Shown: in pieces, positions 1 through 64,000 of the stretch
How positions within the stretch are numbered: position 1 is the stretch's first letter
Layout of the letters: each line of letters starts with the position of its first letter
Assembly: GCA_003023745.1 (NCBI GenBank)
Contig: PXYV01000004.1
Coordinates: 46,213 to 110,212 of the forward strand
Length of the DNA: 64,000 bases
DNA from: Sulfobacillus acidophilus
Lineage (GTDB): Bacteria; Bacillota; Sulfobacillia; Sulfobacillales; Sulfobacillaceae
Reading direction: 5' to 3'
Position numbers and translations under genes: made by a program
Notes under the pieces: model-generated
The model's database searches: none
The model's input: the letters and a program-made list of their open reading frames with translations, nothing else
What the model was told of the DNA's origin: nothing

Positions 1-2
1 TC

Positions 3-272
3 GAGCAAATGCGTTTCCCTTTCCCGCAAGTGACCCGATCGCTGCCTTTTTCATGCTGGCCGGACGGAAGCGAAGCCTTAGACGCTGCCCGTCCCACGAT
101 TTTCGTGGCCGGCCGCGATGACCGAGCTATTTTGGCAGCTCGCGACACCATGATGCGTGGGTTTCCACGCGTCGGTTATCTCGTCGGAGGATACGATCTC
201 TTCCATCACCCGCGCGTCTACGATCCGAAGGAGGCTGCCCGAAATTCAGCTCACCATGGTGTCTTTATCTAA
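3..272 (+). CDS. C-terminal part of a rhodanese-like domain protein (truncated by window start)
   Basis: ORF open to the window edge; 'PTIFVAGRDDRAILAARDTMMRGFPRVGYLVGGYDLF' resembles a rhodanese C-terminal half (small residues after the strand, then the GYLxGG pattern). Confidence 0.4.
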   Translation, partial: EQMRFPFPQVTRSLPFSCWPDGSEALDAARPTIFVAGRDDRAILAARDTMMRGFPRVGYLVGGYDLFHHPRVYDPKEAARNSAHHGVFI

Positions 273-415
273 GAGCATCATGCCGCGCCTAATTTATAGA
301 GTTGCCCGTTGTTGCCAGATCGCCGTGGGCACGCAACCGTTTCAACCGGGGGTGATCGGAGATGGCCGACGACCGGTTACACGGACCCTAGCGACCGTAG
401 TCGGCCATTGTCATG

Positions 416-444
416 CCAAAAAGGCCCATCAGGGCCCTTTTGGT
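416..444 (-). terminator. Rho-independent terminator downstream of yqeY
   Basis: ccaaaaaggcccATCAgggcccttttgg hairpin with a T-rich tail on the minus strand, just past the yqeY stop. Confidence 0.7.
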
Positions 445-445
445 A

Positions 446-904
446 TTATCCGGAAAGTTGTTGCAACTTTGTGCGGACATGCTCAGAGACAATAGCACCA
501 TCGGCTCGACCACGCGTTTTAGGACTGAGCCAGCCCATCACCCGGCCTAAGTCTCTGGGGCCACCCGCCCCCGTGGCGTGAATGGCTTCATCAATGAGCT
601 CCATTAATTCCGACTCGGTTAAAGGTTGAGGGAGATATTCTTGCAACACCTGCATCTCTTGGACCAGCTTCTCAACCAGTTCAGGTCGGCTAGCCCGTTC
701 AAATTCGGCTATGCTGTCTTGGCGCTCTTTTACTTCCTTCGCAATGACCTGCACAATCCCCGCGTCGTCTAAGGTCTTTCTTTCTCCGCGTGTTTCAGCT
801 TGCAAAACGGCCGCTTTAACTCCCCGAATGACCGAAAGACGCAAAGAATCACGGGCGCGCATCGCAGACTTTAAATCATCATCAAGGCGGTCGCGCAGCG
901 ACAT
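446..904 (-). CDS. yqeY: GatB/YqeY domain protein
   Basis: 152 aa 'MSLRDRLDDDLKSAMRARDSLRLSVIRGVKAAV...GRVMGWLSPKTRGRADGAIVSEHVRTKL', characteristic YqeY sequence; adjacent to rpsU. Confidence 0.93.
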   Translation of the reverse strand: MSLRDRLDDDLKSAMRARDSLRLSVIRGVKAAVLQAETRGERKTLDDAGIVQVIAKEVKERQDSIAEFERASRPELVEKLVQEMQVLQEYLPQPLTESELMELIDEAIHATGAGGPRDLGRVMGWLSPKTRGRADGAIVSEHVRTKLQQLSG

Positions 905-915
905 CCAAACACTCC

Positions 916-1092
916 TTACTTGCTCTTTTTCTTGCGAGCCGCTTCCGACTTCTTCTTGCGCCGCACACTCGGTTTCTCATAGTGTTCGTGCCGTCGAGCC
1001 TCCGACAATACGCCCGCTTTTTGAATTTGGCGCTTAAAGCGCCGCAATGCGCTCTCTAGACTTTCATTCTTGCCGACCTTAACCTCTGACAT
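916..1092 (-). CDS. rpsU: 30S ribosomal protein S21 (start assigned at MSEVKV)
   Basis: '[58 protein letters not shown]'. Confidence 0.95.
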
Positions 1093-1339
1093 GCGATCTC
1101 CCTCCCCTCCACCCAATCGGGTTGGGGTCTAATCGTGACACACAATCACTGGGTCGTCTTGCTAGCCATCCCTGGAGAAATTGCCTGCGACAACCATGGG
1201 AACAGGCCTTCGTCCCGATGGTCCAAGCATCCTGTTGATCAACGGATAATTTCTCTGGACAGTTCCTCTCATCCCCGGCAAGACCACGTAATCCTATTCA
1301 TTATACGAGCACGCCTAAAACAGTGTCAAACCGTCCACA

Positions 1340-1495
1340 CTACCACGGACGATACAGGTGGCCGTATTTCGTGAGGCATTCTTTGCACAACGTGCTGTCC
1401 AAAAATCCGGAGGCAAACGAGGTGGTCTCCCGTTTGATAACGGGCTTATGACAGATATCGCAAAATTTCAGCTCGATGACTTTGCCCACTGACAT
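1340..1495 (-). CDS. 51-aa zinc-ribbon-like protein (below the ORF track cutoff)
   Basis: Hand translation of the minus strand: MSVGKVIELKFCDICHKPVIKRETTSFASGFLDSTLCKECLTKYGHLYRPW*, with two CxxC knuckles, sitting between rsmE and rpsU on the same strand. Confidence 0.65.
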   Translation of the reverse strand: MSVGKVIELKFCDICHKPVIKRETTSFASGFLDSTLCKECLTKYGHLYRPW

Positions 1496-1567
1496 CGACC
1501 TCCCTGCCGCTAGCATGGCCGCGCTGGGACGAATCGACTCTAGCAGTGTTGACCAAATGTGCCATCC

Positions 1568-2248
1568 CTATTGCAAAAACAAAATCGCTGCAAAGGCGCC
1601 CGCGTTTTCCGCGCGAAAAATTCCCTCTCCTAGGGAAATACGGTCAAAGCCTCCGGCTTGCAACACCTCCAATTCGCCCGCACTCCACCCTCCTTCCGGC
1701 CCTATCACCAAGCTTAGCGGCTGAACGCTCTGTGAGAGCCATACCCGGCGATATTCTCCCTGGGGATCTAACACAAATCCTTCACTTTGCGGCGGCAACC
1801 GCAGCTCGGCCAGCGAAAGCATCTCGCCTACATCCGGAATATACGCTCGCCGACTTTGTTCACTCGCCTCTTTTGCCACCAGACGCCAGCGCCGAGCCTT
1901 TGCTGCCGTGACTTCTCGCACGATGCATCGCTCCGTCAACACGGGTACAAAGTGCATCACACCCGCCTGAGTGGCACGGTCTATTACCGCACTAAAGTGG
2001 TCACCTTTTAAAAGGGCCTGGTACAGCGTGATCTCACGACGCGGAAGACCATGGCGCATTAGCGGCACTTGAAGCTGCACGCCCCGGTCCAGCAATTGCG
2101 CTTGCCAGACTTGGCCGTCTGCGGTCATCACCTCAATGGCGTCGCCAATGGCGCGACGCATCACCACGGTCACATAATGCCAATCCGCCGGTGCCAGCGG
2201 GTATATTCGAGACGACCTCCCCTGGCCTTCAATGGCTAGGCGAATCAT
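1568..2248 (-). CDS. rsmE: 16S rRNA (uracil1498-N3)-methyltransferase
   Basis: RsmE motifs 'HYVTVVMRRAIGDAIEV', 'VIGPEGGWSAGELEVLQAGGFDRISLGEGIFRAENA'; next to prmA. Confidence 0.95.
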   Translation of the reverse strand: MIRLAIEGQGRSSRIYPLAPADWHYVTVVMRRAIGDAIEVMTADGQVWQAQLLDRGVQLQVPLMRHGLPRREITLYQALLKGDHFSAVIDRATQAGVMHFVPVLTERCIVREVTAAKARRWRLVAKEASEQSRRAYIPDVGEMLSLAELRLPPQSEGFVLDPQGEYRRVWLSQSVQPLSLVIGPEGGWSAGELEVLQAGGFDRISLGEGIFRAENAGAFAAILFLQ

Positions 2249-3149
2249 GTGTCGTCACCATTAAAAGCCAGCCCTCGCACACTTGGGCACGCAAAACGGT
2301 GTGATTGGTCTGGTTCAGCAATCGGCGCACCGAAGCCTCGTGCTCAGCCAACAACCCAGACAATAAGACGAGGGCTCCTGGCGCCAGGTATTGTTGCAGC
2401 GGCATCCACTCCGTTTGGATGATGTCCCAAATTAAGTTCATACAAACGACATCGAAGCGTTCGGGGGAAAGATCGGCCAGCGTTCCCGGCACCACCGCGA
2501 CCCGCCTGTCGCAATGATTCAAGCCGGCGTTATGAAAAATTGCCTGGATCGCGACGGGATCCGGCTCCACCAACACGGCCCGCTCCGCCCCACCCATTAA
2601 TCCAAACAATCCCAAAATTCCGGACCCAGCCCCCAGGTCCAAAAGCGTTTTGCGGTGCAGATCAGCGCTTGCCAAAAATTCCAGGCACATACGGGTAGTC
2701 GCATGGGTCCCCGTCCCAAACGCCATGCCTGGGTCAATCCAGAGCGTATGCTCTGCGTCTTTAGGCGACGTGTCGTACCAGGCCGGGACGATCGCATAGT
2801 CCGGAGGAATTAGGATGGGATGATAGTACGCTTTCCAAGCATTCGCCCAGTCTTCGGTGTAAACGGACTCAACCTGAAATGCCCAGCCGTGCTCCTCGCA
2901 CACCTGGCAAAGGGATTCAACTATCTGTGCCTTTTCGCTAGGAAAGTACACGCGCACAAACGGGCGACCTGGCTCTAAGGGAATGTCCGTAAATGGACTG
3001 CTATCTGAGGGTTGCCCGTCTTCATATTCAAATCCACCTGCCGCTAGATCTTGGGCCACGTCCAAGGCTTGATTGATCTCGTCGTACGGCGGGTACCAGG
3101 TAACGCGCCAATACTGTGTCTTCACTTGCCGATTATCGGCCCAAGGCAT
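2229..3149 (-). CDS. prmA: Ribosomal protein L11 methyltransferase (a GTG near 3125 may be the true start)
   Basis: '[23 protein letters not shown]...[13 protein letters not shown]' PrmA/SAM-binding motifs; operon position after dnaJ. Confidence 0.93.
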
Positions 3150-4266
3150 CTTTCATCTTCCGCAAGAGCCCCTTGTCTTCCGGTAAGACCTCCTCTCCGC
3201 GCACCTGCGCCCACGTCCGCAAAATCTCCCGCTCCTTTGGCGTCAAATGCGTGGGTACCGATACCACCACGCGTACATTGAGATTACCGCGCGCACTGGA
3301 TCCCAACCGTGGCAATCCCGCCTTTGGCACACGCAAGACCGTACCGATTTCAGTACCCGGCGGGATGTGCACCGTTTCTCGCTGCCCGCCCAAACCCTCT
3401 ACGACGAGCTCAGTACCCAGCGCTGCCTGAGCAAATCCAATCGGCAGATCAAGCCACAAATCGTCACCCTCGCGCCGCAAACGATCATGCTTTGCAACAT
3501 GAATAAACACGATAAGATCTCCGGGTCCCCCGCCGCGACGGCCGGCAGCCCCTTCGCCTTGAACCCTCAGACGCGTGGTCTCGTCCACCCCCGGCGGCAC
3601 TTTAACCGTTAGTCGCTTTTCAGCCCGAACCACGCCGTGCCCGGCGCAGGCCTTACACGTATGTGGAATAAGCCGACCGGTCCCGCGACAACGCGGACAG
3701 GGTTCAATCCGACGCACTCGTCCCAGAAAGCTCTCCGAAATGCGTTCAACCTCACCGCGCCCGCGGCAATCAGGACACGTCTCAATGCGTGTTCCCGGTT
3801 CCGCCTGGTTGCCATGGCATCGCGAACACGTCTCTTCACGTACGATCTTGATATCTTTTTCCGTGCCAGTGGCCACCTCTTCCAGCGTCACGGTCAAGTC
3901 ATAACGCAAATCAGGCCCGCGTTCCGGGCCATTGCGCCGCGTTTGGCCACCACTCCCGCCAAAAAACATATCAAAAATATCGCCGAAGCCGTTCGTAAAT
4001 CCACCAAATCCAAAGTCTGCCGCACCTGCTCCAGCAAAACCATCCGCGCCGGCCTGGCCGAACTGGTCATATCGGGCCCGTTTTTCCGGATCCGATAACA
4101 CTTGGTACGCTTCATTAATTTCCTTGAAGCGCTCTTCCGCCTGGTGGTCGCCTGGATTGGCGTCGGGATGATATTTGGCGGCCAATTTGCGAAACGCGCG
4201 CTTGATTTCGTCCGCAGATGCGCCACGGCTAACTCCGAGCACCTCGTAATAATCTCTCTTAGCCAT
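3133..4266 (-). CDS. dnaJ: Chaperone protein DnaJ
   Basis: J-domain with HPD ('YHPDANPGD'), G/F region, four CxxCxGxG-type repeats. Confidence 0.97.
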
Positions 4267-4281
4267 GATCTCGCCCTTCCC

Positions 4282-4860
4282 CTATTGATCGCCGGTGGAA
4301 ACCTTGACCAAGCTCGCTCGCAACACCCGGTCATTCCAGGTAAACCCGCGCTTTAACTCCTCCACCACCGTACCCTCCGGCTCCTCGCTCGGTACCTGTT
4401 CCACAGCTTCATGAAATCGGGGATCAAAGCTCGCCCCAACCGCCACAATCGGCGTAACGCCCAACCGAGCCAGCGCTTCCAGAAACCCGTTCAGCGTCAT
4501 TTCGACGCCTACTCGCCAATTTTTCGCTTCGCCCTCGGTCGGCATGTATTTCAACGCCCGCTCTAAGTTATCGAAAACCGGCAACAAGTCGCCCAGCAGA
4601 CGTTCCGCCACATGCCCCTGAATGTCATTGCGCTCACGCTCCATCCGTCGGCGAAAATTCTCAAAGTCAGCCTGCAATCGTACGAGTTGCTCATAGCGCG
4701 AACGCGCTACAGCTTCCCAATCCGTAGGGGGTTCTTCTGACTCGCCCTCAGCCGCAGGTTCTTCCAGGTCTTCGTCAGCACGAGCCTCAGGCTGGTCGGT
4801 CTCTGGCACCGGGACATCCTCCCACTGTGTCTGTGCGTCTTTTGGCGTTTCGTCATTCAT
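4282..4860 (-). CDS. grpE: Nucleotide exchange factor GrpE
   Basis: 'ADFENFRRRMERERNDIQGHVAERLLGDLLPVFDNLERAL'. Confidence 0.96.
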   Translation of the reverse strand: MNDETPKDAQTQWEDVPVPETDQPEARADEDLEEPAAEGESEEPPTDWEAVARSRYEQLVRLQADFENFRRRMERERNDIQGHVAERLLGDLLPVFDNLERALKYMPTEGEAKNWRVGVEMTLNGFLEALARLGVTPIVAVGASFDPRFHEAVEQVPSEEPEGTVVEELKRGFTWNDRVLRASLVKVSTGDQ

Positions 4861-4872
4861 GCATGATCCCCC

Positions 4873-5880
4873 TTAACCGTGCAATACACGACTCAATTCT
4901 TCCGAAACGGCTTCCACAATACTGGTCACTCGGTTATAGTGCATCCGTTTGGGACCCAAAACCAACAGATGTCCTACCACATTTCCTCCGGAGCGATACG
5001 TCGCCGTAACCAAACTACAATCTTGAATGTCATCAAAAGCTGACTCCGCTCCGATGACGACTTGCACACCTTCGCTAAAATAACGGCTGGCCAGTTCTAC
5101 GGCCGTTTCCCGTTCCAAAAATCCTAATACGCGGCGCACTTTCTCCACATCTTTAAATTCGGGGTAATTTAAGATATTCAACGGTCCCGCCAAGCTCACC
5201 TTATCTTCTTCCCCGTCGTGTTCCGTGACCCACTTGAGGGCCAACTGCCAGAGCTCTTGATAGCGGTTAATATCACCTTGCAGGGGGTCGAGAATGCGAT
5301 CTTTCAATTCTTCCAGACTGATCCCCCGAAATTCCCGAGTAAAATCCTGCGCCAATAACGCTAATTTCTCTTCGTCCAAATCGTCGGGCACCAGCATCGT
5401 TTGACTTTCAACCATACCCCCGCTGGTCTTCAACACCATCAGCACCGTATCGGCCCCCAACGGCATAAAGCTTAAGTCGCTTAATGTCGCTTGAGCCAGC
5501 GGTGGTGCCACAACCAGCGACGGATACTGTGTCAATTCCGAAACTAACCGTGCGGTTTGATGGATAAACCAGTGCAATTCGCGCACGCGTACTTGATAGG
5601 CGTGACGGATGCGCTCCCGCTCCTCCAGGTCCAAAATAGCCGGGCGCATAATTTCATCGACGTAATAGCGGTAACCCTTGTCGGATGGGACCCGACCAGC
5701 CGAGGTATGCGGCTGCTCCAAGTACCCTAACTCCTCTAGGTCTGCCATTTCGTTCCGAATGGTCGCCGGGCTGATTCCTAGACCGTATTTGCGCGCTAGA
5801 GTCCGCGACCCAACGGGCTCTGCGGTGGCAATATAGTCGTCGATTAACGCTTCAAGCAAACGCCGTTTGCGGGTATCCAT
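4873..5880 (-). CDS. hrcA: Heat-inducible transcription repressor HrcA
   Basis: 'LLEALIDDYIATAEPVGSRTLARKYGLGISPATIRNEMADLEELGYLEQPHTSAGRVPSDKGYRYYVD'. Confidence 0.97.
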   Translation of the reverse strand: MDTRKRRLLEALIDDYIATAEPVGSRTLARKYGLGISPATIRNEMADLEELGYLEQPHTSAGRVPSDKGYRYYVDEIMRPAILDLEERERIRHAYQVRVRELHWFIHQTARLVSELTQYPSLVVAPPLAQATLSDLSFMPLGADTVLMVLKTSGGMVESQTMLVPDDLDEEKLALLAQDFTREFRGISLEELKDRILDPLQGDINRYQELWQLALKWVTEHDGEEDKVSLAGPLNILNYPEFKDVEKVRRVLGFLERETAVELASRYFSEGVQVVIGAESAFDDIQDCSLVTATYRSGGNVVGHLLVLGPKRMHYNRVTSIVEAVSEELSRVLHG

Positions 5881-5902
5881 CGACTATCCCTCCGGCCATA
5901 AT

Positions 5903-5929
5903 TTAGCACTCCGCAGAAGAGAGTGCTAA
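5903..5929 (-). promoter_or_regulatory. CIRCE operator (HrcA binding site)
   Basis: TTAGCACTC-N9-GAGTGCTAA, a perfect consensus inverted repeat 23 bp upstream of hrcA. Confidence 0.97.
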
Positions 5930-6439
5930 CTCGTAAAAACCATAGCATTGACGCCGTTTTTCTGTCAAGATTAGACGCTTGCCGGATTGGCGTGTGCAAG
6001 GCTTGGGATGAATGTCCGTGTGCATAGCGGTAGCCCCTTATTCGAACCGTCTTGCCCGCAATGAGGTCAGGTCATGGGCATTGACAGCGACAGGATGGTG
6101 AGCGCCTGGAAGTTAGCGAAGCAAACCTTACAGCCGGGTTTGAGGAAAGCCCCCAGCCAAGTTACGATGCACCGGTGGTTATGGAGGACGGCACGACAGG
6201 CTTCGATTGTGCGAATGCAACGCCGCATCGACAGATGGGCGGGACGGGCTTGGAGGTCTCTGGAATCGTTCGACAGCACTGGTGCATTTTGTAGACAGCG
6301 GTGTTCTGGTTAATGTATGGTTAGGCACAAAACCCAATCATCACCTGGTAGGAGCGACAATACGCCCTAACGTAGGAAAGAAGGCAGACGGTGCGCCGCC
6401 GCACTGTAAAGAACAACTTCCCGCACCGTCAACGATCAC

Positions 6440-7432
6440 ATGGATATTCAGGTTCCACGAACGGCAAAAGATTACGTGCAAAAACTAATGGCAGACGTGT
6501 TCCAAAGCACGCTCGTCGACTGGTATGGTTTGGGCCAGACCCGGGTCGTGGTATCGATGCCCTCGGAGATTCCGCAAATCGTCATTCAGAATAGTGTGCT
6601 TGACCATGTGTTTTTGACAGATGAGGGCTCCCTCCTGCACATCGAGTTTCAGTCGACTGCAGAACCCGACCTTTATCGGTTTCTGTCTTATGCTACTGCT
6701 TTGACGGTAGCCCATCATCAACCGGTACGGAGCGTTATCGTCTACCTGTATTCGATCCCATCAGCTCCGGTTCGACTGAATGCGGGCGCAATCCAGTACT
6801 CGGTCGAGAATGTGTTTATATCAGAGAAATCTGGGAAAGCCGCATGGGACCGTATCCAGTCAATACCAATTAACGAATGGACGGATGCCGAGATATTAGA
6901 TCTGACCTTCTATCCATTTATGCGAGATGATAAGTCGCAGTCAGAGCGTGCTTTGAAGGCAGCTCGATTGTCAACGCAATTGCCTAAAGGCATACAACAG
7001 CGGGTGGGCGCGATGCTTTTAGGATTGACATTGTCGTTTTTGGATGAGGCGGTGGTACAATCGATTAAAGAGGTGATACGGGTGAACGACTTAATTCGGG
7101 AGTTAGAAGAAGAAGCCATTCAGCGCGGATGGAATAAAGGATGGCAACAAGGTCACGAACAGGGCCACAAACAAGGTCGTGCAGAAGGTCGTGCAGAAGG
7201 TCGTGCAGAAGGTCGCGCAGAAGGTCATGCAGAAGGGCTGTGGCAGGGAGAGTGGGTCATGATGAAGACGCTATTGGAGACTCGTCTCGGACTAATTCCC
7301 GATGCTGTTTTGACCGAAATGCGGAAATTAAGTCACGAACAATTGCTGCACTTAGGGTCCACGTTGTGGTCTATCCGTTCAGTTGAGGAACTGTCCATGG
7401 CGTTGAAAAACTTGGGAGGCCACAACGCATAG
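6440..7432 (+). CDS. Rpn family recombination-promoting nuclease/putative transposase (PD-(D/E)XK type)
   Basis: 'LLHIEFQSTAEPDLYRFLSYATAL', C-terminal charged repeat region '(GRAE)n', typical Rpn/transposase_31-like layout. Confidence 0.75.
   Translation: MDIQVPRTAKDYVQKLMADVFQSTLVDWYGLGQTRVVVSMPSEIPQIVIQNSVLDHVFLTDEGSLLHIEFQSTAEPDLYRFLSYATALTVAHHQPVRSVIVYLYSIPSAPVRLNAGAIQYSVENVFISEKSGKAAWDRIQSIPINEWTDAEILDLTFYPFMRDDKSQSERALKAARLSTQLPKGIQQRVGAMLLGLTLSFLDEAVVQSIKEVIRVNDLIRELEEEAIQRGWNKGWQQGHEQGHKQGRAEGRAEGRAEGRAEGHAEGLWQGEWVMMKTLLETRLGLIPDAVLTEMRKLSHEQLLHLGSTLWSIRSVEELSMALKNLGGHNA
7151..7234 (+). repeat. 12-bp in-frame tandem repeat (about 7 units, last 5 near-identical GGTCGTGCAGAA)
   Basis: ggtcacgaacag ggccacaaacaa ggtcgtgcagaa x3 ggtcgcgcagaa ggtcatgcagaa; encodes QGHEQGHKQGRAEGRAEGRAEGRAEGHAEG. 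Confidence 0.95.
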
Positions 7433-7746
7433 GGCAACACGCGACGTCCGCATGCAAGAATAACGGATTTAAGGGTTTGCGCCCGGATCGCCCTGTTTGC
7501 AGGATGATGTCTCTCTTTCCTGCATTATAACGGATGGACAGGTCATCATTGCCCAGGTAACAATACCAGTATTAATGTATCGTAACTGTTCACCTTCCTA
7601 CAGCCAGGCGAAAGCGGACACCCGGGTTGCGGGTATCTGCTTTGCAAATTGGGGCATAGGCTAGGGGAATCTTGTTAAATCCATGGAATAAAGCTGCCTC
7701 CGAGAGCTCCCGCCCAAGAATCCCCTACGTTTGGGCATGGGGCGTT

Positions 7747-9594
7747 TCAAGTCCACCACACCTTTTTCAACTCTTCTTGAGAAACGTCAAAAGCGCGACG
7801 GACATCGGCCGATGTCGAGGTCGACGCGACGTCGACGCGCCACCAGCCCCCATAGCTGTCTGTGGCCGTGCCCGGCAACACTTTCACATCAATGACCGTA
7901 CTTGGGCCGGGCTGACGGGCTTTGAGAATAGCTTCGGATAGTTGGTCTCGCGTTGTCACACGAAGGCCGCGAGCGCCCAGAGCCTGGCCAATGTGGGCGA
8001 AGTCTACGTCCAGGCAATCACCATTCAAGTCCCCGCTGAGAGGATTACGGCGCCGAAATTCAGTGCCAAACCCTTGGGATCCGTGCGCTTTCTGCAAAGC
8101 ATTAATGGAACCAAAGCCTTGGTTGTCCAGCACAATAATGGTAATGGGGGTATCCTCTTGCAGACTCGTATACAGTTCAGAGTGCAACAGTAAGAAACTG
8201 CCATCACCCACCAGAGCAAACACTGACCGGTCCGGCTGAGCCCACTTGACGCCCAGCGCACCGGCAACCTCGTAGCCCATGCAGGAAAACCCGTACTCGA
8301 GATGGTAATTGTCCACCCCGACACAGCGCCACAACCGATGCAAGTCGCCGGGCAGGCTGCCTGCGGCCGCCACGATCACGTCGTCGGGGCCTAACATCTC
8401 ATTCAAAACCCCTAAGACTTCAGTCTGTGTCAGACCACTCTGATTGGATGCGTGATACCAGCGATCGACTTCGGCATCCCAATTGCGCTTTGCGTCCGCT
8501 ACCGCATCGTTTTCATACGCGGACCGATACTTCGCCCTGCCCAACCGATCCATCAAGTCCTGCAGGCCCACGCGGGCATCGGCTATCAGCGGCACCGCCC
8601 GCAATTTATACGCGTCCATGCGGTTGATATTGATGGTCGCCACCACCGCCTGGGGATTCTGAAAGGCCTGCTTCGATGCTGTGGTAAAGTCCGTCAGACG
8701 CGTACCGACAGCCAAAATGAAATCCGCATCCGAGGCTAGGGCATTGCCCGGTTGACTCCCCGTCACACCCACACCTCCCAGATTCCACGGATGATTCCAG
8801 GGCAATGAACCCTTTCCTGCTTGAGTTTCCACCACGGGAATATGAAAGCGCGCGGCAAAATCCGCCAGGACCGTTTCTGCTCCGGAATACTTCACGCCGC
8901 CGCCCGCTATCGCGAGGGGATGGGCGGCTTGTCTGATAAGGTCAACAACGCCATCCAACTCCAATCCTGGAGCCTGACGGCGGATCGGCCAGACGCGGCG
9001 CTCCAACCAGGCGGCCGGGAAGTCCCACGACTCCGTTTGTACATCTTGCGGCAGGGCTATGGTGACGGCACCGGTAGCGGATGGATCGGTTAGCACCACC
9101 ATGGCTTGCGTCAAACTCGCAATTAATTGTTCGGGACGGGTAATGCGATCCCAATAGACGCTGACCGGCTTGAACGCATCGTTGACAGACGCCGTACGGT
9201 CAGTGTTCCCCTCCAGTTGTTGCAAGACGGGGTCAGGTTGACGATCGGCAAAATAATCCCCCGGCAGAAGCAACACCGGAAGACGATTAATGGTAGCCCC
9301 CGCCGCCGCCGTCACCATATTCAACGCGCCCGGGCCAATGGAACTGGTACAAGCCCACATTCCCAAGCGATTTTTCTGTTTGGCATACGCAACAGCCGCA
9401 TGAACCATTCCCTGCTCGTTGTGCCCTTGGACAAACTTTAGCCCGCATACCTTTTGCTCTAGCGCTTCACCGAGTCCGAGAACATTGCCGTGTCCAAAAA
9501 TGCCTAGCACACCGGCCACGAACTTGTGCTCCACGCCATCGCGTTCCACATATTGCTGGTCCAGGTAGCGCAACAACGCTTGCGCTACGGTCAT
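7747..9594 (-). CDS. iolD: 3D-(3,5/4)-trihydroxycyclohexane-1,2-dione hydrolase (ThDP enzyme)
   Basis: ThDP-enzyme architecture, 'FGHGNVLGLGEAL...GHNEQGMVHAAVAYAK', 'VGDGSFLLLHSELYTS'; within an iol cluster. Confidence 0.93.
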   Translation of the reverse strand: MTVAQALLRYLDQQYVERDGVEHKFVAGVLGIFGHGNVLGLGEALEQKVCGLKFVQGHNEQGMVHAAVAYAKQKNRLGMWACTSSIGPGALNMVTAAAGATINRLPVLLLPGDYFADRQPDPVLQQLEGNTDRTASVNDAFKPVSVYWDRITRPEQLIASLTQAMVVLTDPSATGAVTIALPQDVQTESWDFPAAWLERRVWPIRRQAPGLELDGVVDLIRQAAHPLAIAGGGVKYSGAETVLADFAARFHIPVVETQAGKGSLPWNHPWNLGGVGVTGSQPGNALASDADFILAVGTRLTDFTTASKQAFQNPQAVVATININRMDAYKLRAVPLIADARVGLQDLMDRLGRAKYRSAYENDAVADAKRNWDAEVDRWYHASNQSGLTQTEVLGVLNEMLGPDDVIVAAAGSLPGDLHRLWRCVGVDNYHLEYGFSCMGYEVAGALGVKWAQPDRSVFALVGDGSFLLLHSELYTSLQEDTPITIIVLDNQGFGSINALQKAHGSQGFGTEFRRRNPLSGDLNGDCLDVDFAHIGQALGARGLRVTTRDQLSEAILKARQPGPSTVIDVKVLPGTATDSYGGWWRVDVASTSTSADVRRAFDVSQEELKKVWWT

Positions 9595-9610
9595 TCGTAC
9601 TGTCTTGGTG

Positions 9611-10570
9611 CTATCCGTCTTCGTTCCCCTCCCTCGCCTGAATCAAGGCCATGACTTCCGCCATGTATGGCATGGCTTCCGAACAACTGTGGCGGCTGAC
9701 GACCAGGGCACCACAAGCGGCCGCCAACTGCAACCGCCGCCGCGGTTCCCACCCTTGAGCCAAACCATAGGTATAGCCGGCCCCAAAACCATCCCCTGCC
9801 CCCAACGTATTGACCACCTCCACCGAAAATGGAGGCATAAAAAGCGATTTTGTGGCGCTAAAGTACCAACTGCCCTCTCCCCCGCGTTTGGCAACAACTT
9901 CTGGCACCCCAAGACTCAATAAGTTTGCGGTCGCCTCCTCCATGGAGCCGGATTGCCCGACAAACGCCAACTCGGTTTCATTAGCCAATACCACTGTTGC
10001 CTGAGGCAGGATGTCCTGATATACCTTCAGCGCCACGCTCGCATCCTGCCAGAATACGGGCCGCCAATCGACATCAAACACGACCGCAATGCCTGCTTGT
10101 TGGGCAATCTGAATAATCTTGTGGCAAGCGGAGCGGCTCGAGTCGGACGCCAATGCGGTCCCCGCCATCACGATTACCTGGGCACGCTGCAACTGTGCCG
10201 CATCGATATCAACGGGGCTGAGATTGGCATTGGCATTAGGAGTCCCCACAAACCACACTTGCGAATCGCTGGGCGGAAACAATGCCGCGAAAGCCAAACC
10301 TGTGCTGAGCTGGCGATCGGTTACCAGCATCGCTGTGTCTATGCCCTCTTGCTGAAGCTTTTCTCGAATAAAGTCACCCATCGGATCGGACCCAACGCGG
10401 GCTATCAATCCGACCGAACACCCCAATCGCGCCAGCCCCACGGCGGTATTGGCGGACGACCCTCCCACGTACTTGCGGAATGAAGCGACCCGGGAAAGCG
10501 GCACGCGCATCTCCTCCGCATAAAGATCGGCGATTACTCGCCCAACCGTATAAATTAAAGGTCCGGCCAT
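9611..10570 (-). CDS. iolC: 5-dehydro-2-deoxygluconokinase (PfkB family; start at MAGPLIYTVGR)
   Basis: 'YVGGSSANTAVGLARLG', 'VVNTLGAGDGFGAGYTYGL'; iol cluster context. Confidence 0.9.
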   Translation of the reverse strand: MAGPLIYTVGRVIADLYAEEMRVPLSRVASFRKYVGGSSANTAVGLARLGCSVGLIARVGSDPMGDFIREKLQQEGIDTAMLVTDRQLSTGLAFAALFPPSDSQVWFVGTPNANANLSPVDIDAAQLQRAQVIVMAGTALASDSSRSACHKIIQIAQQAGIAVVFDVDWRPVFWQDASVALKVYQDILPQATVVLANETELAFVGQSGSMEEATANLLSLGVPEVVAKRGGEGSWYFSATKSLFMPPFSVEVVNTLGAGDGFGAGYTYGLAQGWEPRRRLQLAAACGALVVSRHSCSEAMPYMAEVMALIQAREGNEDG

Positions 10571-11481
10571 TGCATCACCTCCGCCACCGCACCACCATGC
10601 ATTAGCGACGCGATCTCTCGCACGACCATGCGTGCGTCCGCTCCATCTTGCGGAAATAAAAGGCCCCGACCGATCAGAACCCCGCGCACTTGGGGACCTG
10701 CTTGACGGCAGCGCTGCACCGCCGCCACCAATGTCTTCGGATCGCCGACATTGGCTCCTCCCAGCAGCACGATCGGACATGTGGTCGCCTGCGCCACGCG
10801 CTCGAAATCTTCGACCATCGGAACCTTCAGCCAACGTCCCCGCGACGTCGGACCCAGTGCCGACGCGACCCCCATGAGCCGCACCAGATCGTCCGTGGAT
10901 AGCGGCACCGCAATCGGTTCCAAGAACACGGGAATGTCGGCTCTCGCCAACTCTGCCAAGGCACTGGCGACATACCGAATGGTGCGCGACGAGGCGTCAA
11001 CCGCAGGATCCACCCGCAACAGCAATTTGCCCGCATCCAGTCGGGCTTTCTTCAAAGACAAGACGTCATACGCACTGACAAAGTCGTCGAGGTCAAAGAC
11101 GGTGTCTGCCAGACCCGCCCGGTTCATAGAGCCAATAAGGACCTTGTTATCGAGAAAGTCGGGGCCGCCGTGATGAACCACCCAGTGGTTGAGAATTGCC
11201 AACTCGTCCATAATGTCCGGCGTGACTAATACCCCATCCACAAATGGTTGCAGCATAAGACGGGCAATTCGCCGGATGAGGTCGACCCGTCGAGCCATGG
11301 CCCACGGATCGTTACCGGCCGCTACCGTGCGGCGCGCGGGATGGTCGGCGGCCACCAAGACCAACGGCTGCTCTTGCCATCGCGGCCGACGGCGCCGATG
11401 CGCCAAGATTTGTTCCGCCAGGGACGGCTCCGTTATCCGCGCCTGGAGTATGTGCCGTAGAATCACGTCATCTGATATCAC
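10555..11481 (-). CDS. Cgl0159-like (beta/alpha)8 aldolase-family protein of inositol clusters
   Basis: 'LVLVAADHPARRTVAAGNDPWAMARRVDLI...IVLLGGANVGDP...GRGLLFPQDGDA' LacD/DeoC-like fold; overlaps iolC and iolB. Confidence 0.75.
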   Translation of the reverse strand: MISDDVILRHILQARITEPSLAEQILAHRRRRPRWQEQPLVLVAADHPARRTVAAGNDPWAMARRVDLIRRIARLMLQPFVDGVLVTPDIMDELAILNHWVVHHGGPDFLDNKVLIGSMNRAGLADTVFDLDDFVSAYDVLSLKKARLDAGKLLLRVDPAVDASSRTIRYVASALAELARADIPVFLEPIAVPLSTDDLVRLMGVASALGPTSRGRWLKVPMVEDFERVAQATTCPIVLLGGANVGDPKTLVAAVQRCRQAGPQVRGVLIGRGLLFPQDGADARMVVREIASLMHGGAVAEVMQWPDL

Positions 11482-12308
11482 GGTACCCTCCGATCATTCG
11501 GGACGGAAAAGCCCGGTACGTGTGAAAAATTGGGGTCAACGGTAAAGTTCCACTGGCGGGTTGGACCAGCCATGACGTTGAGGTAATAGGCGGTCGCACC
11601 AGGCGGCACGGCAACGGGGTGATATCCGCGATCCACCACCACCAGTTCGCCGTCGTAGACAGCCCAGGCCTCCCCGAGTCCATCGTCGCCGTAAACGCGC
11701 TGAATAGCCCACAGTGTAGACGGCTTCATGTGATAGTAGTAGAGCTCCTCTAGCAGGGACTCGGTCGGCGGATCCTCACGGTCATGCTTATGCGGGGGAA
11801 AGCTCGACCAATGGCCGCCCGGAGTGATGACTTCCACTAGTCGCAACCGTTCCGCCTGCCCAGGCTCCTCTAATAGATGGCGAACCAAGCGGGCAGTTTC
11901 GCCAGTGCCCCGCGATTCGATCGCCATGTCCTTGGGCTCATAGACTCGCGTGGCCACCGCGCTGCTGTCCACCCTGGCCATCGCCCACAGCAACTCGGCC
12001 TCCGAGTTGGCGTCGACGCGAAGTGCCTCGCCGGGATGCACATAGACCACGTAGGGCGCGCTATCGTCAAAAACTGATGCTCGCCCGTCAAGTCTCTTGG
12101 TGCCGATGACACGATTGGCCACCTCGACCGATCCCGACATGAGCACTAACGCGTACTCGTAGTGCTCATCGACCGTTGCAGTCCACGATTGTCCCGGACC
12201 CAAACGGCAGACTTCTGCACCCACAAACGTTAAATTGGCCATGCCCGGCCTGACGAACACTGTCCGGACATCCTCGGCCGACGCCTGGCGCGATTTGTAC
12301 TTGCGCAT
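11478..12308 (-). CDS. iolB: 5-deoxy-glucuronate isomerase
   Basis: 'VITPGGHWSSFPPHKHDREDPPTESLLEELYYYHMKPS', 'RGYHPVAVPPGATAYYLNVMAG'. Confidence 0.95.
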   Translation of the reverse strand: MRKYKSRQASAEDVRTVFVRPGMANLTFVGAEVCRLGPGQSWTATVDEHYEYALVLMSGSVEVANRVIGTKRLDGRASVFDDSAPYVVYVHPGEALRVDANSEAELLWAMARVDSSAVATRVYEPKDMAIESRGTGETARLVRHLLEEPGQAERLRLVEVITPGGHWSSFPPHKHDREDPPTESLLEELYYYHMKPSTLWAIQRVYGDDGLGEAWAVYDGELVVVDRGYHPVAVPPGATAYYLNVMAGPTRQWNFTVDPNFSHVPGFSVPNDRRVP

Positions 12309-12332
12309 TTTTTCATGCCTCCCATTTGCCGC

Positions 12333-13253
12333 TCACAATGGCGTGTCGTGCGAAGGTTCAATTTCGGAAGTTTCCGTTAACTTGTGCAGATACGTGAGCG
12401 CCGTGCGCATTGCCGCGACTGGCTCGGCCACAAGTGGATCCTGCTCCGCCTCGATGACGCACCAACCAGAATATCCCATCTGCTGCAAGGCCTTCACAAT
12501 CGGAGCAAAGTCGACCGCCCCGTCACCGGGCACCGTAAAAATCCCCCGCCGCACGCACTCCAAGAACCCCAGGCCCTGATCGTACTGGGTTGCCACCAAA
12601 GGCCGCACCGACTTCATGTGGACGTGTCCGATCCGTTCCGGATACTGTGAGATCACCCAGGCTGGGTCGATTCCCGCCACCGAAAGATGCCCCGTGTCAA
12701 CCACCAGAGATACTAAGTCTGCCGGGGTGTTGTCCAACAGGCGCACGACGTCAGCACGGGTTTCAATATTCGTGCCAAGATGAGGGTGATAGACCAGGGT
12801 GAGCCCCTCCTCGGCACATAGTGCGCCCGCTCGCTGCAGTCCCTCCAGCACCGTCTGCCAGGTCGTCTGATCCCATAAAATCTTATGAGGACGGTCCCCA
12901 TCAACATCCCAGTGCACACTGCCACTTCCCTCTGCTGTGACGACGACGTCTGCTCCCATCGCCTTCAAAAACTTCACATGCTGCCGGTAACGGGATAATT
13001 CTTCATCCCATCGGTCACGCTGGGTCAAATGAATCTGCGCCCAACCTGACGCCAGTTGAAGGCCATACGCCTGGAGCAGCGGCTTGAGCTCGTTGACCGT
13101 TCGGGGATACTTCCGTCCCAGTTCAGTCCCGACAAATCCTAACGCCTGCATATCTCCTAAAATGTCGGTGACGCTGTACTCGTCCCCTAAATCTAAAAGG
13201 TCATCGTTACACCAGTTTATCGGCGATGCCGCGTATTGCCACCTCGTGATCAT
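12333..13253 (-). CDS. iolE: Myo-inosose-2 dehydratase (start at MITRWQYA)
   Basis: Xylose-isomerase-like TIM barrel, 'SPINWCNDDLLDLGDEY...DMQALGFVGTELGRKYP'. Confidence 0.93.
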   Translation of the reverse strand: MITRWQYAASPINWCNDDLLDLGDEYSVTDILGDMQALGFVGTELGRKYPRTVNELKPLLQAYGLQLASGWAQIHLTQRDRWDEELSRYRQHVKFLKAMGADVVVTAEGSGSVHWDVDGDRPHKILWDQTTWQTVLEGLQRAGALCAEEGLTLVYHPHLGTNIETRADVVRLLDNTPADLVSLVVDTGHLSVAGIDPAWVISQYPERIGHVHMKSVRPLVATQYDQGLGFLECVRRGIFTVPGDGAVDFAPIVKALQQMGYSGWCVIEAEQDPLVAEPVAAMRTALTYLHKLTETSEIEPSHDTPL

Positions 13254-13275
13254 TGTGTCTTCCCTCGCTTCATAG

Positions 13276-14286
13276 TTAAATGGGCAAATCGACCATTTCG
13301 TTGCGCCCCGATGCCAGCGAGCGCTGTGCTGCTTGGGCAACGGACGTCGCGCGAATTCCGTCGATACTCGCCAAAGGCACTTGTTCCCCGCGCACAACTT
13401 TGACAAATGCAGACATCTCGTTGAGGTATGCCGTCTGGAATCGTTCCTGATAATCTGAAAAGGTGTCTCGCTTGATCGCGCTCTCAACCATTACCACCGT
13501 ATCACTCGGACTCGCCGCAGCAATTTTGACAGCCCCTTTGGTTCCGAGGATCTCTGTGCGAATTTCATAGCCATACACCGCATCGCGCGACAATTCCACC
13601 AGGCCCATGGCCCCGGCCACTGTTTTAAAGCTCATATGCGCATGGTCCACGTCTTGAACCGTGCGGTAATCGGGATGATTGTACACCCCGCCCCGGGCAA
13701 ACACCTCTGTCAATTCCGTGCCTAAAAACCAACGTGCCAAGTCGATGTCGTGTACCCCGGTATCTAGAAAGAAGCCGCCCGAGTGTTTCACAATTTCAAG
13801 CGCCGGAGCCATGCGGTCACGGCTGATACTAAAAAAATGGTATGGGGTCCCAATCTCGCCACGGTCGATAACGGCCTTCGCCTTAAGATAATGCGGGTCA
13901 AAGCGACGCATAAATCCCATTTGCAATGGCACCCCGGCCGTCTCGTAGAGGCGATGAATTTCCAGGGATTCCTCAAGTGTCAACGCTAATGGCTTCTCGC
14001 AAAATACGGGCCAGCGACGCTTTACCAACGCCTTCAACAACTCGCCGTGACTGGTGGACGACGACGCCACCACGACCGCATCCAGGTCTGACTGATCGAG
14101 CACATACCGATAGTCGTCAACCCTGAGCTTTGCTGACAATCCCAGACAGTTAGCGTTGATCTTCTCAATATGAGGGTCAGCCACTGCCCCTAACACGGCT
14201 CCCGGTATGCGACCTTGCAAATTTTCCGCATGAGTTCGCCCCATCGCGCCTAAGCCGATCACCGCAATCCGTACGGGAACACTCAT
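13276..14286 (-). CDS. iolG: Inositol 2-dehydrogenase (Gfo/Idh/MocA; start at MSVPVRIAV)
   Basis: 'VRIAVIGLGAMGRTHAENL', 'CEKPLALTLEE', 'DTGVHDIDLARWFLG'. Confidence 0.9.
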   Translation of the reverse strand: MSVPVRIAVIGLGAMGRTHAENLQGRIPGAVLGAVADPHIEKINANCLGLSAKLRVDDYRYVLDQSDLDAVVVASSSTSHGELLKALVKRRWPVFCEKPLALTLEESLEIHRLYETAGVPLQMGFMRRFDPHYLKAKAVIDRGEIGTPYHFFSISRDRMAPALEIVKHSGGFFLDTGVHDIDLARWFLGTELTEVFARGGVYNHPDYRTVQDVDHAHMSFKTVAGAMGLVELSRDAVYGYEIRTEILGTKGAVKIAAASPSDTVVMVESAIKRDTFSDYQERFQTAYLNEMSAFVKVVRGEQVPLASIDGIRATSVAQAAQRSLASGRNEMVDLPI

Positions 14287-14416
14287 TTCGCTCGCAATCC
14301 CTCGTTTCCATTGTTCTCTTACCTCAAACAATCGACGACTGCTGAACGTCACTTTGAGAAGGCCTTAGCCTTCCTTGCAAGGAAACGCGCGATTGTGCAG
14401 CACCAACGCGCAACCT

Positions 14417-15184
14417 TCAGTCATCGAACCAGGCAGGCGCTATTTTTGTCATTAAGTCCTCAATCGGATCGAGGGCAATGCGGCGAAAAGACTCCACATA
14501 TTCGGGATGATCCTGCAGTGCCTGCGTAATCGGGTTTGAAAACGCCCGATAGCGGCGGCGCAATCGTGCGCGCATGCGTTCGGCCAAGTCGGCCACGTTA
14601 ACCTGTGACACATGGCGGGAGAGTGCCTCCATTTTTTTATCAAACGTCTGGCCGATGTCGATAAAGAGATTGGGTTGATTGGTCCCGAACATCCATAATT
14701 CCCTTGTTTTGAATCCCTCCAACCCTTCGTTATACAGTTCCGGAAACATCAAATTGTCGCGCGCGCTGGGATACACGGCATAGGCCGTCTCTTGTCCGGT
14801 GGCCATGTGGTCGGGATGATTTAAGCCATACGCTCCAAACCAATAACTAGACGGATCCCAACTCAACACCACGTCCGGTTTAAAAATGCGAATGATCCGG
14901 GAAATATCGCGCCTCAGCGGCAAGTCCGCCCGTAACTCCCCGTCCACATAATCCAAGAAAAAGACCTCGTCGACGCCGATCACCCGACTGGCCGCACGTT
15001 GTTCTTCTTGTCGAATTTGTTTGAGCCGCGGTCCGTCTTCTACCTTTTCCGAACCTTTTGCGCCATCGGTACAGATAAGGCATGCAACCTCGTGGCCAGC
15101 ACGCTTCATTCGCGCTAACGTGCCCGCCGCGTTGCTTTCAATATCATCCGGGTGCGCTCCCACTGCTAAAAACCGCACATGCAT
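14417..15184 (-). CDS. PIG-L/LmbE family deacetylase
   Basis: 'FLAVGAHPDDIESNAAGTLARMKRAGHEVACLICTDGAKGS', 'GLNHPDHMATG'. Confidence 0.9.
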   Translation of the reverse strand: MHVRFLAVGAHPDDIESNAAGTLARMKRAGHEVACLICTDGAKGSEKVEDGPRLKQIRQEEQRAASRVIGVDEVFFLDYVDGELRADLPLRRDISRIIRIFKPDVVLSWDPSSYWFGAYGLNHPDHMATGQETAYAVYPSARDNLMFPELYNEGLEGFKTRELWMFGTNQPNLFIDIGQTFDKKMEALSRHVSQVNVADLAERMRARLRRRYRAFSNPITQALQDHPEYVESFRRIALDPIEDLMTKIAPAWFDD

Positions 15185-15318
15185 CCTCCTCTACTCCGAC
15201 GATCTACCCATTTGCCTCTTATCATGCCCTATTCCCGTTTCGATCCCGACACTGACCCACGAAGCCCGCTGGTCCGCCACCACCCCAAGAGGTTTGGCAT
15301 GACGCCCTCTCCACCCCT

Positions 15319-17076
15319 TTAACCACTGACTGTCCAATAATTCGGATAAATCAACCCCGAACTGCTCGCGGTGGAAACCACGCCCTGCACATTCTTGGCG
15401 TAAGTGAGGTAATCGCCCTGCACCGAATAACTACCCGCCGGCCAGGGCAGAAATAAAACGGGGTTTTGCTGGCGCACATTCTTTTCATAGGCGTAAAGGT
15501 CCGCCAATGTCTTAGCGGCATTGAGCGGCTTCGCTCCCGCCGCTAAAATAGCGTTTGTGGTGGCATTGCTGTACCCGCCATTGTTGGACCCGCCGCCAGT
15601 CCCAAAAAGCTGTTCGCCACTGGGGAAAAAGGGACCCCAAGTCCAGTTATAGGGTCCTTCAATGGACCACTGGGTAGGATCGATGGTCTGATTCATGTCC
15701 ACATCGACCAACGGCTCGGGCCGAAGAGTCGCGTCAATCCCCTCTTGAGCCCAGTCCGATTTCAAGAGTTCCATCTGGTCAGTAATGGTGGGACTGCCCG
15801 AAATGTACGTCACCATGAACGCCAGCCGCAGTTTCCCTTTGGTCATGACGCCGCGAACATCCTTCCAGCCGTGCGCCTCGAGGAGTTTCTTGCCCCGGGC
15901 GGGATTAAACGGATATGCGGCAGTGGCCGTTGCAGGGCTGGCGAACTGCGATTGGGGCAAAGACGCCACCGGTCCATAGGACTGGGTCGCTTCGCCATGA
16001 AAGATGTCTTTGATCATCCCCGGTTCGTTTACACCCATTTGCAGCGCCTGGCGGATGTACAACTGGCGAAACACAGGCCCCAAGCCATTGGGAGCGTGCC
16101 TATTCATGTTAATCGGCATGTACGTGAATCCGAGAAAATAAATGGGGTGGACCACGTCATTGGTCAGTTGGTTGCGCGCATCCCAAGAGCTATTGGGTAA
16201 ATAGCCAACATTGACGGTACCTTCCTTCAGCGCTTCAAATTCCGCTGCCGTCGATGTTTCATACTGCAACACAAATGCCTTAATATGGGATTGATGTCCC
16301 CCGTAAGCCGGGTTCGGTACAAATTCCCAGTAATCGTTGGGCACCATCTTGAGAAACTTGTAGGGGCCGTCAACCACATGATAAACCGGGTTGCTGGGCG
16401 AATTCGCCACAGATGCCATAAATTGCAATTCTTTATCCATATTCTTCGGATATTTATCCCACACACTCATAGGCATGGGCGTCAGTTGACCAAGCCCGTC
16501 GATAATGAAACGCAAACGATTATAGGGGTGGGTCGTGGTAACCACCACAGTTTTGGCCCCGGTCGCGACGACACTCTTCCAAGCGGTCGGCACCCCGCCC
16601 GTTCCCACATTGGCGTACGCCCAGGGCGTGTGTTTTTCACTAGCGGCTTTGATGACGTCCCATGTAAACACCACATCTTGGGCGGTAATGGGCTGGCCAT
16701 TAGACCATTTATACTTGTTGCCGAGGGTAATGGTAAATTGCGTCGACGCCTTATTCACCGTAATCTTGGAGGCAACCGACCGGGCGTAGTCCACCGTATC
16801 TTGACTGGTCACGAAAATGAGCGGCTTATACATGAGACCTTGCAGTTGGGCATTTTGCAGGGTGTCCCCTGTGTCGCTCATAATCGGGAAAAACCAATTC
16901 GGGGCTTGTAGAGCCGCCGTCGCCATGACAATGGTGTCAGTGCCGGCCGACCTCGACGCGACCGTCACGCCAGAGGCTGCCCAACCACTCGCCGACAACA
17001 AGGCCAAGCTAGAGGCGCCAACAAACGCGATGCTTCGTTTCAGCACAGGACACCCCCTCCTCGTCCATTTTGCCAA
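15319..17076 (-). CDS. ABC transporter substrate-binding protein (SBP_bac_5/peptide type)
   Basis: Signal peptide, 'YKWSNGQPITAQDVVFTWDVIKAA', 'LRLAFMVTYISG'; about 580 aa. Confidence 0.9.
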   Translation of the reverse strand: MAKWTRRGCPVLKRSIAFVGASSLALLSASGWAASGVTVASRSAGTDTIVMATAALQAPNWFFPIMSDTGDTLQNAQLQGLMYKPLIFVTSQDTVDYARSVASKITVNKASTQFTITLGNKYKWSNGQPITAQDVVFTWDVIKAASEKHTPWAYANVGTGGVPTAWKSVVATGAKTVVVTTTHPYNRLRFIIDGLGQLTPMPMSVWDKYPKNMDKELQFMASVANSPSNPVYHVVDGPYKFLKMVPNDYWEFVPNPAYGGHQSHIKAFVLQYETSTAAEFEALKEGTVNVGYLPNSSWDARNQLTNDVVHPIYFLGFTYMPINMNRHAPNGLGPVFRQLYIRQALQMGVNEPGMIKDIFHGEATQSYGPVASLPQSQFASPATATAAYPFNPARGKKLLEAHGWKDVRGVMTKGKLRLAFMVTYISGSPTITDQMELLKSDWAQEGIDATLRPEPLVDVDMNQTIDPTQWSIEGPYNWTWGPFFPSGEQLFGTGGGSNNGGYSNATTNAILAAGAKPLNAAKTLADLYAYEKNVRQQNPVLFLPWPAGSYSVQGDYLTYAKNVQGVVSTASSSGLIYPNYWTVSG

Positions 17077-17080
17077 AAGA

Positions 17081-17096
17081 GGTCAACCGGTTTACC
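17081..17096. promoter_or_regulatory. LacI-type operator (near-perfect palindrome)
   Basis: GGTCAACCGGTTTACC immediately upstream of the 15319-17076 SBP gene; one mismatch to the 18979 site. Confidence 0.75.
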
Positions 17097-17222
17097 TCCT
17101 ATGACAATAGAGAATTTGGTTCACGATGTGGGGCTTTCAGCCCTCGTCATTTTTGTGGCGGCGCTCGTTTCCCTCATGCACGGCGATACGCCTTCGCCCT
17201 GCTCCAACTTCTAAACGACGCC

Positions 17223-18965
17223 TTACTTGATCGTCCAGTATTGGGGGGCAATGCTGCCGGCGACACCGGCGGTCGAGACGACACCATGCACATTTTTAGC
17301 GTAAGTCAGGTAGTCGCCTTGCACCGACACGCTTCCCGCTGGCCAAGGCAGCCACAGAACCGGCACCTCTTTAGAAATATTCTCCTCATATTTAAACAGA
17401 GCGGACAACGTGGCTTTGGTTGATGCCGGCTTGGTCACAGCTGCCATCAATGCATTGCTGGTGGCATTGCTATACCCGCCATTGTTGGACCCGCCGCCGG
17501 TTCCAAAGATCGATTCACCGTCGGGGTAAAATGTCCCCCAGGTCAAATTGAACGGACCTTCGACGGACCACTTGGTGGGATCAATCGTCTGGTTCATGTC
17601 CACATCCGCCAACGCTTCGGGGCGCAACGTCACGTCGATGCCCTCTTTGGCCCAGTCCGCCTTCAGCAGCTCCATCATATCCGTGGTGGTCTGGTCGCCC
17701 GAGATGTAAGTGACCGTGAACGCCAAGCGCAATTTGCCCTTGGTCATCACACCGTTCACTTCCTTCCAACCGTTGGCCTCCAACAGTTTCTTCCCTTTGG
17801 CGGGATTATATGGATAGTCAGCCTTGGTCGTGGCCGGGTCGACGTAGACGGTCTTTGGCAGCGCCGCCACCGGTCCATAACAGAGGGAGGCCTCCCCATG
17901 ATAGATCCCCTTGATGATGGCCGGTTCGTTGATGCCCATTTGCAGCGCTTCGCGCAGGTACAGTTGTTGGAAGACCGGTCCCAGTCCTCCTGGTGCATGC
18001 GCGTTCTCGTTCATCGGCATTTCGGTGAATCCCACGAAGTAAACCGGCTTGATGACATCGTTGGTCAACTGGCCGCGCGCCGACCAAGAACTGTTCGGCA
18101 GGTACCCCACGTTGACGGTGCCTTCCTTCAACGCCTCGAACTCCGCCGCCGTCGATGTTTCATACTGCTCGATAAAGGCTTTGATGGTTGGCTTGTGTCC
18201 CCCATAGGAAGGGTTCGGGACAAATTCCCAGTAGTCGCCGGGAACCATCTTGTAGAACTTAAAAGCGCCGTCCACGACGTCGTACTCGGGACTCGTCGGT
18301 GAATTGGCCAGCAAGTCAATGAACTCCAGCTCTTTATACATATTGGTCGGATACTTGTCCCACACGCTCTGATCCACCGGAATAATCTGAGACAGACCGT
18401 CTTGAATGAACCAGACGGCATTGACGGGCGCGGTGGTCGTGATCACAACCGTTTTGGACCCCTTCGCGACCACGCTCTTCCAATCAGCCGGAACGCCGCC
18501 GATTCCTACATACGGATATCCAAAAGGTGTGTGTTTGGAGCTGGCCGCTTTAATCAAATCCCAGGTAAACACCACATCTTGGGCCGTGACTGGCTGCCCA
18601 TTGGACCACTTATACTTCGTGCCCAAATGAACCGTAAACTGATCGGAAGCCTTGTTGACCGTAACTCCCGTGGCAATCGACTGGGCATAATCGGGGGCAT
18701 CGTTCGTGCCAATATGCACCAAGGGCACATACATCAGGCTTTGCAATTGCCTGTTTTGCAGCGTAGCCCCCGTATCGCTGCCCACCGGAAAAAACCAATT
18801 AGGCGCCTGTAAGGGAGCCGTGGCCATGACAATTGTATCCGCGCTTGCCGAGGTCGACGCCACCCGTGCATGCGTCGTTCCCCACCCGGCAGCAGACAAC
18901 AGCGCCAGACATGACACGCCCAGCAACGCGATGCTCCGTTTCACCACTGTTCTCGTCCTCCTCAA
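17223..18965 (-). CDS. ABC transporter substrate-binding protein (SBP_bac_5), paralogue of 15319-17076
   Basis: Strong similarity to the neighbouring SBP throughout, e.g. 'YKWSNGQPVTAQDVVFTWDLIKAASSKHTPFGYPYVGIGGVPADWKSVVAKGSKTVVITTTAP'. Confidence 0.9.
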   Translation of the reverse strand: MRRTRTVVKRSIALLGVSCLALLSAAGWGTTHARVASTSASADTIVMATAPLQAPNWFFPVGSDTGATLQNRQLQSLMYVPLVHIGTNDAPDYAQSIATGVTVNKASDQFTVHLGTKYKWSNGQPVTAQDVVFTWDLIKAASSKHTPFGYPYVGIGGVPADWKSVVAKGSKTVVITTTAPVNAVWFIQDGLSQIIPVDQSVWDKYPTNMYKELEFIDLLANSPTSPEYDVVDGAFKFYKMVPGDYWEFVPNPSYGGHKPTIKAFIEQYETSTAAEFEALKEGTVNVGYLPNSSWSARGQLTNDVIKPVYFVGFTEMPMNENAHAPGGLGPVFQQLYLREALQMGINEPAIIKGIYHGEASLCYGPVAALPKTVYVDPATTKADYPYNPAKGKKLLEANGWKEVNGVMTKGKLRLAFTVTYISGDQTTTDMMELLKADWAKEGIDVTLRPEALADVDMNQTIDPTKWSVEGPFNLTWGTFYPDGESIFGTGGGSNNGGYSNATSNALMAAVTKPASTKATLSALFKYEENISKEVPVLWLPWPAGSVSVQGDYLTYAKNVHGVVSTAGVAGSIAPQYWTIK

Positions 18966-18978
18966 TCCTTACAAGAGA

Positions 18979-18994
18979 GGTAAACCGGTTTACC
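18979..18994. promoter_or_regulatory. LacI-type operator (perfect 16-bp palindrome)
   Basis: GGTAAACCGGTTTACC upstream of the second SBP gene, adjacent to a LacI-family regulator gene. Confidence 0.8.
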
Positions 18995-19078
18995 ACATGG
19001 TTGCAGAAATAATCGTCAGAGTCAACAGAAATAATTTGATTAATGGCGGCATTAGCCCTGTTCAGACCGTAACGGCTG

Positions 19079-20098
19079 CTAGCGCAGCGCGGGCGCAGGG
19101 TGTGCAATGGCAGACGCCCGTTCAATCAATCGCGGAGGCAATAGCACGACATCACGAGCACTGGCGTTCTCTTCGAGGGCCTCAAGGAGCAAATCGAAGG
19201 CGACCCGGCCCATGGTCTCGACTGGTTGTCGAACGGTCGTCAGGGGCGGGTGCACCATGGATGCCACCGGAATGTCATCATAGCCCACAATCGACAGTTC
19301 CTCCGGGATGCGCCATTGCAAGGCAAAGGACTCTTGCAGGGCGCCAATCGCCAAGAGATCATTGGCCGCAAAAACTGCGGTGGGTTTGACCGATACCCGC
19401 GACAACTGCCGCAGCATGGACCGTCCGCCGTCCAAGCCAAAATGGCCCGACAGGATCCATTCCGGACGCACGTCAATCCCCTGTTCATGCAGCGCCGTCA
19501 CATAGCCGCGTTGCCGCTGCGCAGACGATGAAAGTCGCGGGTCTTCCAAGAATAGAGCGATGTCGCGGTGCCCTTGATTCAACAAGTAGGTCGTGGCCAG
19601 GTAGCCGCCCGCTACATTGTCTGACGTCACCGCCCAGGTCCGGACTTTAGACATCAAGCGATCGGCCAGCACCACTGGACGGCCGCTAGACAAAATTTTG
19701 CTACAATCTTCGTCGTCCTCACTAAACGGCGACATGATATAGCCGTCGACCTGTTTTTGCAGTAACATGTCAATCAATTTATGCTGGCGATCGGTGTCAT
19801 TATCCGTACTGGCCACGATCACGTTATAGCCTCGCGTGATCGCCACATCCTCAATCGATTTGGCAAGACTACTACAAAACGGGTTGGTGATATCCGACAC
19901 CACCAGACCGACCGTAAAGGTACGCTTGGCTTTTAAGGCCGAAGCCACCATGCTCGGCTGATATGACAGCTCCTCGATCACCGCCAGCACGCGTTGACGC
20001 GTCTTTTCGCTCATACGACCACTCTGATGAAGAACTTTGGACACCGTCGAAGGCGAGACCCCGCTGGCCTTCGCAATGTCGTATATGGTGGTCTTCAT
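19079..20098 (-). CDS. LacI family transcriptional regulator (start at MKTTIYDIAK)
   Basis: 'TTIYDIAKASGVSPSTVSKVLHQSGRMSEKTRQRVLAVIEELSYQPSMVASALK' HTH. Confidence 0.95.
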   Translation of the reverse strand: MKTTIYDIAKASGVSPSTVSKVLHQSGRMSEKTRQRVLAVIEELSYQPSMVASALKAKRTFTVGLVVSDITNPFCSSLAKSIEDVAITRGYNVIVASTDNDTDRQHKLIDMLLQKQVDGYIMSPFSEDDEDCSKILSSGRPVVLADRLMSKVRTWAVTSDNVAGGYLATTYLLNQGHRDIALFLEDPRLSSSAQRQRGYVTALHEQGIDVRPEWILSGHFGLDGGRSMLRQLSRVSVKPTAVFAANDLLAIGALQESFALQWRIPEELSIVGYDDIPVASMVHPPLTTVRQPVETMGRVAFDLLLEALEENASARDVVLLPPRLIERASAIAHPAPALR

Positions 20099-21011
20099 GC
20101 CGCCGCCATCTCTCCTTGCCACACTCTCGCCACCCTACGGGATGCTTCAAACCGAACTCTGGTGAATAAGGCCCGGCCAGTCCTTTTCGTCGCTGCGCTT
20201 GACCAGCATCGGCGTCCCGGATCTCGACACGCATCGCTCTCAGATATTTGCGGATGCTTTATCAGACTCAGCACCGCATTCATACTTGGAACCGCGATCT
20301 TATTAGTCTTATGATATCAAAAGGTGGCTTGGCCACCTACTTTTGAGAACTATTGTCGGGAAACACTCCCCAACCTGAGGGCCGTCAAAAAGCATCACGT
20401 TAGCCAATCCTGAAACGAAACGACTAATGTCGCCATCGCCATTGGTGAAGCGTTGGCGTTGGTCAAGAATGTCCCACGCTTGGCGTCCAAAACTAGAACG
20501 TCGGCAGCACCTGTCTTTAGCGATTTTCGTCTGAGACGATGACGCGAGCGTTCGGCGTCGATCTGGCCATTCGTTCAGCGTGCGTGGCCTGCTGGCTTCC
20601 GAACGCTCGCCCATTCTGGCGCCGGTCGCAGGCTACGTTGCCTTCGCGAACCCACAAAACGGCCGTGTGGAGGATGGGACCCCATCCCAGACGCGAAATG
20701 ATGACGCGCAACCCCAACGCATGACGTCCGTACGCAAGAATTCGTCCGACGGCAGGCGTCTTGAAGTGGGCGGTGTTGCGGCGCCTTTGATAACAGGTCG
20801 CACCTGCAAAGTAAGAAGTCTTAGGCTAAGAATAGGAGCAGTTTACGGTGGCTTTCCACCATTCCAGGGTACGAGCCGATCCGCCATCTGACCCGGTCCT
20901 GATCCCGTGCCAGGCACCCCCGCGAAGGGAGCGATCCGGGTGATTTCCCCGCCGTCATTGCTCCGTTGGCGTAACCTGCCAACGCTGTGCATCCCCCACC
21001 CTGCCGACTTT

Positions 21012-22238
21012 TTAATCCGTGCCGGTACACGACTGATCCTTTAGCTCGACATCGCCCGCTCTGGAATCCTGCACCAACATATCCGGCGGTGCGTCCACCA
21101 AAGCACGCGCGACCACATTTGCTAAATCGCGTCCGCGCGGGGTTAAACGTAGGGCATGACCATCCTCACACAATAAGTGCTTTGCTTCGAGCTCTTGCAA
21201 CACTCCACCGAAAACCTGTGAAGCCGATATCCGAAACCGTTGGAAAAACCTCCGCAAATCGACCCCTTCGCGCAGTCTCAACCCCAGCCACAGCCATTCG
21301 CGCATCTCTTCGTCCACCGTTAAGTCTTCATAGCCATCGAGCGGGTCAACCCCTGCCTCGACCAAATCCATATAACGGCGCACACCGCGCACATTCCACC
21401 AGCGGCGCCCGGGGCGATAGGCGTGGGCCCCGGCCCCCAGGGCCACATAGGGTGCCAATCTCCAGTACAGTTGATTATGCCGGGATGCGTACCCGGCCCG
21501 GGCATAGTTGGAAATTTCGTAAGGCTGCAATTCCATCGCAGTCAAGCGTGTTTCGGCCCAATCGGCCATTTCCGCCACCAAGTCCGGGTCGGGAAGTTCC
21601 GCTTGGCCGCGCTCGACCGCCCGGTGCAGAGGCGTGCCCGCTTCAACGATGAGGGCATACAGCGAGAGGTGATCCGGCCCGAGATGCAGGAGCCCATCGA
21701 CAGTCTCTTGCCATTCCTGCAGGGTTTGGCCGGGCAACCCATAAATCGCGTCCAAATTAATGTTGGTGAATCCGGCCTCTCTAGCCATGCATACCGTTTG
21801 TCGAATCATCGACACGTCATGGATGCGATTTAAGGCCCGCAGATGATGATTTTGCATCGCCTGAGCGCCAATCGAGAGTCGGTTCACCCCAAAATCTTGC
21901 CACGATGCCAGCTTTTGTGCAGTCACCGTGCCGGGGTTGACCTCCATGGTCACTTCTGGAGCGGTCACCGGTTCACTGAGTCTTTCCCACAGCGCTTCGA
22001 GCACATGCCCAATCAGCACCGGGTCGAGAATAGAAGGCGTTCCCCCACCAAAGTACACGGATGCCAGCGACCCCTCGGGCACTGTTTCGCTTTGCCATTC
22101 GCCTAAAAGCGCCTTGGTATAGCGCAGGTGTTCGGCCTGACCCATGCCTGTCACGGTATTGAAGTCACAATAGGTGCACCGCGCTTCGCAAAAGGGAATA
22201 TGGACGTAAATGCCCCAATCCTCCGTTGGCAACATCAC
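21012..22238 (-). CDS. hemW: Radical SAM family heme chaperone HemW
   Basis: '[23 protein letters not shown]' radical SAM CxxxCxxC, '[13 protein letters not shown]'; overlaps lepA by 4 bp. Confidence 0.94.
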
Positions 22239-24031
22239 TCGTGCTCCGTCCGTAAAATGGCCATGAACGCTTCTTGCGGTATCTCAATCGTCCCCACCGA
22301 CTTCATGCGCCGTTTCCCCTCTTTTTGCTTTTCTAAAAGCTTGCGTTTCCGGGTAATGTCACCGCCGTAACACTTGGCCAAGACGTCCTTGCGCAGTGCT
22401 TTGACTGTCTCTCGCGCAATCACGCGCGAGCCGATCGCCGCCTGAATCGGCACTTCAAACAACTGGCGCGGAATCAGTTGGCGCAAGCGCTCCGCCAACG
22501 CCCGCCCTTTATCATACGCTCGGTCGCGGTGAACAACGGACGACAGCGCGTCCACCACCTCGCCATTTAATAGGATGTCCATCCGCACCAGATCCGCTGG
22601 CTGCACGCCCGACAGCCGGTAATCCAACGATGCGTATCCTCGGGTGCGACTTTTTAACTGATCAAAAAAGTCGTACATAATCTCTCCCAATGGCAGTCGA
22701 TAGCTCAGACGAGCTCGCAACGTATCCAGATAGTCGAGGTTAAGATAGGTGCCGCGGCGTTCCGACGCCAACTCCATCACCGCGCCAATGTACTCGCTGG
22801 GGCATATGATATCGGCGTCTACCACCGGTTCTTCAATCAATGCGATGTCCCCGGCCGGCGGCATGCGGGCTGGATTGTCCACCCGAAGGTGACCACCGCC
22901 GGTTAAAGTCACCTCGTACACGACGTTGGGCGCCGTGGTAATCAGCGTCAGATCGTATTCCCGCTCCAGGCGTTCTTGAATCACTTCCATATGCAAGAGA
23001 CCCAAAAACCCGGCACGAAAGCCAAAACCCAACGCAGCCGATGTTTCCGGCTCAAACGTTAACGCAGCATCGTTCAACTGCAGTTTTTCTAGCGCTTCCC
23101 GCAAGCGGTGATAATCTTCCGAATCGACGGGATACAATCCGGAATAGACCATGGGCTGGGCGGGACGATATCCCGGCAACGGAACGTCGGCGGGATGCTG
23201 GGCATGCGTTACCGTATCACCGACGCGCGTGTCCTGTACCGTCTTGATTTGTGCAGCAAAAAATCCCACTTCGCCCGTGGCCAGCTCTTGTACCGGCACC
23301 GGATTGGGGCCAAAGATACCGATTTCCGATACCTCGAACAGTTTATTCGTCGCCATAAAGCGCACCTGATCGCCAACTTTCAAGCATCCGTCCACCACAC
23401 GAATGTAGACTAGCACTCCCTTGTAACTGTCAAACCGGGAGTCGAAAATTAACGCGCGCAGCGGTCCATGCGCATCACCCTGCGGCGGCGGCACTTTCTC
23501 GACGACGTCAGCCAACACCCGATCAATGCCTGCACCCTGTTTTGCCGAGGTCAACACCGCTTCAGTACCGTCAATGCCGATATCCAAGAGTTGCTCCATA
23601 ACCGCCTCAGGATTAGCGCTAGGCAAGTCAATTTTGTTGATTATCGGAATGATCGCCAAGTCATTTTCCAATGCCATATAGAGATTGGCTAATGTCTGGG
23701 CCTCGACGCCTTGAGCCGCGTCGACGACCAACAGTGCTCCCTCGCAAGCTTGTAAGGCACGCGACACCTCATAGGTAAAATCCACATGGCCAGGCGTGTC
23801 AATCAGGTTCAGTTCATACTGCTCGCCCTGATATTGATAAAACAGCCGCACCGCTTGCGCTTTAATGGTAATTCCGCGCTCACGCTCTAAGTCCATAGAA
23901 TCCAACACCTGAGGCGCCATCTCCCGGGATGTCAACGCCCCGGTTGTCTCAATGAGCCGATCGGCCAATGTGCTTTTCCCGTGGTCAATATGAGCAATAA
24001 TGGAGAAGTTGCGAATGTGCGCCTGATCCAC
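22235..24031 (-). CDS. lepA: Elongation factor 4
   Basis: '[22 protein letters not shown]', LepA C-terminal '[37 protein letters not shown]'. Confidence 0.97.
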
Positions 24032-24307
24032 GTTAGCCTCCTGTGACGTATCATCGTCTTTTCATGTTACCAATCGATATCGGCAAAGGAAAGAAAGCAG
24101 CTGAGACCTGTTCTCCCCCCTTTAAGCAATCCCCAAAGTCGCGAAGAAACAGCCGATGGACTTTACCAGACCTCGACCCCTTACCTAAACAGACGCCACA
24201 ACCGTCGTGGTGATCGATAGATTCTTCAACGTCACCTCGGCACGTTCCTTTTTTTGCTACGGGCGGTTATAATAGAAATAGGTTATCCAGAATGGGAGGT
24301 CAATCAC

Positions 24308-24487
24308 ATGCGGACTACAAAGAAGCCGCCGGTCGAGGTGAAAGTACTCACGGGTACTGACGCGGAAGCCGTGCGAGAGCAACGGTTTCAGGTTGCACGT
24401 GCACGCCTCGCTACCCGCATTCAAGAAGCCAATCTTTCGGAAGAGGAAATCATAGCCGAGGTTCGGGCTTTCCGCGCAGGAAAGTGA
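24308..24487 (+). CDS. Putative antitoxin of a PIN-type toxin-antitoxin pair
   Basis: 59-aa ORF (MRTTKKPPVEVK...AEVRAFRAGK) overlapping by GTGA with the PIN toxin gene. Confidence 0.6.
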   Translation: MRTTKKPPVEVKVLTGTDAEAVREQRFQVARARLATRIQEANLSEEEIIAEVRAFRAGK

Positions 24488-24957
24488 AAATCGTCGTTGA
24501 TACGAATGTTCTGCTCTCCTCGTTGCTCAGTTCTCCAACCAGCACGCTAAACCGTCTACTGGACCAGATTCGCACATCGCATACCCTCGTCCTGTCGCTG
24601 GCTATGGCCGTGGAGCTGGGAGCCGTTATTGTTCGCCCGAAATTCACACGCCTCGGTACCGAAAAGGAGCGCGTGACGATGGCCCAGTCGTTGCTGAGCG
24701 CGCCGCATATTATGGCTATCGTTCCCACTTTCACGATTGTTCATCCTGATTTGCCTGACGTGGACGATAATCGTCTTTTAGAAGTCGCCGTAGCTGCCGA
24801 TGCCGACATCATCATCACCGATGACAAGCAATTATTGGCGCTCACCGCGATTCGTCGCCCCCATGCGATAGAGCCGGAGCCCGAATCCTTGCTAGCGACC
24901 AAAACATTGATTTTAAGTCCCTACGATGCCCTCGATTATTTGCAATCCCTGCCGTAA
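24484..24957 (+). CDS. PIN domain toxin (putative TA system toxin component, PIN family)
   Basis: 'MKIVVDTNVLLSSLLSS...DVDDNRLLEVAVAADADIIITDDKQLLAL' conserved acidic PIN residues. Confidence 0.88.
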   Translation: MKIVVDTNVLLSSLLSSPTSTLNRLLDQIRTSHTLVLSLAMAVELGAVIVRPKFTRLGTEKERVTMAQSLLSAPHIMAIVPTFTIVHPDLPDVDDNRLLEVAVAADADIIITDDKQLLALTAIRRPHAIEPEPESLLATKTLILSPYDALDYLQSLP

Positions 24958-25300
24958 GCTTTAAGTTATCGCGTAGGTCCTGACTACGGCCAACGTTTTT
25001 GTGCCTACCCAGACGCACCGACGAACGTGGTGATTAGCCCCACGCGGCTGGGCAAGTCCTCGCTCGTGTATCTCCCTTTGCTGCTCGCCGTCCCTGAGGT
25101 CCCACACCGGGAGCGTCCGCTACTGGTCATCGCCGACCCGAAGCATGAACTCTTGGCGCTTACTGGCACCCGCCTGAAAACGGCGGGTTATCAAGTGCAT
25201 CCGATTACGTTCGATGACACCAGCTTAGCCGACCGCTGGAACCAGCTTAAAGGCATTACCGATGATCAAGGGCAGGTCAACCACCAGCCCCTTTTGGGAA
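24958..25300 (+). pseudogene. Truncated VirD4/TraG-type coupling ATPase fragment
   Basis: Read-through translation '...YPDAPTNVVISPTRLGKSSLVYLPLLLAVP...PLLVIADPKHELLALTGTRLKTAGYQVHPITFDDTSLADRWNQLKGI' has Walker A-like and DPKGEL-like Walker B; both ends missing, interrupted by IS1595 end. Confidence 0.7.
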
Positions 25301-25402
25301 CTGGTAGATGCCACGACATACATCCCAAGATGAGTCAGGTTAACGTTCTCCAGTGGAGGCAATGCGGTAGAAATGAGGAAACTCAGGGGGAGGCAGGCGG
25401 CC

Positions 25403-25716
25403 ATGACACTCCTTGAGTAACAAGACCGGTTTGGCACAGAGGACGCGTGTCGGGAGTACCTGTTTCGCCAACGCTGGCCGGAGGAATTCCGCTGTCCCGC
25501 CTGCGAAGGTAACGAGTATTGGACGATTCAGCGGTCCGGGCGGACCGCGCCCCTGTACGAATGCCCAGCCTGCAGGCAGCAGGTATCCGTGACTGCGGGC
25601 ACGATCTTTCACCGCACCTCAGTCCCGCTACGCGTGTGGTTTCTTGCCATCTTTCTGATGGCTGTCGACAAAGGGGGAAATCGGCGCTGGCCTTAAGCCG
25701 CGAACTGGGGTTGCGA
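25403..25716 (+). pseudogene. IS1595-family transposase, N-terminal half (in-frame TAA near start, one frameshift)
   Basis: 'QDRFGTEDACREYLFRQRWPEEFRCPACEGNEYWTIQRSGRTAPLYECPACRQQVSVTAGTIFHRTSVPLRVWFLAIFLMAVDKGG' (zinc ribbon) then '(K)SALALSRELGLR'. Confidence 0.85.
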
Positions 25717-25971
25717 CTCAACTTCCGCATCTCACTCGGCGCCACCGCGACGATTTTTTTCGGGACCCCGGCGCTACCCGGACGGCTCAAACCGCACGGA
25801 CGCGCCCACGCCGAGGGCGTCTAGAATGCGCACGGCATGCGCGGGGACCGCACCCCACTGGTACCACAGGGCCTCCGACGTGCTCTTGCACAGGAGCCAC
25901 AGGGGACGCAGGGCATCCAAAATGACCGTTTCGGAGGGTGCCGCGTGGCGGCGTCTCGGGGTTCGTCGCCG

Positions 25972-26901
25972 TTATGCCCGAGACACCACCACGGTCAGGA
26001 CCACAAAATGCGTCGTGCTTGTCGCTAAATCCAGATAGTAGGTACCAGGGCGGGAAAATCCCGGATAGGTCAAACCCAAAATTGTGTCCGCCGCGAAGAT
26101 GCTCAGGGGGTCGGCATCCCCCCGCGTGGGAAACGGGCCGTACATGGCGAGCGTGCCGTGTTCCACGGCATGCAAGGCATCCACGGTATCGGGCCGCATG
26201 GCAATCGGCTGGCCGACCTTGAGGTGAATCACGGGGCTTCCGAGAATGGTGGGCGTCGGCTGGCCCGGATACAGGTAGACCGGGATGACATGGGCCCCGG
26301 GCGGAATCGTCTCCAGCAAGCCTTCGTGCTGAGCGATGAGCGCTGGCCCCCGCCAGGTGAACTGTTCGGCAAACGAGGAGAAGATTTCGCGAAACGATTG
26401 CGATCCGCCGGTAACGTACCCGGAATAGCCCGTGACGGTATAGGCGAGCGTCACTTTCGTCGGCGACACCACGAAGTTGAGAAACATCGTCTCGGCTGCC
26501 GCATTGCCGCCGGTGCTAACGGGCAAGATGACCGCGCCCTCATGGCCCGCCGGGTTCATGCGGACTAACGGCTTCGACGCGAGAGGCAAGGCTGACCAGC
26601 GCCGTACTGTCACGGCCTGCCAACCGGTCTCACGATGCTGCACGAAGACTACCCAGAGACCCGGCGGGTAGGAGCCGCCTTTCTGTTGAGCCCACAGTAC
26701 CAGGGTGGCGAGCGCGGGAAGGTATTCCTTCCCGAGGAGGCGCGTGTTGGTGGGAACAAAGGGGGCCACGCTGCGAGGCGGAGCCAAGGGGGCCGCATGA
26801 GCCGCAGGCGCCACAAGGCCCAACACGGCCGACAAGAACACTCCGATTCCGAGCATCAGGGCCCACAGCCGACGTCCGCCCGAGAACCATCGTCGGCGCA
26901 T
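25972..26901 (-). CDS. Secreted/exported protein of unknown function
   Basis: 309 aa with N-terminal signal peptide ending in AHA ('LGLVAPAAHAAPLAPP'). Confidence 0.65.
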   Translation of the reverse strand: MRRRWFSGGRRLWALMLGIGVFLSAVLGLVAPAAHAAPLAPPRSVAPFVPTNTRLLGKEYLPALATLVLWAQQKGGSYPPGLWVVFVQHRETGWQAVTVRRWSALPLASKPLVRMNPAGHEGAVILPVSTGGNAAAETMFLNFVVSPTKVTLAYTVTGYSGYVTGGSQSFREIFSSFAEQFTWRGPALIAQHEGLLETIPPGAHVIPVYLYPGQPTPTILGSPVIHLKVGQPIAMRPDTVDALHAVEHGTLAMYGPFPTRGDADPLSIFAADTILGLTYPGFSRPGTYYLDLATSTTHFVVLTVVVSRA

Positions 26902-26961
26902 AGAGATTCCTCCTTCTGTTTAGCGTTTCGGACGTTTCGATCATACCCCTGCGCTACTGCC

Positions 26962-27085
26962 AAGGGCAATTGAAATTCCCCCAAAAAGACAATTTGAAAA
27001 TCCTCAAAAACGTTCGCTGACATTTCGCATAAACGCCAGCTGAATTTGGCTCTTCCGCACTTTTGCTGAACGTCAGATAGAGGTA
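26962..27085. repeat. Possible IS21-family end remnant (multiple short terminal repeats)
   Basis: gggCAATTGAAATTCCCCCAAAAA / gaCAATTTGAAAATCCTCAAAAA followed by 'gttcgctgacatttcgcataaacgcc ... gctgaacgtcag', resembling IS21-type terminal repeats; no istA/istB seen. Confidence 0.35.
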
Positions 27086-27259
27086 GGTTGCGAATCTTAT
27101 GGGTCTCCGTCGGGTGTTGTCGAATCTCGGGCCAACATCGCGTGGCGGATAACGGAGCGTCACTTTGGGACGGGGCGACCTACGAACCCGGGGACGTTGC
27201 CAGGATGAAGTAGAGTCCTGTCGCGACGACTGCAGTGTAGGCGCTCGTGGCAGCACGGC

Positions 27260-27970
27260 TCACACCGTGGTCCCCCGCGCGATGCCGTCCAATACCGACG
27301 CCAGCCGATCGGGCTGGGTGGCGTGAATGTTATGATCCCCCGGCACCGTCACCACCCGCCAGTCTCGGACGCGCACCGCCTGCTCGGTTCGGAAGACTGC
27401 GGCAGACCGCGGGTTGTTCTCCCGATCCGTATACGCAATGTATGTGCGCGGCAACGCTGCGGCCTGGGGATTCGCCAAGACCACCGAATCGCGCAGGGGG
27501 CGTATCAACGCCGGCCCATAGCGACGGTCGGCAGTGATTAAGTTGGGGGACACGGGTAACTGCCAGCCATCCGGACCCAACGCCTGTTCCGTCTGTGCGA
27601 CAAATGCCGGATCATACAGATCGAGCATGTACTGCCCACTAGCCAGCGGAATGACTGCGTCCACATAGACCAGATGGGCGATGCGATCCGCCATCTGCTC
27701 GGCCGCCGCGGTAATCACCCAGCCCCCGTAGCTGTGGCCCACCAGCCACACCGAATCCATGCGTTCATACTGAACCACGGCCATCACATCTTGCACGTGC
27801 CTCTCCAACGTGATCGCGGGAGACGCTAAATGCCGGCGGTCGCCGTACCCAGTCAGGGTCACCGGAAATGCGCGATGACCCTGCTGTCGCAACCGATCGG
27901 CCACCGGCGTCCACGCCCAGGCGCCGTCGCCTGCCCCATGCACCATCACAAATGTCGCCATGTCCTTCAC
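27260..27970 (-). CDS. Alpha/beta hydrolase
   Basis: 'FVMVHGAGDGAWAWTPVADRL', nucleophile elbow 'GHSYGG', C-terminal 'VPGDHNIH'. Confidence 0.9.
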   Translation of the reverse strand: MKDMATFVMVHGAGDGAWAWTPVADRLRQQGHRAFPVTLTGYGDRRHLASPAITLERHVQDVMAVVQYERMDSVWLVGHSYGGWVITAAAEQMADRIAHLVYVDAVIPLASGQYMLDLYDPAFVAQTEQALGPDGWQLPVSPNLITADRRYGPALIRPLRDSVVLANPQAAALPRTYIAYTDRENNPRSAAVFRTEQAVRVRDWRVVTVPGDHNIHATQPDRLASVLDGIARGTTV

Positions 27971-28064
27971 GCCTCCGTGTCCAAGACAGATCCCGCCGCC
28001 CCCGCAGGGTTTTCTTCGGGCCGCCTATTTCTCTTGAAAGGTCCCGTCTGTTCTCTGAACCCCG

Positions 28065-28355
28065 TCACTCCCCGGGTGCTTCGCCAGGGTCGGCTGAATT
28101 TCCTACCCAGCGCCAAACTTCCGTGATGATGCCGCCACCCGCTGGGTCGCGGCGATAGGCCATGCTCCATCCTCCAGGGCCGGAAGATGGGCACGATCCG
28201 AACCAGACCATCAGAGCCTCCCGCGAAATCCAACCCGGCACCATCCACCGGACCGTTCCCCGCGCATTCCTGCATGCATTTTGTCTCAACTGTTGGGTCA
28301 TACGGTGATCACCGACCCAAAACTTCGCCAGGTATCGGGGCAAATCCTGCTTCAA
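28065..28355 (-). CDS. Small hypothetical protein
   Basis: 96-aa ORF 'MKQDLPRYLAKFWVGDHRMTQQ...GIITEVWRWVGNSADPGEAPGE'; no family recognised. Confidence 0.3.
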   Translation of the reverse strand: MKQDLPRYLAKFWVGDHRMTQQLRQNACRNARGTVRWMVPGWISREALMVWFGSCPSSGPGGWSMAYRRDPAGGGIITEVWRWVGNSADPGEAPGE

Positions 28356-29094
28356 GCGGACCGCTCAACGACGCGACAGTGATCGGGAGCATCGTGCCTC
28401 ACGCAAATCCCTGTATACGCCACCGTTACAGGCAAATTCCACGAAATCACACCGATCAGAACATTCTCAATGGTGCCGCTCTACCCGTTGATGAGCCGAC
28501 ATATAATCAGCCTCCATCACCAATCTAATATTCGGGCCGCTACGGAGCTTTCTGGCGCGGAAAAGAGGCTGTTTAGGAATTCCGACCGATCCCTCGGGAT
28601 GCTGGCCAACCTGCAAGACCCCATGACCCGACCCGTGGTTCCGACCACGAGCGGATCACATTCCCTTGGGTGCGCTCATCCATCAGAGGGTGCGCGGAGA
28701 CGACCGGCAACCTCGCCTCTCGCCGGGAGAACGCATCCTCGTGCGGGTGTTGGACGAATAGCCCGTCAGCGCCAAATGGCACCGCACGTCCAGACCGCGT
28801 CGTGCTAGCCGACCAGCGGAAAGTGGGTTAACATACGAATTTCGAAGTCAATCCACCAAAATTTCCGCCCCCTATTTCGGTCAATCTCCCCGTTGGCTTG
28901 GACGCTGTCTTTCGGTGTCATCATACGCCGGAAGGCGAGGAGTTTGTGCAGTTAAACGGGACGACGGTGGATACGGTGATAACACGAAAAAATTGCCGAA
29001 GGGCGAAGCCTGCCGTATGATGGAATCTAGTCAGTTTGTCGAATGCGCGCACTTTCCGCATCATCCGGTGCGATACAAGGAGGGCAATCCATCC

Positions 29095-30123
29095 ATGAAC
29101 ACACAGGAGAAAGGCGCCCGCTTAGAGCAGCAAGTGGCGGCGTATTTCCGATTGAACGGCTATGAGGTCGAGCAGAATGTCAAAATCGAGGGAAAGTCGG
29201 GCGGCATTCATGAAATCGATGTGTGGGCTCGTAAGTGGGACGGCATCACGGATTTTATCCTGGCCGTCGAATGCAAAGCCTGGGCGACGCCCATTGAGAA
29301 AGATGTCGTATCGAAGCTATCCATGGTGCTTGCGGACACGGGGATCAACAAGGGCATCATTGTGGCGTTACACGGTTGGCGTAGCGGCGCGGAAACCGCT
29401 GCTCGACAGGAGAAGATCGAATTATGGGGTCCCGCCGAGCTAACCGAACATTTGGGATCCGTGATGCTGGCCGATTTGAATGCGGCATCAACGAATCGAT
29501 TGGTGGTCGCCGCACCCTACCCAGTCCGGGTGGCGGAGCAAGACTTGCGCAAAACCTTGGACACGCAGTCGCGCGGCCTCTTTGGCACCGGTCGCGAGGA
29601 CCGGGTCTGGGAGCAACTGGCGTGGGTGCCGTTTCATCAACTGGAACTGCATTTGTCGACCGTCGTGCGGGAATTTTTGCGGCGACCGACGACGAAGGTT
29701 ACGACCGCATGGGCACTCTACAATGCGTTGGACAATCGCCATTATTTTAGCACGACCGAGAGCATGGTCCCCGCAGAGATTCAGGTTCCCGTAGCCATTT
29801 CCCCGAAAACCACAGCAAAGCCGATTGGTGCATCACTGGTCAACACGCTCAAAAAATATCAGGAAGTTACTCGGGAATCCAGCAAAGCCCGGTATCGCAC
29901 CCAATTACAAACCCTCGGAGTTCCGGATACCGTGGTCAGCTTGACCGTCGAGCACGCAACGATTGTCCATCTTCCGTTTTGGGTCGGCCTGTTCCACCGT
30001 CGGGGTACCGAACGGTTGGTCGCTATTAACGCCCACACGGGCACGGTGGACGGGAGTATAAGTCAAGCCTTGACGAAAAGCATGGCCTTCGTGCGTGCGG
30101 CGATGGAACCCGACGACCACTAA
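29095..30123 (+). CDS. Mrr-like restriction endonuclease/PD-(D/E)XK nuclease domain protein (start at MNTQEK)
   Basis: 'GARLEQQVAAYFRLNGYEVEQNVKIEGKSGGIHEIDVWARKWDGITDFILAVECKAWATPIEKDVVSKL': E...D...ECK catalytic pattern. Confidence 0.75.
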   Translation: MNTQEKGARLEQQVAAYFRLNGYEVEQNVKIEGKSGGIHEIDVWARKWDGITDFILAVECKAWATPIEKDVVSKLSMVLADTGINKGIIVALHGWRSGAETAARQEKIELWGPAELTEHLGSVMLADLNAASTNRLVVAAPYPVRVAEQDLRKTLDTQSRGLFGTGREDRVWEQLAWVPFHQLELHLSTVVREFLRRPTTKVTTAWALYNALDNRHYFSTTESMVPAEIQVPVAISPKTTAKPIGASLVNTLKKYQEVTRESSKARYRTQLQTLGVPDTVVSLTVEHATIVHLPFWVGLFHRRGTERLVAINAHTGTVDGSISQALTKSMAFVRAAMEPDDH

Positions 30124-30675
30124 ACGGGAAGCGTGCCGCGCAGTGGCGCTCGGGTCGTGAGGCGACGGGTCGCCGCCCGTTTGGCTCCCATACACGGACA
30201 CCCCGTATGGGCAGTGTCGGTCGTCGGTTTTCGCCGGGCCCCGCACAAATGCCATTCCAGCCGACCGATGCGATGACGCCCCGTGGGTCAGCAAACGATT
30301 GGCGATGGCGACAGCAAGATTCGTCAATGTGATGACCATAAGTATTAGCGCGAACACCCGAACTCAATCGAAGCGGGACGTGGCACCCGTGAATCCCCGT
30401 TTAACCCATATGTTGTAGGTCCGCTTTATCGGTCACTGAGGTTCGGGAACTTGTTCTGTGTCCGTCATCTCCTTCCGATAGACCCGTTCATGGTGATCCA
30501 TCGGACGTCGCGGCCGCGTGGTCCCATTTCTGGCCGTCTGGACAATCGCTTCAAAAGTTAGCGCTTATGTTACCCATGCCCCTCACCGTCTTTACGGAAC
30601 CGCCTGTCCGCGTGGGCCCCTGCTAACATCCCCCGAAATAATCGGCGATTCCCACAATTTGGGTGCGATAGACGT

Positions 30676-31259
30676 GTTGCGATATACTACGGCTCAGTTG
30701 TTGCATCACAAAATCCAGGCGGCGATGGCCGATCGTAATGCACCCTACCGGCTTCAGGGGATCGTGGAACTGGACGACGCGTATGTGGGCGGCGTGAGCC
30801 ACGGCACGGCGGGCCGCGGGACGAAACAGGATCCCGTGGTCGTCGGGGTCAGTCTGGATGGGCAGGGGCCCCCCGCAAAGCGTATTTCTCGAAATCGTGG
30901 CCTCGCTCCACAACGAGCACGTGTTGGCAGTGTTAGCGCGCCGGGTGGGGCAAGACGGTGTCTGGATGAGCGATGGAGCCGCCGCGGATGCGGCCGGAGC
31001 CAAAGCCCAGCATGCCGCGCACAAGGTCATCTTGAGCACCGATCCCGAGGCTCACACGGTCTTCCATTGGGTGAACACGGTCATCAGCCTCGTGAAAACC
31101 TTTGTCGACGGCACGCACCACGGGCGCGGCCGCGCTCGACGCCAACTCTATTGGGAAGAATTCACCTACCGCTTTAATCGCCGCCCCCTGGGGACGCGGA
31201 TTGCCGATCGCCTGCTCCCGGCCTGCCTCAGCAGCAACCCGCATCCGAATACGATCTAA
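30676..31259 (+). pseudogene. IS1595-family transposase, C-terminal half (one frameshift around 30.86 kb)
   Basis: 'LRYTTAQLLHHKIQAAMADRNAPYRLQGIVELDDAYVGG...' then in another frame 'QSVFLEIVASLHNEHVLAV...TFVDGTHHGRGRARRQLYWEEFTYRFNRR'. Confidence 0.85.
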
Positions 31260-31724
31260 CGCGGGCAACTGTACGCTACGGTCGGTACACTTCCCCAGAT
31301 TACATCCTCCCAGCACCGACGGCTTTCGGGGCAGATTACGTTATGCCCGCACAGCTTATCCAATATGCTCGCGGTCGCCATCGTGTCACGCGGTGATACG
31401 GTTCCACGAAAACGCCTGCGAAATTTGTCCTAGTTTTCTTGTTCGAGAGATAGGCCTAGTGGAAGCCGTACCCTATAACCTGACTCATCTAGGGATGTAT
31501 GACTCCAGATTCCCGTATTTTATCAAGTGAAATAATAGCGATCTGGAGGTCTGCGCTGTGACAACATGCCCGACCAACAATGAGTTATTCCGGGCTTTGC
31601 TGGCAAGGTTCGACCGCAATATGGGCCAGGCCGTCGATTAAGCCTGAGTAAAATACGACGTGGCAACAACCCTAGAAGAATAAGCCACACAAATTCCTTC
31701 CTTTGCTCGGCCGGTCCCCGATCG

Positions 31725-32090
31725 CTACAGGTCGCGCTCCGTCTTCAGCAAACGTTCCACCATCGCGTCAAATTCCTGCGACGTAATTAGCCCCTTAGCG
31801 TAACGCTCGCGTGCAATCTCGATAGGGTCTTGTTCCGACCGCGTTATCACCGGCCGCCCTGCCTCGGCCGACAACCCGTCCAGAGAACGCAGCCAGTAGG
31901 CAAATCCTGCCACCGCCGCTGATCCCACAACCACCATAAATACGACCCCAAGCAAAGGAAACATCCATCGAAACCAAAAAATAAACGGCATAGCCACCAC
32001 CGTTCCTTCCGGATCCCGCCGCCGCATCCGTTTGACATCTTCATCATACCCCAAGTCTCGGCACATTTCATGCCCCAATCGTCGCGACAC
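31725..32090 (-). CDS. SHOCT domain membrane protein
   Basis: One TM segment followed by 'DPIEIARERYAKGLITSQEFDAMVERLLKTE' SHOCT motif. Confidence 0.8.
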   Translation of the reverse strand: MSRRLGHEMCRDLGYDEDVKRMRRRDPEGTVVAMPFIFWFRWMFPLLGVVFMVVVGSAAVAGFAYWLRSLDGLSAEAGRPVITRSEQDPIEIARERYAKGLITSQEFDAMVERLLKTERDL

Positions 32091-32277
32091 CCCGAACCGT
32101 CACAGTCGACCCCTTTGGACGAAATAACGCCCGATTTCACGCATCCAAACGCGCCTGGACGCCTCAACTCACAGTGTTGGTATTTGCACCCCACCCGACA
32201 CACAAGGATTTTTATATGTAGAAGAAAGCATGATAGGATCTTTCTTCTGGCTCAATCGGCGGAAAGATTTTCTCCTC

Positions 32278-32305
32278 AAGTTATATACTCGAAGTTATAT
32301 ACTCG
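32278..32305 (+). repeat. Two exact tandem 14-bp direct repeats (AAGTTATATACTCG x2)
   Basis: aagttatatactcg aagttatatactcg, 255 bp upstream of the dikinase-like operon. Confidence 0.9.
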
Positions 32306-32559
32306 ACAAAACATCGCCGCAGCAGGAAATACCTTTTTTATAAAGAATTGATAAAGAATATAAAGATTCGCAAGGGACGTCGAGAAGATTGGGGAAACCA
32401 CTTGTAGGCAACAACGCTCTAGGTTAGTCAGGAAATCGCGGTGTGACGATGTCCATCTATGATTGGATCGGCGTCGCAACCCTTGGCTGAGTCTAGCCCA
32501 CACCTGATCTCAAAACTTCTCGCACATCTTTGCCTGAACGATCACGAGGAGGCTTTTCG

Positions 32560-34182
32560 ATGAGTCAATTAAAAGAACGTATTACATTATCTGCCGACGA
32601 CATCAAAGAGCGATTATGGACGCAGGACGGACTGCACTTTGGTCATCCCCTGACTCCGCTGTTTGCGTCTTACATGGTTCCGGCCATGACAGACGGCACA
32701 CGTCGCGCCTTTGAATCGCTCAAATCCCCCATGCGGCAATTTATCAGTAAAATACATGACGGTTATTATTATCAATCAGTCGTGCCAGCCGAGGGGGATC
32801 CACGCGCCATCGAGCGCGAACACCGCGCTGTCGTGGCGCCATTGATGGGGCACCTGCGCGAAAACTTGGCGCGCTATGTGGAGGACGTATTGTGGCCCAT
32901 GCATGAGGAAATCGACACACTGGCTCGCACTACCCAGACCAACGCCGACGCCATCGCGACACTCAGCCGATTAGAAGAAATTTACTCCACCTTTTGGGAA
33001 GCGCACTTCCGCATTGTGATGCCTCGCATGGCTGCGGGACTTGGATTTGAGGCGGTGTTCAAAGAAGCCTTCCCCGACCTCAATTCCGCTGAGGCGTATA
33101 ATCTTTTCGTCGGCGTGATGAATAAAACGTTGGAATCCGACCGCGCCCTATGGCAATTGGCAGAGCAAGCCAAACGCGAGCCCCAGGTTATGAAGGCTCT
33201 GTACAGTGAGGACATCGCACAAGCCCTGCAATCTAGTCCGGCCTGTGAAGAATACTGGACATCTGTTCAGAATTACCTTTCGGTATACGGCTGGCGTACG
33301 ATGTATGCCCACGAGTTTATCCACGAAACCTGGATTGAGTCTCCCAATTACTGCCTCTCCATAGTTCGCCGCTATGTAGAACAGGACTTTGATTTCGATC
33401 AGCATTGGGGAGGCATTATCAAAAACCGCGAGAAGCGATTCCAAGAGCTTTTACAGCAAATTGGCGACGCGTCGCTGCGCACACGGTTTCAGGAGCAATA
33501 TGCCAACGCCCTCGAAGCTTGGCCCATCGACGAAGATCACCACTTTTACATTGACGCCATGTTGCCGGCACGCAGCCGTCAGATCATCCGTCGGGTCGGG
33601 GCCCTCTTGGCTGATCAAGGCCTGCTCCGGACCTCCGACGACATTTGTTTCCTCTATCTCGATGAAGTGATGGATAGCTTGTCGGGCAGTGTTCCCCCAA
33701 CGCTACAAGACCGCATCGATGAGCGTCGCCGCGCCTATCATCAGCAGCGCCAAACGACACCCGTGCCACAATTGGGAACACCGCCCGAACACAGCGCCGA
33801 TCACGATCCCGTGTCGTCCCTGGTGTTCGGCGCGGGATCGCCGGGGCTAGAAGGCGCCACCCACGAGGTGCGGGGATTCGCCGCATCTCCCGGCCGTTAC
33901 GTCGGGCCCGTGCGCATCGTACGCAGCCCGGAGGAGTTTTTCAAGGTGCAACACGGTGATGTCCTGGTATGTCGCACTACCGCCCCGTCCTGGACGGGAC
34001 TCTTTGCAACGGTGGGCGCTGTCATCACAGAAACAGGCGGCATTTTATCCCATGCCTCCACCGTGGCCCGCGAATACGGCATCCCCTGTGTCGTCGGCAC
34101 GCGAGAAGCCACGCGCGTATTTCACGACGGCGATCGGGTCTTGGTCGACGGGAACCGCGGCATTGCGGTAATCGAGCACTAG
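32560..34182 (+). CDS. PEP-utilising-enzyme mobile (swivelling His) domain protein; dikinase subunit A-like
   Basis: C-terminus 'GAVITETGGILSHASTVAREYGIPCVVGTREATRVFHDGDRVLVDGNRGIAVIEH' is the phospho-His domain; about 430-aa unassigned N-terminal/central region; good RBS gaggagg. Confidence 0.85.
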   Translation: MSQLKERITLSADDIKERLWTQDGLHFGHPLTPLFASYMVPAMTDGTRRAFESLKSPMRQFISKIHDGYYYQSVVPAEGDPRAIEREHRAVVAPLMGHLRENLARYVEDVLWPMHEEIDTLARTTQTNADAIATLSRLEEIYSTFWEAHFRIVMPRMAAGLGFEAVFKEAFPDLNSAEAYNLFVGVMNKTLESDRALWQLAEQAKREPQVMKALYSEDIAQALQSSPACEEYWTSVQNYLSVYGWRTMYAHEFIHETWIESPNYCLSIVRRYVEQDFDFDQHWGGIIKNREKRFQELLQQIGDASLRTRFQEQYANALEAWPIDEDHHFYIDAMLPARSRQIIRRVGALLADQGLLRTSDDICFLYLDEVMDSLSGSVPPTLQDRIDERRRAYHQQRQTTPVPQLGTPPEHSADHDPVSSLVFGAGSPGLEGATHEVRGFAASPGRYVGPVRIVRSPEEFFKVQHGDVLVCRTTAPSWTGLFATVGAVITETGGILSHASTVAREYGIPCVVGTREATRVFHDGDRVLVDGNRGIAVIEH

Positions 34183-34200
34183 ATTTGGGGAGGGTCCACT

Positions 34201-35058
34201 ATGTACATTGCGTCGTTGACACAAACGAATTTAACGCGTCAGCAGGTCGGAGCGAAAGCCGCGTCCTTAGCGCGCATGGTCCAGTGCGGGATGCATGTGC
34301 CACCCGGATTTGTGGTGACCACGGCGGCCCATCAAGCTTTCCTGGCGGACGCCAACCCCACCATGCCGCAAGCCGTCCGCCGGGCCATTGAGGAATCTCT
34401 CGCCCAATTTCCCCCAACCGTACGGTTTGCGGTGCGCTCCTCAGGGGTTATGGAAGACTTGGAGCACGCCTCGTTCGCCGGCCAGTACGACACTGTACTG
34501 GACGTGGCCCATTCAGACGTGTTAGCGGCGGTGCAGCAATGCTGGGCCTCGGCCGACACCGAAACCGCGCAAGTGTATGCGCGCCAACGAGGGGTCGCCT
34601 TGACCGACCAGGCTATGGGCGTTATCGTGCAACGGCTGGTTGAAGCCCAAGTCGCAGGCGTGAGTTTCAGCCGCCACCCCGTCACTGGGGCACACCAAGT
34701 GGTCATTAATGCCTCCTATGGATTGGGTGAGTCCGTCGTCTCCGGGTTGGTCACACCCGATTTGTTCGAAGTCGATCCCATAACCGGTCAGGTGACGTCT
34801 GTACTCGGATTTAAAGAACATCTCGTGCGTCGCAGTCCCCGCGGTGGCACCGAGCAAATTGACACACCAGCTGAGCTAGCCAGCCAATTCTGCTTGCAAG
34901 CCGACCAAGTGCAGGAAATTGCCCGCTTAACCACGGCTCTTGAAACCTATTGCGGATTTCCGGTCGACTGGGAATGGGCGCTGGCCGACAACATCGTCTA
35001 TTGTCTACAAGTTCGCCCCATTACCAGCGTTGGCAAGCCACTTCATGGCCGCATCTAA
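34201..35058 (+). CDS. PEP synthase-type ATP-binding domain protein (PPDK_N); dikinase subunit B-like
   Basis: 'GAKAASLARMVQCGMHVPPGFVVTT', 'RFAVRSSGVMEDLEHASFAGQYDTVLDV', 'VSFSRHPVTGAHQVVINASYGLGESVVSG', 'DWEWALADNIVYCLQVRPITS'. Confidence 0.93.
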   Translation: MYIASLTQTNLTRQQVGAKAASLARMVQCGMHVPPGFVVTTAAHQAFLADANPTMPQAVRRAIEESLAQFPPTVRFAVRSSGVMEDLEHASFAGQYDTVLDVAHSDVLAAVQQCWASADTETAQVYARQRGVALTDQAMGVIVQRLVEAQVAGVSFSRHPVTGAHQVVINASYGLGESVVSGLVTPDLFEVDPITGQVTSVLGFKEHLVRRSPRGGTEQIDTPAELASQFCLQADQVQEIARLTTALETYCGFPVDWEWALADNIVYCLQVRPITSVGKPLHGRI

Positions 35059-36382
35059 GTCCTTGGATCGGTCTGGCCAATGGGTTTTAGCTGCCGTTGT
35101 GGTGTCGGTGGTGCTCATTCCCATCAATTCGACAATGATTGCGGTGGGTCTGGTGCCGATTGCCCATGGCCTTCACACTCCAGTCACCCGGGTGGTGTGG
35201 GCGGTGACCAGTTATTTGGTCATCATGGCGGCGTTGCAGCCGATTTCGGGGAAATTTGGAGATTTATATGGCCGTCGCCGCGTGTTGCTTCTCGGTCTGG
35301 CCATCTTTCTGGTATCTTCCGTATTGGCTGCCGTGACGCCGCATTTGTGGGCTTTGCTTAGCTTTCGCTCGGGCCAGGCCGTCGGCGGCGCCTTGATCGT
35401 GCCTAACGCGATGGGCGTCGTTCGGCGTCACTTCCTGCGGGACGACCTCCGTCGCGCCCTTGGTATTGTGGGCTTAACCCAAGGATTGGGAGCAGCCAGT
35501 GGTCCCCTTATCGGCGCCGCGTTGTTGGCGTGGGGCGGCTGGACAGCTATTTTCTGGGTTAATGTGCCCGTCGTGGCGCTCGCGTTATGGACCGTCAGGA
35601 CGAAAGTTCCGCAAGACCAGCCCGGTGCGCCAAGTCGTGTCGATGGATTAGGTGCACTGGCCTTGGCAGGTTTTCTCGCGCTCTTAGCTCTTTCGCTGCC
35701 ACGATCGGGAGACTTTCACCGATGGATTGAGACACTCCCCGCCTGTGTGTTGTTGATGGGGCTTTTTGTCGTCGTTGAGCGGCGCGCCGCTAATCCCATC
35801 GTTCGCTTTCAATTCTTTCGCCGCCGACCCTTCGCCAGCGCCAACGGCGCTATCCTGTTGAGCAATTTCTTCATGTATGCCACCCTCCTCTACATGCCGA
35901 TTTACTTAAAAAATCACGGCTACACCGCCACTGCCACGGGAATTTTGCTGTTTTTGTTCTCCTTCGCCATGTCGCTCACGTCGTGGGGAGGAAGTTATGC
36001 CGGGCGCAAATTAGGTGGACAGCGCGTCGTTGCCCTCGCTTTTGTGCTGGACTTGTTGGTGGTTGGCTGGTATATAGACCTTGTGCATCACAGCGGGTTG
36101 TGGTTGGTGATTATCGGACTCATCCTAGCGGGATTGGGCGCCGGCGTCGGCACCGTGACAATGCAGGCTACGGCTCTGGAATCGGTCGACATCGAAATAG
36201 CGGGCGTATCGGCGGGAATCTACTCCACCTTCCGTTATCTCGGCAGCATTACTGCATCGGCGCTCATCAGTCTCATGCTATTCAGTCCTGCCGTGCATAG
36301 CATCGTTCTGGGCGGCATCGCGCTGTTGGGGTTAATGGTGTCGTGGGGCTTTCCCCGCCGGCCGCATCAAAGTGGGGCCTAA
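35045..36382 (+). CDS. MFS transporter (DHA2-like), overlaps the 3' end of the dikinase gene by 14 bp
   Basis: 'SYLVIMAALQPISGKFGDLYGRRRVLLLGLAIF' MFS motif A; start MAASKSLDRSGQW. Confidence 0.9.
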   Translation: MAASKSLDRSGQWVLAAVVVSVVLIPINSTMIAVGLVPIAHGLHTPVTRVVWAVTSYLVIMAALQPISGKFGDLYGRRRVLLLGLAIFLVSSVLAAVTPHLWALLSFRSGQAVGGALIVPNAMGVVRRHFLRDDLRRALGIVGLTQGLGAASGPLIGAALLAWGGWTAIFWVNVPVVALALWTVRTKVPQDQPGAPSRVDGLGALALAGFLALLALSLPRSGDFHRWIETLPACVLLMGLFVVVERRAANPIVRFQFFRRRPFASANGAILLSNFFMYATLLYMPIYLKNHGYTATATGILLFLFSFAMSLTSWGGSYAGRKLGGQRVVALAFVLDLLVVGWYIDLVHHSGLWLVIIGLILAGLGAGVGTVTMQATALESVDIEIAGVSAGIYSTFRYLGSITASALISLMLFSPAVHSIVLGGIALLGLMVSWGFPRRPHQSGA

Positions 36383-36688
36383 CTTCGTTTTTACGACAAT
36401 CCAGGGAACCGGAGCAGACGTTGGTCTACCTGTCGCCGTTCTTTGCCCAGGTGGTCCCTTGGCGGTTACCCGCAGTTGTAAGAGATCACCACTAACGTGT
36501 CCACTTGGGTGCGGTCCACTGGCAGACAGCAATATCTTGGCAGAACCGTTTTTCCTGCATTCGATCAGGTGCCGCCCCCTCTGTTATCCAAGGCCGCACC
36601 ACGGGGCTTAAAAACGGCGCTCGCAAAAGGAGAACGGCTGCGAAAAACTAGGGTTCACGGATTAGTCTCCCCATCCCTGTATTGCCCG

Positions 36689-38149
36689 CTATCCCGGGGC
36701 TGGCTGGCGCCGCATTTGGTCGGGCTCATCGGGATTATCCACCCGGCCGCTCGCGGAAAAGAAGACTGCCAACACGTTCAGTGCCGCCATCACCCAAAAC
36801 GTGCCGCGAATGCCCACCAGAAATTTGGGCAACACCGCTGTGCCGTTTGGCAAGGCCCGGGCGGTTCCGGTAAAAATCGCCAACATCGCGTCTCGTGGAA
36901 CAACACTCGCGACGACCGCAAACGCCAGCGCAATGGACAACATCATTCCGGTGTTGGTGGTAAGCGCCCGAATACCCGACGCTTCGCCCCGGCGCGCCGG
37001 TCCCGCCGCCGTCATCATGCGGCTGGTGTTGGGCGAATTAAATATCCCGGCCCCTACGCCAATAATCGCCATCCACAGCGCCAGCATGAGATATGCGCTA
37101 TGCAAATGTAACCCTAAAGCCAATCCCACGAATCCGACAGTGGACACAATCAGTCCCACCGTCGCCGGCCGGGTGGTGCCAAATCGATCGGCTATGGCCC
37201 CGCCAATTGGTGCCAATACCAACATGCCCGCCGCCAAAGGAATCAACCGCAACCCGGCTACCAACGCCGTTTCCCCTTCTGCCCCTTGAAAGTAAAAAAT
37301 CATCAAAAAGATTACTGCCATGCGCGCAATGGCATTGAGCGCCGCGGCAACCGATCCAAACCCGAACGCACGGATCCTCAATAACGGCAGATGCAATAAC
37401 GGGGCCGGGTTGCGCGATTCAATCAATATCCAGGCCGGCAATCCCACGACAAAAACCGCCCCGGCAATGAGTACAGAAGCACTGGCCCAGCCGGAGACAG
37501 CGCCAACCGAGAGGGCATACAACAATCCCGTAATCGCAAAGACATAGGTAATAATCCCACCCACGTCCACAGGTACACGGTCCTTGCTCGTGCCCTTAAA
37601 GCCCAGCACCCAGATCGCCCAGAAAACGGCAATAAGGCCAATGGGCACGTTAAACCAAAACGTCCAGCGCCACCCATACAACGTCGTCAGCCATCCACCC
37701 ACCACGGGACCCAAAATTTGCCCAACGGCCACCACCATCACATTGATCCCCAGCGCCCGACTCAGTTCACGCCGCGGAAAGCTCTGCGCCACAATCGCGG
37801 TGCTATTCGCCATGACCAAAGCCCCGCCAATCCCCTGGAAAACCCTCCAGAGGATCAGTTCCGGAGCATTGGGACTGGCGCCCGCCACCAAAGAAAACAG
37901 CGTAAACACCGCTAATCCCACAATATACAAACGGCGCCGACCAAACCGATCAGCCAGGCTGCCGCCCATCAGCACCATGACCGTTTGCGCGACCATATAA
38001 GCAAAAAGAATCCACACTCCTTGCAAGATGGTCGCATGCAACCCCCGCATGAGCTGCGGCAGCGCGATAATCAAGGTGCTAAAATTCAAAGCAGACAGCA
38101 ACGTTCCCAAACTGGTCGTCGACAAGACTTGCCACCGGTTTTCGTTCAT
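36689..38149 (-). CDS. MFS transporter (DHA2/EmrB-like; start at MNENRWQV)
   Basis: 'QTVMVLMGGSLADRFGRRRLYIVGLAVFTLFSL...GIGGALVMANSTAIVAQSFPRRELSRALGI'. Confidence 0.92.
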   Translation of the reverse strand: MNENRWQVLSTTSLGTLLSALNFSTLIIALPQLMRGLHATILQGVWILFAYMVAQTVMVLMGGSLADRFGRRRLYIVGLAVFTLFSLVAGASPNAPELILWRVFQGIGGALVMANSTAIVAQSFPRRELSRALGINVMVVAVGQILGPVVGGWLTTLYGWRWTFWFNVPIGLIAVFWAIWVLGFKGTSKDRVPVDVGGIITYVFAITGLLYALSVGAVSGWASASVLIAGAVFVVGLPAWILIESRNPAPLLHLPLLRIRAFGFGSVAAALNAIARMAVIFLMIFYFQGAEGETALVAGLRLIPLAAGMLVLAPIGGAIADRFGTTRPATVGLIVSTVGFVGLALGLHLHSAYLMLALWMAIIGVGAGIFNSPNTSRMMTAAGPARRGEASGIRALTTNTGMMLSIALAFAVVASVVPRDAMLAIFTGTARALPNGTAVLPKFLVGIRGTFWVMAALNVLAVFFSASGRVDNPDEPDQMRRQPAPG

Positions 38150-38341
38150 TGCGTCCTCCCTATGTTGTGTACGGTCAAACCGGCCCGCCCGCGGCGACAC
38201 CTCCCCTGCACCGCTGCTACGACGATCGAGATAGCACGTCCACCACCTTAGCCCAGGGGGCCTCTCCCGGCGGGGAGCGATCGGGCGGGAAGCCATTAGG
38301 GCGTCCTCTCCCCAATGGCCCGCCGCTGACCCCGAAATCCA

Positions 38342-40396
38342 TTACGAATCGGACTGCGAGACAACCAATTGATGAATCGTCTCGACCACTTCCGGATTGG
38401 ATAAGGTGGTGACATCTCCAATTTCTCGATGATCGGAAATGGACGCCAGAATACGGCGCATAATCTTTCCGGAACGGGTTTTAGGCAGGTCTGGAACAAT
38501 CCAAACGCGACGGGGACGAGCAATCGGCCCAATATCGCGTACGATCGCGTCGACAATCTTTTGAATCAGTTTTTCATCGCCTGTCACGCCAGGTTGCAGC
38601 GACACATAAATCTCCGGAATACTGCCCTTAATCGCGTCTTGCGCCGCGATCACCGCAGCCTCGGCCACCTCCGAGACCTGCAAGGCCGCAGACTCCAGTT
38701 CCTTGGTACCCATGCGGTGCCCGGCCACATTAATGACGTCATCAATCCGGCCCAAAATGCGAAAGTATCCGTCACTGGCCAGCATCGCCCCATCGCCCGC
38801 CATGTACGGCCAATCCCGCCAGTCTTTGGATTGTGGGTTTTTGTTGTATTTCCCATAATAGGTCTTGACGAAGCGCTCGGGATCATGCCAAATGGTTTGC
38901 ATGAGACCCGGCCAAGGATTGCGCACACAAATGTTGCCGCCCTCGCCTGAGCCGGCCGCAATTTCGTTGCCCTCCTCATCCAAAATCACCGGATGAATCC
39001 CGGGCAGGCCCGGTCCCGCGCTTCCGGGCTTCATTGCTTTCACCGCCGGAATCGTGGCGCACACATGACCGCCCGTTTCTGTTTGCCACCAGGTGTCGAC
39101 AATCACAGCCTGCTCTTTGCCGACAACATGGTAGTACCATCGCCACACATCGGGCTCAATGGGCTCGCCCACAGTCACCATCAGTTTGAAATGATAATTG
39201 TAGTGATTGGGCACGGCATCACCATGTTGACGCAAACTGCGAATCGCCGTCGGCGACGTATGAAAAATATTGACGCCGAGGCGTTCCGCGACCCGCCAGG
39301 GGCGCCCTGCATCCGGATAGGTTGGACCGCCTTCATAGATCACCGAAGTGGCACCCAACGCCAATGGTCCGTACACAATATACGAATGACCGGTGATCCA
39401 CCCGATGTCCGCCATACACCAATACACATCATCAGGCTGAATGTCCAACACATTTTTGCTGGTTGCCGCAACATAAGAAAGGTACCCACCGGTGCCATGC
39501 TGCACCCCTTTGGGCTTCCCGGTGGACCCCGACGTATACATCAAAAACAACGGGTCTTCCGACAGCATGCGCTCCGGCTCTACACGAGCGCCGCGATAGC
39601 GCGACAAAAGATCTTGCACCAACACATCCCGTTCCGCCAGCAACGGGCTTCCGCCATAGTGGCCCGCATCGCGTTGAAAGATCAACACATGCTCGACGGT
39701 TTGTCCCTGGGCGGCCGCCTGTTGTGCCGCCACATCTGCTTTTTCCTTATGGTTCAACCACTTTCCGTTGCGATAGTAGCCGTCAATAGTCACCAGCACT
39801 TTGCTGCCCGAATCGACAATGCGGTCGGCACAAGCCTGTCCGCTAAATCCTCCAAACACCACTGAGTGGATGGCGCCCAATCGCGCACAAGCCAGCATGG
39901 CCACTGGCAGGTCCAGCACCATCGGCAAATGGATGGTGACTCGGTCACCTCGGCGCACACCCGCATAATCGCGCAGAAGAGCCGCAAATTCGTTCACACG
40001 CGCGTACAATTCCTGATATGTTACCGCAATGATGGGATCTTCTTCCCGTTCTGCCACAAAGTAATAGGCCACCTTGTTTTGATACTGTGGCAAATGGCGG
40101 TCGACGCAGTTAACCGACGCATTAAGGCGACCGCCGACAAACCACCGCCAAAATGGTGGATTCGACGTGTCGAGCACCGTATTCCAGGGATTGTACCAAT
40201 CCAACAACTCCGCATATTGCACAAATGAGTTGGGGAAGTTATCAAGACTAAACCTGTCATAGATCTCTGGATCCGAGACATTGGCCTGCTTGACAAATTG
40301 TGGCGAGGGATTATAATAATCTTCCTCTCGCCAATGCACCGCAATATCGCGTTCTTCTTCCGACACTCCGATTCCCCCTCGCACATCTATTGTCAT
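38342..40396 (-). CDS. acsA: Acetyl-CoA synthetase/acyl-CoA synthetase
   Basis: 'LFLMYTSGSTGKPKGVQHGTGGYL', 'VDTWWQTETGGHVCATIP', 'RSGKIMRRILASI'. Confidence 0.95.
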   Translation of the reverse strand: MTIDVRGGIGVSEEERDIAVHWREEDYYNPSPQFVKQANVSDPEIYDRFSLDNFPNSFVQYAELLDWYNPWNTVLDTSNPPFWRWFVGGRLNASVNCVDRHLPQYQNKVAYYFVAEREEDPIIAVTYQELYARVNEFAALLRDYAGVRRGDRVTIHLPMVLDLPVAMLACARLGAIHSVVFGGFSGQACADRIVDSGSKVLVTIDGYYRNGKWLNHKEKADVAAQQAAAQGQTVEHVLIFQRDAGHYGGSPLLAERDVLVQDLLSRYRGARVEPERMLSEDPLFLMYTSGSTGKPKGVQHGTGGYLSYVAATSKNVLDIQPDDVYWCMADIGWITGHSYIVYGPLALGATSVIYEGGPTYPDAGRPWRVAERLGVNIFHTSPTAIRSLRQHGDAVPNHYNYHFKLMVTVGEPIEPDVWRWYYHVVGKEQAVIVDTWWQTETGGHVCATIPAVKAMKPGSAGPGLPGIHPVILDEEGNEIAAGSGEGGNICVRNPWPGLMQTIWHDPERFVKTYYGKYNKNPQSKDWRDWPYMAGDGAMLASDGYFRILGRIDDVINVAGHRMGTKELESAALQVSEVAEAAVIAAQDAIKGSIPEIYVSLQPGVTGDEKLIQKIVDAIVRDIGPIARPRRVWIVPDLPKTRSGKIMRRILASISDHREIGDVTTLSNPEVVETIHQLVVSQSDS

Positions 40397-40512
40397 GCCG
40401 CCTTATTCAAGCTCAGTGGCAAAAAAGCGGATGTCTCCCGTCATTATACCTCCAGGTTGGCCCACTCCCGAAGTGTGAGTTCCTAACCTCACGAAAAGAT
40501 ACCCAACAAGTA

Positions 40513-40530
40513 TTGAGACAGGCGTCTCAA
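40513..40530. promoter_or_regulatory. Inverted repeat (candidate operator) upstream of acsA
   Basis: TTGAGAC-AGGC-GTCTCAA about 115 bp upstream of the acsA start. Confidence 0.4.
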
Positions 40531-40719
40531 CGACCGCCTGGCACCGAAACGCAGCTTGGTCAATACAGACCCCTTGCCGTCGGGAATGCAATAATTGCAG
40601 CAATGCCGAAACCACCGATCGACCAAGCGCCGCACACGCCCAACCTGCTATGATATGGGCAGGCGGAGTTGAGACGACGTTCTTCCGCAACACCAAAGAA
40701 AGGGTGAAACGGGCAACTA

Positions 40720-40973
40720 CCCCGGCCTGAAGGCCGGAGCTTGAGAAAGCTCCTGAGTTGACCAGCCTTGGCCCTGCGGATGTGGGGCTCCGTTCGGTCG
40801 GTCATGACACCCTTGGATGCTTCTCCAGTCTGAGGCCCTGTCGTCCGTCATTAAAAGCCAGCTAGGGGTAGCGCGCGCGGTGTGGCGGACCCGACAAGCC
40901 GACCGAACATTGGCGAGGAGAGAGAGTTTTCGAATCTGTCACTAGCCCCGTAAGGGGGAGAAAGCAGGAACGC
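40720..40973 (+). ncRNA. Candidate omega-RNA of IscB
   Basis: About 250-nt noncoding, hairpin-rich segment directly upstream of iscB (CCGGCCTGAAGGCCGG; GAGCTTGAGAAAGCTC), ending in '...GAGAGAGTTTT...AGGAACGC' before the ATG, the position and character expected of an IscB omega-RNA. Confidence 0.6.
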
Positions 40974-42287
40974 ATGGTTTTTGTTCTCGACAAGCAGAAG
41001 AAACCTCTAATGCCCTGTTCCGAAAAGCGGGCGCGGCTCCTTCTCGAACGCCGCCGGGCACGGGTCGTCAACATAGTGCCCTTCACGATTCGCTTGGTGG
41101 ATCGCCTTCGAGAAAACTCGGTCTTGCAAGACATGCGCCTCAAGCTCGATCCGGGCTCGAAGACGACGGGCATGGCGATCACGTTGGATGGTATCCACGG
41201 CACGCACGTCGTCTTTCTCGGCGAGATTGTCCACAAGTCGGGGATCCAGGCCCGACTCGAGGCCCGACGAGCGGTACGTCGCGGGCGACGGTTTCGCCAT
41301 ACCCGCTATCGTGCGGCCCGGTTTCAGAATCGGACGCGGAAGGACGGGTGGTTGCCCCCGTCGCTCGCGGCACGCGTGAATCAAACGCTCCGTACCGTGG
41401 ACAAAATTCGCGCTCATGCGCCTATCACCGCCATGAGTGTGGAGCATGTTCGCTTCGACACCCAAAAGCTCGAAAACCCGGAAATCGTGGGCGTGGAGTA
41501 TCAGCAGGGCACCCTCCTAGGCTACGAAGTGCGGGAGTATCTGTTGGAGAAATGGGGCCGCACCTGCGTGTACTGTGGCGCCACCGATGTCCCGTTGCAG
41601 GTGGAACACATCATTCCCAAGCGGCGGGGCGGCAGCAATCGGATGAGCAATCTAACCCTCGCCTGCAAACCCTGCAACCTCCAGAAGGGGAAGCAGACCG
41701 CAGCGGAATTCGGCCATCCGGATGTTCAAGTCCACGCCCGTCAGCCTCTCAAAGATGCAGCGCTCATGAACGCCACGCGGTGGCGATTGTACCACCAACT
41801 GCAAGCGACGAGCCTGCCGGTGGAAGGCGGCTCCGGTGGCCGGACCAAAAAGCAACGGATTGCGCACGACTTGCCCAAAGAACATTACTACGATGCGCTC
41901 TGTGTCGGGAAAAGCACGCCTGCGCAATTCCTGACCCTGCCGGCTTTCGTCCAGATCTGGTCAGCGAAAGGACGCGGCAATCGCCAGCGCTGCCGCACCG
42001 ACAAGCATGGATTTCCGATCCGTCACTTGTCTCGGCAGAAACACCATTTTGGATTTCAGACCGGGGATCTCGTGCAAGCCGTCATCCCTCACGGGAAATA
42101 CGCGGGTACTTGGACCGGGCGGGCGACTGTGAAAGCGAGTGGATCGATCCGCATTGTCACGAGCATTGGCGTTCATCCCACGACCTCGTATCGCTATGGT
42201 CACGTGCTCCAGCGCGGCAATGGCTGGGTCTATACTCAAAAACCTTCCAATCAGGAAAGGGGGAAGGCGGCTTCCTCCCCGGCTTGA
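40974..42287 (+). CDS. iscB: RNA-guided endonuclease IscB (PLMP, split RuvC, Arg-rich bridge helix, HNH)
   Basis: 'KPLMPCSEKRARLLLERRRARVV' (PLMP), 'KLDPGSKTTGMAI' (RuvC I), 'RRAVRRGRRFRHTRYRAARFQNR' (bridge), 'MSVEHVRF' (RuvC II), 'CVYCGATDVPLQVEHIIPKRRGGSNRMSNLTLACKPCNLQKG' (HNH), 'KEHYYDALCVG' (RuvC III). Confidence 0.95.
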   Translation: MVFVLDKQKKPLMPCSEKRARLLLERRRARVVNIVPFTIRLVDRLRENSVLQDMRLKLDPGSKTTGMAITLDGIHGTHVVFLGEIVHKSGIQARLEARRAVRRGRRFRHTRYRAARFQNRTRKDGWLPPSLAARVNQTLRTVDKIRAHAPITAMSVEHVRFDTQKLENPEIVGVEYQQGTLLGYEVREYLLEKWGRTCVYCGATDVPLQVEHIIPKRRGGSNRMSNLTLACKPCNLQKGKQTAAEFGHPDVQVHARQPLKDAALMNATRWRLYHQLQATSLPVEGGSGGRTKKQRIAHDLPKEHYYDALCVGKSTPAQFLTLPAFVQIWSAKGRGNRQRCRTDKHGFPIRHLSRQKHHFGFQTGDLVQAVIPHGKYAGTWTGRATVKASGSIRIVTSIGVHPTTSYRYGHVLQRGNGWVYTQKPSNQERGKAASSPA

Positions 42288-42312
42288 AGGCCGAGGTCTG
42301 CGCCGCCAAATT

Positions 42313-43104
42313 ATGATGACGCAACTGACTGACGGAATACGCCCTGTGCTTCGGTATCATTTTGACGGCGCAAGCTGGCACACCGAGGATGCCGAAGTCG
42401 TTTCCGAAACTCCGGTCACTCTTTTTGTCAACGGAGCCGAATATGTGACAGCTGCCATCACTGCCATCGATCTGCATGACTGGGTTCTGGGCTTTTTAGC
42501 CGGGGATGGCGTCATCGCCAGCGGCGACGCAGTTACCGTCTTTCGATGGATGCCGCAAGAAGGTCAGATTTGGGTCAGGGTTCCGGGCCTTCAACCCCGT
42601 CTGGCAACGTCTCGCTATTTGGGATCGTGTTGCGGACAGAGCCGGCCTGGCTTTTTTAACCCTACCAGTGTGCCTGCTTTGGCGGCCAATCTGACATTGC
42701 AGGTCGACGAACTGAAGGCCGCCTTTGACGCGCTCAGTCGCTGGTCGTCCCATCAGCATTCGGGGGGACTGCATGTGGCAGGTCTGGCACGGCGCGGACA
42801 ACTGCTCGTTGCCCGGGCCGATGTGGGGCGCCACAACGCACTCGATAAGGTGTACGGTGCGGCGCTGACCAAGCCTGACCTGTTGCATGACGCGTACGTT
42901 GTCTTTTCGGGGCGGCTTTCCGCCGAGATTGTCTGGAAAGTGCGCACCATGGGCGTCGAAGCGATTGTTTCCAACGCTGCCCCAACCAGTCTGGGAATCG
43001 AAGTCGGGCGCACCACCGGCGTCACCACGGTTGGGTTTTTGCGCGGCCATGAGCTTAGCGTTTTTACCCATCCCGAACGACTTCTTTTGGATCCACTGGC
43101 CTAA
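42313..43104 (+). CDS. fdhD: Formate dehydrogenase accessory sulfurtransferase FdhD
   Basis: 'HQHSGGLHVAGLARRGQLLVARADVGRHNALDKVYGAAL', 'FSGRLSAEIVWKVRTMGVEAIVSNAAPTSLGIEVGRTTGVTTVGFLRG'. Confidence 0.93.
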   Translation: MMTQLTDGIRPVLRYHFDGASWHTEDAEVVSETPVTLFVNGAEYVTAAITAIDLHDWVLGFLAGDGVIASGDAVTVFRWMPQEGQIWVRVPGLQPRLATSRYLGSCCGQSRPGFFNPTSVPALAANLTLQVDELKAAFDALSRWSSHQHSGGLHVAGLARRGQLLVARADVGRHNALDKVYGAALTKPDLLHDAYVVFSGRLSAEIVWKVRTMGVEAIVSNAAPTSLGIEVGRTTGVTTVGFLRGHELSVFTHPERLLLDPLA

Positions 43105-43110
43105 TAGCCA

Positions 43111-43884
43111 CTACCGGCCTTGAAAATGAGGCGATCGCTTTTCGATGAAGGCGGTCATGCCTTCTTTTTGATCTTCCGAGGAAAACAGCAAGCTAAACAA
43201 TCGGCGCTCATGCGTCAATCCGATATCAAGCGGCGTATCCAACGCCGTCAGCACCGACTCTTTGGCCAAGCGCACGGCTAAAGGCGGCATGTTTGCGACC
43301 GTATTGGCGAGTTCCAGGGCACGCGCCAACACCTGTTCGCGCGCCACCACGCAATTAACCAGGCCCATTGCCAACGCCTCTTCCGCCGTGATCGTTCGAC
43401 CCGTCAGCACCAGTTCCATTGCGCGCGCCTTGCCCACCACCTTGGTCAAGCGTTGCGTGCCACCAGCGCCAGGCATCACTCCGATTTTAATTTCCGGTTG
43501 ACCAAACTGCGCATTATCGCCGGCCACCACCATATCGCAGGCCATCACCAATTCCATGCCTCCGCCCAGGGCCCATCCTGCCACAGCCGCAATAAGCGGC
43601 TTTTGAAAGCGCTTGAGGGCCTCCCAACGCGTGATCTGGCGCGACGACAACATGCTCACCGCCGTATTATCGCGCAATTCTTGAATGTCAGCGCCCGCAG
43701 CAAAGGCGCGCTCGTTGCCGGTGATCACCACCACTCGCACACTCTCATCCTGATCCAGATTGGTAAGCCGCGCCGATAATTCCTCCATGACTTCACTCGA
43801 CAGCGCATTTAACACCTGCGGTCGATTCAGAGTCAACACTGCAATCGGGCCGCGCCGCTCTTCCAAGACTACGCTCACTGCCAT
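43111..43884 (-). CDS. Enoyl-CoA hydratase/crotonase family (start at MAVSVVLEE)
   Basis: 'VLTLNRPQVLNALSSEVMEEL', 'AFAAGADIQEL', 'AVAGWALGGGMELVMACDMVVAG'. Confidence 0.95.
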   Translation of the reverse strand: MAVSVVLEERRGPIAVLTLNRPQVLNALSSEVMEELSARLTNLDQDESVRVVVITGNERAFAAGADIQELRDNTAVSMLSSRQITRWEALKRFQKPLIAAVAGWALGGGMELVMACDMVVAGDNAQFGQPEIKIGVMPGAGGTQRLTKVVGKARAMELVLTGRTITAEEALAMGLVNCVVAREQVLARALELANTVANMPPLAVRLAKESVLTALDTPLDIGLTHERRLFSLLFSSEDQKEGMTAFIEKRSPHFQGR

Positions 43885-44195
43885 TCCACCGTCCTCATCG
43901 TCAAAAGTCCGTCTGCAAAGCTCTGAACGTCGCGCGAAGCCGCCTGGCCCTCCTTGGACTCCAACGCGCCGACTAGGGTGCGCTTGTCGGCAAACGTGAG
44001 TTCCGCTACAAAAAACCATAAGCCTTGCTCGGCGTCCTGCTCGTCTCCCAGCACTTGCGGCTGTCCCCATTTCAGATCGATGAGGCCGGGTAGACGTTTG
44101 GCCAAGGGCACATGCACGCTCTCATAATGAGACAAAAAGGCTTGCTCGTCTGCCGGCCGGCGATATAATGCGAATAACGATACCATAATCAACAC
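43875..44195 (-). CDS. EthD family protein
   Basis: 'MVSLFALYRRPADEQAFLSHYESVHVPLAKRLPGLIDLKWG' EthD/dimeric alpha-beta barrel pattern. Confidence 0.8.
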   Translation of the reverse strand: MLIMVSLFALYRRPADEQAFLSHYESVHVPLAKRLPGLIDLKWGQPQVLGDEQDAEQGLWFFVAELTFADKRTLVGALESKEGQAASRDVQSFADGLLTMRTVEWQ

Positions 44196-44207
44196 TGCCC
44201 CCTTTAG

Positions 44208-45485
44208 CTATGATTCTTCCTGCATGCGATTAATCACACGGATGGCCTTGCCTTGGCTCCGCGGAATGTGCCCATGAGCCACAACCCGAACACTCAAATG
44301 AACCCCCAACGCCGCCCTTAAGTGTATCGCCAGCGCCCCTTGGTCTAATGCCCCGACCTGCGCTTCCTCTATCTCCACCACTAAATCGGGTCGCGATGGG
44401 TGTCCTTCCCAACAGAGCTGATAGTGGGCGCTAACACCGGGCTGACTCAGTAGCACGCGTTCAATTTCACTCGGGAAAACATTGACCCCCCGCACGATTA
44501 ACATATCGTCCGAGCGTCCGTGAATCCGACTCATGCGCATCGACGTGCGCCCGCAGATGCAAGGTTCTGGGTTCACGCTCACCAAATCGCCGGTGCGATA
44601 GCGAATCATGGGCATCGCCTCTTTGCTGAGTGTCGTCAGCACCAATTCGCCCACCTCGCCAGGCGCCTTCCGCGCGCCGGTTTTTGGGTCAATCACCTCC
44701 ATATAAAAGAAGTCTTCAAATACATGAAGACCCGCTTTGGCTTCGACACACTCAATCGCCACACCCGGTCCGGTAATTTCCGATAGGCCGTAAATATCGA
44801 CCGCTTGAATGCCGAGCCCCGATTCCAGATGCTCACGCATCCCCTCGCTCCACGGCTCCGCCCCAAAAATGCCGGTTTTCAGTGCCAATTGGTCACTAGA
44901 CACCCCCAAATGGTGCATCGTCTCCGCAATATACAAGGCATAGCTTGGGGTTGCGGCGAGCCCGTCTGGTGCTAAATCCAGCATCAACTGCACTTGCCGC
45001 TCGGTTCCTCCCCCAGAGGCCGGGATCACGGCGACACCGAGCCGCTCCGCTCCTGCGTGCAATCCCAACCCACCCGTAAACAATCCATATCCATACGCAT
45101 TTTGAAGAGTTTGTCCCGGCTGCATTCCGGCTGCGGCTAGGGCACGCGCCACCACCTCCGACCACATCGTCAGATCGTGCTCCGTATAAGCCACCACCGT
45201 CGGTTTTCCCCGCGTTCCACTGGATGCGTGAAACCGACGGACTTCGCCGCGTGAGACCGCTAGAAATCCCAACGGATACTGATCGCGCAGATCGCTCTTG
45301 TGTGTAAACGGCAAGTCTTGCAGCGCCTCCAAGGGATGCTCGTCCAACCCCTTGAGATGGGAAAGCCGATCGCGATAAAAAGGGACGCGATCACGCGCCC
45401 AGTGCAACGTCCAACTCAAACGCGTCCGCTGCAAATCCTCTAGCCGGCTTCTTTCCATGGTTTCCATTCCGCGGTCCCATATCAC
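44208..45485 (-). CDS. paaK: Phenylacetate-CoA ligase family (GTG start with good RBS)
   Basis: 'FHASSGTRGKPTVVAYTEHDLTMWSEVVARALAAAG', 'YGLSEITGPGVAIEC', 'RGVNVFPSEIERVL'. Confidence 0.93.
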   Translation of the reverse strand: MIWDRGMETMERSRLEDLQRTRLSWTLHWARDRVPFYRDRLSHLKGLDEHPLEALQDLPFTHKSDLRDQYPLGFLAVSRGEVRRFHASSGTRGKPTVVAYTEHDLTMWSEVVARALAAAGMQPGQTLQNAYGYGLFTGGLGLHAGAERLGVAVIPASGGGTERQVQLMLDLAPDGLAATPSYALYIAETMHHLGVSSDQLALKTGIFGAEPWSEGMREHLESGLGIQAVDIYGLSEITGPGVAIECVEAKAGLHVFEDFFYMEVIDPKTGARKAPGEVGELVLTTLSKEAMPMIRYRTGDLVSVNPEPCICGRTSMRMSRIHGRSDDMLIVRGVNVFPSEIERVLLSQPGVSAHYQLCWEGHPSRPDLVVEIEEAQVGALDQGALAIHLRAALGVHLSVRVVAHGHIPRSQGKAIRVINRMQEES

Positions 45486-45544
45486 TACATATCCCTCCCT
45501 GCGACTATGGTAGCCAAAAGGATCAGCGGGGGCAACGGCCAGCA

Positions 45545-46729
45545 CTAGGGGATCTCCCCGTTGGTCACCAGCCCTTGAATGGCTCGGGCCAACTCGTAGA
45601 CGGCATTGCTCTCCTCCGCCAAGGTACTGTTCGGTCCCCCTACCTCGATCATTAAGTCGCCGGGCATCAACTGCTCGTTATAGCGATACGGTACGACGTC
45701 AATGCCACTGCCTTCCAAGATGCCCGGGGCAATCGCGTTCAACCTGCGCGAGAGTTTTTCGGCAAACGCCAAGTTCTGGTGCCAATAAGGGTTGGGTAGC
45801 AATTTGTCGGTGCCAACCACGAACGAAATTTTAGCTACGGATTTTCCTGCAATTGTGGCTGGGGTACGGTTAGACGGGGCGCGATGCAAATCAATCAAGA
45901 TCCGGACCGAAGGATACCACTTTAGAAGCGTTTTCGCGGTATAGTACGACTTGTTGTAACTGGCCAAAAGTCCCTGCGACATGTTGTTGACGCGCGATTG
46001 CACCACCGAGATGCCTATAAGGTGCAAATCCTGGGCAAACCACCATCCAACCTGCACAATCGTCTTCGACCAATCGCTGGAATCCGCGGTCGCTGATCCG
46101 GCCGGTACATACGGCCAAAAGGACTCCGTGCTATGCGTCTGATAAATTCCGACTATCGGATCCGCTCCCAGCACGGCCCACACCCGACCACCATCACCGG
46201 GCAAGTTCGGATCGACGGCATTTTGGGCCTTGGGCCGCGCCGGCACCACCCTTTTCTTGACGGGCCTGACGTTCAAGGGTTTCACGACGCCCAACGCCGG
46301 AATCTCAACTTGTAAAAGCGCGTGCAGATCCGCGTAGTGCACCCCTGTCAACGCCCGCACCCCCATCGCCATCAGTTCCCCCAGATGAGCTTGTACACGG
46401 TGTCGGCTCAGGACCAAGCCCGCCAGCGGGACACCTTGATCCAACCAGGACCGCAACGTCGATTCCGGAACATTCCAGGAAGCCACGAGCCGGTCCATCC
46501 AAGACGGCCGCGATGTCACCTGTGGCTGAGTGGACACCGTAATAATCGAGGAGCGTGCGGGTACTTTCCACAGGACCAGCGCCGCCAGCAATAACGCCAT
46601 ACCATAAAGGCCAGCACTGGACCAGGGAATGCGCGCGCCTGCCCTTGCAAGCCGACGCTTGTGGGCCCAGTAGCGATTTTTGCGGGTGCGTCGAAGCCAA
46701 ATCACGATGGGGTGCCGCCCTTGTGCCAC
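45545..46729 (-). CDS. spoIIP: Stage II sporulation protein P
   Basis: 'VGIYQTHSTESFWPYV', 'SRVNNMSQGLLASYNKSYYTAKTLL', 'ILIDLHRAPSNRT', 'MIEVGGPNSTLAEESNAVYELARAI'. Confidence 0.92.
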   Translation of the reverse strand: MAQGRHPIVIWLRRTRKNRYWAHKRRLARAGARIPWSSAGLYGMALLLAALVLWKVPARSSIITVSTQPQVTSRPSWMDRLVASWNVPESTLRSWLDQGVPLAGLVLSRHRVQAHLGELMAMGVRALTGVHYADLHALLQVEIPALGVVKPLNVRPVKKRVVPARPKAQNAVDPNLPGDGGRVWAVLGADPIVGIYQTHSTESFWPYVPAGSATADSSDWSKTIVQVGWWFAQDLHLIGISVVQSRVNNMSQGLLASYNKSYYTAKTLLKWYPSVRILIDLHRAPSNRTPATIAGKSVAKISFVVGTDKLLPNPYWHQNLAFAEKLSRRLNAIAPGILEGSGIDVVPYRYNEQLMPGDLMIEVGGPNSTLAEESNAVYELARAIQGLVTNGEIP

Positions 46730-46884
46730 GGTTATCCCTCCCCTTTAACATATGGTAAAAACTGGGGTATTAGACCCGACCGCTATCCTCAAATTCGCCC
46801 GCTATGTTCGCCGCAGTCTAGGCCGAGCAGCTCTGCCAGTGTTTTCGCTGCAAGAAGATCGCACTCGGCTAGTAAATGGCGTCC

Positions 46885-46913
46885 TTTACCACCCTGTCCT
46901 AACATGCTATAAT
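46885..46913 (+). promoter_or_regulatory. Sigma-A-like promoter of rpsT
   Basis: TTTACC -17 bp- TATAAT with extended -10 TGc, followed by RBS aggaggt. Confidence 0.55.
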
Positions 46914-46934
46914 TAATTTTTAGGAGGTATATTT

Positions 46935-47210
46935 GTGGCCAATATTAAGTCTGCTAAAAAGCGTATTCGTCAAACCCGAGAACGGACGCTGCGCAACAAA
47001 ATTCGAAAGACTATGGTCCGGACAGCGGTGCGGCGGTTTGACGATGCACTTAACCGGGGCGATTTGGAGACGGCGGCGACCGCTTTGCAGTTTTGCTACG
47101 GTCGGTTGGATCGAGCAGCGCAAAAAGGTGCTATTCACCGCAACAGTGCCAGTCGGCATAAGTCGCGGCTAGCTCAGAGACTTCATAAAGCTCAGCAGTC
47201 GGCAAGCTAA
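46935..47210 (+). CDS. rpsT: 30S ribosomal protein S20 (GTG start)
   Basis: 'MANIKSAKKRIRQTRERTLRNKIRKTMVRTAVRRFD...GAIHRNSASRHKSRLAQRL'. Confidence 0.96.
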   Translation: MANIKSAKKRIRQTRERTLRNKIRKTMVRTAVRRFDDALNRGDLETAATALQFCYGRLDRAAQKGAIHRNSASRHKSRLAQRLHKAQQSAS

Positions 47211-48220
47211 ATCTTGTGCATTCGCCCCCCGCGTTGATACCCGGGGGGAATTTTTTTCTCCGCCCATATGTGAGTCCAGGCAATAAGCCACACATCGGGC
47301 TCTCCATACCCTGTCTTCATGGCCACATCAATTTTCGCCGCCCAATTCAAGAGAACGTCTAGGTCGTCATCCGTCCACTGTTTCGCGGCGGCCCAAATCT
47401 TCTTCGCCACAAAATCACGCAGGCCCTCTTGCTGTTGAAACTGCGCCAGTGTCATTCCCTCACGCAATGCGCCCCGCGCTCGGTCAATCTGGATGAGTTG
47501 GCGGGTCAGCAAAGCGAACAGAAAGAGCGGTGCCATGCCTTGGTTCAAATGCCGATTAATTCCCTCCATGACCGCTTTTCCATCATGCCGCAAAAGGCTG
47601 TCGGTCACATCCCAAGGCTTGTCCTCGGCCACAATCGGAACTACAAGATCGTCGAGATCTTGATTGCTAATCGGCGCAGGTGTTCCTAGCGCTAATTTCT
47701 CCAGTTCCTCAATAGCGACAAATTCGTTGCCATCCACCTGTTCGCAAAAACGCTCGAACGCCCCTTTTTGCCAGGTAATGCCACGATGCTGGGCTTGTTC
47801 TTTAACGAAGCGTCGAAAAGAATGCGGTGGCAGCACGCTCATGTCCACCACGTGCTTTCCGCCCAGCGCCTTTTCCCACGAGGCCGCTTTCTCTTCAATC
47901 AACACCAACAAACTATCCGCAATTGGGTGGCGCAAATATTCGGCCAGCGTCTCTTCTTTTTTGGGCCAGCGCCCGCCCTCAACCACTACCAACCGTCTTG
48001 GGGAAAAAAGTCCCGCGGTAGCCAACTCCATTTTCACCGCGTTAAAGTCGCTAACGCCGTCTAGATGAATCGTAGCCGTAGACTGGACATCCTCCCCCAG
48101 CCAGCGCTTTGTGGCACGAACCAACCACTCGCGCCGCCAAAATCGGTTAGGCCCGGCTAACACATACGTGGACGCCAACGACCCCCGCTCGACTACGGAC
48201 ATTGCTTCTTCAATCGTCAT
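47207..48220 (-). CDS. holA: DNA polymerase III delta subunit
   Basis: 'YVLAGPNRFWRREWLVRATKRWL...KWVEE..VVVEGGRWPKKEETLAEYL'; next to rpsT as in other Firmicutes. Confidence 0.88.
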   Translation of the reverse strand: MTIEEAMSVVERGSLASTYVLAGPNRFWRREWLVRATKRWLGEDVQSTATIHLDGVSDFNAVKMELATAGLFSPRRLVVVEGGRWPKKEETLAEYLRHPIADSLLVLIEEKAASWEKALGGKHVVDMSVLPPHSFRRFVKEQAQHRGITWQKGAFERFCEQVDGNEFVAIEELEKLALGTPAPISNQDLDDLVVPIVAEDKPWDVTDSLLRHDGKAVMEGINRHLNQGMAPLFLFALLTRQLIQIDRARGALREGMTLAQFQQQEGLRDFVAKKIWAAAKQWTDDDLDVLLNWAAKIDVAMKTGYGEPDVWLIAWTHIWAEKKIPPGYQRGGRMHKI

Positions 48221-48300
48221 GCGCTACCTGTCCCCCACCCTCGGATTTCCTGACTCCATTGTAGCGTACCCGCGCGGCTTGCCATCTCGTCAGTTGCGCC

Positions 48301-49575
48301 CTATGACGGGCGAGGCTGGGGAAAGGTGAGTTCCACAGTGGTTCCTTGGTGAGAGAGTATCCGCAGCGTGCCCCCATGGGCTTCCACGATGTGTCGCACA
48401 ATCATGAGCCCCAAGCCCCCGCCAGACTTCTTGGTGGTGTAACGAACCAGGGAGAGTTTTGCCAGCGACTGCCCCGAAATGCCAGGGCCATTGTCCCGAA
48501 CTGTCAAAATCGCCGCTTGGGGCGCCTGGCGTACGCCCACTTCGATCCAGCCTCCTTGCTCGGGCGCTGCCTCGATGGCATTTTTGATAAGGTTGGTCAG
48601 GACTTGCAGCAACCGATCCGGATCAGCCCAGATTTTCTCATCCGCCGCATATTTTTTTCGTAACTGCATGGGTAAGGACACTGTCGTATGGTCCAACTGT
48701 TCTGGCCCACGCGTCGCCGTCGTCCACGCGTTATCGACGACATCATCCACCACGGTCCATTGGGAAGCGATTTCCGGCAAGCGTGAAAGAGACATCAGAT
48801 CCGACGTCAAACGGTTAAGGTGGTGAATTTCATGCGCCATTTTCTCATAATAAGTCAATGTTTCCGGCGCGGCGGAGTTCAACGCCATCTCCAGATAGGC
48901 GCTTAAGGCGGCCAACGGATTGCGAATCTCATGCACCATGCTCACGACTTGCTCCACAGGCAGGGTCGGCCCACTGGGACGAACCGCATCATTCCAATAT
49001 TCGGCCACCACATGGGGCCCGATCGCCTCGCAACGCAGCACATAGTCGCCGATTCGGCGAATCGTGACGCCCTGCGCAACATCCTGCCACTGCGGGAACC
49101 CGCTCAAGTCCTCCCATTTGGCCTCGGGCTGAAGATGAAAAAAACGGCGGGCAGCCGCGTTGGACCATACCACGAGCTGGTCCTGGGCAACCAACACGGC
49201 TGTTTCCAACTGATCCATCGCCCACGCCGCCAGAATTTGTGCAGACCAGGCCAGATAGCCGATCCGTCGTCCTTCAAAGCTGTAGATCGGCTCGAATTGA
49301 ACGTCATCGCGGCTTGTGGACGCCACCGATTCTGTGTAGGGCGCAACATCCTCGCGAGCCGTTTCACTATGAGTTTGTCGCAATTCCTGCGGGTTTGTCC
49401 CAAACATCGATGTGTCGCGCGCACTCCGGTTCATCCAAACCCATTGGTCACCCACTGCCAAAGCCATCGGTACCGGCAACAAATCCAAAATATCACGGCG
49501 CAGCGCCAAATCATTGATCAGCAAAATCTTTTCGGTAAGCGGAAACACAAAATGATCATTGTTGTTATTATGCAT
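48301..49575 (-). CDS. Sensor histidine kinase with PAS-like N-terminus (start at MHNNNNDH)
   Basis: H-box 'VSMVHEIRNPLAALSAYLEMAL', N-box 'LTNLIKNAIEAAPEQGG', 'VRDNGPGISGQSLAKL', 'KSGGGLGLMIVRHIVEAHGG'. Confidence 0.93.
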   Translation of the reverse strand: MHNNNNDHFVFPLTEKILLINDLALRRDILDLLPVPMALAVGDQWVWMNRSARDTSMFGTNPQELRQTHSETAREDVAPYTESVASTSRDDVQFEPIYSFEGRRIGYLAWSAQILAAWAMDQLETAVLVAQDQLVVWSNAAARRFFHLQPEAKWEDLSGFPQWQDVAQGVTIRRIGDYVLRCEAIGPHVVAEYWNDAVRPSGPTLPVEQVVSMVHEIRNPLAALSAYLEMALNSAAPETLTYYEKMAHEIHHLNRLTSDLMSLSRLPEIASQWTVVDDVVDNAWTTATRGPEQLDHTTVSLPMQLRKKYAADEKIWADPDRLLQVLTNLIKNAIEAAPEQGGWIEVGVRQAPQAAILTVRDNGPGISGQSLAKLSLVRYTTKKSGGGLGLMIVRHIVEAHGGTLRILSHQGTTVELTFPQPRPS

Positions 49576-49864
49576 GCATTGCCCACCTTTGCGACGATTA
49601 AGTGTGTTGAACAGGGCATTGTCTATCTCACATTCTATAGTTTTCCACAAATGGCTACACAATCCTTCTTTTAGGCCGCTCAAGTAGGCGGCCCAACACC
49701 TTAACGCCCTTAACTTTCCTTTGCGCGCAGATGCGGGTAAGATGAGGGTAGTGAATTTCAGCCATGCGTGTCATAGACCCCACGGCTAACGCCGCGAATA
49801 ACTCGCGGGCATTGGGCGAGGTTTAGGATCCTACCATGTCATCGTCCCTGGCCTTCATATCACC

Positions 49865-51586
49865 ATGAGAGGAGGACGCGTTGTGTCCGCACAGGATCGC
49901 CCCGGTGTAGGCTTTGCTGACATCTTAGTCGGTGCCTCTCTCCTCGCCATGATTTCGGTCATCATTGCCTGGTCTACCCATGCGCATCCGTACACGGCCG
50001 AATCAGGCCAAATCTCGCTGGCTTGGTGGCATCTCCCTTTAGACGCCACCTATTCCTGGCTACGGATGCTGGCGGCTTACGCGCTCTCCCTGGTTTTCAC
50101 GCTGATTTATGGATATTTGGCAGCCTTTAACACTCGCGCCGAAAAAATTTTGTTGCCGCTATTAGATATTTTGCAGTCAATTCCGGTTTTGTCGTTTCTG
50201 CCGGTTGTGCTGTTGGCGTTCATTGCCTTATTCCCCCATTCGCGCATCGGGGTCAATTTGGCTTCAATCATGTTAATCTTTACGGGCCAGGTGTGGAATA
50301 TGGTCTTTGCCGTCTACCACGGCTTTATTACCATCCCACGCGATTTGCGCGAATCCGCCCTGTCCTTGAATCTATCCCCGTGGCAACGCTTTCGCACGCT
50401 AGAGCTTCCATACGCCATGGTGGGGTTAGTGTGGAATTCAATGATGTCATGGGCGGGCGGCTGGTTTTTCTTGATGGCAGCGGAAATGTTTTCGCTAGGC
50501 AATCGCTCCTATCAACTGCAAGGTCTCGGATCATATCTGCAAACAGCCGCCAACCAAGGGCGCTGGGGCGCCGAATTGGCAGGGCTTGCGACACTCGTCT
50601 TAGTCATCGTTCTAATGGATCAATTGGTCTGGCGCCCACTGTTAGCGTGGGCCGACAAATTTAAAATGGAGATGGTGGAAGGAGGCGAACGACCCCGTTC
50701 GGCCGTGCTTCGCATCCTGCGACGCTCACTCATCTTAGAATGGCTAGGACGTGCATTGTGGATTCCCCTCACGCAGTGGAGCGACCATCTTTTTTCAAAC
50801 ACGCTGCCGCGCTGGCGCCGCAACGACTCGGTCTTAAACATCGTCGCTCTGGTGCGGTGGCTTTTAGTCGCCTTTATCGTCGTCGTCATCGTCACCGCGC
50901 TTGAGGGCGCTTTACGCCTGTTGGAACATCTCACCTGGCCAGAAATTGAACTGGTGGCGTTGGCAACATTGGCAACCCTTGGTCGTGTGGTTGTAGCACT
51001 CATCATTTCCGTCGTGTGGACCGTACCGGTCGGAGTGTTTATTGGACTCAATCACAAGTGGGCGGCGCGGTTGACGCCGCTGTCGCAAATCGCGGCATCG
51101 GTTCCCGCCACCGCACTCTTTCCCGGTATCGTGGCCCTTCTCATCCACATCCATGGGGGCCTCAATGTCGCCTCGGTTTTGCTCATGGTCTTAGGCACCC
51201 AGTGGTATATCCTGTTCAACGTCATTGCCGGTGCGTCGGCTATTCCCGAAGACCTGCGCGAGGCCACGCGCATCTTTCGACTCAGCCGATCTAAAACCTG
51301 GACCACGCTCATCCTACCAGCCATTGCCCCGTTTCTCATCACGGGCCTCATTACTGCCGCGGGGGGTGCCTGGAATGCCAGTATCGTTGCGGAATATGTC
51401 AGCTTTCACCATCATGTTTATACGGCCTTCGGCGTTGGGGCGATCATCGCCCAAAGCTCTCAAGACCGCGGATTTTCGGTGTTGCTGTTAGCCACATCGC
51501 TACTGGCGCTCACCGTTGTCCTGATTAACCGCCTGGTCTGGCGGCGGTTGTATAACAAGGCGGCCGAGCGCTATTCATTGTCGTAA
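49865..51586 (+). CDS. Fused ABC transporter permease (two BPD_transp_1 domains; NitT/TauT-like)
   Basis: 573 aa with two permease halves, EAA-loop-like 'REATRIFRLSRSKTWTTLILPAIAPFLITGL'. Confidence 0.88.
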   Translation: MRGGRVVSAQDRPGVGFADILVGASLLAMISVIIAWSTHAHPYTAESGQISLAWWHLPLDATYSWLRMLAAYALSLVFTLIYGYLAAFNTRAEKILLPLLDILQSIPVLSFLPVVLLAFIALFPHSRIGVNLASIMLIFTGQVWNMVFAVYHGFITIPRDLRESALSLNLSPWQRFRTLELPYAMVGLVWNSMMSWAGGWFFLMAAEMFSLGNRSYQLQGLGSYLQTAANQGRWGAELAGLATLVLVIVLMDQLVWRPLLAWADKFKMEMVEGGERPRSAVLRILRRSLILEWLGRALWIPLTQWSDHLFSNTLPRWRRNDSVLNIVALVRWLLVAFIVVVIVTALEGALRLLEHLTWPEIELVALATLATLGRVVVALIISVVWTVPVGVFIGLNHKWAARLTPLSQIAASVPATALFPGIVALLIHIHGGLNVASVLLMVLGTQWYILFNVIAGASAIPEDLREATRIFRLSRSKTWTTLILPAIAPFLITGLITAAGGAWNASIVAEYVSFHHHVYTAFGVGAIIAQSSQDRGFSVLLLATSLLALTVVLINRLVWRRLYNKAAERYSLS

Positions 51587-51613
51587 AAGCAGGGTGAAGG
51601 GGGATTCGCAACC

Positions 51614-52984
51614 GTGAGCGTGAAAGAACGGAACCAAAACACAAGTCTGGTGCGTTTGTTGGGCGTAACCAAGATGTACACGCAGCCCGACAATTATAAT
51701 ATCCGCGTGTTAGACGACATCAATTTCGACATCCAGACAGGTGAATTTGTGGCCTTACTGGGGCCCAGCGGTTCCGGCAAGTCTACCTTGTTGCGCATTA
51801 TTACCGGATTGTCCGAACCCTCCTATGGGACGGTTTTATACCGAGGCGAGCCGGTTTCTGGGCCCAATCCGCACGCCGCCATGGTTTTTCAAAGTTTTGC
51901 GTTATATCCCTGGCTCACAGTGCAGCAAAACGTCGAATTGGGGCTTGTGGCGCAAGGTGTGGCGCCCGACAAGCGGCACCAACGGGCAGTGCAATTGATT
52001 GACTTAATTGGCCTCAACGGATACGAGGACGCCTTCCCTAAAGAACTTTCGGGCGGCATGCGGCAGCGGGTCGGGTTTGCCCGGGCACTAGCAGTCGATC
52101 CAGAACTGTTGTGCATGGACGAACCGTTTTCAGCGCTGGATTTTCTCACCGCCGAGAATTTGCGGTCCGAGCTGTTGGACTTGTGGCTTGAATCGCGCAT
52201 TCCGACGCGCGCCATTTTGATGGTGACGCACGGCATCGAAGAAGCAGTCTATATGGCCGACCGTATCGTTCTGCTATCCAAGAATCCGGCGCGAATCATT
52301 GCCGATCTGCCGAACTTGCTGCCGTTTCCGAGAAACCGCAAAGCACCGGAATTTGTGCAGTTGGTCGACCATGTGTACAAGATTGTCACGGGATGGGATG
52401 ATACGGAAAATGACGCGGACCTCGTCGAGTCCACTGTCCCGTCGCAACCGTCCCAGGGCGGCCAGCCCCGCTTGAAACCGATCCCCTACGGTCATCTCTC
52501 CATGTTGTCAGGATTATTGGAACTGGTGGCCGATCGCGGGGGTCACGACGATCTTTATCGCCTTGGCGCCGAACTGTTCTTAGAGGTAGACGATTTGCTG
52601 CCGGTCACGGAAACGGCAGAGTTGTTTCATCTCGCCGAAGTGCGGGAAGGAGACCTCTTTCTGACAGAATTGGGCAAGAGCTTCGTGGACCGCGACGTAA
52701 ATGAACGCAAGGCTATTATTCGCGAGCAGCTCAAAGACATTCCAATTATCCGCATGATTACCCGTGTGCTCGTGAGTAAAGCCAATCACGCCATGAGCAA
52801 GGAGTTTTTCACGGACATTTTGGAAGAACACTTTTCCGTCAATGAATCGGAGCGCCAATTGATGACCGCTATTAATTGGGGACGGTTTGCCGATTTGTTC
52901 CACTATGACACCGATACCGAATTACTCTATCTGGACGACGATCAGATGCGCGATCCGCTGGCCCTAAGCCTGCAAGATTTCTAG
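51614..52984 (+). CDS. ABC transporter ATP-binding protein with C-terminal AAA-associated domain (GTG start)
   Basis: 'LLGPSGSGKSTLLRIITGL', 'ELSGGMRQRVGFARALAVDPELLCMDEPFSALD'; about 180-aa C-terminal extension. Confidence 0.93.
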   Translation: MSVKERNQNTSLVRLLGVTKMYTQPDNYNIRVLDDINFDIQTGEFVALLGPSGSGKSTLLRIITGLSEPSYGTVLYRGEPVSGPNPHAAMVFQSFALYPWLTVQQNVELGLVAQGVAPDKRHQRAVQLIDLIGLNGYEDAFPKELSGGMRQRVGFARALAVDPELLCMDEPFSALDFLTAENLRSELLDLWLESRIPTRAILMVTHGIEEAVYMADRIVLLSKNPARIIADLPNLLPFPRNRKAPEFVQLVDHVYKIVTGWDDTENDADLVESTVPSQPSQGGQPRLKPIPYGHLSMLSGLLELVADRGGHDDLYRLGAELFLEVDDLLPVTETAELFHLAEVREGDLFLTELGKSFVDRDVNERKAIIREQLKDIPIIRMITRVLVSKANHAMSKEFFTDILEEHFSVNESERQLMTAINWGRFADLFHYDTDTELLYLDDDQMRDPLALSLQDF

Positions 52985-53019
52985 TGGGACCGGACATACT
53001 CCCAGTGGAGGTGATCCGC

Positions 53020-53427
53020 ATGGCTTTGATGCGTTGGGATCCGGGTGAGATGGATCGAATTCGCGATGACTGGTCGCGCATGTGGAACCGAGTGCGTGAA
53101 GACTGGAATCTTGATGCCACTCGGCCTCGGACACATTTGCACCAATTGGACAACGGCTACTTAGCCGAGTTCGAATTGCCGGGCGTTAACCCCAGCGAGG
53201 TGGAAATTGATGTGGACGAGGAGACCGTGAGCGTGCACGGCGAGTTTCCCAGTTGCCCCGGCGAAGATGATCGCCGGGCTGGGTCGGAATTTCGTGTCGT
53301 TCTATCCTGGCCTACGGAAATAAATCCTGACACCGCGAATGCCGATTGGCGCCACGGCCTGTTGTCGATTACCGCGGAAAAAGCAGCGGGCCGCCGTCGC
53401 CGGATCTCGCTCCAAGATCAGCACTAA
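53020..53427 (+). CDS. Hsp20/alpha-crystallin family small heat shock protein
   Basis: 'LDNGYLAEFELPGVNPSEVEIDVDEETVSVHGEF...ANADWRHGLLSITAEKA'. Confidence 0.9.
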   Translation: MALMRWDPGEMDRIRDDWSRMWNRVREDWNLDATRPRTHLHQLDNGYLAEFELPGVNPSEVEIDVDEETVSVHGEFPSCPGEDDRRAGSEFRVVLSWPTEINPDTANADWRHGLLSITAEKAAGRRRRISLQDQH

Positions 53428-53430
53428 CAA

Positions 53431-53462
53431 AACGCCCCTGCGGACTCAACCGCGGGGGCGTT
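53431..53462 (+). terminator. Rho-independent terminator after hsp20
   Basis: AACGCCCCtGCGG-actcaa-CCGCgGGGGCGTT hairpin followed by gt-rich stretch. Confidence 0.6.
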
Positions 53463-53711
53463 GTGCCAACGCCTGCCGTTTTGCTCACTTTCGCCGTCAC
53501 GGTCGACCGGATTGGACTTCAGGCAATCCCTGTTCGATCATGACATACCCGGGTATTAGTTGGTGGGGATGTTCTTACAAGGCCAAGAAGACGTGTCCGG
53601 TACTGTCGCATACACCTTGAGATCTTGCACCGCCGATCACTTGTCCGTCCATACTCGAACACACTCCCCCGCGTCAAGGCTCTTCATAATGCCAAACTGC
53701 ACCGTCGGTAT

Positions 53712-53999
53712 TCAGGAATGGGGGCGACTTGGGGGCAATTGGTCGGGCGGAGGGGGTTTGCGACCGCTGAAAAAACCCGCCACCAGACCCAGCACCAGCC
53801 CTCCTACCACCGGCTGCAACACCGACTGCGGAGCGCCAACCCACAGCACCGTCCCCCCCTCGGCGACCAAGACGGCTGCTACACTAATGAGAATGACGTG
53901 CCCAACCGAGTACCGACCGTACGGGCGGCGCGAGCGACCGACCACGGCCCCGATTACAGACGAAGACACCGCGATAACTAATGCCAATACCGTTCTCAA
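53712..53999 (-). CDS. Small multi-TM membrane protein
   Basis: 95 aa, hydrophobic segments; overlaps the leuS stop by 4 bp on the same strand. Confidence 0.6.
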   Translation of the reverse strand: MRTVLALVIAVSSSVIGAVVGRSRRPYGRYSVGHVILISVAAVLVAEGGTVLWVGAPQSVLQPVVGGLVLGLVAGFFSGRKPPPPDQLPPSRPHS

Positions 54000-56440
54000 G
54001 CGACCACCACGTTAACTAAACGCGTCGGAATCACCACCACCTTCTTGACTGTCCGCCCCTTGAGGTAGGGCACCAGGGTGGCATGACTCAAAACCAGTTC
54101 TTGAATCCGTTGCACGTCCCAATCCACGCCCACCATTATCCGTCCGCGCACCTTGCCATTAATCTGAATCGCAATCTCCACCTCATCTTCGATTAGCGCG
54201 GCGGCATCATAGGTCGGCCAATTGGCTTCGTGCACGCTATCGGCATGTCCCAGGCGCATCCACAATTCTTCCGCCAAATGTGGTGCCAAGGGCGCCAATA
54301 ATAGGGTGAGGGTTTCCAAAAGTCGGGTTTGCAGTGCCTGGGGCACCGACTCAATGTCTAAATAGAGCGCATTGGTGTACTCCATCAAGGCACTGACCGC
54401 AGTATTAAAGGCGCGGCGCGGACCTAAGTCTTCTGTCACCTTTTTGATGGTACGGGCTTGCATTCGCTCCAGTCTCTGAATGGCACCCACATCTTCAGCC
54501 TCCTGGCGCGGACGCGCCACCAGCCGAAAGACCCGCTGCAAAAACCGATATGAGCCTTCTACACCTTGTTGTGACCATTCGAAATCCTTCTCCGGCGGCG
54601 CTGCGAACAACATAAACAGGCGGGTCGCATCCGTGCCCCACTCGGCTAAAATCGTTTCCGGCGACAAGGTGTTGCCCTTGGACTTAGACATTTTGGCGCC
54701 ACCGTAAACCACCATGCCTTGCGATAGCAAACTCTGAAATGGTTCGTCTATCGTGAGCCAACCGGCATCATGCAGCACTTTCGCAAAAAAGCGCGAGTAC
54801 AAAAGGTGTAAAATAGCATGTTCCTTGCCACCCACATATTCGTCAACTGGCATCCAATAATCAGCATCCGCCCGATCAAACGGCTGATTCGCCAATGCCC
54901 CTGAGGTGTAGCGCAAATAGTACCAACTGGAATCGACAAAGGTGTCCATGGTGTCGGTCTCGCGCCGGGCCGGCCCCTGGCATTGAGGGCAGCGCACCTG
55001 CACCCACTCCTGCACCTGAGTCAGCGGGGACGCTCCGCGACCGGTAAATTCCACATTTTCGGGTAAAAGCACGGGCAGTTGGTCCTTGGGAACTCCCACG
55101 GGTCCGCATGTCGGGCAGTGAATGATGGGAATGGGCGCGCCCCAATAGCGTTGGCGCGAGATGAGCCAATCGCGCATGCGATACGTAACGCGCGGTTCGC
55201 CATGACCCTTACGCTGCAACTCGGCTGCAATCGCGCCCTTCGCATCCTCCGACCGCATGCCCGTAAAGACTCCAGAATCCGTCAGAATGCCCGGCGCCAC
55301 ATACGGCAATTGGGGCGAGTCCCCCGACTCCGGCACAACCACCGTGCGAATCGGCAATGCATATTTTTGGGCATACAGATAATCGCGTGCATCGTGCGCC
55401 GGCACGCCCATAACGGCACCTGTGCCGTAGTCCACGAGCACATAATTCGCCACCCAAACCGGAATTTGGGCCTCGGTTAACGGATGGCGAGCATAGATGC
55501 CGGTAAATACGCCACGTTTTTCGGTCGTCTCAGCAGTTCGTTCAATGTCGCTGACTTGGCGCTCCCGTTGGACAAATGCGCGCACCGCCTCGGCCTCCGG
55601 CCGGTTCTGAATGATCCGCTCCACTAGGTGATGTTCCGGCGCCAATACCAAGTAGGTCGCCCCATACAGAGTATCGGGACGCGTGGTAAATACAGTCACG
55701 CTTTCATCGAGGCCAACCAGATCAAATTGCACGACTGCTCCTTCGCTGCGACCAATCCAATTGATCTGCTGGACCTTGATGTCTTGCGGCCAATTGACTG
55801 TGTCCAATCCGGCCAACAGGCGGTCTGCATAGTCCGTAATGCGAAAGTACCACTGCGTTAAGTCGCGTTTCGTCACCGGTGAGTCACATCGCCAACACAA
55901 TCCGTCTTCGACCTGTTCGTTGGCCAACACCGTCTCGCAACTCGGGCACCAGTTCACCGCCCCTTCCCGTTGATACGCGAGGCGGCGCTCAAAGAACAGC
56001 AGGAAGAGTTCTTGGGTAAAGCGGTAATAATCCGGCAAACAGGTGGTAACTTCCCGCTCCCAATCAAAGGAGAGGCCCATTTGCCGCATTTGTTGCTTCA
56101 TATAACCAATGTTGGCGAGAGTTGACACTTTGGGTGGAACCCCGGACTTAATCGCGGCGTTTTCAGCCGGCATGCCAAACGCATCCCATCCCATGGGATG
56201 CAGCACGGCATAACCTTGCATGCGCCGATAGCGCGCAATGACATCCCCAAGAGTGTAGACCCGCACGTGTCCCATATGCAAATGGCCTGACGGATAGGGG
56301 AACTGTTCTAGACAGTAATACTTCGGTTTGTCGGTTACTCGCTGGGCGCGATAGATGTTGTCCGCATCCCAGCGTTCACGCCAAAACGCCTCGACCGCCG
56401 GCACATCATACCGGTCGACACTCTGTGCCTTCTGTGACAT
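53996..56440 (-). CDS. leuS: Leucyl-tRNA synthetase
   Basis: 'EQFPYPSGHLHMGHVRVYTLGDVIARYRRMQGYAVLHPMGWDAFGMPAENAA', 'KMSKSKGN'. Confidence 0.97.
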   Translation of the reverse strand: MSQKAQSVDRYDVPAVEAFWRERWDADNIYRAQRVTDKPKYYCLEQFPYPSGHLHMGHVRVYTLGDVIARYRRMQGYAVLHPMGWDAFGMPAENAAIKSGVPPKVSTLANIGYMKQQMRQMGLSFDWEREVTTCLPDYYRFTQELFLLFFERRLAYQREGAVNWCPSCETVLANEQVEDGLCWRCDSPVTKRDLTQWYFRITDYADRLLAGLDTVNWPQDIKVQQINWIGRSEGAVVQFDLVGLDESVTVFTTRPDTLYGATYLVLAPEHHLVERIIQNRPEAEAVRAFVQRERQVSDIERTAETTEKRGVFTGIYARHPLTEAQIPVWVANYVLVDYGTGAVMGVPAHDARDYLYAQKYALPIRTVVVPESGDSPQLPYVAPGILTDSGVFTGMRSEDAKGAIAAELQRKGHGEPRVTYRMRDWLISRQRYWGAPIPIIHCPTCGPVGVPKDQLPVLLPENVEFTGRGASPLTQVQEWVQVRCPQCQGPARRETDTMDTFVDSSWYYLRYTSGALANQPFDRADADYWMPVDEYVGGKEHAILHLLYSRFFAKVLHDAGWLTIDEPFQSLLSQGMVVYGGAKMSKSKGNTLSPETILAEWGTDATRLFMLFAAPPEKDFEWSQQGVEGSYRFLQRVFRLVARPRQEAEDVGAIQRLERMQARTIKKVTEDLGPRRAFNTAVSALMEYTNALYLDIESVPQALQTRLLETLTLLLAPLAPHLAEELWMRLGHADSVHEANWPTYDAAALIEDEVEIAIQINGKVRGRIMVGVDWDVQRIQELVLSHATLVPYLKGRTVKKVVVIPTRLVNVVVA

Positions 56441-56448
56441 CTCTCTTC

Positions 56449-56650
56449 CTCCAACAAAAAAACCCCTAGACTGCTAGGGACGAGCATCTACCCGCGGTAC
56501 CACCCCGGTTGGCTCCCTAGGCGGAATCCCACTTCCCGAGCGTTAACGGGACTCACCGCGACCTCCCCCCTGACGCGAGACACCTGGCTTGGCTGGCATC
56601 ACCCGCCAATTTCCGCCCCCTGTCTCGTCAATTCGGGTTTACGCATCGTA
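56449..56650 (-). promoter_or_regulatory. T-box leader of leuS with terminator
   Basis: Minus strand contains CCGGGGTGGTACCGCGGG (T-box motif) followed by TCCCTAGcagtCTAGGGGTTTTTTT terminator, then RBS and leuS. Confidence 0.92.
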
Positions 56651-57087
56651 GACGGTATCGTTATGGGGTATTTTATGCTAATTAGGCGTCTAACGCAAAC
56701 GAGACGATTGCAAAAACGGGAGCCAAAAACGAGAAGGGGAGGGCGGAAACCGCACCCGCTTCCTCAGCGTCCCAAGAATAGTTGCACGTTCCATACGTTT
56801 TGCCGCTAGGTTGTGCAGCAAACTCGACGGGCATTTTGCGGCAGAGTACGGGGAGACCCCGTCGGGATAATCTCGGATTTGCTACCGTCTATCGCGTATG
56901 GTGTTAACTTTTTTCCCGACGCTGTCCTGTCTTTGACCGTCGTCATCATCTGGGGAAGGAACTCTCGCGCCACCTCACCCTATCGGGTTTAGGTGGGGGT
57001 CTTGGGATCACTCCGAGAAGTTCCTGGGTCTGCGACCCCTGCCTGCCCGTCTCTCGCATGGTGCTGAACGGGCCTTTCGCTCACAAG

Positions 57088-58371
57088 TTAGAGCAACAAT
57101 TGCTGCACTTCTTTGGCTGCACTCATGCCACTTAGCAACGCGCCTTCCATCCAGCCTGTCCATTTAACCGCGATGTCGGACCCGGCAAAGACGCACCGGC
57201 CTTCGGCCTGTCGCAGGTGAGCGCCATATTCGGTCATCTGCCCGGGACGGTAAGCCAACCAGGTTCCCAGCGCATACGGATCCTTGACCCAATCGTGCCC
57301 GTCACAGGCCACAAGGCGGGCTTCGGGCCAAAAGAATTGAATACTTTTTTCGATCTGGCCGCGGTCAGCCAGATCCAATGTCAAGGGCGCCCCGCCAAAC
57401 CCAACCAGCAACCGGCCTTGCGGCCACTCTTCTTGCTCCCCCACCCAGACCAATCCCGGCCCCAAACCGCTTGCGGTAAATTGTGGCGGAAGGCCTTGCA
57501 CCAGGGCCCAAACTTTGCTGGCTTGGCCAGCGTGCCGCTGCCGGGACACCGCCATCTTATCCGGATGCAGCTTAGGTGCAAACACGATTTGGGACCAAAG
57601 ATTCAGCGGAAGCGCAACAATGACGGCCCGGGCACGCAATACCTCACGGAACGCCGTTCTGACGCTGACGTACGTTCCATCTTGCTCGATCGCCGCCACT
57701 GGGGCATTTAACCTAATCGTAGCGCCGCTGCTGTCAGCCAACGCCTGCACCAATGCCGCCGTCCCCTGGGCAAAAAAAAACTCATCCGCCATTTCAAGAG
57801 CCTCGGGAGAGCATTGTGAGGATGCCAGCCAACCCAACAGCGACAATGCCGACACCATCGTCCAATCGGCTCCAAACATATTGATCACCATGCTCTGCAG
57901 CGCTTCTTGCGTGGCAGGCGACACATGCCAATCGCGAACCAGATGGGCAACCGACACATCTAAGTCGAGCGGGGGCTCGAGTAGCGGTGCCTCGGGCGAC
58001 AAGGTGCGCGCCAACGCGATGAGCCGCTCGACAGCCTGCTCCAGATCCTTGCGATCGGCCAAGGGCACTAGTTCGCCAACCTCGAGCCTCTTCCCTGCAA
58101 TCACCCCATAGGCCCGATGTCCCGATGGGCGACGCTTCAGTGGCAATCCGTAACGTGCGATTTCACGCGCCATACACGGCTGCCATTGCGGAATAACCCA
58201 TGTCCCTCCCATCTCGACCCAATTGTCCGTTGCCTCAAAGGGTCTGTACCAGGTTCTGCCGCCCAGCCGATTACGTGCCTCCAATACCGTCACAGACACA
58301 TTTTGGTCGCCCAACTCGCGTGCCGCCATGAGTCCCGCTAAACCGCCACCAATGACGATAACATCAGGCAT
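57088..58371 (-). CDS. Flavin-containing amine oxidase (start at MPDVIVIGG)
   Basis: 'VIVIGGGLAGLMAARELGDQNVSVTVLEARNRLGGRTW', C-terminal 'CVFAGSDIAVKWTGWMEGALLSGMSAAKEV'. Confidence 0.9.
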   Translation of the reverse strand: MPDVIVIGGGLAGLMAARELGDQNVSVTVLEARNRLGGRTWYRPFEATDNWVEMGGTWVIPQWQPCMAREIARYGLPLKRRPSGHRAYGVIAGKRLEVGELVPLADRKDLEQAVERLIALARTLSPEAPLLEPPLDLDVSVAHLVRDWHVSPATQEALQSMVINMFGADWTMVSALSLLGWLASSQCSPEALEMADEFFFAQGTAALVQALADSSGATIRLNAPVAAIEQDGTYVSVRTAFREVLRARAVIVALPLNLWSQIVFAPKLHPDKMAVSRQRHAGQASKVWALVQGLPPQFTASGLGPGLVWVGEQEEWPQGRLLVGFGGAPLTLDLADRGQIEKSIQFFWPEARLVACDGHDWVKDPYALGTWLAYRPGQMTEYGAHLRQAEGRCVFAGSDIAVKWTGWMEGALLSGMSAAKEVQQLLL

Positions 58372-58400
58372 CGACGCACCTCTTTCACTATGAGAGATGT

Positions 58401-59591
58401 TCATGCATACGCGAATTCGTTAGCCTGCAGCATACACCAAAGAGACCACGAATGACTAAAAATGCTTGTCAGCGACCCCACCCTCAAGGGCGGAGCTTGC
58501 AGCTCGGCGATCCCGCCTGCCGCGTGCGGCTGGTTGACAACAGCCCCACCGGCAATGTTGCCCGCCGCGATGGTGTCGGCGGGCCCAGCGAAGCCACGAC
58601 CGATACACCGAGAGGAGGTTTGATTGGGACGATTGCGCCTATCGATCAATCCACAACAGGGACACGTGCGCGAGGTATTGCGCCGATTCACGCACACCGC
58701 CGGCATTCCGGTGAGCTGCGCTTTGTATTGGATAAACTGCCGTAGTTGATAGAACGCCCAACTGTAATGGCGGTTTTAAAGCCGATGTGGCGCCTTTTGA
58801 ACCGTTGTCCTGTCGCGGATCCCCGTCAGGTCTTCGAGGGCAATGCCGCGACGAGTGCCTTGGGCGGTCGCCACCACCTGTTTGGCAATGCGGTGATTCT
58901 TGTTCGTCGCCACGCGCTGCTCCTTGCACCGTCGCTTCTTGAGCAGGCGTTTGGCCGATTTCGTGCCTTGCTGTTGCAACCGTTGCCGCAGCTTGGCATA
59001 GCGCTTGCGGGGGCCGTTCAGGTGGCCGCCCGAGTAGGTCTGGCCGTCCGAATCGGCGGCGATATTAACAATGTCGCGATCCACGCCCAACCAATCGTCC
59101 GGTTGCACGGGCGGCGGTTCGGGCACGTCCACAACGACCGCCAAGTAAAACGTTCCGTCCCGATACAGCAAATCGGCTTGGCCGCGCATACGATCCGTCC
59201 GCGCCTGATGGTAACCATCCAGGACAACGGGGATGATCTGCCGCCCGTCCAATGTCAGGATCGACACGCGGTCGACGCCTTTCCACGAAAACAGGCGTTG
59301 ATCATACACCATCGCCCCATGTGGATGGAAGGTCGGCTGCACCCGCTTGTCCCGCTTGTAAGCTTCCGCCACTTTGCTGATCGCCCGCACCGTCATTTGG
59401 AGCGACAAGCCAAAGGTGGCGCGAATGTCGGCATAGACCAGCTTTTGCAGGCGGATCTCGTTCGCGGTGTGTTCGCGAAATGCGGTCACCGCAATGGTGT
59501 TACACGCGGCGTTAAACCGCTCCATCGTCTGGAGCAGCGCCTGTGCCTGATCGGGAGTCGGTTGGAGTTTGATCATCAACGTCAATTTCAC
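58401..59591 (-). pseudogene. tnpB: TnpB-like RNA-guided nuclease, disrupted by one in-frame TAA
   Basis: 'LMIKLQPTPDQAQALLQTMERFNAACN...WLGVDRDIVNIAADSDG...GIALEDLTGIRDRTTVQKAPHRL*NRHYSWAFYQLRQFIQYKAQ...RTCPCCGLIDRRNRPNQTSSRCIGRGFAGPADTIAAGNIA'; both ORF pieces are in the same frame. Confidence 0.85.
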
Positions 59592-59675
59592 GAGAGGAGT
59601 ACAGCATAAAATGATCAATGACGCAAACATTTCGCAAATCGACGCGCTGCCGCCCCGTCCTGAAGGGCGGGGCCC
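58466..59675 (-). mobile_element. IS200/IS605-type element carrying only tnpB
   Basis: Hairpin-like ends (cccacccTCAAGggcgg... and CCGCCCCGTCCTGAAGGGCGGGG) bracket tnpB; no tnpA. Confidence 0.6.
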
Positions 59676-60169
59676 CCGCGCTGGGTTCCTGGTGAATGGA
59701 CCTTCCCTCGGCAATGTCTAGTCAACGACCCCGGCGGGAGCTTATGATTCCCCGGAAGTGCGGACGGTAGTCGAAGCTGTCTCCTTCGTGAGTGGGGTCG
59801 TATCGTAGGGCGGTTGACAACATGTTCACGAGGGGCGGGCGCACCGGTCACCCGGGACTCAATTCTCTGCCGGTAAAGGTTCATGGCGCCAATCCGATCA
59901 TCGTTCACGCGGTGATACATTGTTGACACACAAAGCGGTGCCGATGCTTCACGTGATTGCCGCACCCGACGTGCTCACCTGTCGAACCGCTGTGCGTGGC
60001 ATAGCGCGGATCGACCGCGGCCGTGCGCACTTGATATCGCGCCGCTTTATCTTCGCGCATTGCCGGGCCAAGCCACACCCTATCTTTACTTAAAATAGCA
60101 AGATCAGCGAGTCCTTCAGGTAATCTAATTTATGTGTTGATGCCATCAATTGAGGTAGGAGTGAATACC

Positions 60170-61585
60170 ATGTTCGCACGATTTGTCATGGACCCAGACT
60201 TCCTTTCGGGGAGGCCTAGCGACTCTCTGATGCTGGCTCAATGGTGGATGCAAACCAGTCCCCACCAAACCGTCTACGTGCTTGATGACGTAGGACACTA
60301 TCTTGGGTTGGTCAGGTTATCCGCTGACTTAAATTGGGACACCCCCGGAACGCTCGCCGATCATATGGTCCCAGCCCACGCCACCGCAACCATACGTCCG
60401 GAGGATGAAGTTGAGTCGTTGGCGTCACTGTTTTCTGCGCATCCGGACTGGCCTTCCATTGCAGTCGTGGATTCCCAACAGATCATGCGGGGGGTGATTA
60501 CTCGCGATGTTCCGCTGACTCCACGAAAGCCTGCCCCAAACTATGAGCAAGCGCAAGCAAGCGGTATGTTGGCGGCCCATCTCGTCGAAGTGTTGCACTC
60601 CGGGCTGATCATTGTCGATGCGCATGGGGTCGTGCGCCTGTTGAATCCGTATGGAGCGGAATTGTTGGGCGTAACGGCCGAGCACGTGTTAGATCGCCCC
60701 TACGAGGAATTGGCGCAGTATCTCTTCTGGCATATGCGTGATTATCTGCGCGACAGCGCGGTGCCAAAGGCGCTAAGCGCCGAGGCCGACAACGGCGATC
60801 GAGAATTCGTGATTCAAAACGGGCGCCATATCCGATTCTCATTTGGAACCATGCGGGAACGAGATACACTGGTGGCAATCGTCATCACGTTTGTCGATGT
60901 GACCGAACTCAGAAATGCCGAACAAAAGGCCGAAGACACCGCACGGGAAGCCGAAATGGCGTTTGCATTGGCACTGCCTAACAGCAAGGTAGAAATGAAG
61001 TTAAAATCGTCTCCCGAATATCAAGACCTGTACGATCCCGTGACGGGCCAAGCCACCGTTACCGCTATTATCCCTGACGGAACCTATTGGCACGTCGTGA
61101 ACGGCTTACGCATCATGGCAGAGCTCAAGGAAATTGGCGTGTTTCAATTGGTTGGCCTGGATAAAGATACGATGGTTCAAGCCTTTATCTTTCACGACAT
61201 CGGCAAGGACCAACCACGCCTCGCGCTGAGACAAAGCTTTGTTCCCGCTGAAACCTTTGAGCCAGGGCCGCTGCACGCCGCCCGCAGTGCCGATTGGGCT
61301 GCAAAAGACTATCACCTGTCAGCCGACGTCCAGTGGATTATCCGCTATCATCACACGCCCGAATCTGATCTGCCCAACGACTTTCCGAAAGCCTTAAAGC
61401 CGATGTGGCGCCTCTTGCGGCTGATCGACGGCCTATCTGCCGGAATCACGCGGCGCCAAGCCAAAATTGCCCCAATCACGCGCGATGGCACCATTCTCAC
61501 CATACGTGAAGACAACGATGACTTACGCTATCGGCGCGCCTACACCATCTCCATTTATACGGGCGAGGAACACTCACTCCCATAA
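60170..61585 (+). CDS. CBS-pair / PAS / HD-domain signalling protein
   Basis: N-terminal CBS-like 'DSLMLAQWWMQTSPHQTVYVLDDVGHYLGLVRLSADL', PAS 'HSGLIIVDAHGVVRLLNPYGAELLGVTAEHVLDRPYEEL', HD 'AFIFHDIGKDQ...WIIRYHHTP'. Confidence 0.8.
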   Translation: MFARFVMDPDFLSGRPSDSLMLAQWWMQTSPHQTVYVLDDVGHYLGLVRLSADLNWDTPGTLADHMVPAHATATIRPEDEVESLASLFSAHPDWPSIAVVDSQQIMRGVITRDVPLTPRKPAPNYEQAQASGMLAAHLVEVLHSGLIIVDAHGVVRLLNPYGAELLGVTAEHVLDRPYEELAQYLFWHMRDYLRDSAVPKALSAEADNGDREFVIQNGRHIRFSFGTMRERDTLVAIVITFVDVTELRNAEQKAEDTAREAEMAFALALPNSKVEMKLKSSPEYQDLYDPVTGQATVTAIIPDGTYWHVVNGLRIMAELKEIGVFQLVGLDKDTMVQAFIFHDIGKDQPRLALRQSFVPAETFEPGPLHAARSADWAAKDYHLSADVQWIIRYHHTPESDLPNDFPKALKPMWRLLRLIDGLSAGITRRQAKIAPITRDGTILTIREDNDDLRYRRAYTISIYTGEEHSLP

Positions 61586-61803
61586 ACGATGGCCACTATC
61601 CCATGGGGGTCAGCCGAAATTGTTTCATGGTCTTACGCATTGCAACCGGTGTTTGCCTCTGGGAGCACCGCCGGGCCGTCTGGAACATTCGGTGGATGGC
61701 CCGCTGCCTAAGCCTATAGCCGACGACGCGAGCCTTGCAATTTGCCGAAGTCTTGTGTATCGCACAGTATATAATGGGGGCAATGGATCACTCGGGAAGG
61801 AAC

Positions 61804-63309
61804 GTGAAACATGTGACCGTCGTCGATATCGTGGCAGGCACCTCATTGTTGATTAATATCGCCCTCTTTATCCTCCTCTTAACCGGAGGATTGGTCAGAA
61901 GCTTGCAAACCTTTATGAAACAGCAAATGGAAATGTTGGCCAAAGGACAAGAACGGTTAGAAAAGGCACTGCAAGACAGCCTGTCGCTGGCCCGGGTGGA
62001 GTCCGGCCAAGCCGCGCAACATTTGCGCGAAGAAGTCGCTGGACACATCCAAACACTGGGCCAGGCACAAACCGATCTAGTGCGGACGGCAACCCTGGAT
62101 CAGGCCAAACTCATCCAAAATCTGCGAGAGTTTGAAGAAAGCACCCTGAAGCATATGGCAGCCGCCGACAAGGAACGCTTTGACACGTTCTCCCGCCAAA
62201 CGGACGACGGATTAGCTCAGCAGAACCGACACCTATCGGCCCTCATCGGCGAAATGGCCCTGCAACAAAAAAATCTCTTGGATTCATTTATGAAGCAGCT
62301 GGCCGAACTGACGCAAATGAACGCGACCAAGCTGGAACAAATTCGGACTACAGTGGAACAACAACTGACGGCCTTGCAAAAAGATAACAGCGAAAAACTG
62401 GAGTTGATGCGGGCCACCGTCGACGAAAAACTGCACCAAACGCTGGAACAAAGGCTGGGCGAATCATTCAAGCTGGTCAGTGAACGGCTCGAGCAAGTGC
62501 AAAAGGGATTAGGAGAAATGCAATCTCTGGCCTCGGGAGTCGGAGACTTGAAGAAAGTGCTGACTAATGTCAAGACGCGCGGGACGCTCGGCGAGATTCA
62601 ACTTGACAATATTTTGGAACAAATTTTAACGCCCGACCAATACGAATCCGCCGCCATCGTAAGGCGCGGCAGCCAGGAGCGCGTCGACTTCGCGGTGCGC
62701 TTGCCGGGCCGTGACGATGCCGGAGATGTTGTCTTGTTGCCTATTGATGCCAAATTCCCGTTAGAGGACTATCAACGCCTGGTGGAGGCACAAGAATCCG
62801 CGGATCTCGGGCAAGCGCAAGAAGCCGCAAAATTCTTAGAGACGCGCATTCGGGCCGAGGCTCGGAGCATTTCCGAAAAGTATGTGAACCCGCCCACCAC
62901 GACCGATTTCGCCATCTTGTTTGTGCCGATTGAAGGCTTATTCGCGGAAATTCTGCGCCGCCCGGGGTTATGGGAAGGGATACAGCGCGACTATCACGTC
63001 ATTGTCACCGGCCCCACCACGATTACCGCGCTATTGAATAGTCTCCAAATGGGCTTTCGCACGCTAGCCATCCAAAAGCGATCAAGCGAGGTGTGGAAGC
63101 TTCTCGGTGCGGTGAAGACGGAGTTTGGCAAGTTTGGCGAAGTGCTTGAAAAAACGCAAAAGAAGCTCCAAGAAGCCAGCAACACCATTGACTCGGCAAC
63201 CGTTCGAACTCGGGCCATTGAGCGCCAGCTCAGGACCGTGCAAGCGTTGCCGGTCGAAGAAAGCCAGCCTCTGCTGGAGGCGCTGGAAGGCAGTGTCGGC
63301 GAACGTTAA
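61804..63309 (+). CDS. rmuC: DNA recombination protein RmuC
   Basis: N-terminal TM plus coiled coil, then 'TRGTLGEIQLDNILEQILTPDQYE', 'DVVLLPIDAKFPLEDYQRLVEA', 'FAILFVPIEGLFAEILR', 'VIVTGPTTITALLNSLQMGF'. Confidence 0.95.
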   Translation: MKHVTVVDIVAGTSLLINIALFILLLTGGLVRSLQTFMKQQMEMLAKGQERLEKALQDSLSLARVESGQAAQHLREEVAGHIQTLGQAQTDLVRTATLDQAKLIQNLREFEESTLKHMAAADKERFDTFSRQTDDGLAQQNRHLSALIGEMALQQKNLLDSFMKQLAELTQMNATKLEQIRTTVEQQLTALQKDNSEKLELMRATVDEKLHQTLEQRLGESFKLVSERLEQVQKGLGEMQSLASGVGDLKKVLTNVKTRGTLGEIQLDNILEQILTPDQYESAAIVRRGSQERVDFAVRLPGRDDAGDVVLLPIDAKFPLEDYQRLVEAQESADLGQAQEAAKFLETRIRAEARSISEKYVNPPTTTDFAILFVPIEGLFAEILRRPGLWEGIQRDYHVIVTGPTTITALLNSLQMGFRTLAIQKRSSEVWKLLGAVKTEFGKFGEVLEKTQKKLQEASNTIDSATVRTRAIERQLRTVQALPVEESQPLLEALEGSVGER

Positions 63310-63408
63310 CAGGAGTCAACAAACCAGAGACCCGTTCGGGCTGACGGGAAATTCACATCAAGGTGCCTAGAAGCGGAAGCATCGGCTATCGAACCTTTAC
63401 CTTGCTGG

Positions 63409-63729
63409 TTACTGTCTCGCCAAAATGCGCGGCAAGTGCGGATAGCGGAGATGCAACACCACTGAACGCAAGCCCCATACGATCGCTATCCCCAGGGCAA
63501 TCTCCCAGGTGACGGGCGTGGTCTGATGCAACACGACGGCCACGGCTCCTTGTAGCCCAAACACGACCAGCAGTCCTTTGCTCATGGAGACGGCCTGCGC
63601 GATGTCCTCAATGCGGGTGCCGACATACCCGTTATGCGCAAATAGCCGCGCCGCCACCCGCCGAATCTGGTCCTCGCGTTGCGCGCGAATTTCTTGGTTC
63701 GCCCATTTGTGCGGGGCACTCAGTGTCAC
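63409..63729 (-). pseudogene. Chimeric ORF: TetR N-terminal HTH joined to a membrane segment
   Basis: 'QREDQIRRVAARLFAHNGYVGTRIEDIAQAVSMSKGLL' (TetR HTH) switches to hydrophobic 'VVFGLQGAVAVVLHQTTPVTWEIALGIAIVWGLRSVVLHL'; the TetR ligand domain is absent. Confidence 0.6.
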
Positions 63730-63844
63730 CTCTTTGTACTGAACACATGGTCAATGATAGCCGGTGTTAGTCGGGAAGCAAGATGGATCTAAAAGAACAG
63801 GCAGCCAGGCCATTGGGCGTTTGTCTATCGGCCCCCGTCGTTTT

Positions 63845-64000
63845 GGCTACATACATAGACGGTTAAGTCAGGGAAGAGTCCCCGAGTGGAGGAAAGTATG
63901 CTAAAATTAGGGAAATCGGGGCATTCGGGGAGGAATGGCACGGTGACGTTGATCCAATGGCAAGACCGATTCGGGACCGAGGAGGCTTGTCAAGATTACC
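63845..64000 (+). mobile_element. Left end of a second IS1595-type element with transposase start (63943-, runs off window)
   Basis: End-like sequence GGCTACATACATAGACGGTTAAGTCAGGG and 'VTLIQWQDRFGTEEACQDY', closely matching the 25.4-kb transposase N-terminus. Confidence 0.75.

Follow-up and report, generated by a model that had tools for sequence, protein, structure and literature searches.

A split, barrel-less dikinase with a co-inherited MFS transporter in Sulfobacillus acidophilus is the probable two-chain counterpart of Bacillus YvkC/YvkA

Which reaction is to be expected of a dikinase that is divided over two genes, lacks the PEP/pyruvate-binding barrel and is encoded together with a transporter? 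Three forward-strand genes of Sulfobacillus acidophilus, located within the 64,000-nucleotide stretch analyzed here (the window), raise this question. From the letters alone, the original prediction read them as encoding an ATP-dependent phosphotransferase for small molecules, made of two subunits and akin to rifampin phosphotransferase (RPH) and phenylphosphate synthase, with an accompanying MFS pump. The predicted domain architecture and the conserved association of the three genes support that reading.

A barrel-less dikinase is expected to contain an acceptor-binding domain, a phospho-His swivel domain and an ATP-grasp domain. Gene 1 (32560..34182, + strand) is an intact open reading frame of 540 aa, running from an ATG at 32560 to a stop at 34182. 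PF00391 (residues 464–534, 86.7 bits) is its sole Pfam match, so that the ~430-aa N-terminal region remains unassigned by Pfam, as originally noted. The region does have relatives, however: it shares homology with the acceptor (rifampin-binding) domain found in RPH and in the two-component phenolic kinases. The AlphaFold2 model (pLDDT 90.9, pTM 0.90) is helical to about residue 423, save for a few short strands, and then enters the swivel domain. Residues 9–540 of this model align with residues 319–867 of RPH (Z 31.3, 482 residues), the only whole-length structural match, placing an RPH rifampin-binding-domain-like region at residues ~9–405 and the phospho-His swivel at ~433–540. PEP synthase and pyruvate phosphate dikinase have ATP-grasp and phospho-His domains in common with the window, but identity with these enzymes was rejected because neither Pfam searches nor models show their PEP/pyruvate-binding barrel in gene 1 or gene 2, bearing out the predicted lack of a barrel. 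The expected phospho-His motif is indeed present as TETGGILSH498 (T490 to H498), and the predicted phosphorylated His498 of this T/SxxGGxxxH motif (codon 34051..34053, + strand) is invariant in all aligned homologs. Its equivalents are His825 of RPH (PMC4844700) and His581 of HpeH (PMC12167813).

A MAFFT alignment of 95 proteins revealed a second, clade-specific conserved stretch, the predicted acceptor-site signature DEDHHFYIDAMLPA (residues 324–337; 33529..33570, + strand). It stands in place of Arg666-Glu667-x-x-Lys670 of RPH and reads D324-E325-x-x-H328, in which the Glu alone is kept. For the RPH Arg-Glu pair, phmmer alone was one residue off in register, and this was fixed by a multi-sequence alignment including intermediate R-E-[ND]-Q-x-F proteins. 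The motif is common to all 28 of 28 clade members, and RPH and the phenolic kinases differ from it.

Gene 2 (34201..35058, + strand) is a complete, stand-alone PPDK_N-type ATP-grasp protein of 285 aa with an intact reading frame (PF01326, 228.9 bits), as had been proposed. Residues K19, R79 and T98 align with Lys22, Arg117 and Thr136 of RPH. The best PDB match of its AlphaFold2 model (pLDDT 93.0) is the RPH ATP-grasp domain (TMq 0.89), and HpeI (9goj) was also matched. A single further PPDK_N protein, of 899 aa and PPDK-like, was found in this incomplete genome. Gene 3 (35045..36382, + strand), which starts with an ATG, encodes a 445-aa DHA2/EmrB-like MFS transporter (PF07690, MFS_1, 182.1 bits), with a TIGR00711 score of 139.8 bits that falls below the cut-off of 230.2. 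The 14-bp overlap between genes 2 and 3 was found as described (35045–35058), with both frames intact.

If the three genes function together, they are expected to remain together in relatives, and absence of such co-occurrence had been named as grounds for abandoning the prediction. The triplet is in fact found in 25 other genomes (8 Sulfobacillaceae, 4 of a sister family and 13 Bacillales), with gene 1 orthologs 38–60% identical. The trees of the three proteins mutually agree, the MFS and ATP-grasp trees grouping the same genomes. Gene 3 falls in a cassette MFS clade of 33 rows (SH-aLRT 99). A second DHA2 gene in the window (36689–38296) lies far outside this clade, and the idea of gene 3 as a DHA2 transporter that merely happens to lie beside the kinase genes was therefore dropped. 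Flanking genes differ between distant carriers, indicating that the triplet itself is the unit. The order His-ATP-MFS occurs in the window genome alone, whereas relatives have ATP-His-MFS. The swapped order could still be an assembly artefact, but the contig runs unbroken for 116 kb and none of the three frames is disrupted. Searches of PADLOC defence models gave no match, and no Rfam regulatory RNA reached the gathering score over 31500–36800.

The nearest characterized relative is YvkC, the flavonoid phosphate synthetase of Bacillus subtilis, which is encoded with the TetR protein YvkB and the MFS transporter YvkA. YvkC is reported to make flavonoid monophosphates with release of AMP and Pi (Hsu et al. 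2023, as cited in PMC11124408 and PMC13099321). Five published primers for yvkC of B. subtilis 168 match our Bacillus locus L158 with zero mismatches, identifying it as the yvkC locus. By blastp, identity is 34% between gene 1 and the acceptor-His part of YvkC (324 bits), 35% between gene 2 and the ATP-grasp part of YvkC (177 bits) and 37% between gene 3 and YvkA (256 bits); gene 1 scores lower against relatives of HpeH, PpsA and RPH (167, 165 and 116 bits, respectively). The two loci group together in all three trees (kinase, ATP-grasp and MFS): two YvkC-type orthologs lie within the cassette clade of the gene 1 tree (26 rows, 100/99), and YvkC itself groups with the cassette in the ATP-grasp tree. 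The acceptor-site motif is also the same (DDHHFYIDAM in YvkC, DEDHHFYIDAM in the window), and in both loci the MFS gene lies downstream of the kinase. However, YvkC is a single fused chain (~833–881 aa in Bacillus) as opposed to two, a TetR gene lies between kinase and MFS in its locus while none adjoins the window cassette, and in the window the His part is encoded first. The locus thus amounts to a split version of the known YvkC with a neighboring pump, a variation on a described system and not a system of a new kind. The originally suggested novelty of the module is likewise not upheld, given that fused relative in B. subtilis and the characterized two-component dikinases of the same architecture, HpeHI, CreHI and PpsAB (PMC12167813).

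These two-component enzymes suggest another reading, in which the pair is a catabolic, phenol-activating kinase that starts aromatic breakdown and gene 3 is an importer. HpeHI (hydroxyphenylethanone kinase, Rhodococcus), CreHI (4-cresol kinase) and PpsAB (phenylphosphate synthase) are indeed divided, like the window pair, into separate acceptor+His and ATP-grasp subunits, and the His-then-ATP order of the window is that of PpsA-PpsB and HpeH-HpeI. The RPH-like fold, the T/SxxGGxxxH motif and an E-[DN]-H acceptor-site signature, extending to E-[DN]-H-x-F, are common to all. Gene 1 is nevertheless shorter (540 versus ~610 aa), only ~26–27% identical to them and outside their separate 100/100 clade, and its best score against the NCBIfam models PRK08296.1-2 to PRK08296.1-5 is 202 bits against a cut-off of 578, where PpsA/HpeH-type references reach ~770–1300. 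HpeHI, CreHI and PpsAB sit in catabolic operons, beside carboxylase, P450 or other catabolic genes, and none of the annotated examples inspected has an MFS partner. No such catabolic gene was recognized beside the window cassette, whose neighbors are moreover not common to distant carriers; aromatic activation for catabolism, part of the original prediction, is thus an unlikely role. Less credible still is an RPH split in two that forms a rifamycin-resistance module with a drug efflux pump. The whole gene 1 fold, the ATP-grasp fold and the three functional domains are those of RPH, and gene 3 resembles DHA2 drug-efflux transporters. RPH, however, is one chain, forms a separate 100/100 clade in the gene 1 tree and is ~24% identical, and the RPH model NF041857 (cut-off 999 bits) gives 111 bits for gene 1 and 189 for gene 2. 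In RPH, Arg666 and Lys670 bind the transferred phosphate and are kept even in the distant clade Q (PMC4844700). Both are replaced in the window, by D324 and H328, which makes rifampicin, one of the substrates first considered, unlikely.

A role in natural-product tailoring or self-protection was also considered, whereby the pair would phosphorylate a host compound or, like PigC/RedH, ligate it, and the transporter would export it. In a Bacillus-family genome, another split pair from this clade (locus L159) is flanked by an NRPS-like gene on one side and thioesterase/PPTase/ABC-exporter-like genes on the other, and gene 1 gives some of its better partial matches with the PigC and RedH ligase models (130 and 176 bits). 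These scores are far from the cut-offs of 1300 and 1350, no biosynthetic genes were recognized adjoining the window cassette, and neighbors vary between cassettes, leaving this role improbable. A literature search for PigC with ATP-grasp gave nothing. As the L159 pair is accompanied by an ABC transporter and not by an MFS gene, membership in the family need not imply a link to MFS transport or to detoxification.

We therefore favor, with a probability of roughly 0.7, an operon for a two-subunit ATP-dependent small-molecule phosphotransferase with a co-inherited efflux-type MFS transporter, the split counterpart of YvkC/YvkA. By analogy with YvkC, the acceptor is probably phenolic or flavonoid-like. 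Gene 2 would bind ATP; His498 on the swivel of gene 1 would then dock on gene 2 and take the beta-phosphate, with release of AMP and Pi; both subunits would be required. The swivel would subsequently move to the EDHHF site of the helical acceptor domain, where a hydroxyl of a hydrophobic aromatic acceptor, most likely a phenolic OH, would receive the phosphate. Gene 3 would expel the acceptor or its phosphate ester, and in this way a phenol-like compound would be detoxified or exported. Counting against this reading are the identity to YvkC of only ~34–35%, a gene order unlike that of all relatives, the lack of a TetR gene such as yvkB, the L159 pair with its ABC transporter, and the acidophilic lifestyle of the hosts, which makes plant flavonoids a less than obvious substrate. 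Acceptor specificity also shifts fast in this superfamily, a further point against it.

Taken together, resistance or detoxification coupled to efflux appears to be the best-fitting role. Throughout Bacillota, whether the kinase is split or fused, the exporter has been inherited along with it, which points to detoxification through efflux. The split form suggests that two-chain, barrel-less dikinases reach beyond aromatic catabolism. Orphan acceptor/His paralogs of other specificities in Sulfobacillaceae may also rely on the ATP-grasp subunit, possibly with one such subunit for several acceptor subunits. More tentatively, the split operon could represent an ancestral "phosphorylate-and-export" detoxification route, with a dedicated MFS transporter expelling the phenolic phosphate, that was later fused to give YvkC in Bacillus. 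YvkC-type enzymes are known to act on flavonoids in vitro, but our literature searches turned up no published in vivo role for them, and nothing for yvkC together with yvkA. If such an ancestral route existed, it would give flavonoid-phosphate-synthetase-type enzymes a physiological role.

The three open reading frames of the original prediction are all intact at the expected positions: gene 1 (32560–34182, +), gene 2 (34201–35058, +) and gene 3 (35045–36382, +), the last two sharing the predicted 14-bp overlap. Pfam assigns a mobile His domain alone to gene 1, PPDK_N to gene 2 and MFS_1 to gene 3. The first ~430 residues of gene 1, thought to be unassigned, indeed lack a Pfam name, but the NCBIfam rifampin phosphotransferase (RPH), PigC/RedH and PRK08296 profiles align through much of the region. 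Just 5' of these genes, broken ORFs (30518–31259, +) resemble a degraded ISXO2/IS1595-type transposase, although the one frame scanned gave no Pfam match. Genes for an Mrr-type restriction endonuclease-like protein (28996–30120, +) and an IscB-like RRXRR and HNH endonuclease (40974–42287, +) also lie in the window.

Gene 1 was modeled confidently with AlphaFold2 from an alignment of 37 sequences (pLDDT 90.9, pTM 0.90). As predicted, no TIM barrel is present in the model, which consists of a long helical acceptor domain followed by a C-terminal swivel domain. Listeria RPH is its top match by a wide margin in both Foldseek and VIA-align 2, with model residues 9–540 aligning to RPH 319–867 (Z 31.3, 482 aligned residues); structural matches to PPDK, pyruvate kinase and enzyme I are essentially confined to the swivel domain. 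The gene 2 model (pLDDT 93.0) contains a complete ATP-grasp fold and best matches the RPH ATP domain, with Lys19, Arg79 and Thr98 aligned to RPH Lys22, Arg117 and Thr136. It also matches Rhodococcus HpeI, which serves as ATP subunit in a two-component phenolic dikinase.

In a maximum likelihood tree of acceptor/His regions (65 rows), gene 1 falls within a 26-row clade (100/99) together with all Bacillota cassettes (ATP-grasp, acceptor/His and MFS genes). Annotated catabolic-type kinases form a separate 100/100 clade: an Azoarcus PpsA, which has its own carboxylase operon, one pair each from Rhizobium (alongside a biotin carboxylase cluster) and Rhodococcus (alongside a P450), and two others. 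RPH forms another clade apart from both, and the window proteins score far below the NCBIfam cut-offs for catabolic kinases and for RPH. The RPH acceptor site comprises Arg666-Glu667 and Lys670, and activity is lost when either Arg666 or Glu667 is mutated (PMC4844700). Gene 1 retains the Glu (E325) but has D324 in place of Arg and H328 in place of Lys. The motif D326-H-H-F...I-D-A-M is common to all 28 cassette-clade proteins; they also share the clade-specific residues P41, H251, F279, Y366 and F460, with at most one exception for Y366 and F460.

Fused ATP-acceptor-His proteins are encoded in two genomes of the phylum, with TetR and MFS genes beside them and UvrA/UvrB-like genes adjoining. 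A third genome carries such a locus (L158), which five published yvkC primers from Bacillus subtilis 168 (PMC11124408) match with no mismatches. The fused gene is therefore yvkC. On the B. subtilis gene map its neighbors are YvkA (MFS) and YvkB (TetR). Each of the three window proteins can be aligned with this locus, at 34% and 35% identity to the YvkC halves and 37% to YvkA. YvkC-type proteins are nested inside the split clade in the acceptor/His tree; since the MFS and ATP-grasp trees give the same grouping, kinase and transporter were inherited together. A second DHA2-type MFS gene (36689–38296, −), convergent with the cassette, is distant from gene 3 and outside the cassette MFS clade.

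The proposed three-gene association holds in relatives: among 60 searched, 8 genomes from the window's family and 4 from a sister family have orthologous triplets. A scan of named genomes added 13 carriers, all Bacillales (Brevibacillus, Paenibacillus, Priestia, Gottfriedia, Halalkalibacter, Neobacillus, Ammoniphilus and Alicyclobacillus), one with broken frames (L056), and looser arrangements of split kinase and MFS genes in Gemmatimonadota, Chloroflexota and one actinomycete. The cassette is present in 9/34 genomes of the family and 1/8 of the genus, and in none of the other 397 genomes drawn evenly over the phylum, two of which encode fused relatives. Distant carriers have no flanking genes in common, making the triplet itself the unit. 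The order acceptor/His, ATP-grasp, MFS occurs in the window only; all relatives have ATP-grasp, acceptor/His, MFS. Separately, and outside the cassette clade, a Trueperaceae locus (L062:4115–13312) carries a tandem pair of fused ATP-acceptor-His genes, and an MFS gene or gene fragment follows each one.

Four orphan gene 1 paralogs (L122:8973–10586, L123:6252–7841, L124:2413–4053 and L125:4506–6107; 39–41% identity, same motif) lack an adjacent ATP-grasp or MFS gene. They sit in three genomes (G012, G018 and G020), all of which also carry the full cassette, whose ATP-grasp subunit the orphans may borrow. In a Bacillus-family genome, a split ATP-grasp and acceptor/His pair of the cassette clade lies inside an apparent NRPS cluster (L159:2–12107), near an NRPS-like gene, type II thioesterase-like, Sfp-like PPTase and signal-peptidase-like genes, and an ABC transporter; a possible role of this kinase is modification or masking of the cluster's peptide.

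By homology with HpeHI (PMC12167813) and RPH (PMC4844700), from which the order of steps is also drawn, gene 2 would bind ATP, His498 of gene 1 would be (pyro)phosphorylated with departure of AMP and Pi, and the swivel would then deliver the phosphate at the acceptor domain, in which E325/H327/H328 may substitute for the Glu and Arg/Lys of RPH. YvkC is described, in accounts citing Hsu et al. (2023, Food Chem 400:134001; via PMC11124408 and PMC13099321), as a flavonoid phosphate synthetase yielding flavonoid monophosphates, AMP and Pi. The relationship to YvkC (~34% identity) and the shared acceptor-site residues suggest a phenolic, flavonoid-like substrate class, and the co-inherited DHA2-type MFS points to detoxification with export.

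Two-component dikinases and YvkC are already known, so the suggestion that this type of module is undescribed is not supported. What is new is a split clade that contains YvkC and shows conserved coupling to one MFS lineage, together with the window's permuted gene order and the orphan acceptor/His paralogs in three cassette-carrying genomes.

What the first reader, a model, noticed from the sequence alone, without database searches (positions are those of the whole stretch)
40720..42295. Intact IscB with candidate omega-RNA wedged directly upstream of fdhD
Seen: one uninterrupted 437-aa ORF with PLMP, RuvC I/II/III acidic residues, Arg-rich bridge helix and a complete HNH, preceded by about 250 nt of noncoding hairpin-rich DNA and bracketed by CCGGCCTGAAGGCCGG-type hairpins. 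Known: IscB proteins of the IS200/IS605 superfamily are omega-RNA-guided nickases/nucleases ancestral to Cas9, with the guide at the 5' end of the omega-RNA. Inference: this is a functional, non-autonomous IscB from a probable thermo/acidophile, which could give a stable compact editor. Its guide would come from the flank just left of about 40720 (around 'accaaagaaagggtgaaacgggcaacta').
Basis: partly seen in the sequence, partly recalled or inferred. Interest (0 to 1): 0.8.

Follow-up and report, generated by a model that had tools for sequence, protein, structure and literature searches.

The report
IscB element docked at fdhD start codon
This is an intact IscB mobile element (a small relative of Cas9 with its guide-RNA gene) that sits exactly between a host gene's ribosome-binding site and its start codon, a habit shared by most of its ATGA-inserting relatives that may explain how its guide gets transcribed without harming the host.

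Summary
Window 40974-42287 (+) is a complete 437-aa IscB (NCBIfam guided_IscB 426.7 bits, cut-off 175), preceded by a full-length HEARO/omega-RNA (Rfam RF02033, 126.8 bits, 40712-40928). Relatives with real empty sites fix the element at 40712-42315 (1604 bp), without target duplication.

The element itself is an ordinary IS200/IS605-type, TnpA-less IscB element. The new part is where it sits: the right flank ATGA (42316) is the start codon of fdhD, and the left flank carries an SD-like sequence. This is a habit. All three intact IscBs in this genome abut a start codon. Of 32 ATGA-junction relatives, 23 open an ORF of at least 100 aa exactly at the junction (22% background; 27% for non-disruptive sites, P=2e-7). 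In 12 ATGA-junction plasmid copies, 8 NCBI-annotated genes start exactly there. In one subset (8/8 with downstream genes), iscB ends in the target's ATGA. GTGA-junction elements show no such bias (3/22).

Most likely, the host gene's promoter transcribes guide, omega-RNA and iscB. That step is inferred. Nuclease activity, TAM and expression were not testable.

The parts
40712..42315 (+). Complete TnpA-less IscB element (1604 bp), from GGCAAC (GTCAAC in relatives) to ...AAATTATG
   Evidence: Ends shared by relatives; exact borders from empty sites of related copies L078/L185 (96% identity), L137/L203 and L076/L204
40712..40928 (+). omega-RNA scaffold (HEARO)
   Evidence: Rfam RF02033, 126.8 bits, full-length match
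40692..40711 (+). Inferred natural guide (host DNA, 5' UTR of fdhD; ACCAAAGAAAGGGTGAAACG); contains the SD-like AAAGGGTG at 40699-40706
   Evidence: Left border; SD test over 20 elements; guide 5' end not mapped
40649..40654 (+). Possible -10 hexamer (TATGAT) of the original fdhD promoter
   Evidence: By eye only. Relatives have a TACAAT at a comparable place before fdhD. The consensus scan found no sigma-70 promoter, so this is weak
40974..42287 (+). iscB, 437 aa
   Evidence: NF040563 426.7 bits; Pfam RRXRR + HNH; PDB IscB chains
42266..42307 (+). Right-end imperfect hairpin (GGCGGC...GCCGCC); the iscB stop lies inside it
   Evidence: Conserved in relatives; no + strand terminator-like site
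42316..42319 (+). Target ATGA: inferred TAM and fdhD start codon
   Evidence: Empty-site borders; relatives' fdhD begins MTxL after an SD
42316..43104 (+). fdhD (formate dehydrogenase accessory sulfurtransferase), intact
   Evidence: Pfam FdhD-NarQ 196.7 bits, TIGR00129 163.6 bits

Best explanation
An IscB/HEARO element of the IS200/IS605 type, mobilised in trans by a Y1 transposase, has inserted without target duplication immediately 5' of ATGA, which is the start codon of fdhD, so it lies between the gene's SD-like sequence and its ATG. Transcription from the host fdhD promoter would run through the flank (guide), the omega-RNA, iscB and on into fdhD. The IscB-omega-RNA complex would recognise the uninterrupted fdhD start (guide match plus ATGA as TAM) and cut it, so that an allele left empty after excision is repaired from a filled copy. 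Shown: element, borders, guide position, ATGA target, start-codon position, intact downstream gene, no terminator found between. Inferred: mobilisation in trans, expression from the host promoter, TAM use, cleavage, homing, and continued fdhD translation.
For: HEARO and IscB models far above cut-off. Catalytic residues invariant. Three empty sites of related copies with precise joins. ATGA junctions: 23/32 open an ORF of at least 100 aa versus 22% of all ATGA sites (P 3e-9) and 27% of non-disruptive ATGA sites (P 2e-7). Pfam domains begin at profile position 1-3 within 10 residues of the junction ATG in many of them. Left flanks of these gene cases show an SD peak 4-16 nt before the element (Wilcoxon p 0.0096; none in the others). 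PGAP annotation puts a CDS start exactly at the junction in 8 of 12 ATGA-junction plasmid elements. In this genome 3/3 intact IscBs abut a gene start: fdhD, an MBL-fold gene, a glycosyltransferase. iscB stop codon supplied by the target ATGA in L106, L114, L117, L121, L125, L133, L138 and C118, all with a gene frame following. A solved relative, DtIsrB, uses TAM NTGA (PMC9581776).
Against: GTGA-junction elements are not at gene starts (3/22), so the habit is not universal. No transcript data; the promoter scan found nothing. The SD for fdhD is now 1.6 kb away and the right end has no well-placed SD here, so fdhD may be poorly translated. No exact empty site of this very locus was found; borders rest on sister copies and on fdhD starts in relatives. 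The SD signal is weak in the plasmid set. I assigned right junctions by eye from the conserved right end.
Confidence: 0.8

Rival explanations
1. The start-codon position is passive: the transposase targets TCAT (= ATGA on the other strand) and insertions inside genes are purged, so start codons are over-represented among survivors; transcription from the host promoter is incidental.
For: ATGA is a natural part of many starts, and insertion there spares the coding sequence. GTGA-site elements of the same family show no start bias.
Against: Among ATGA sites where insertion would not disrupt a gene only about 27% are start-like, against 72% observed. Three TnpB elements with the same ends are not at gene starts (0/3; tiny sample). 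iscB frames that end in the target ATGA suggest adaptation to the site.
Confidence: 0.4
2. The transposase prefers single-stranded or transcribed DNA around translation starts, so the bias reflects target access rather than selection.
For: IS200/IS605 transposases act on single-stranded DNA (established knowledge of the family). The bias is strong and seen in unrelated phyla.
Against: The same-ended TnpB elements would be expected to show it too; 0/3 do. GTGA elements do not show it.
Confidence: 0.2
3. The IscB has been domesticated as a guide-RNA regulator of fdhD.
For: It sits directly upstream, in the same orientation, with a guide from the fdhD 5' UTR.
Against: All RuvC and HNH residues are kept, mobile ends are intact, and the other copies sit at different genes.
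Confidence: 0.04
4. It is a dead relic.
For: Degraded copies exist in the genome.
Against: This copy has an intact ORF, a full omega-RNA and both ends.
Confidence: 0.08

Closest known systems
IscB OMEGA nucleases (OgeuIscB, PDB 7xht; TbaIscB, PDB 9k30)
   Same: PLMP, RuvC with bridge helix, HNH; omega-RNA upstream; left-flank guide
   Different: Only distantly similar to solved IscBs (best sequence hit E 2.2e-41). OgeuIscB reads NNRR and OrufIscB NTAAA as TAM (PMC9640706, PMC13180657), not the ATGA inferred here
HEARO RNA (Rfam RF02033)
   Same: Full-length covariance match; insertion 5' of ATGA/GTGA (that preference is from memory of the original description, which was not held)
   Different: Residence at gene start codons and the borrowed stop codon were not found in the held literature; key papers could not be read
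DtIsrB OMEGA nickase
   Same: Related protein and RNA; NTGA TAM (PMC9581776)
   Different: IsrB lacks the HNH domain present here
IS200/IS605 TnpB elements sharing both ends (L155, L156, L179)
   Same: Same left and right ends and TTTTG|ATGA junction, so probably the same TnpA
   Different: tnpB lies in the opposite orientation between the ends, and these three copies are not at gene starts

Membership tests
IscB | RRXRR/PLMP + RuvC + HNH architecture | tested here: met
   (426.7 bits, cut-off 175)
IscB | RuvC and HNH catalytic residues | tested here: met
   D59, E157, H304, D307; H212, N235 invariant in 8 relatives; roles by analogy with OgeuIscB D61/E193/H340/D343 and H247 (PMC9640706)
IscB | cognate omega-RNA directly upstream | tested here: met
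   RF02033 126.8 bits
IscB | RNA-guided DNA cleavage with a TAM | not testable with these tools
   needs biochemistry
IS200/IS605-type element | insertion without target duplication next to a fixed short sequence | tested here: met
   empty sites of sister copies; ATGA 32/59, GTGA 22/59
IS200/IS605-type element | subterminal hairpins at both ends | tested here: met
IS200/IS605-type element | tnpA (Y1) within the element | tested here: not met
   none inside; 14 Y1_Tnp matches elsewhere in the genome, none with these ends detected. So it is a TnpA-less form that would need a transposase in trans
IsrB | absence of the HNH domain | tested here: not met
   HNH present
Cas9 (type II-D) | reaches the Cas9d/Cas9 model cut-off | tested here: not met
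   40 bits vs 375; 26.4 vs 100

The most novel reading that the evidence does not exclude
A whole branch of IscB elements is adapted to live between a host gene's ribosome-binding site and its start codon: the start codon serves as TAM, the host promoter drives the guide (which lies outside the element), the guide spells the host's own translation-initiation region, and in some lineages iscB borrows its stop codon from the target ATGA so that iscB and the host gene are translationally coupled. The element thereby becomes a nearly harmless first gene of a host operon.
Probability: 0.45. Interest if true: 0.75.

Novelty: new member of a known kind. Interest (0 to 1): 0.5.

Why it matters
IscB's guide lies outside the element, so its promoter must be in host DNA; how such elements get a guide transcribed wherever they land has no obvious answer from the element itself. 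Docking between promoter/SD and start codon would answer it and would also explain how the element persists without killing genes. It gives testable predictions (TAM = ATGA, guide = 5' UTR, read-through operon) and a way to read natural guides of this clade straight from genomes. For tool builders it defines the borders, guide and likely TAM of a small IscB from an acidophile lineage.

Tried and rejected
AlphaFold2 model of the IscB from an 8-sequence alignment: mean pLDDT 42, useless, so no fold search was run. Promoter scan: no hit. RNA folding z-scores not significant. Looking for another genomic target of the natural guide: only itself and one 3-mismatch site without an adjacent ATGA. Looking for a Y1 element with the same ends as autonomous partner: none detected. 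Empty-site searches in Marinobacter and Allochromatium: not possible with the tool. Original HEARO, ISC, OMEGA and TnpA/IscB papers: not held. Considered and dropped: domesticated regulator, IsrB, Cas9d, relic. In the plasmid set I first took L219 as an in-frame start; rechecking showed it is not, so it is not counted.

Full report
WHAT IS THERE. The ORF at 40974-42287 (+) encodes 437 aa without interruption. It matches Pfam RRXRR over residues 2-179 (219.7 bits) and HNH, NCBIfam guided_IscB at 426.7 bits against a cut-off of 175, and falls far below the Cas9d and Cas9 cut-offs. PDB relatives are IscB chains (TbaIscB, HfmIscB, OgeuIscB). In an alignment with seven relatives of 68-83% identity the expected RuvC (D59, E157, H304, D307) and HNH (H212, N235) residues never vary; their roles are assigned by analogy with OgeuIscB (PMC9640706). 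Upstream, 40712-40928 matches the HEARO covariance model end to end at 126.8 bits (gathering 83). Plain folding is not unusual for this composition (z -1.36), so the RNA claim rests on the family model.

BORDERS. Copies in the same genome (G000:C86, 83%) and in related genomes align from about 40710 to 42319, with left end GTCAAC.ACCCCGGCC and right end ...GCCGCCAAATT.TG followed by ATGA. A search of 34 family genomes with joined flanks of several copies found a true empty site for the L078 copy: L185, 96% identical across the join...GTACT|ATGAAAGC, with no duplication and no loss. Two more divergent empty sites (L203 for L137, L204 for L076) agree. The borders therefore are: element = GTCAAC...TG, target = 5' of ATGA. 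Applied to the window: element 40712-42315, left flank ending at 40711 (...CACCAAAGAAAGGGTGAAACG), right flank ATGACGCAACTG at 42316. The exact empty site of this locus was not found, but five relatives have fdhD without the element, several of them reading ATGA right after an SD-like sequence (for example AAAGGAGGCACCTCATGACCGACCTG), which places the fdhD start at 42316. In this copy the last three element bases are also ATG (42313), so translation could start one codon earlier.

A HABIT, NOT AN ACCIDENT. Eighty relatives from named genomes (Sulfobacillus and other Bacillota MAGs, Marinobacter, Allochromatium, Rhabdochromatium, Nitrospirae, Ktedonobacter and others) gave 59 assignable right junctions: ATGA 32, GTGA 22, others 5. 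For ATGA junctions, 23 of 32 open a reading frame of at least 100 aa exactly at that ATG, against 22% of ATGA sites in the flanks (P 3e-9) and against 27% when only non-disruptive ATGA sites are allowed, start-like sites being counted generously (P 2e-7). The frames are real gene starts: isopropylmalate dehydrogenase (profile position 1 at residue 4), ThiF (1 at 9), tetrapyrrole methylase (1 at 6), CheB receiver (2 at 5), SDR (2 at 7), Cys/Met PLP enzyme (1 at 8), 2-hydroxyacid dehydrogenase (1 at 5), LytTR-type regulator (1 at 3). In the 20 ATG-gene cases with a left flank (window and C86 included), anti-SD pairing peaks 4-16 nt before the element (mean about -4.5 versus about -1.5 kcal/mol in the surroundings; paired test on the -2..-20 region p 0.0096) and not in the other 26 loci. 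So the element separates the SD from the start codon, and the guide is the ribosome-binding region.

REPLICATIONS. In this same genome the other two intact IscBs also abut gene starts: C86 before a metallo-beta-lactamase-fold gene with GGAGG a few nt left of the element, and C118 (53% identical) before a 369-aa glycosyltransferase. An independent set of 20 IscB elements on annotated plasmids has 12 ATGA junctions; in 8 the NCBI-annotated CDS starts exactly there (L213, L216, L220, L222, L224, L227, L231, L232). Two of these lie between parA and parB, directly before the parB start (L227 Deinococcus, L232 Trichormus). Pooling both sets, 30 of 44 ATGA sites open an ORF of at least 100 aa.

STOP CODON FROM THE TARGET. 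Measured from the iscB stop to the junction, distances fall in lineage classes: -67, -60, -31/-30 (the window's class), and +1, where iscB runs off the end of the element and stops on the TGA of the target ATGA. All eight +1 cases (L106, L114, L117, L121, L125, L133, L138, C118) are followed by a gene frame of 125-950 aa. A four-base stop/start overlap is the classical arrangement of translationally coupled genes (general knowledge); whether coupling occurs here is untested. Three plasmid elements (L213, L220, L222) have a one-base TGATG overlap.

LIMITS. GTGA-junction elements show no start bias (3/22). A few of them split an SD-like run instead (L086 AAAGGAG|GTGG, L088 AGGAAAG|GTGA), which I did not test. 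Junctions were assigned by eye from the conserved right end, though three empty sites confirm the rule. The SD signal is weak in the plasmid set. No transcription, TAM, cleavage or translation was measured; the promoter scan was negative.

CAUSE. Three TnpB elements with the same two ends, probably moved by the same transposase, carry tnpB in the opposite orientation and are not at gene starts (frames of 11, 22 and 25 aa). That is what one expects if the bias comes from IscB's need for a host promoter to transcribe its external guide, since TnpB guide RNA is made outward from within the element (established knowledge). With three copies this is a hint only. The passive explanation (ATGA targeting plus purging of gene-disrupting insertions) is not excluded, although the non-disruptive null does not suffice by itself.

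AGAINST WHAT IS KNOWN. The element is a member of the IscB/HEARO kind. Insertion of HEARO elements before ATGA or GTGA was, as I recall, reported with the original motif; that paper and the main ISC, OMEGA and TnpA/IscB papers were not in the library. DtIsrB's NTGA TAM is documented (PMC9581776) and fits ATGA. I found no held paper describing start-codon residence, SD-containing guides or a borrowed stop codon, but absence from this library is weak evidence. I therefore file the element as a new member of a known kind, and the docking habit as the possibly new point.

Noticed in passing
L155 (G000:C53), L179 (G000:C47), L156 (G009:C231): TnpB elements of about 1.37 kb share the left and right ends of the IscB element, with tnpB in the opposite orientation; the C47 match is reported with an internal TAG.
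   Followed up: partly
L027:1893-2124 (G000:C1:115392-115623): A HEARO-like RNA (65.7 bits, below gathering) with a good left end but no iscB, upstream of a 290-aa membrane-protein-like frame: a standalone omega-RNA or a decayed element.
   Followed up: partly
L086, L088 left/right junctions: Some GTGA-target elements seem to split a Shine-Dalgarno run (AAAGGAG|GTGG, AGGAAAG|GTGA), since the SD consensus AGGAGGTGA itself contains GTGA.
   Followed up: no
L227 (Deinococcus plasmid), L232 (Trichormus plasmid): IscB elements inserted between parA and parB, exactly before the parB start codon, in two unrelated plasmids.
   Followed up: partly
G000:C52, C65, C43, C77 contig ends: Several contigs of this MAG end inside IscB or HEARO sequence, so the repeat breaks the assembly and the copy number is under-counted.
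   Followed up: no
L023 (G000:C70:22500-27000): An element left end is followed some 650 nt later by an IS607-like MerR/serine-recombinase gene; the relation of the two is unclear.
   Followed up: no
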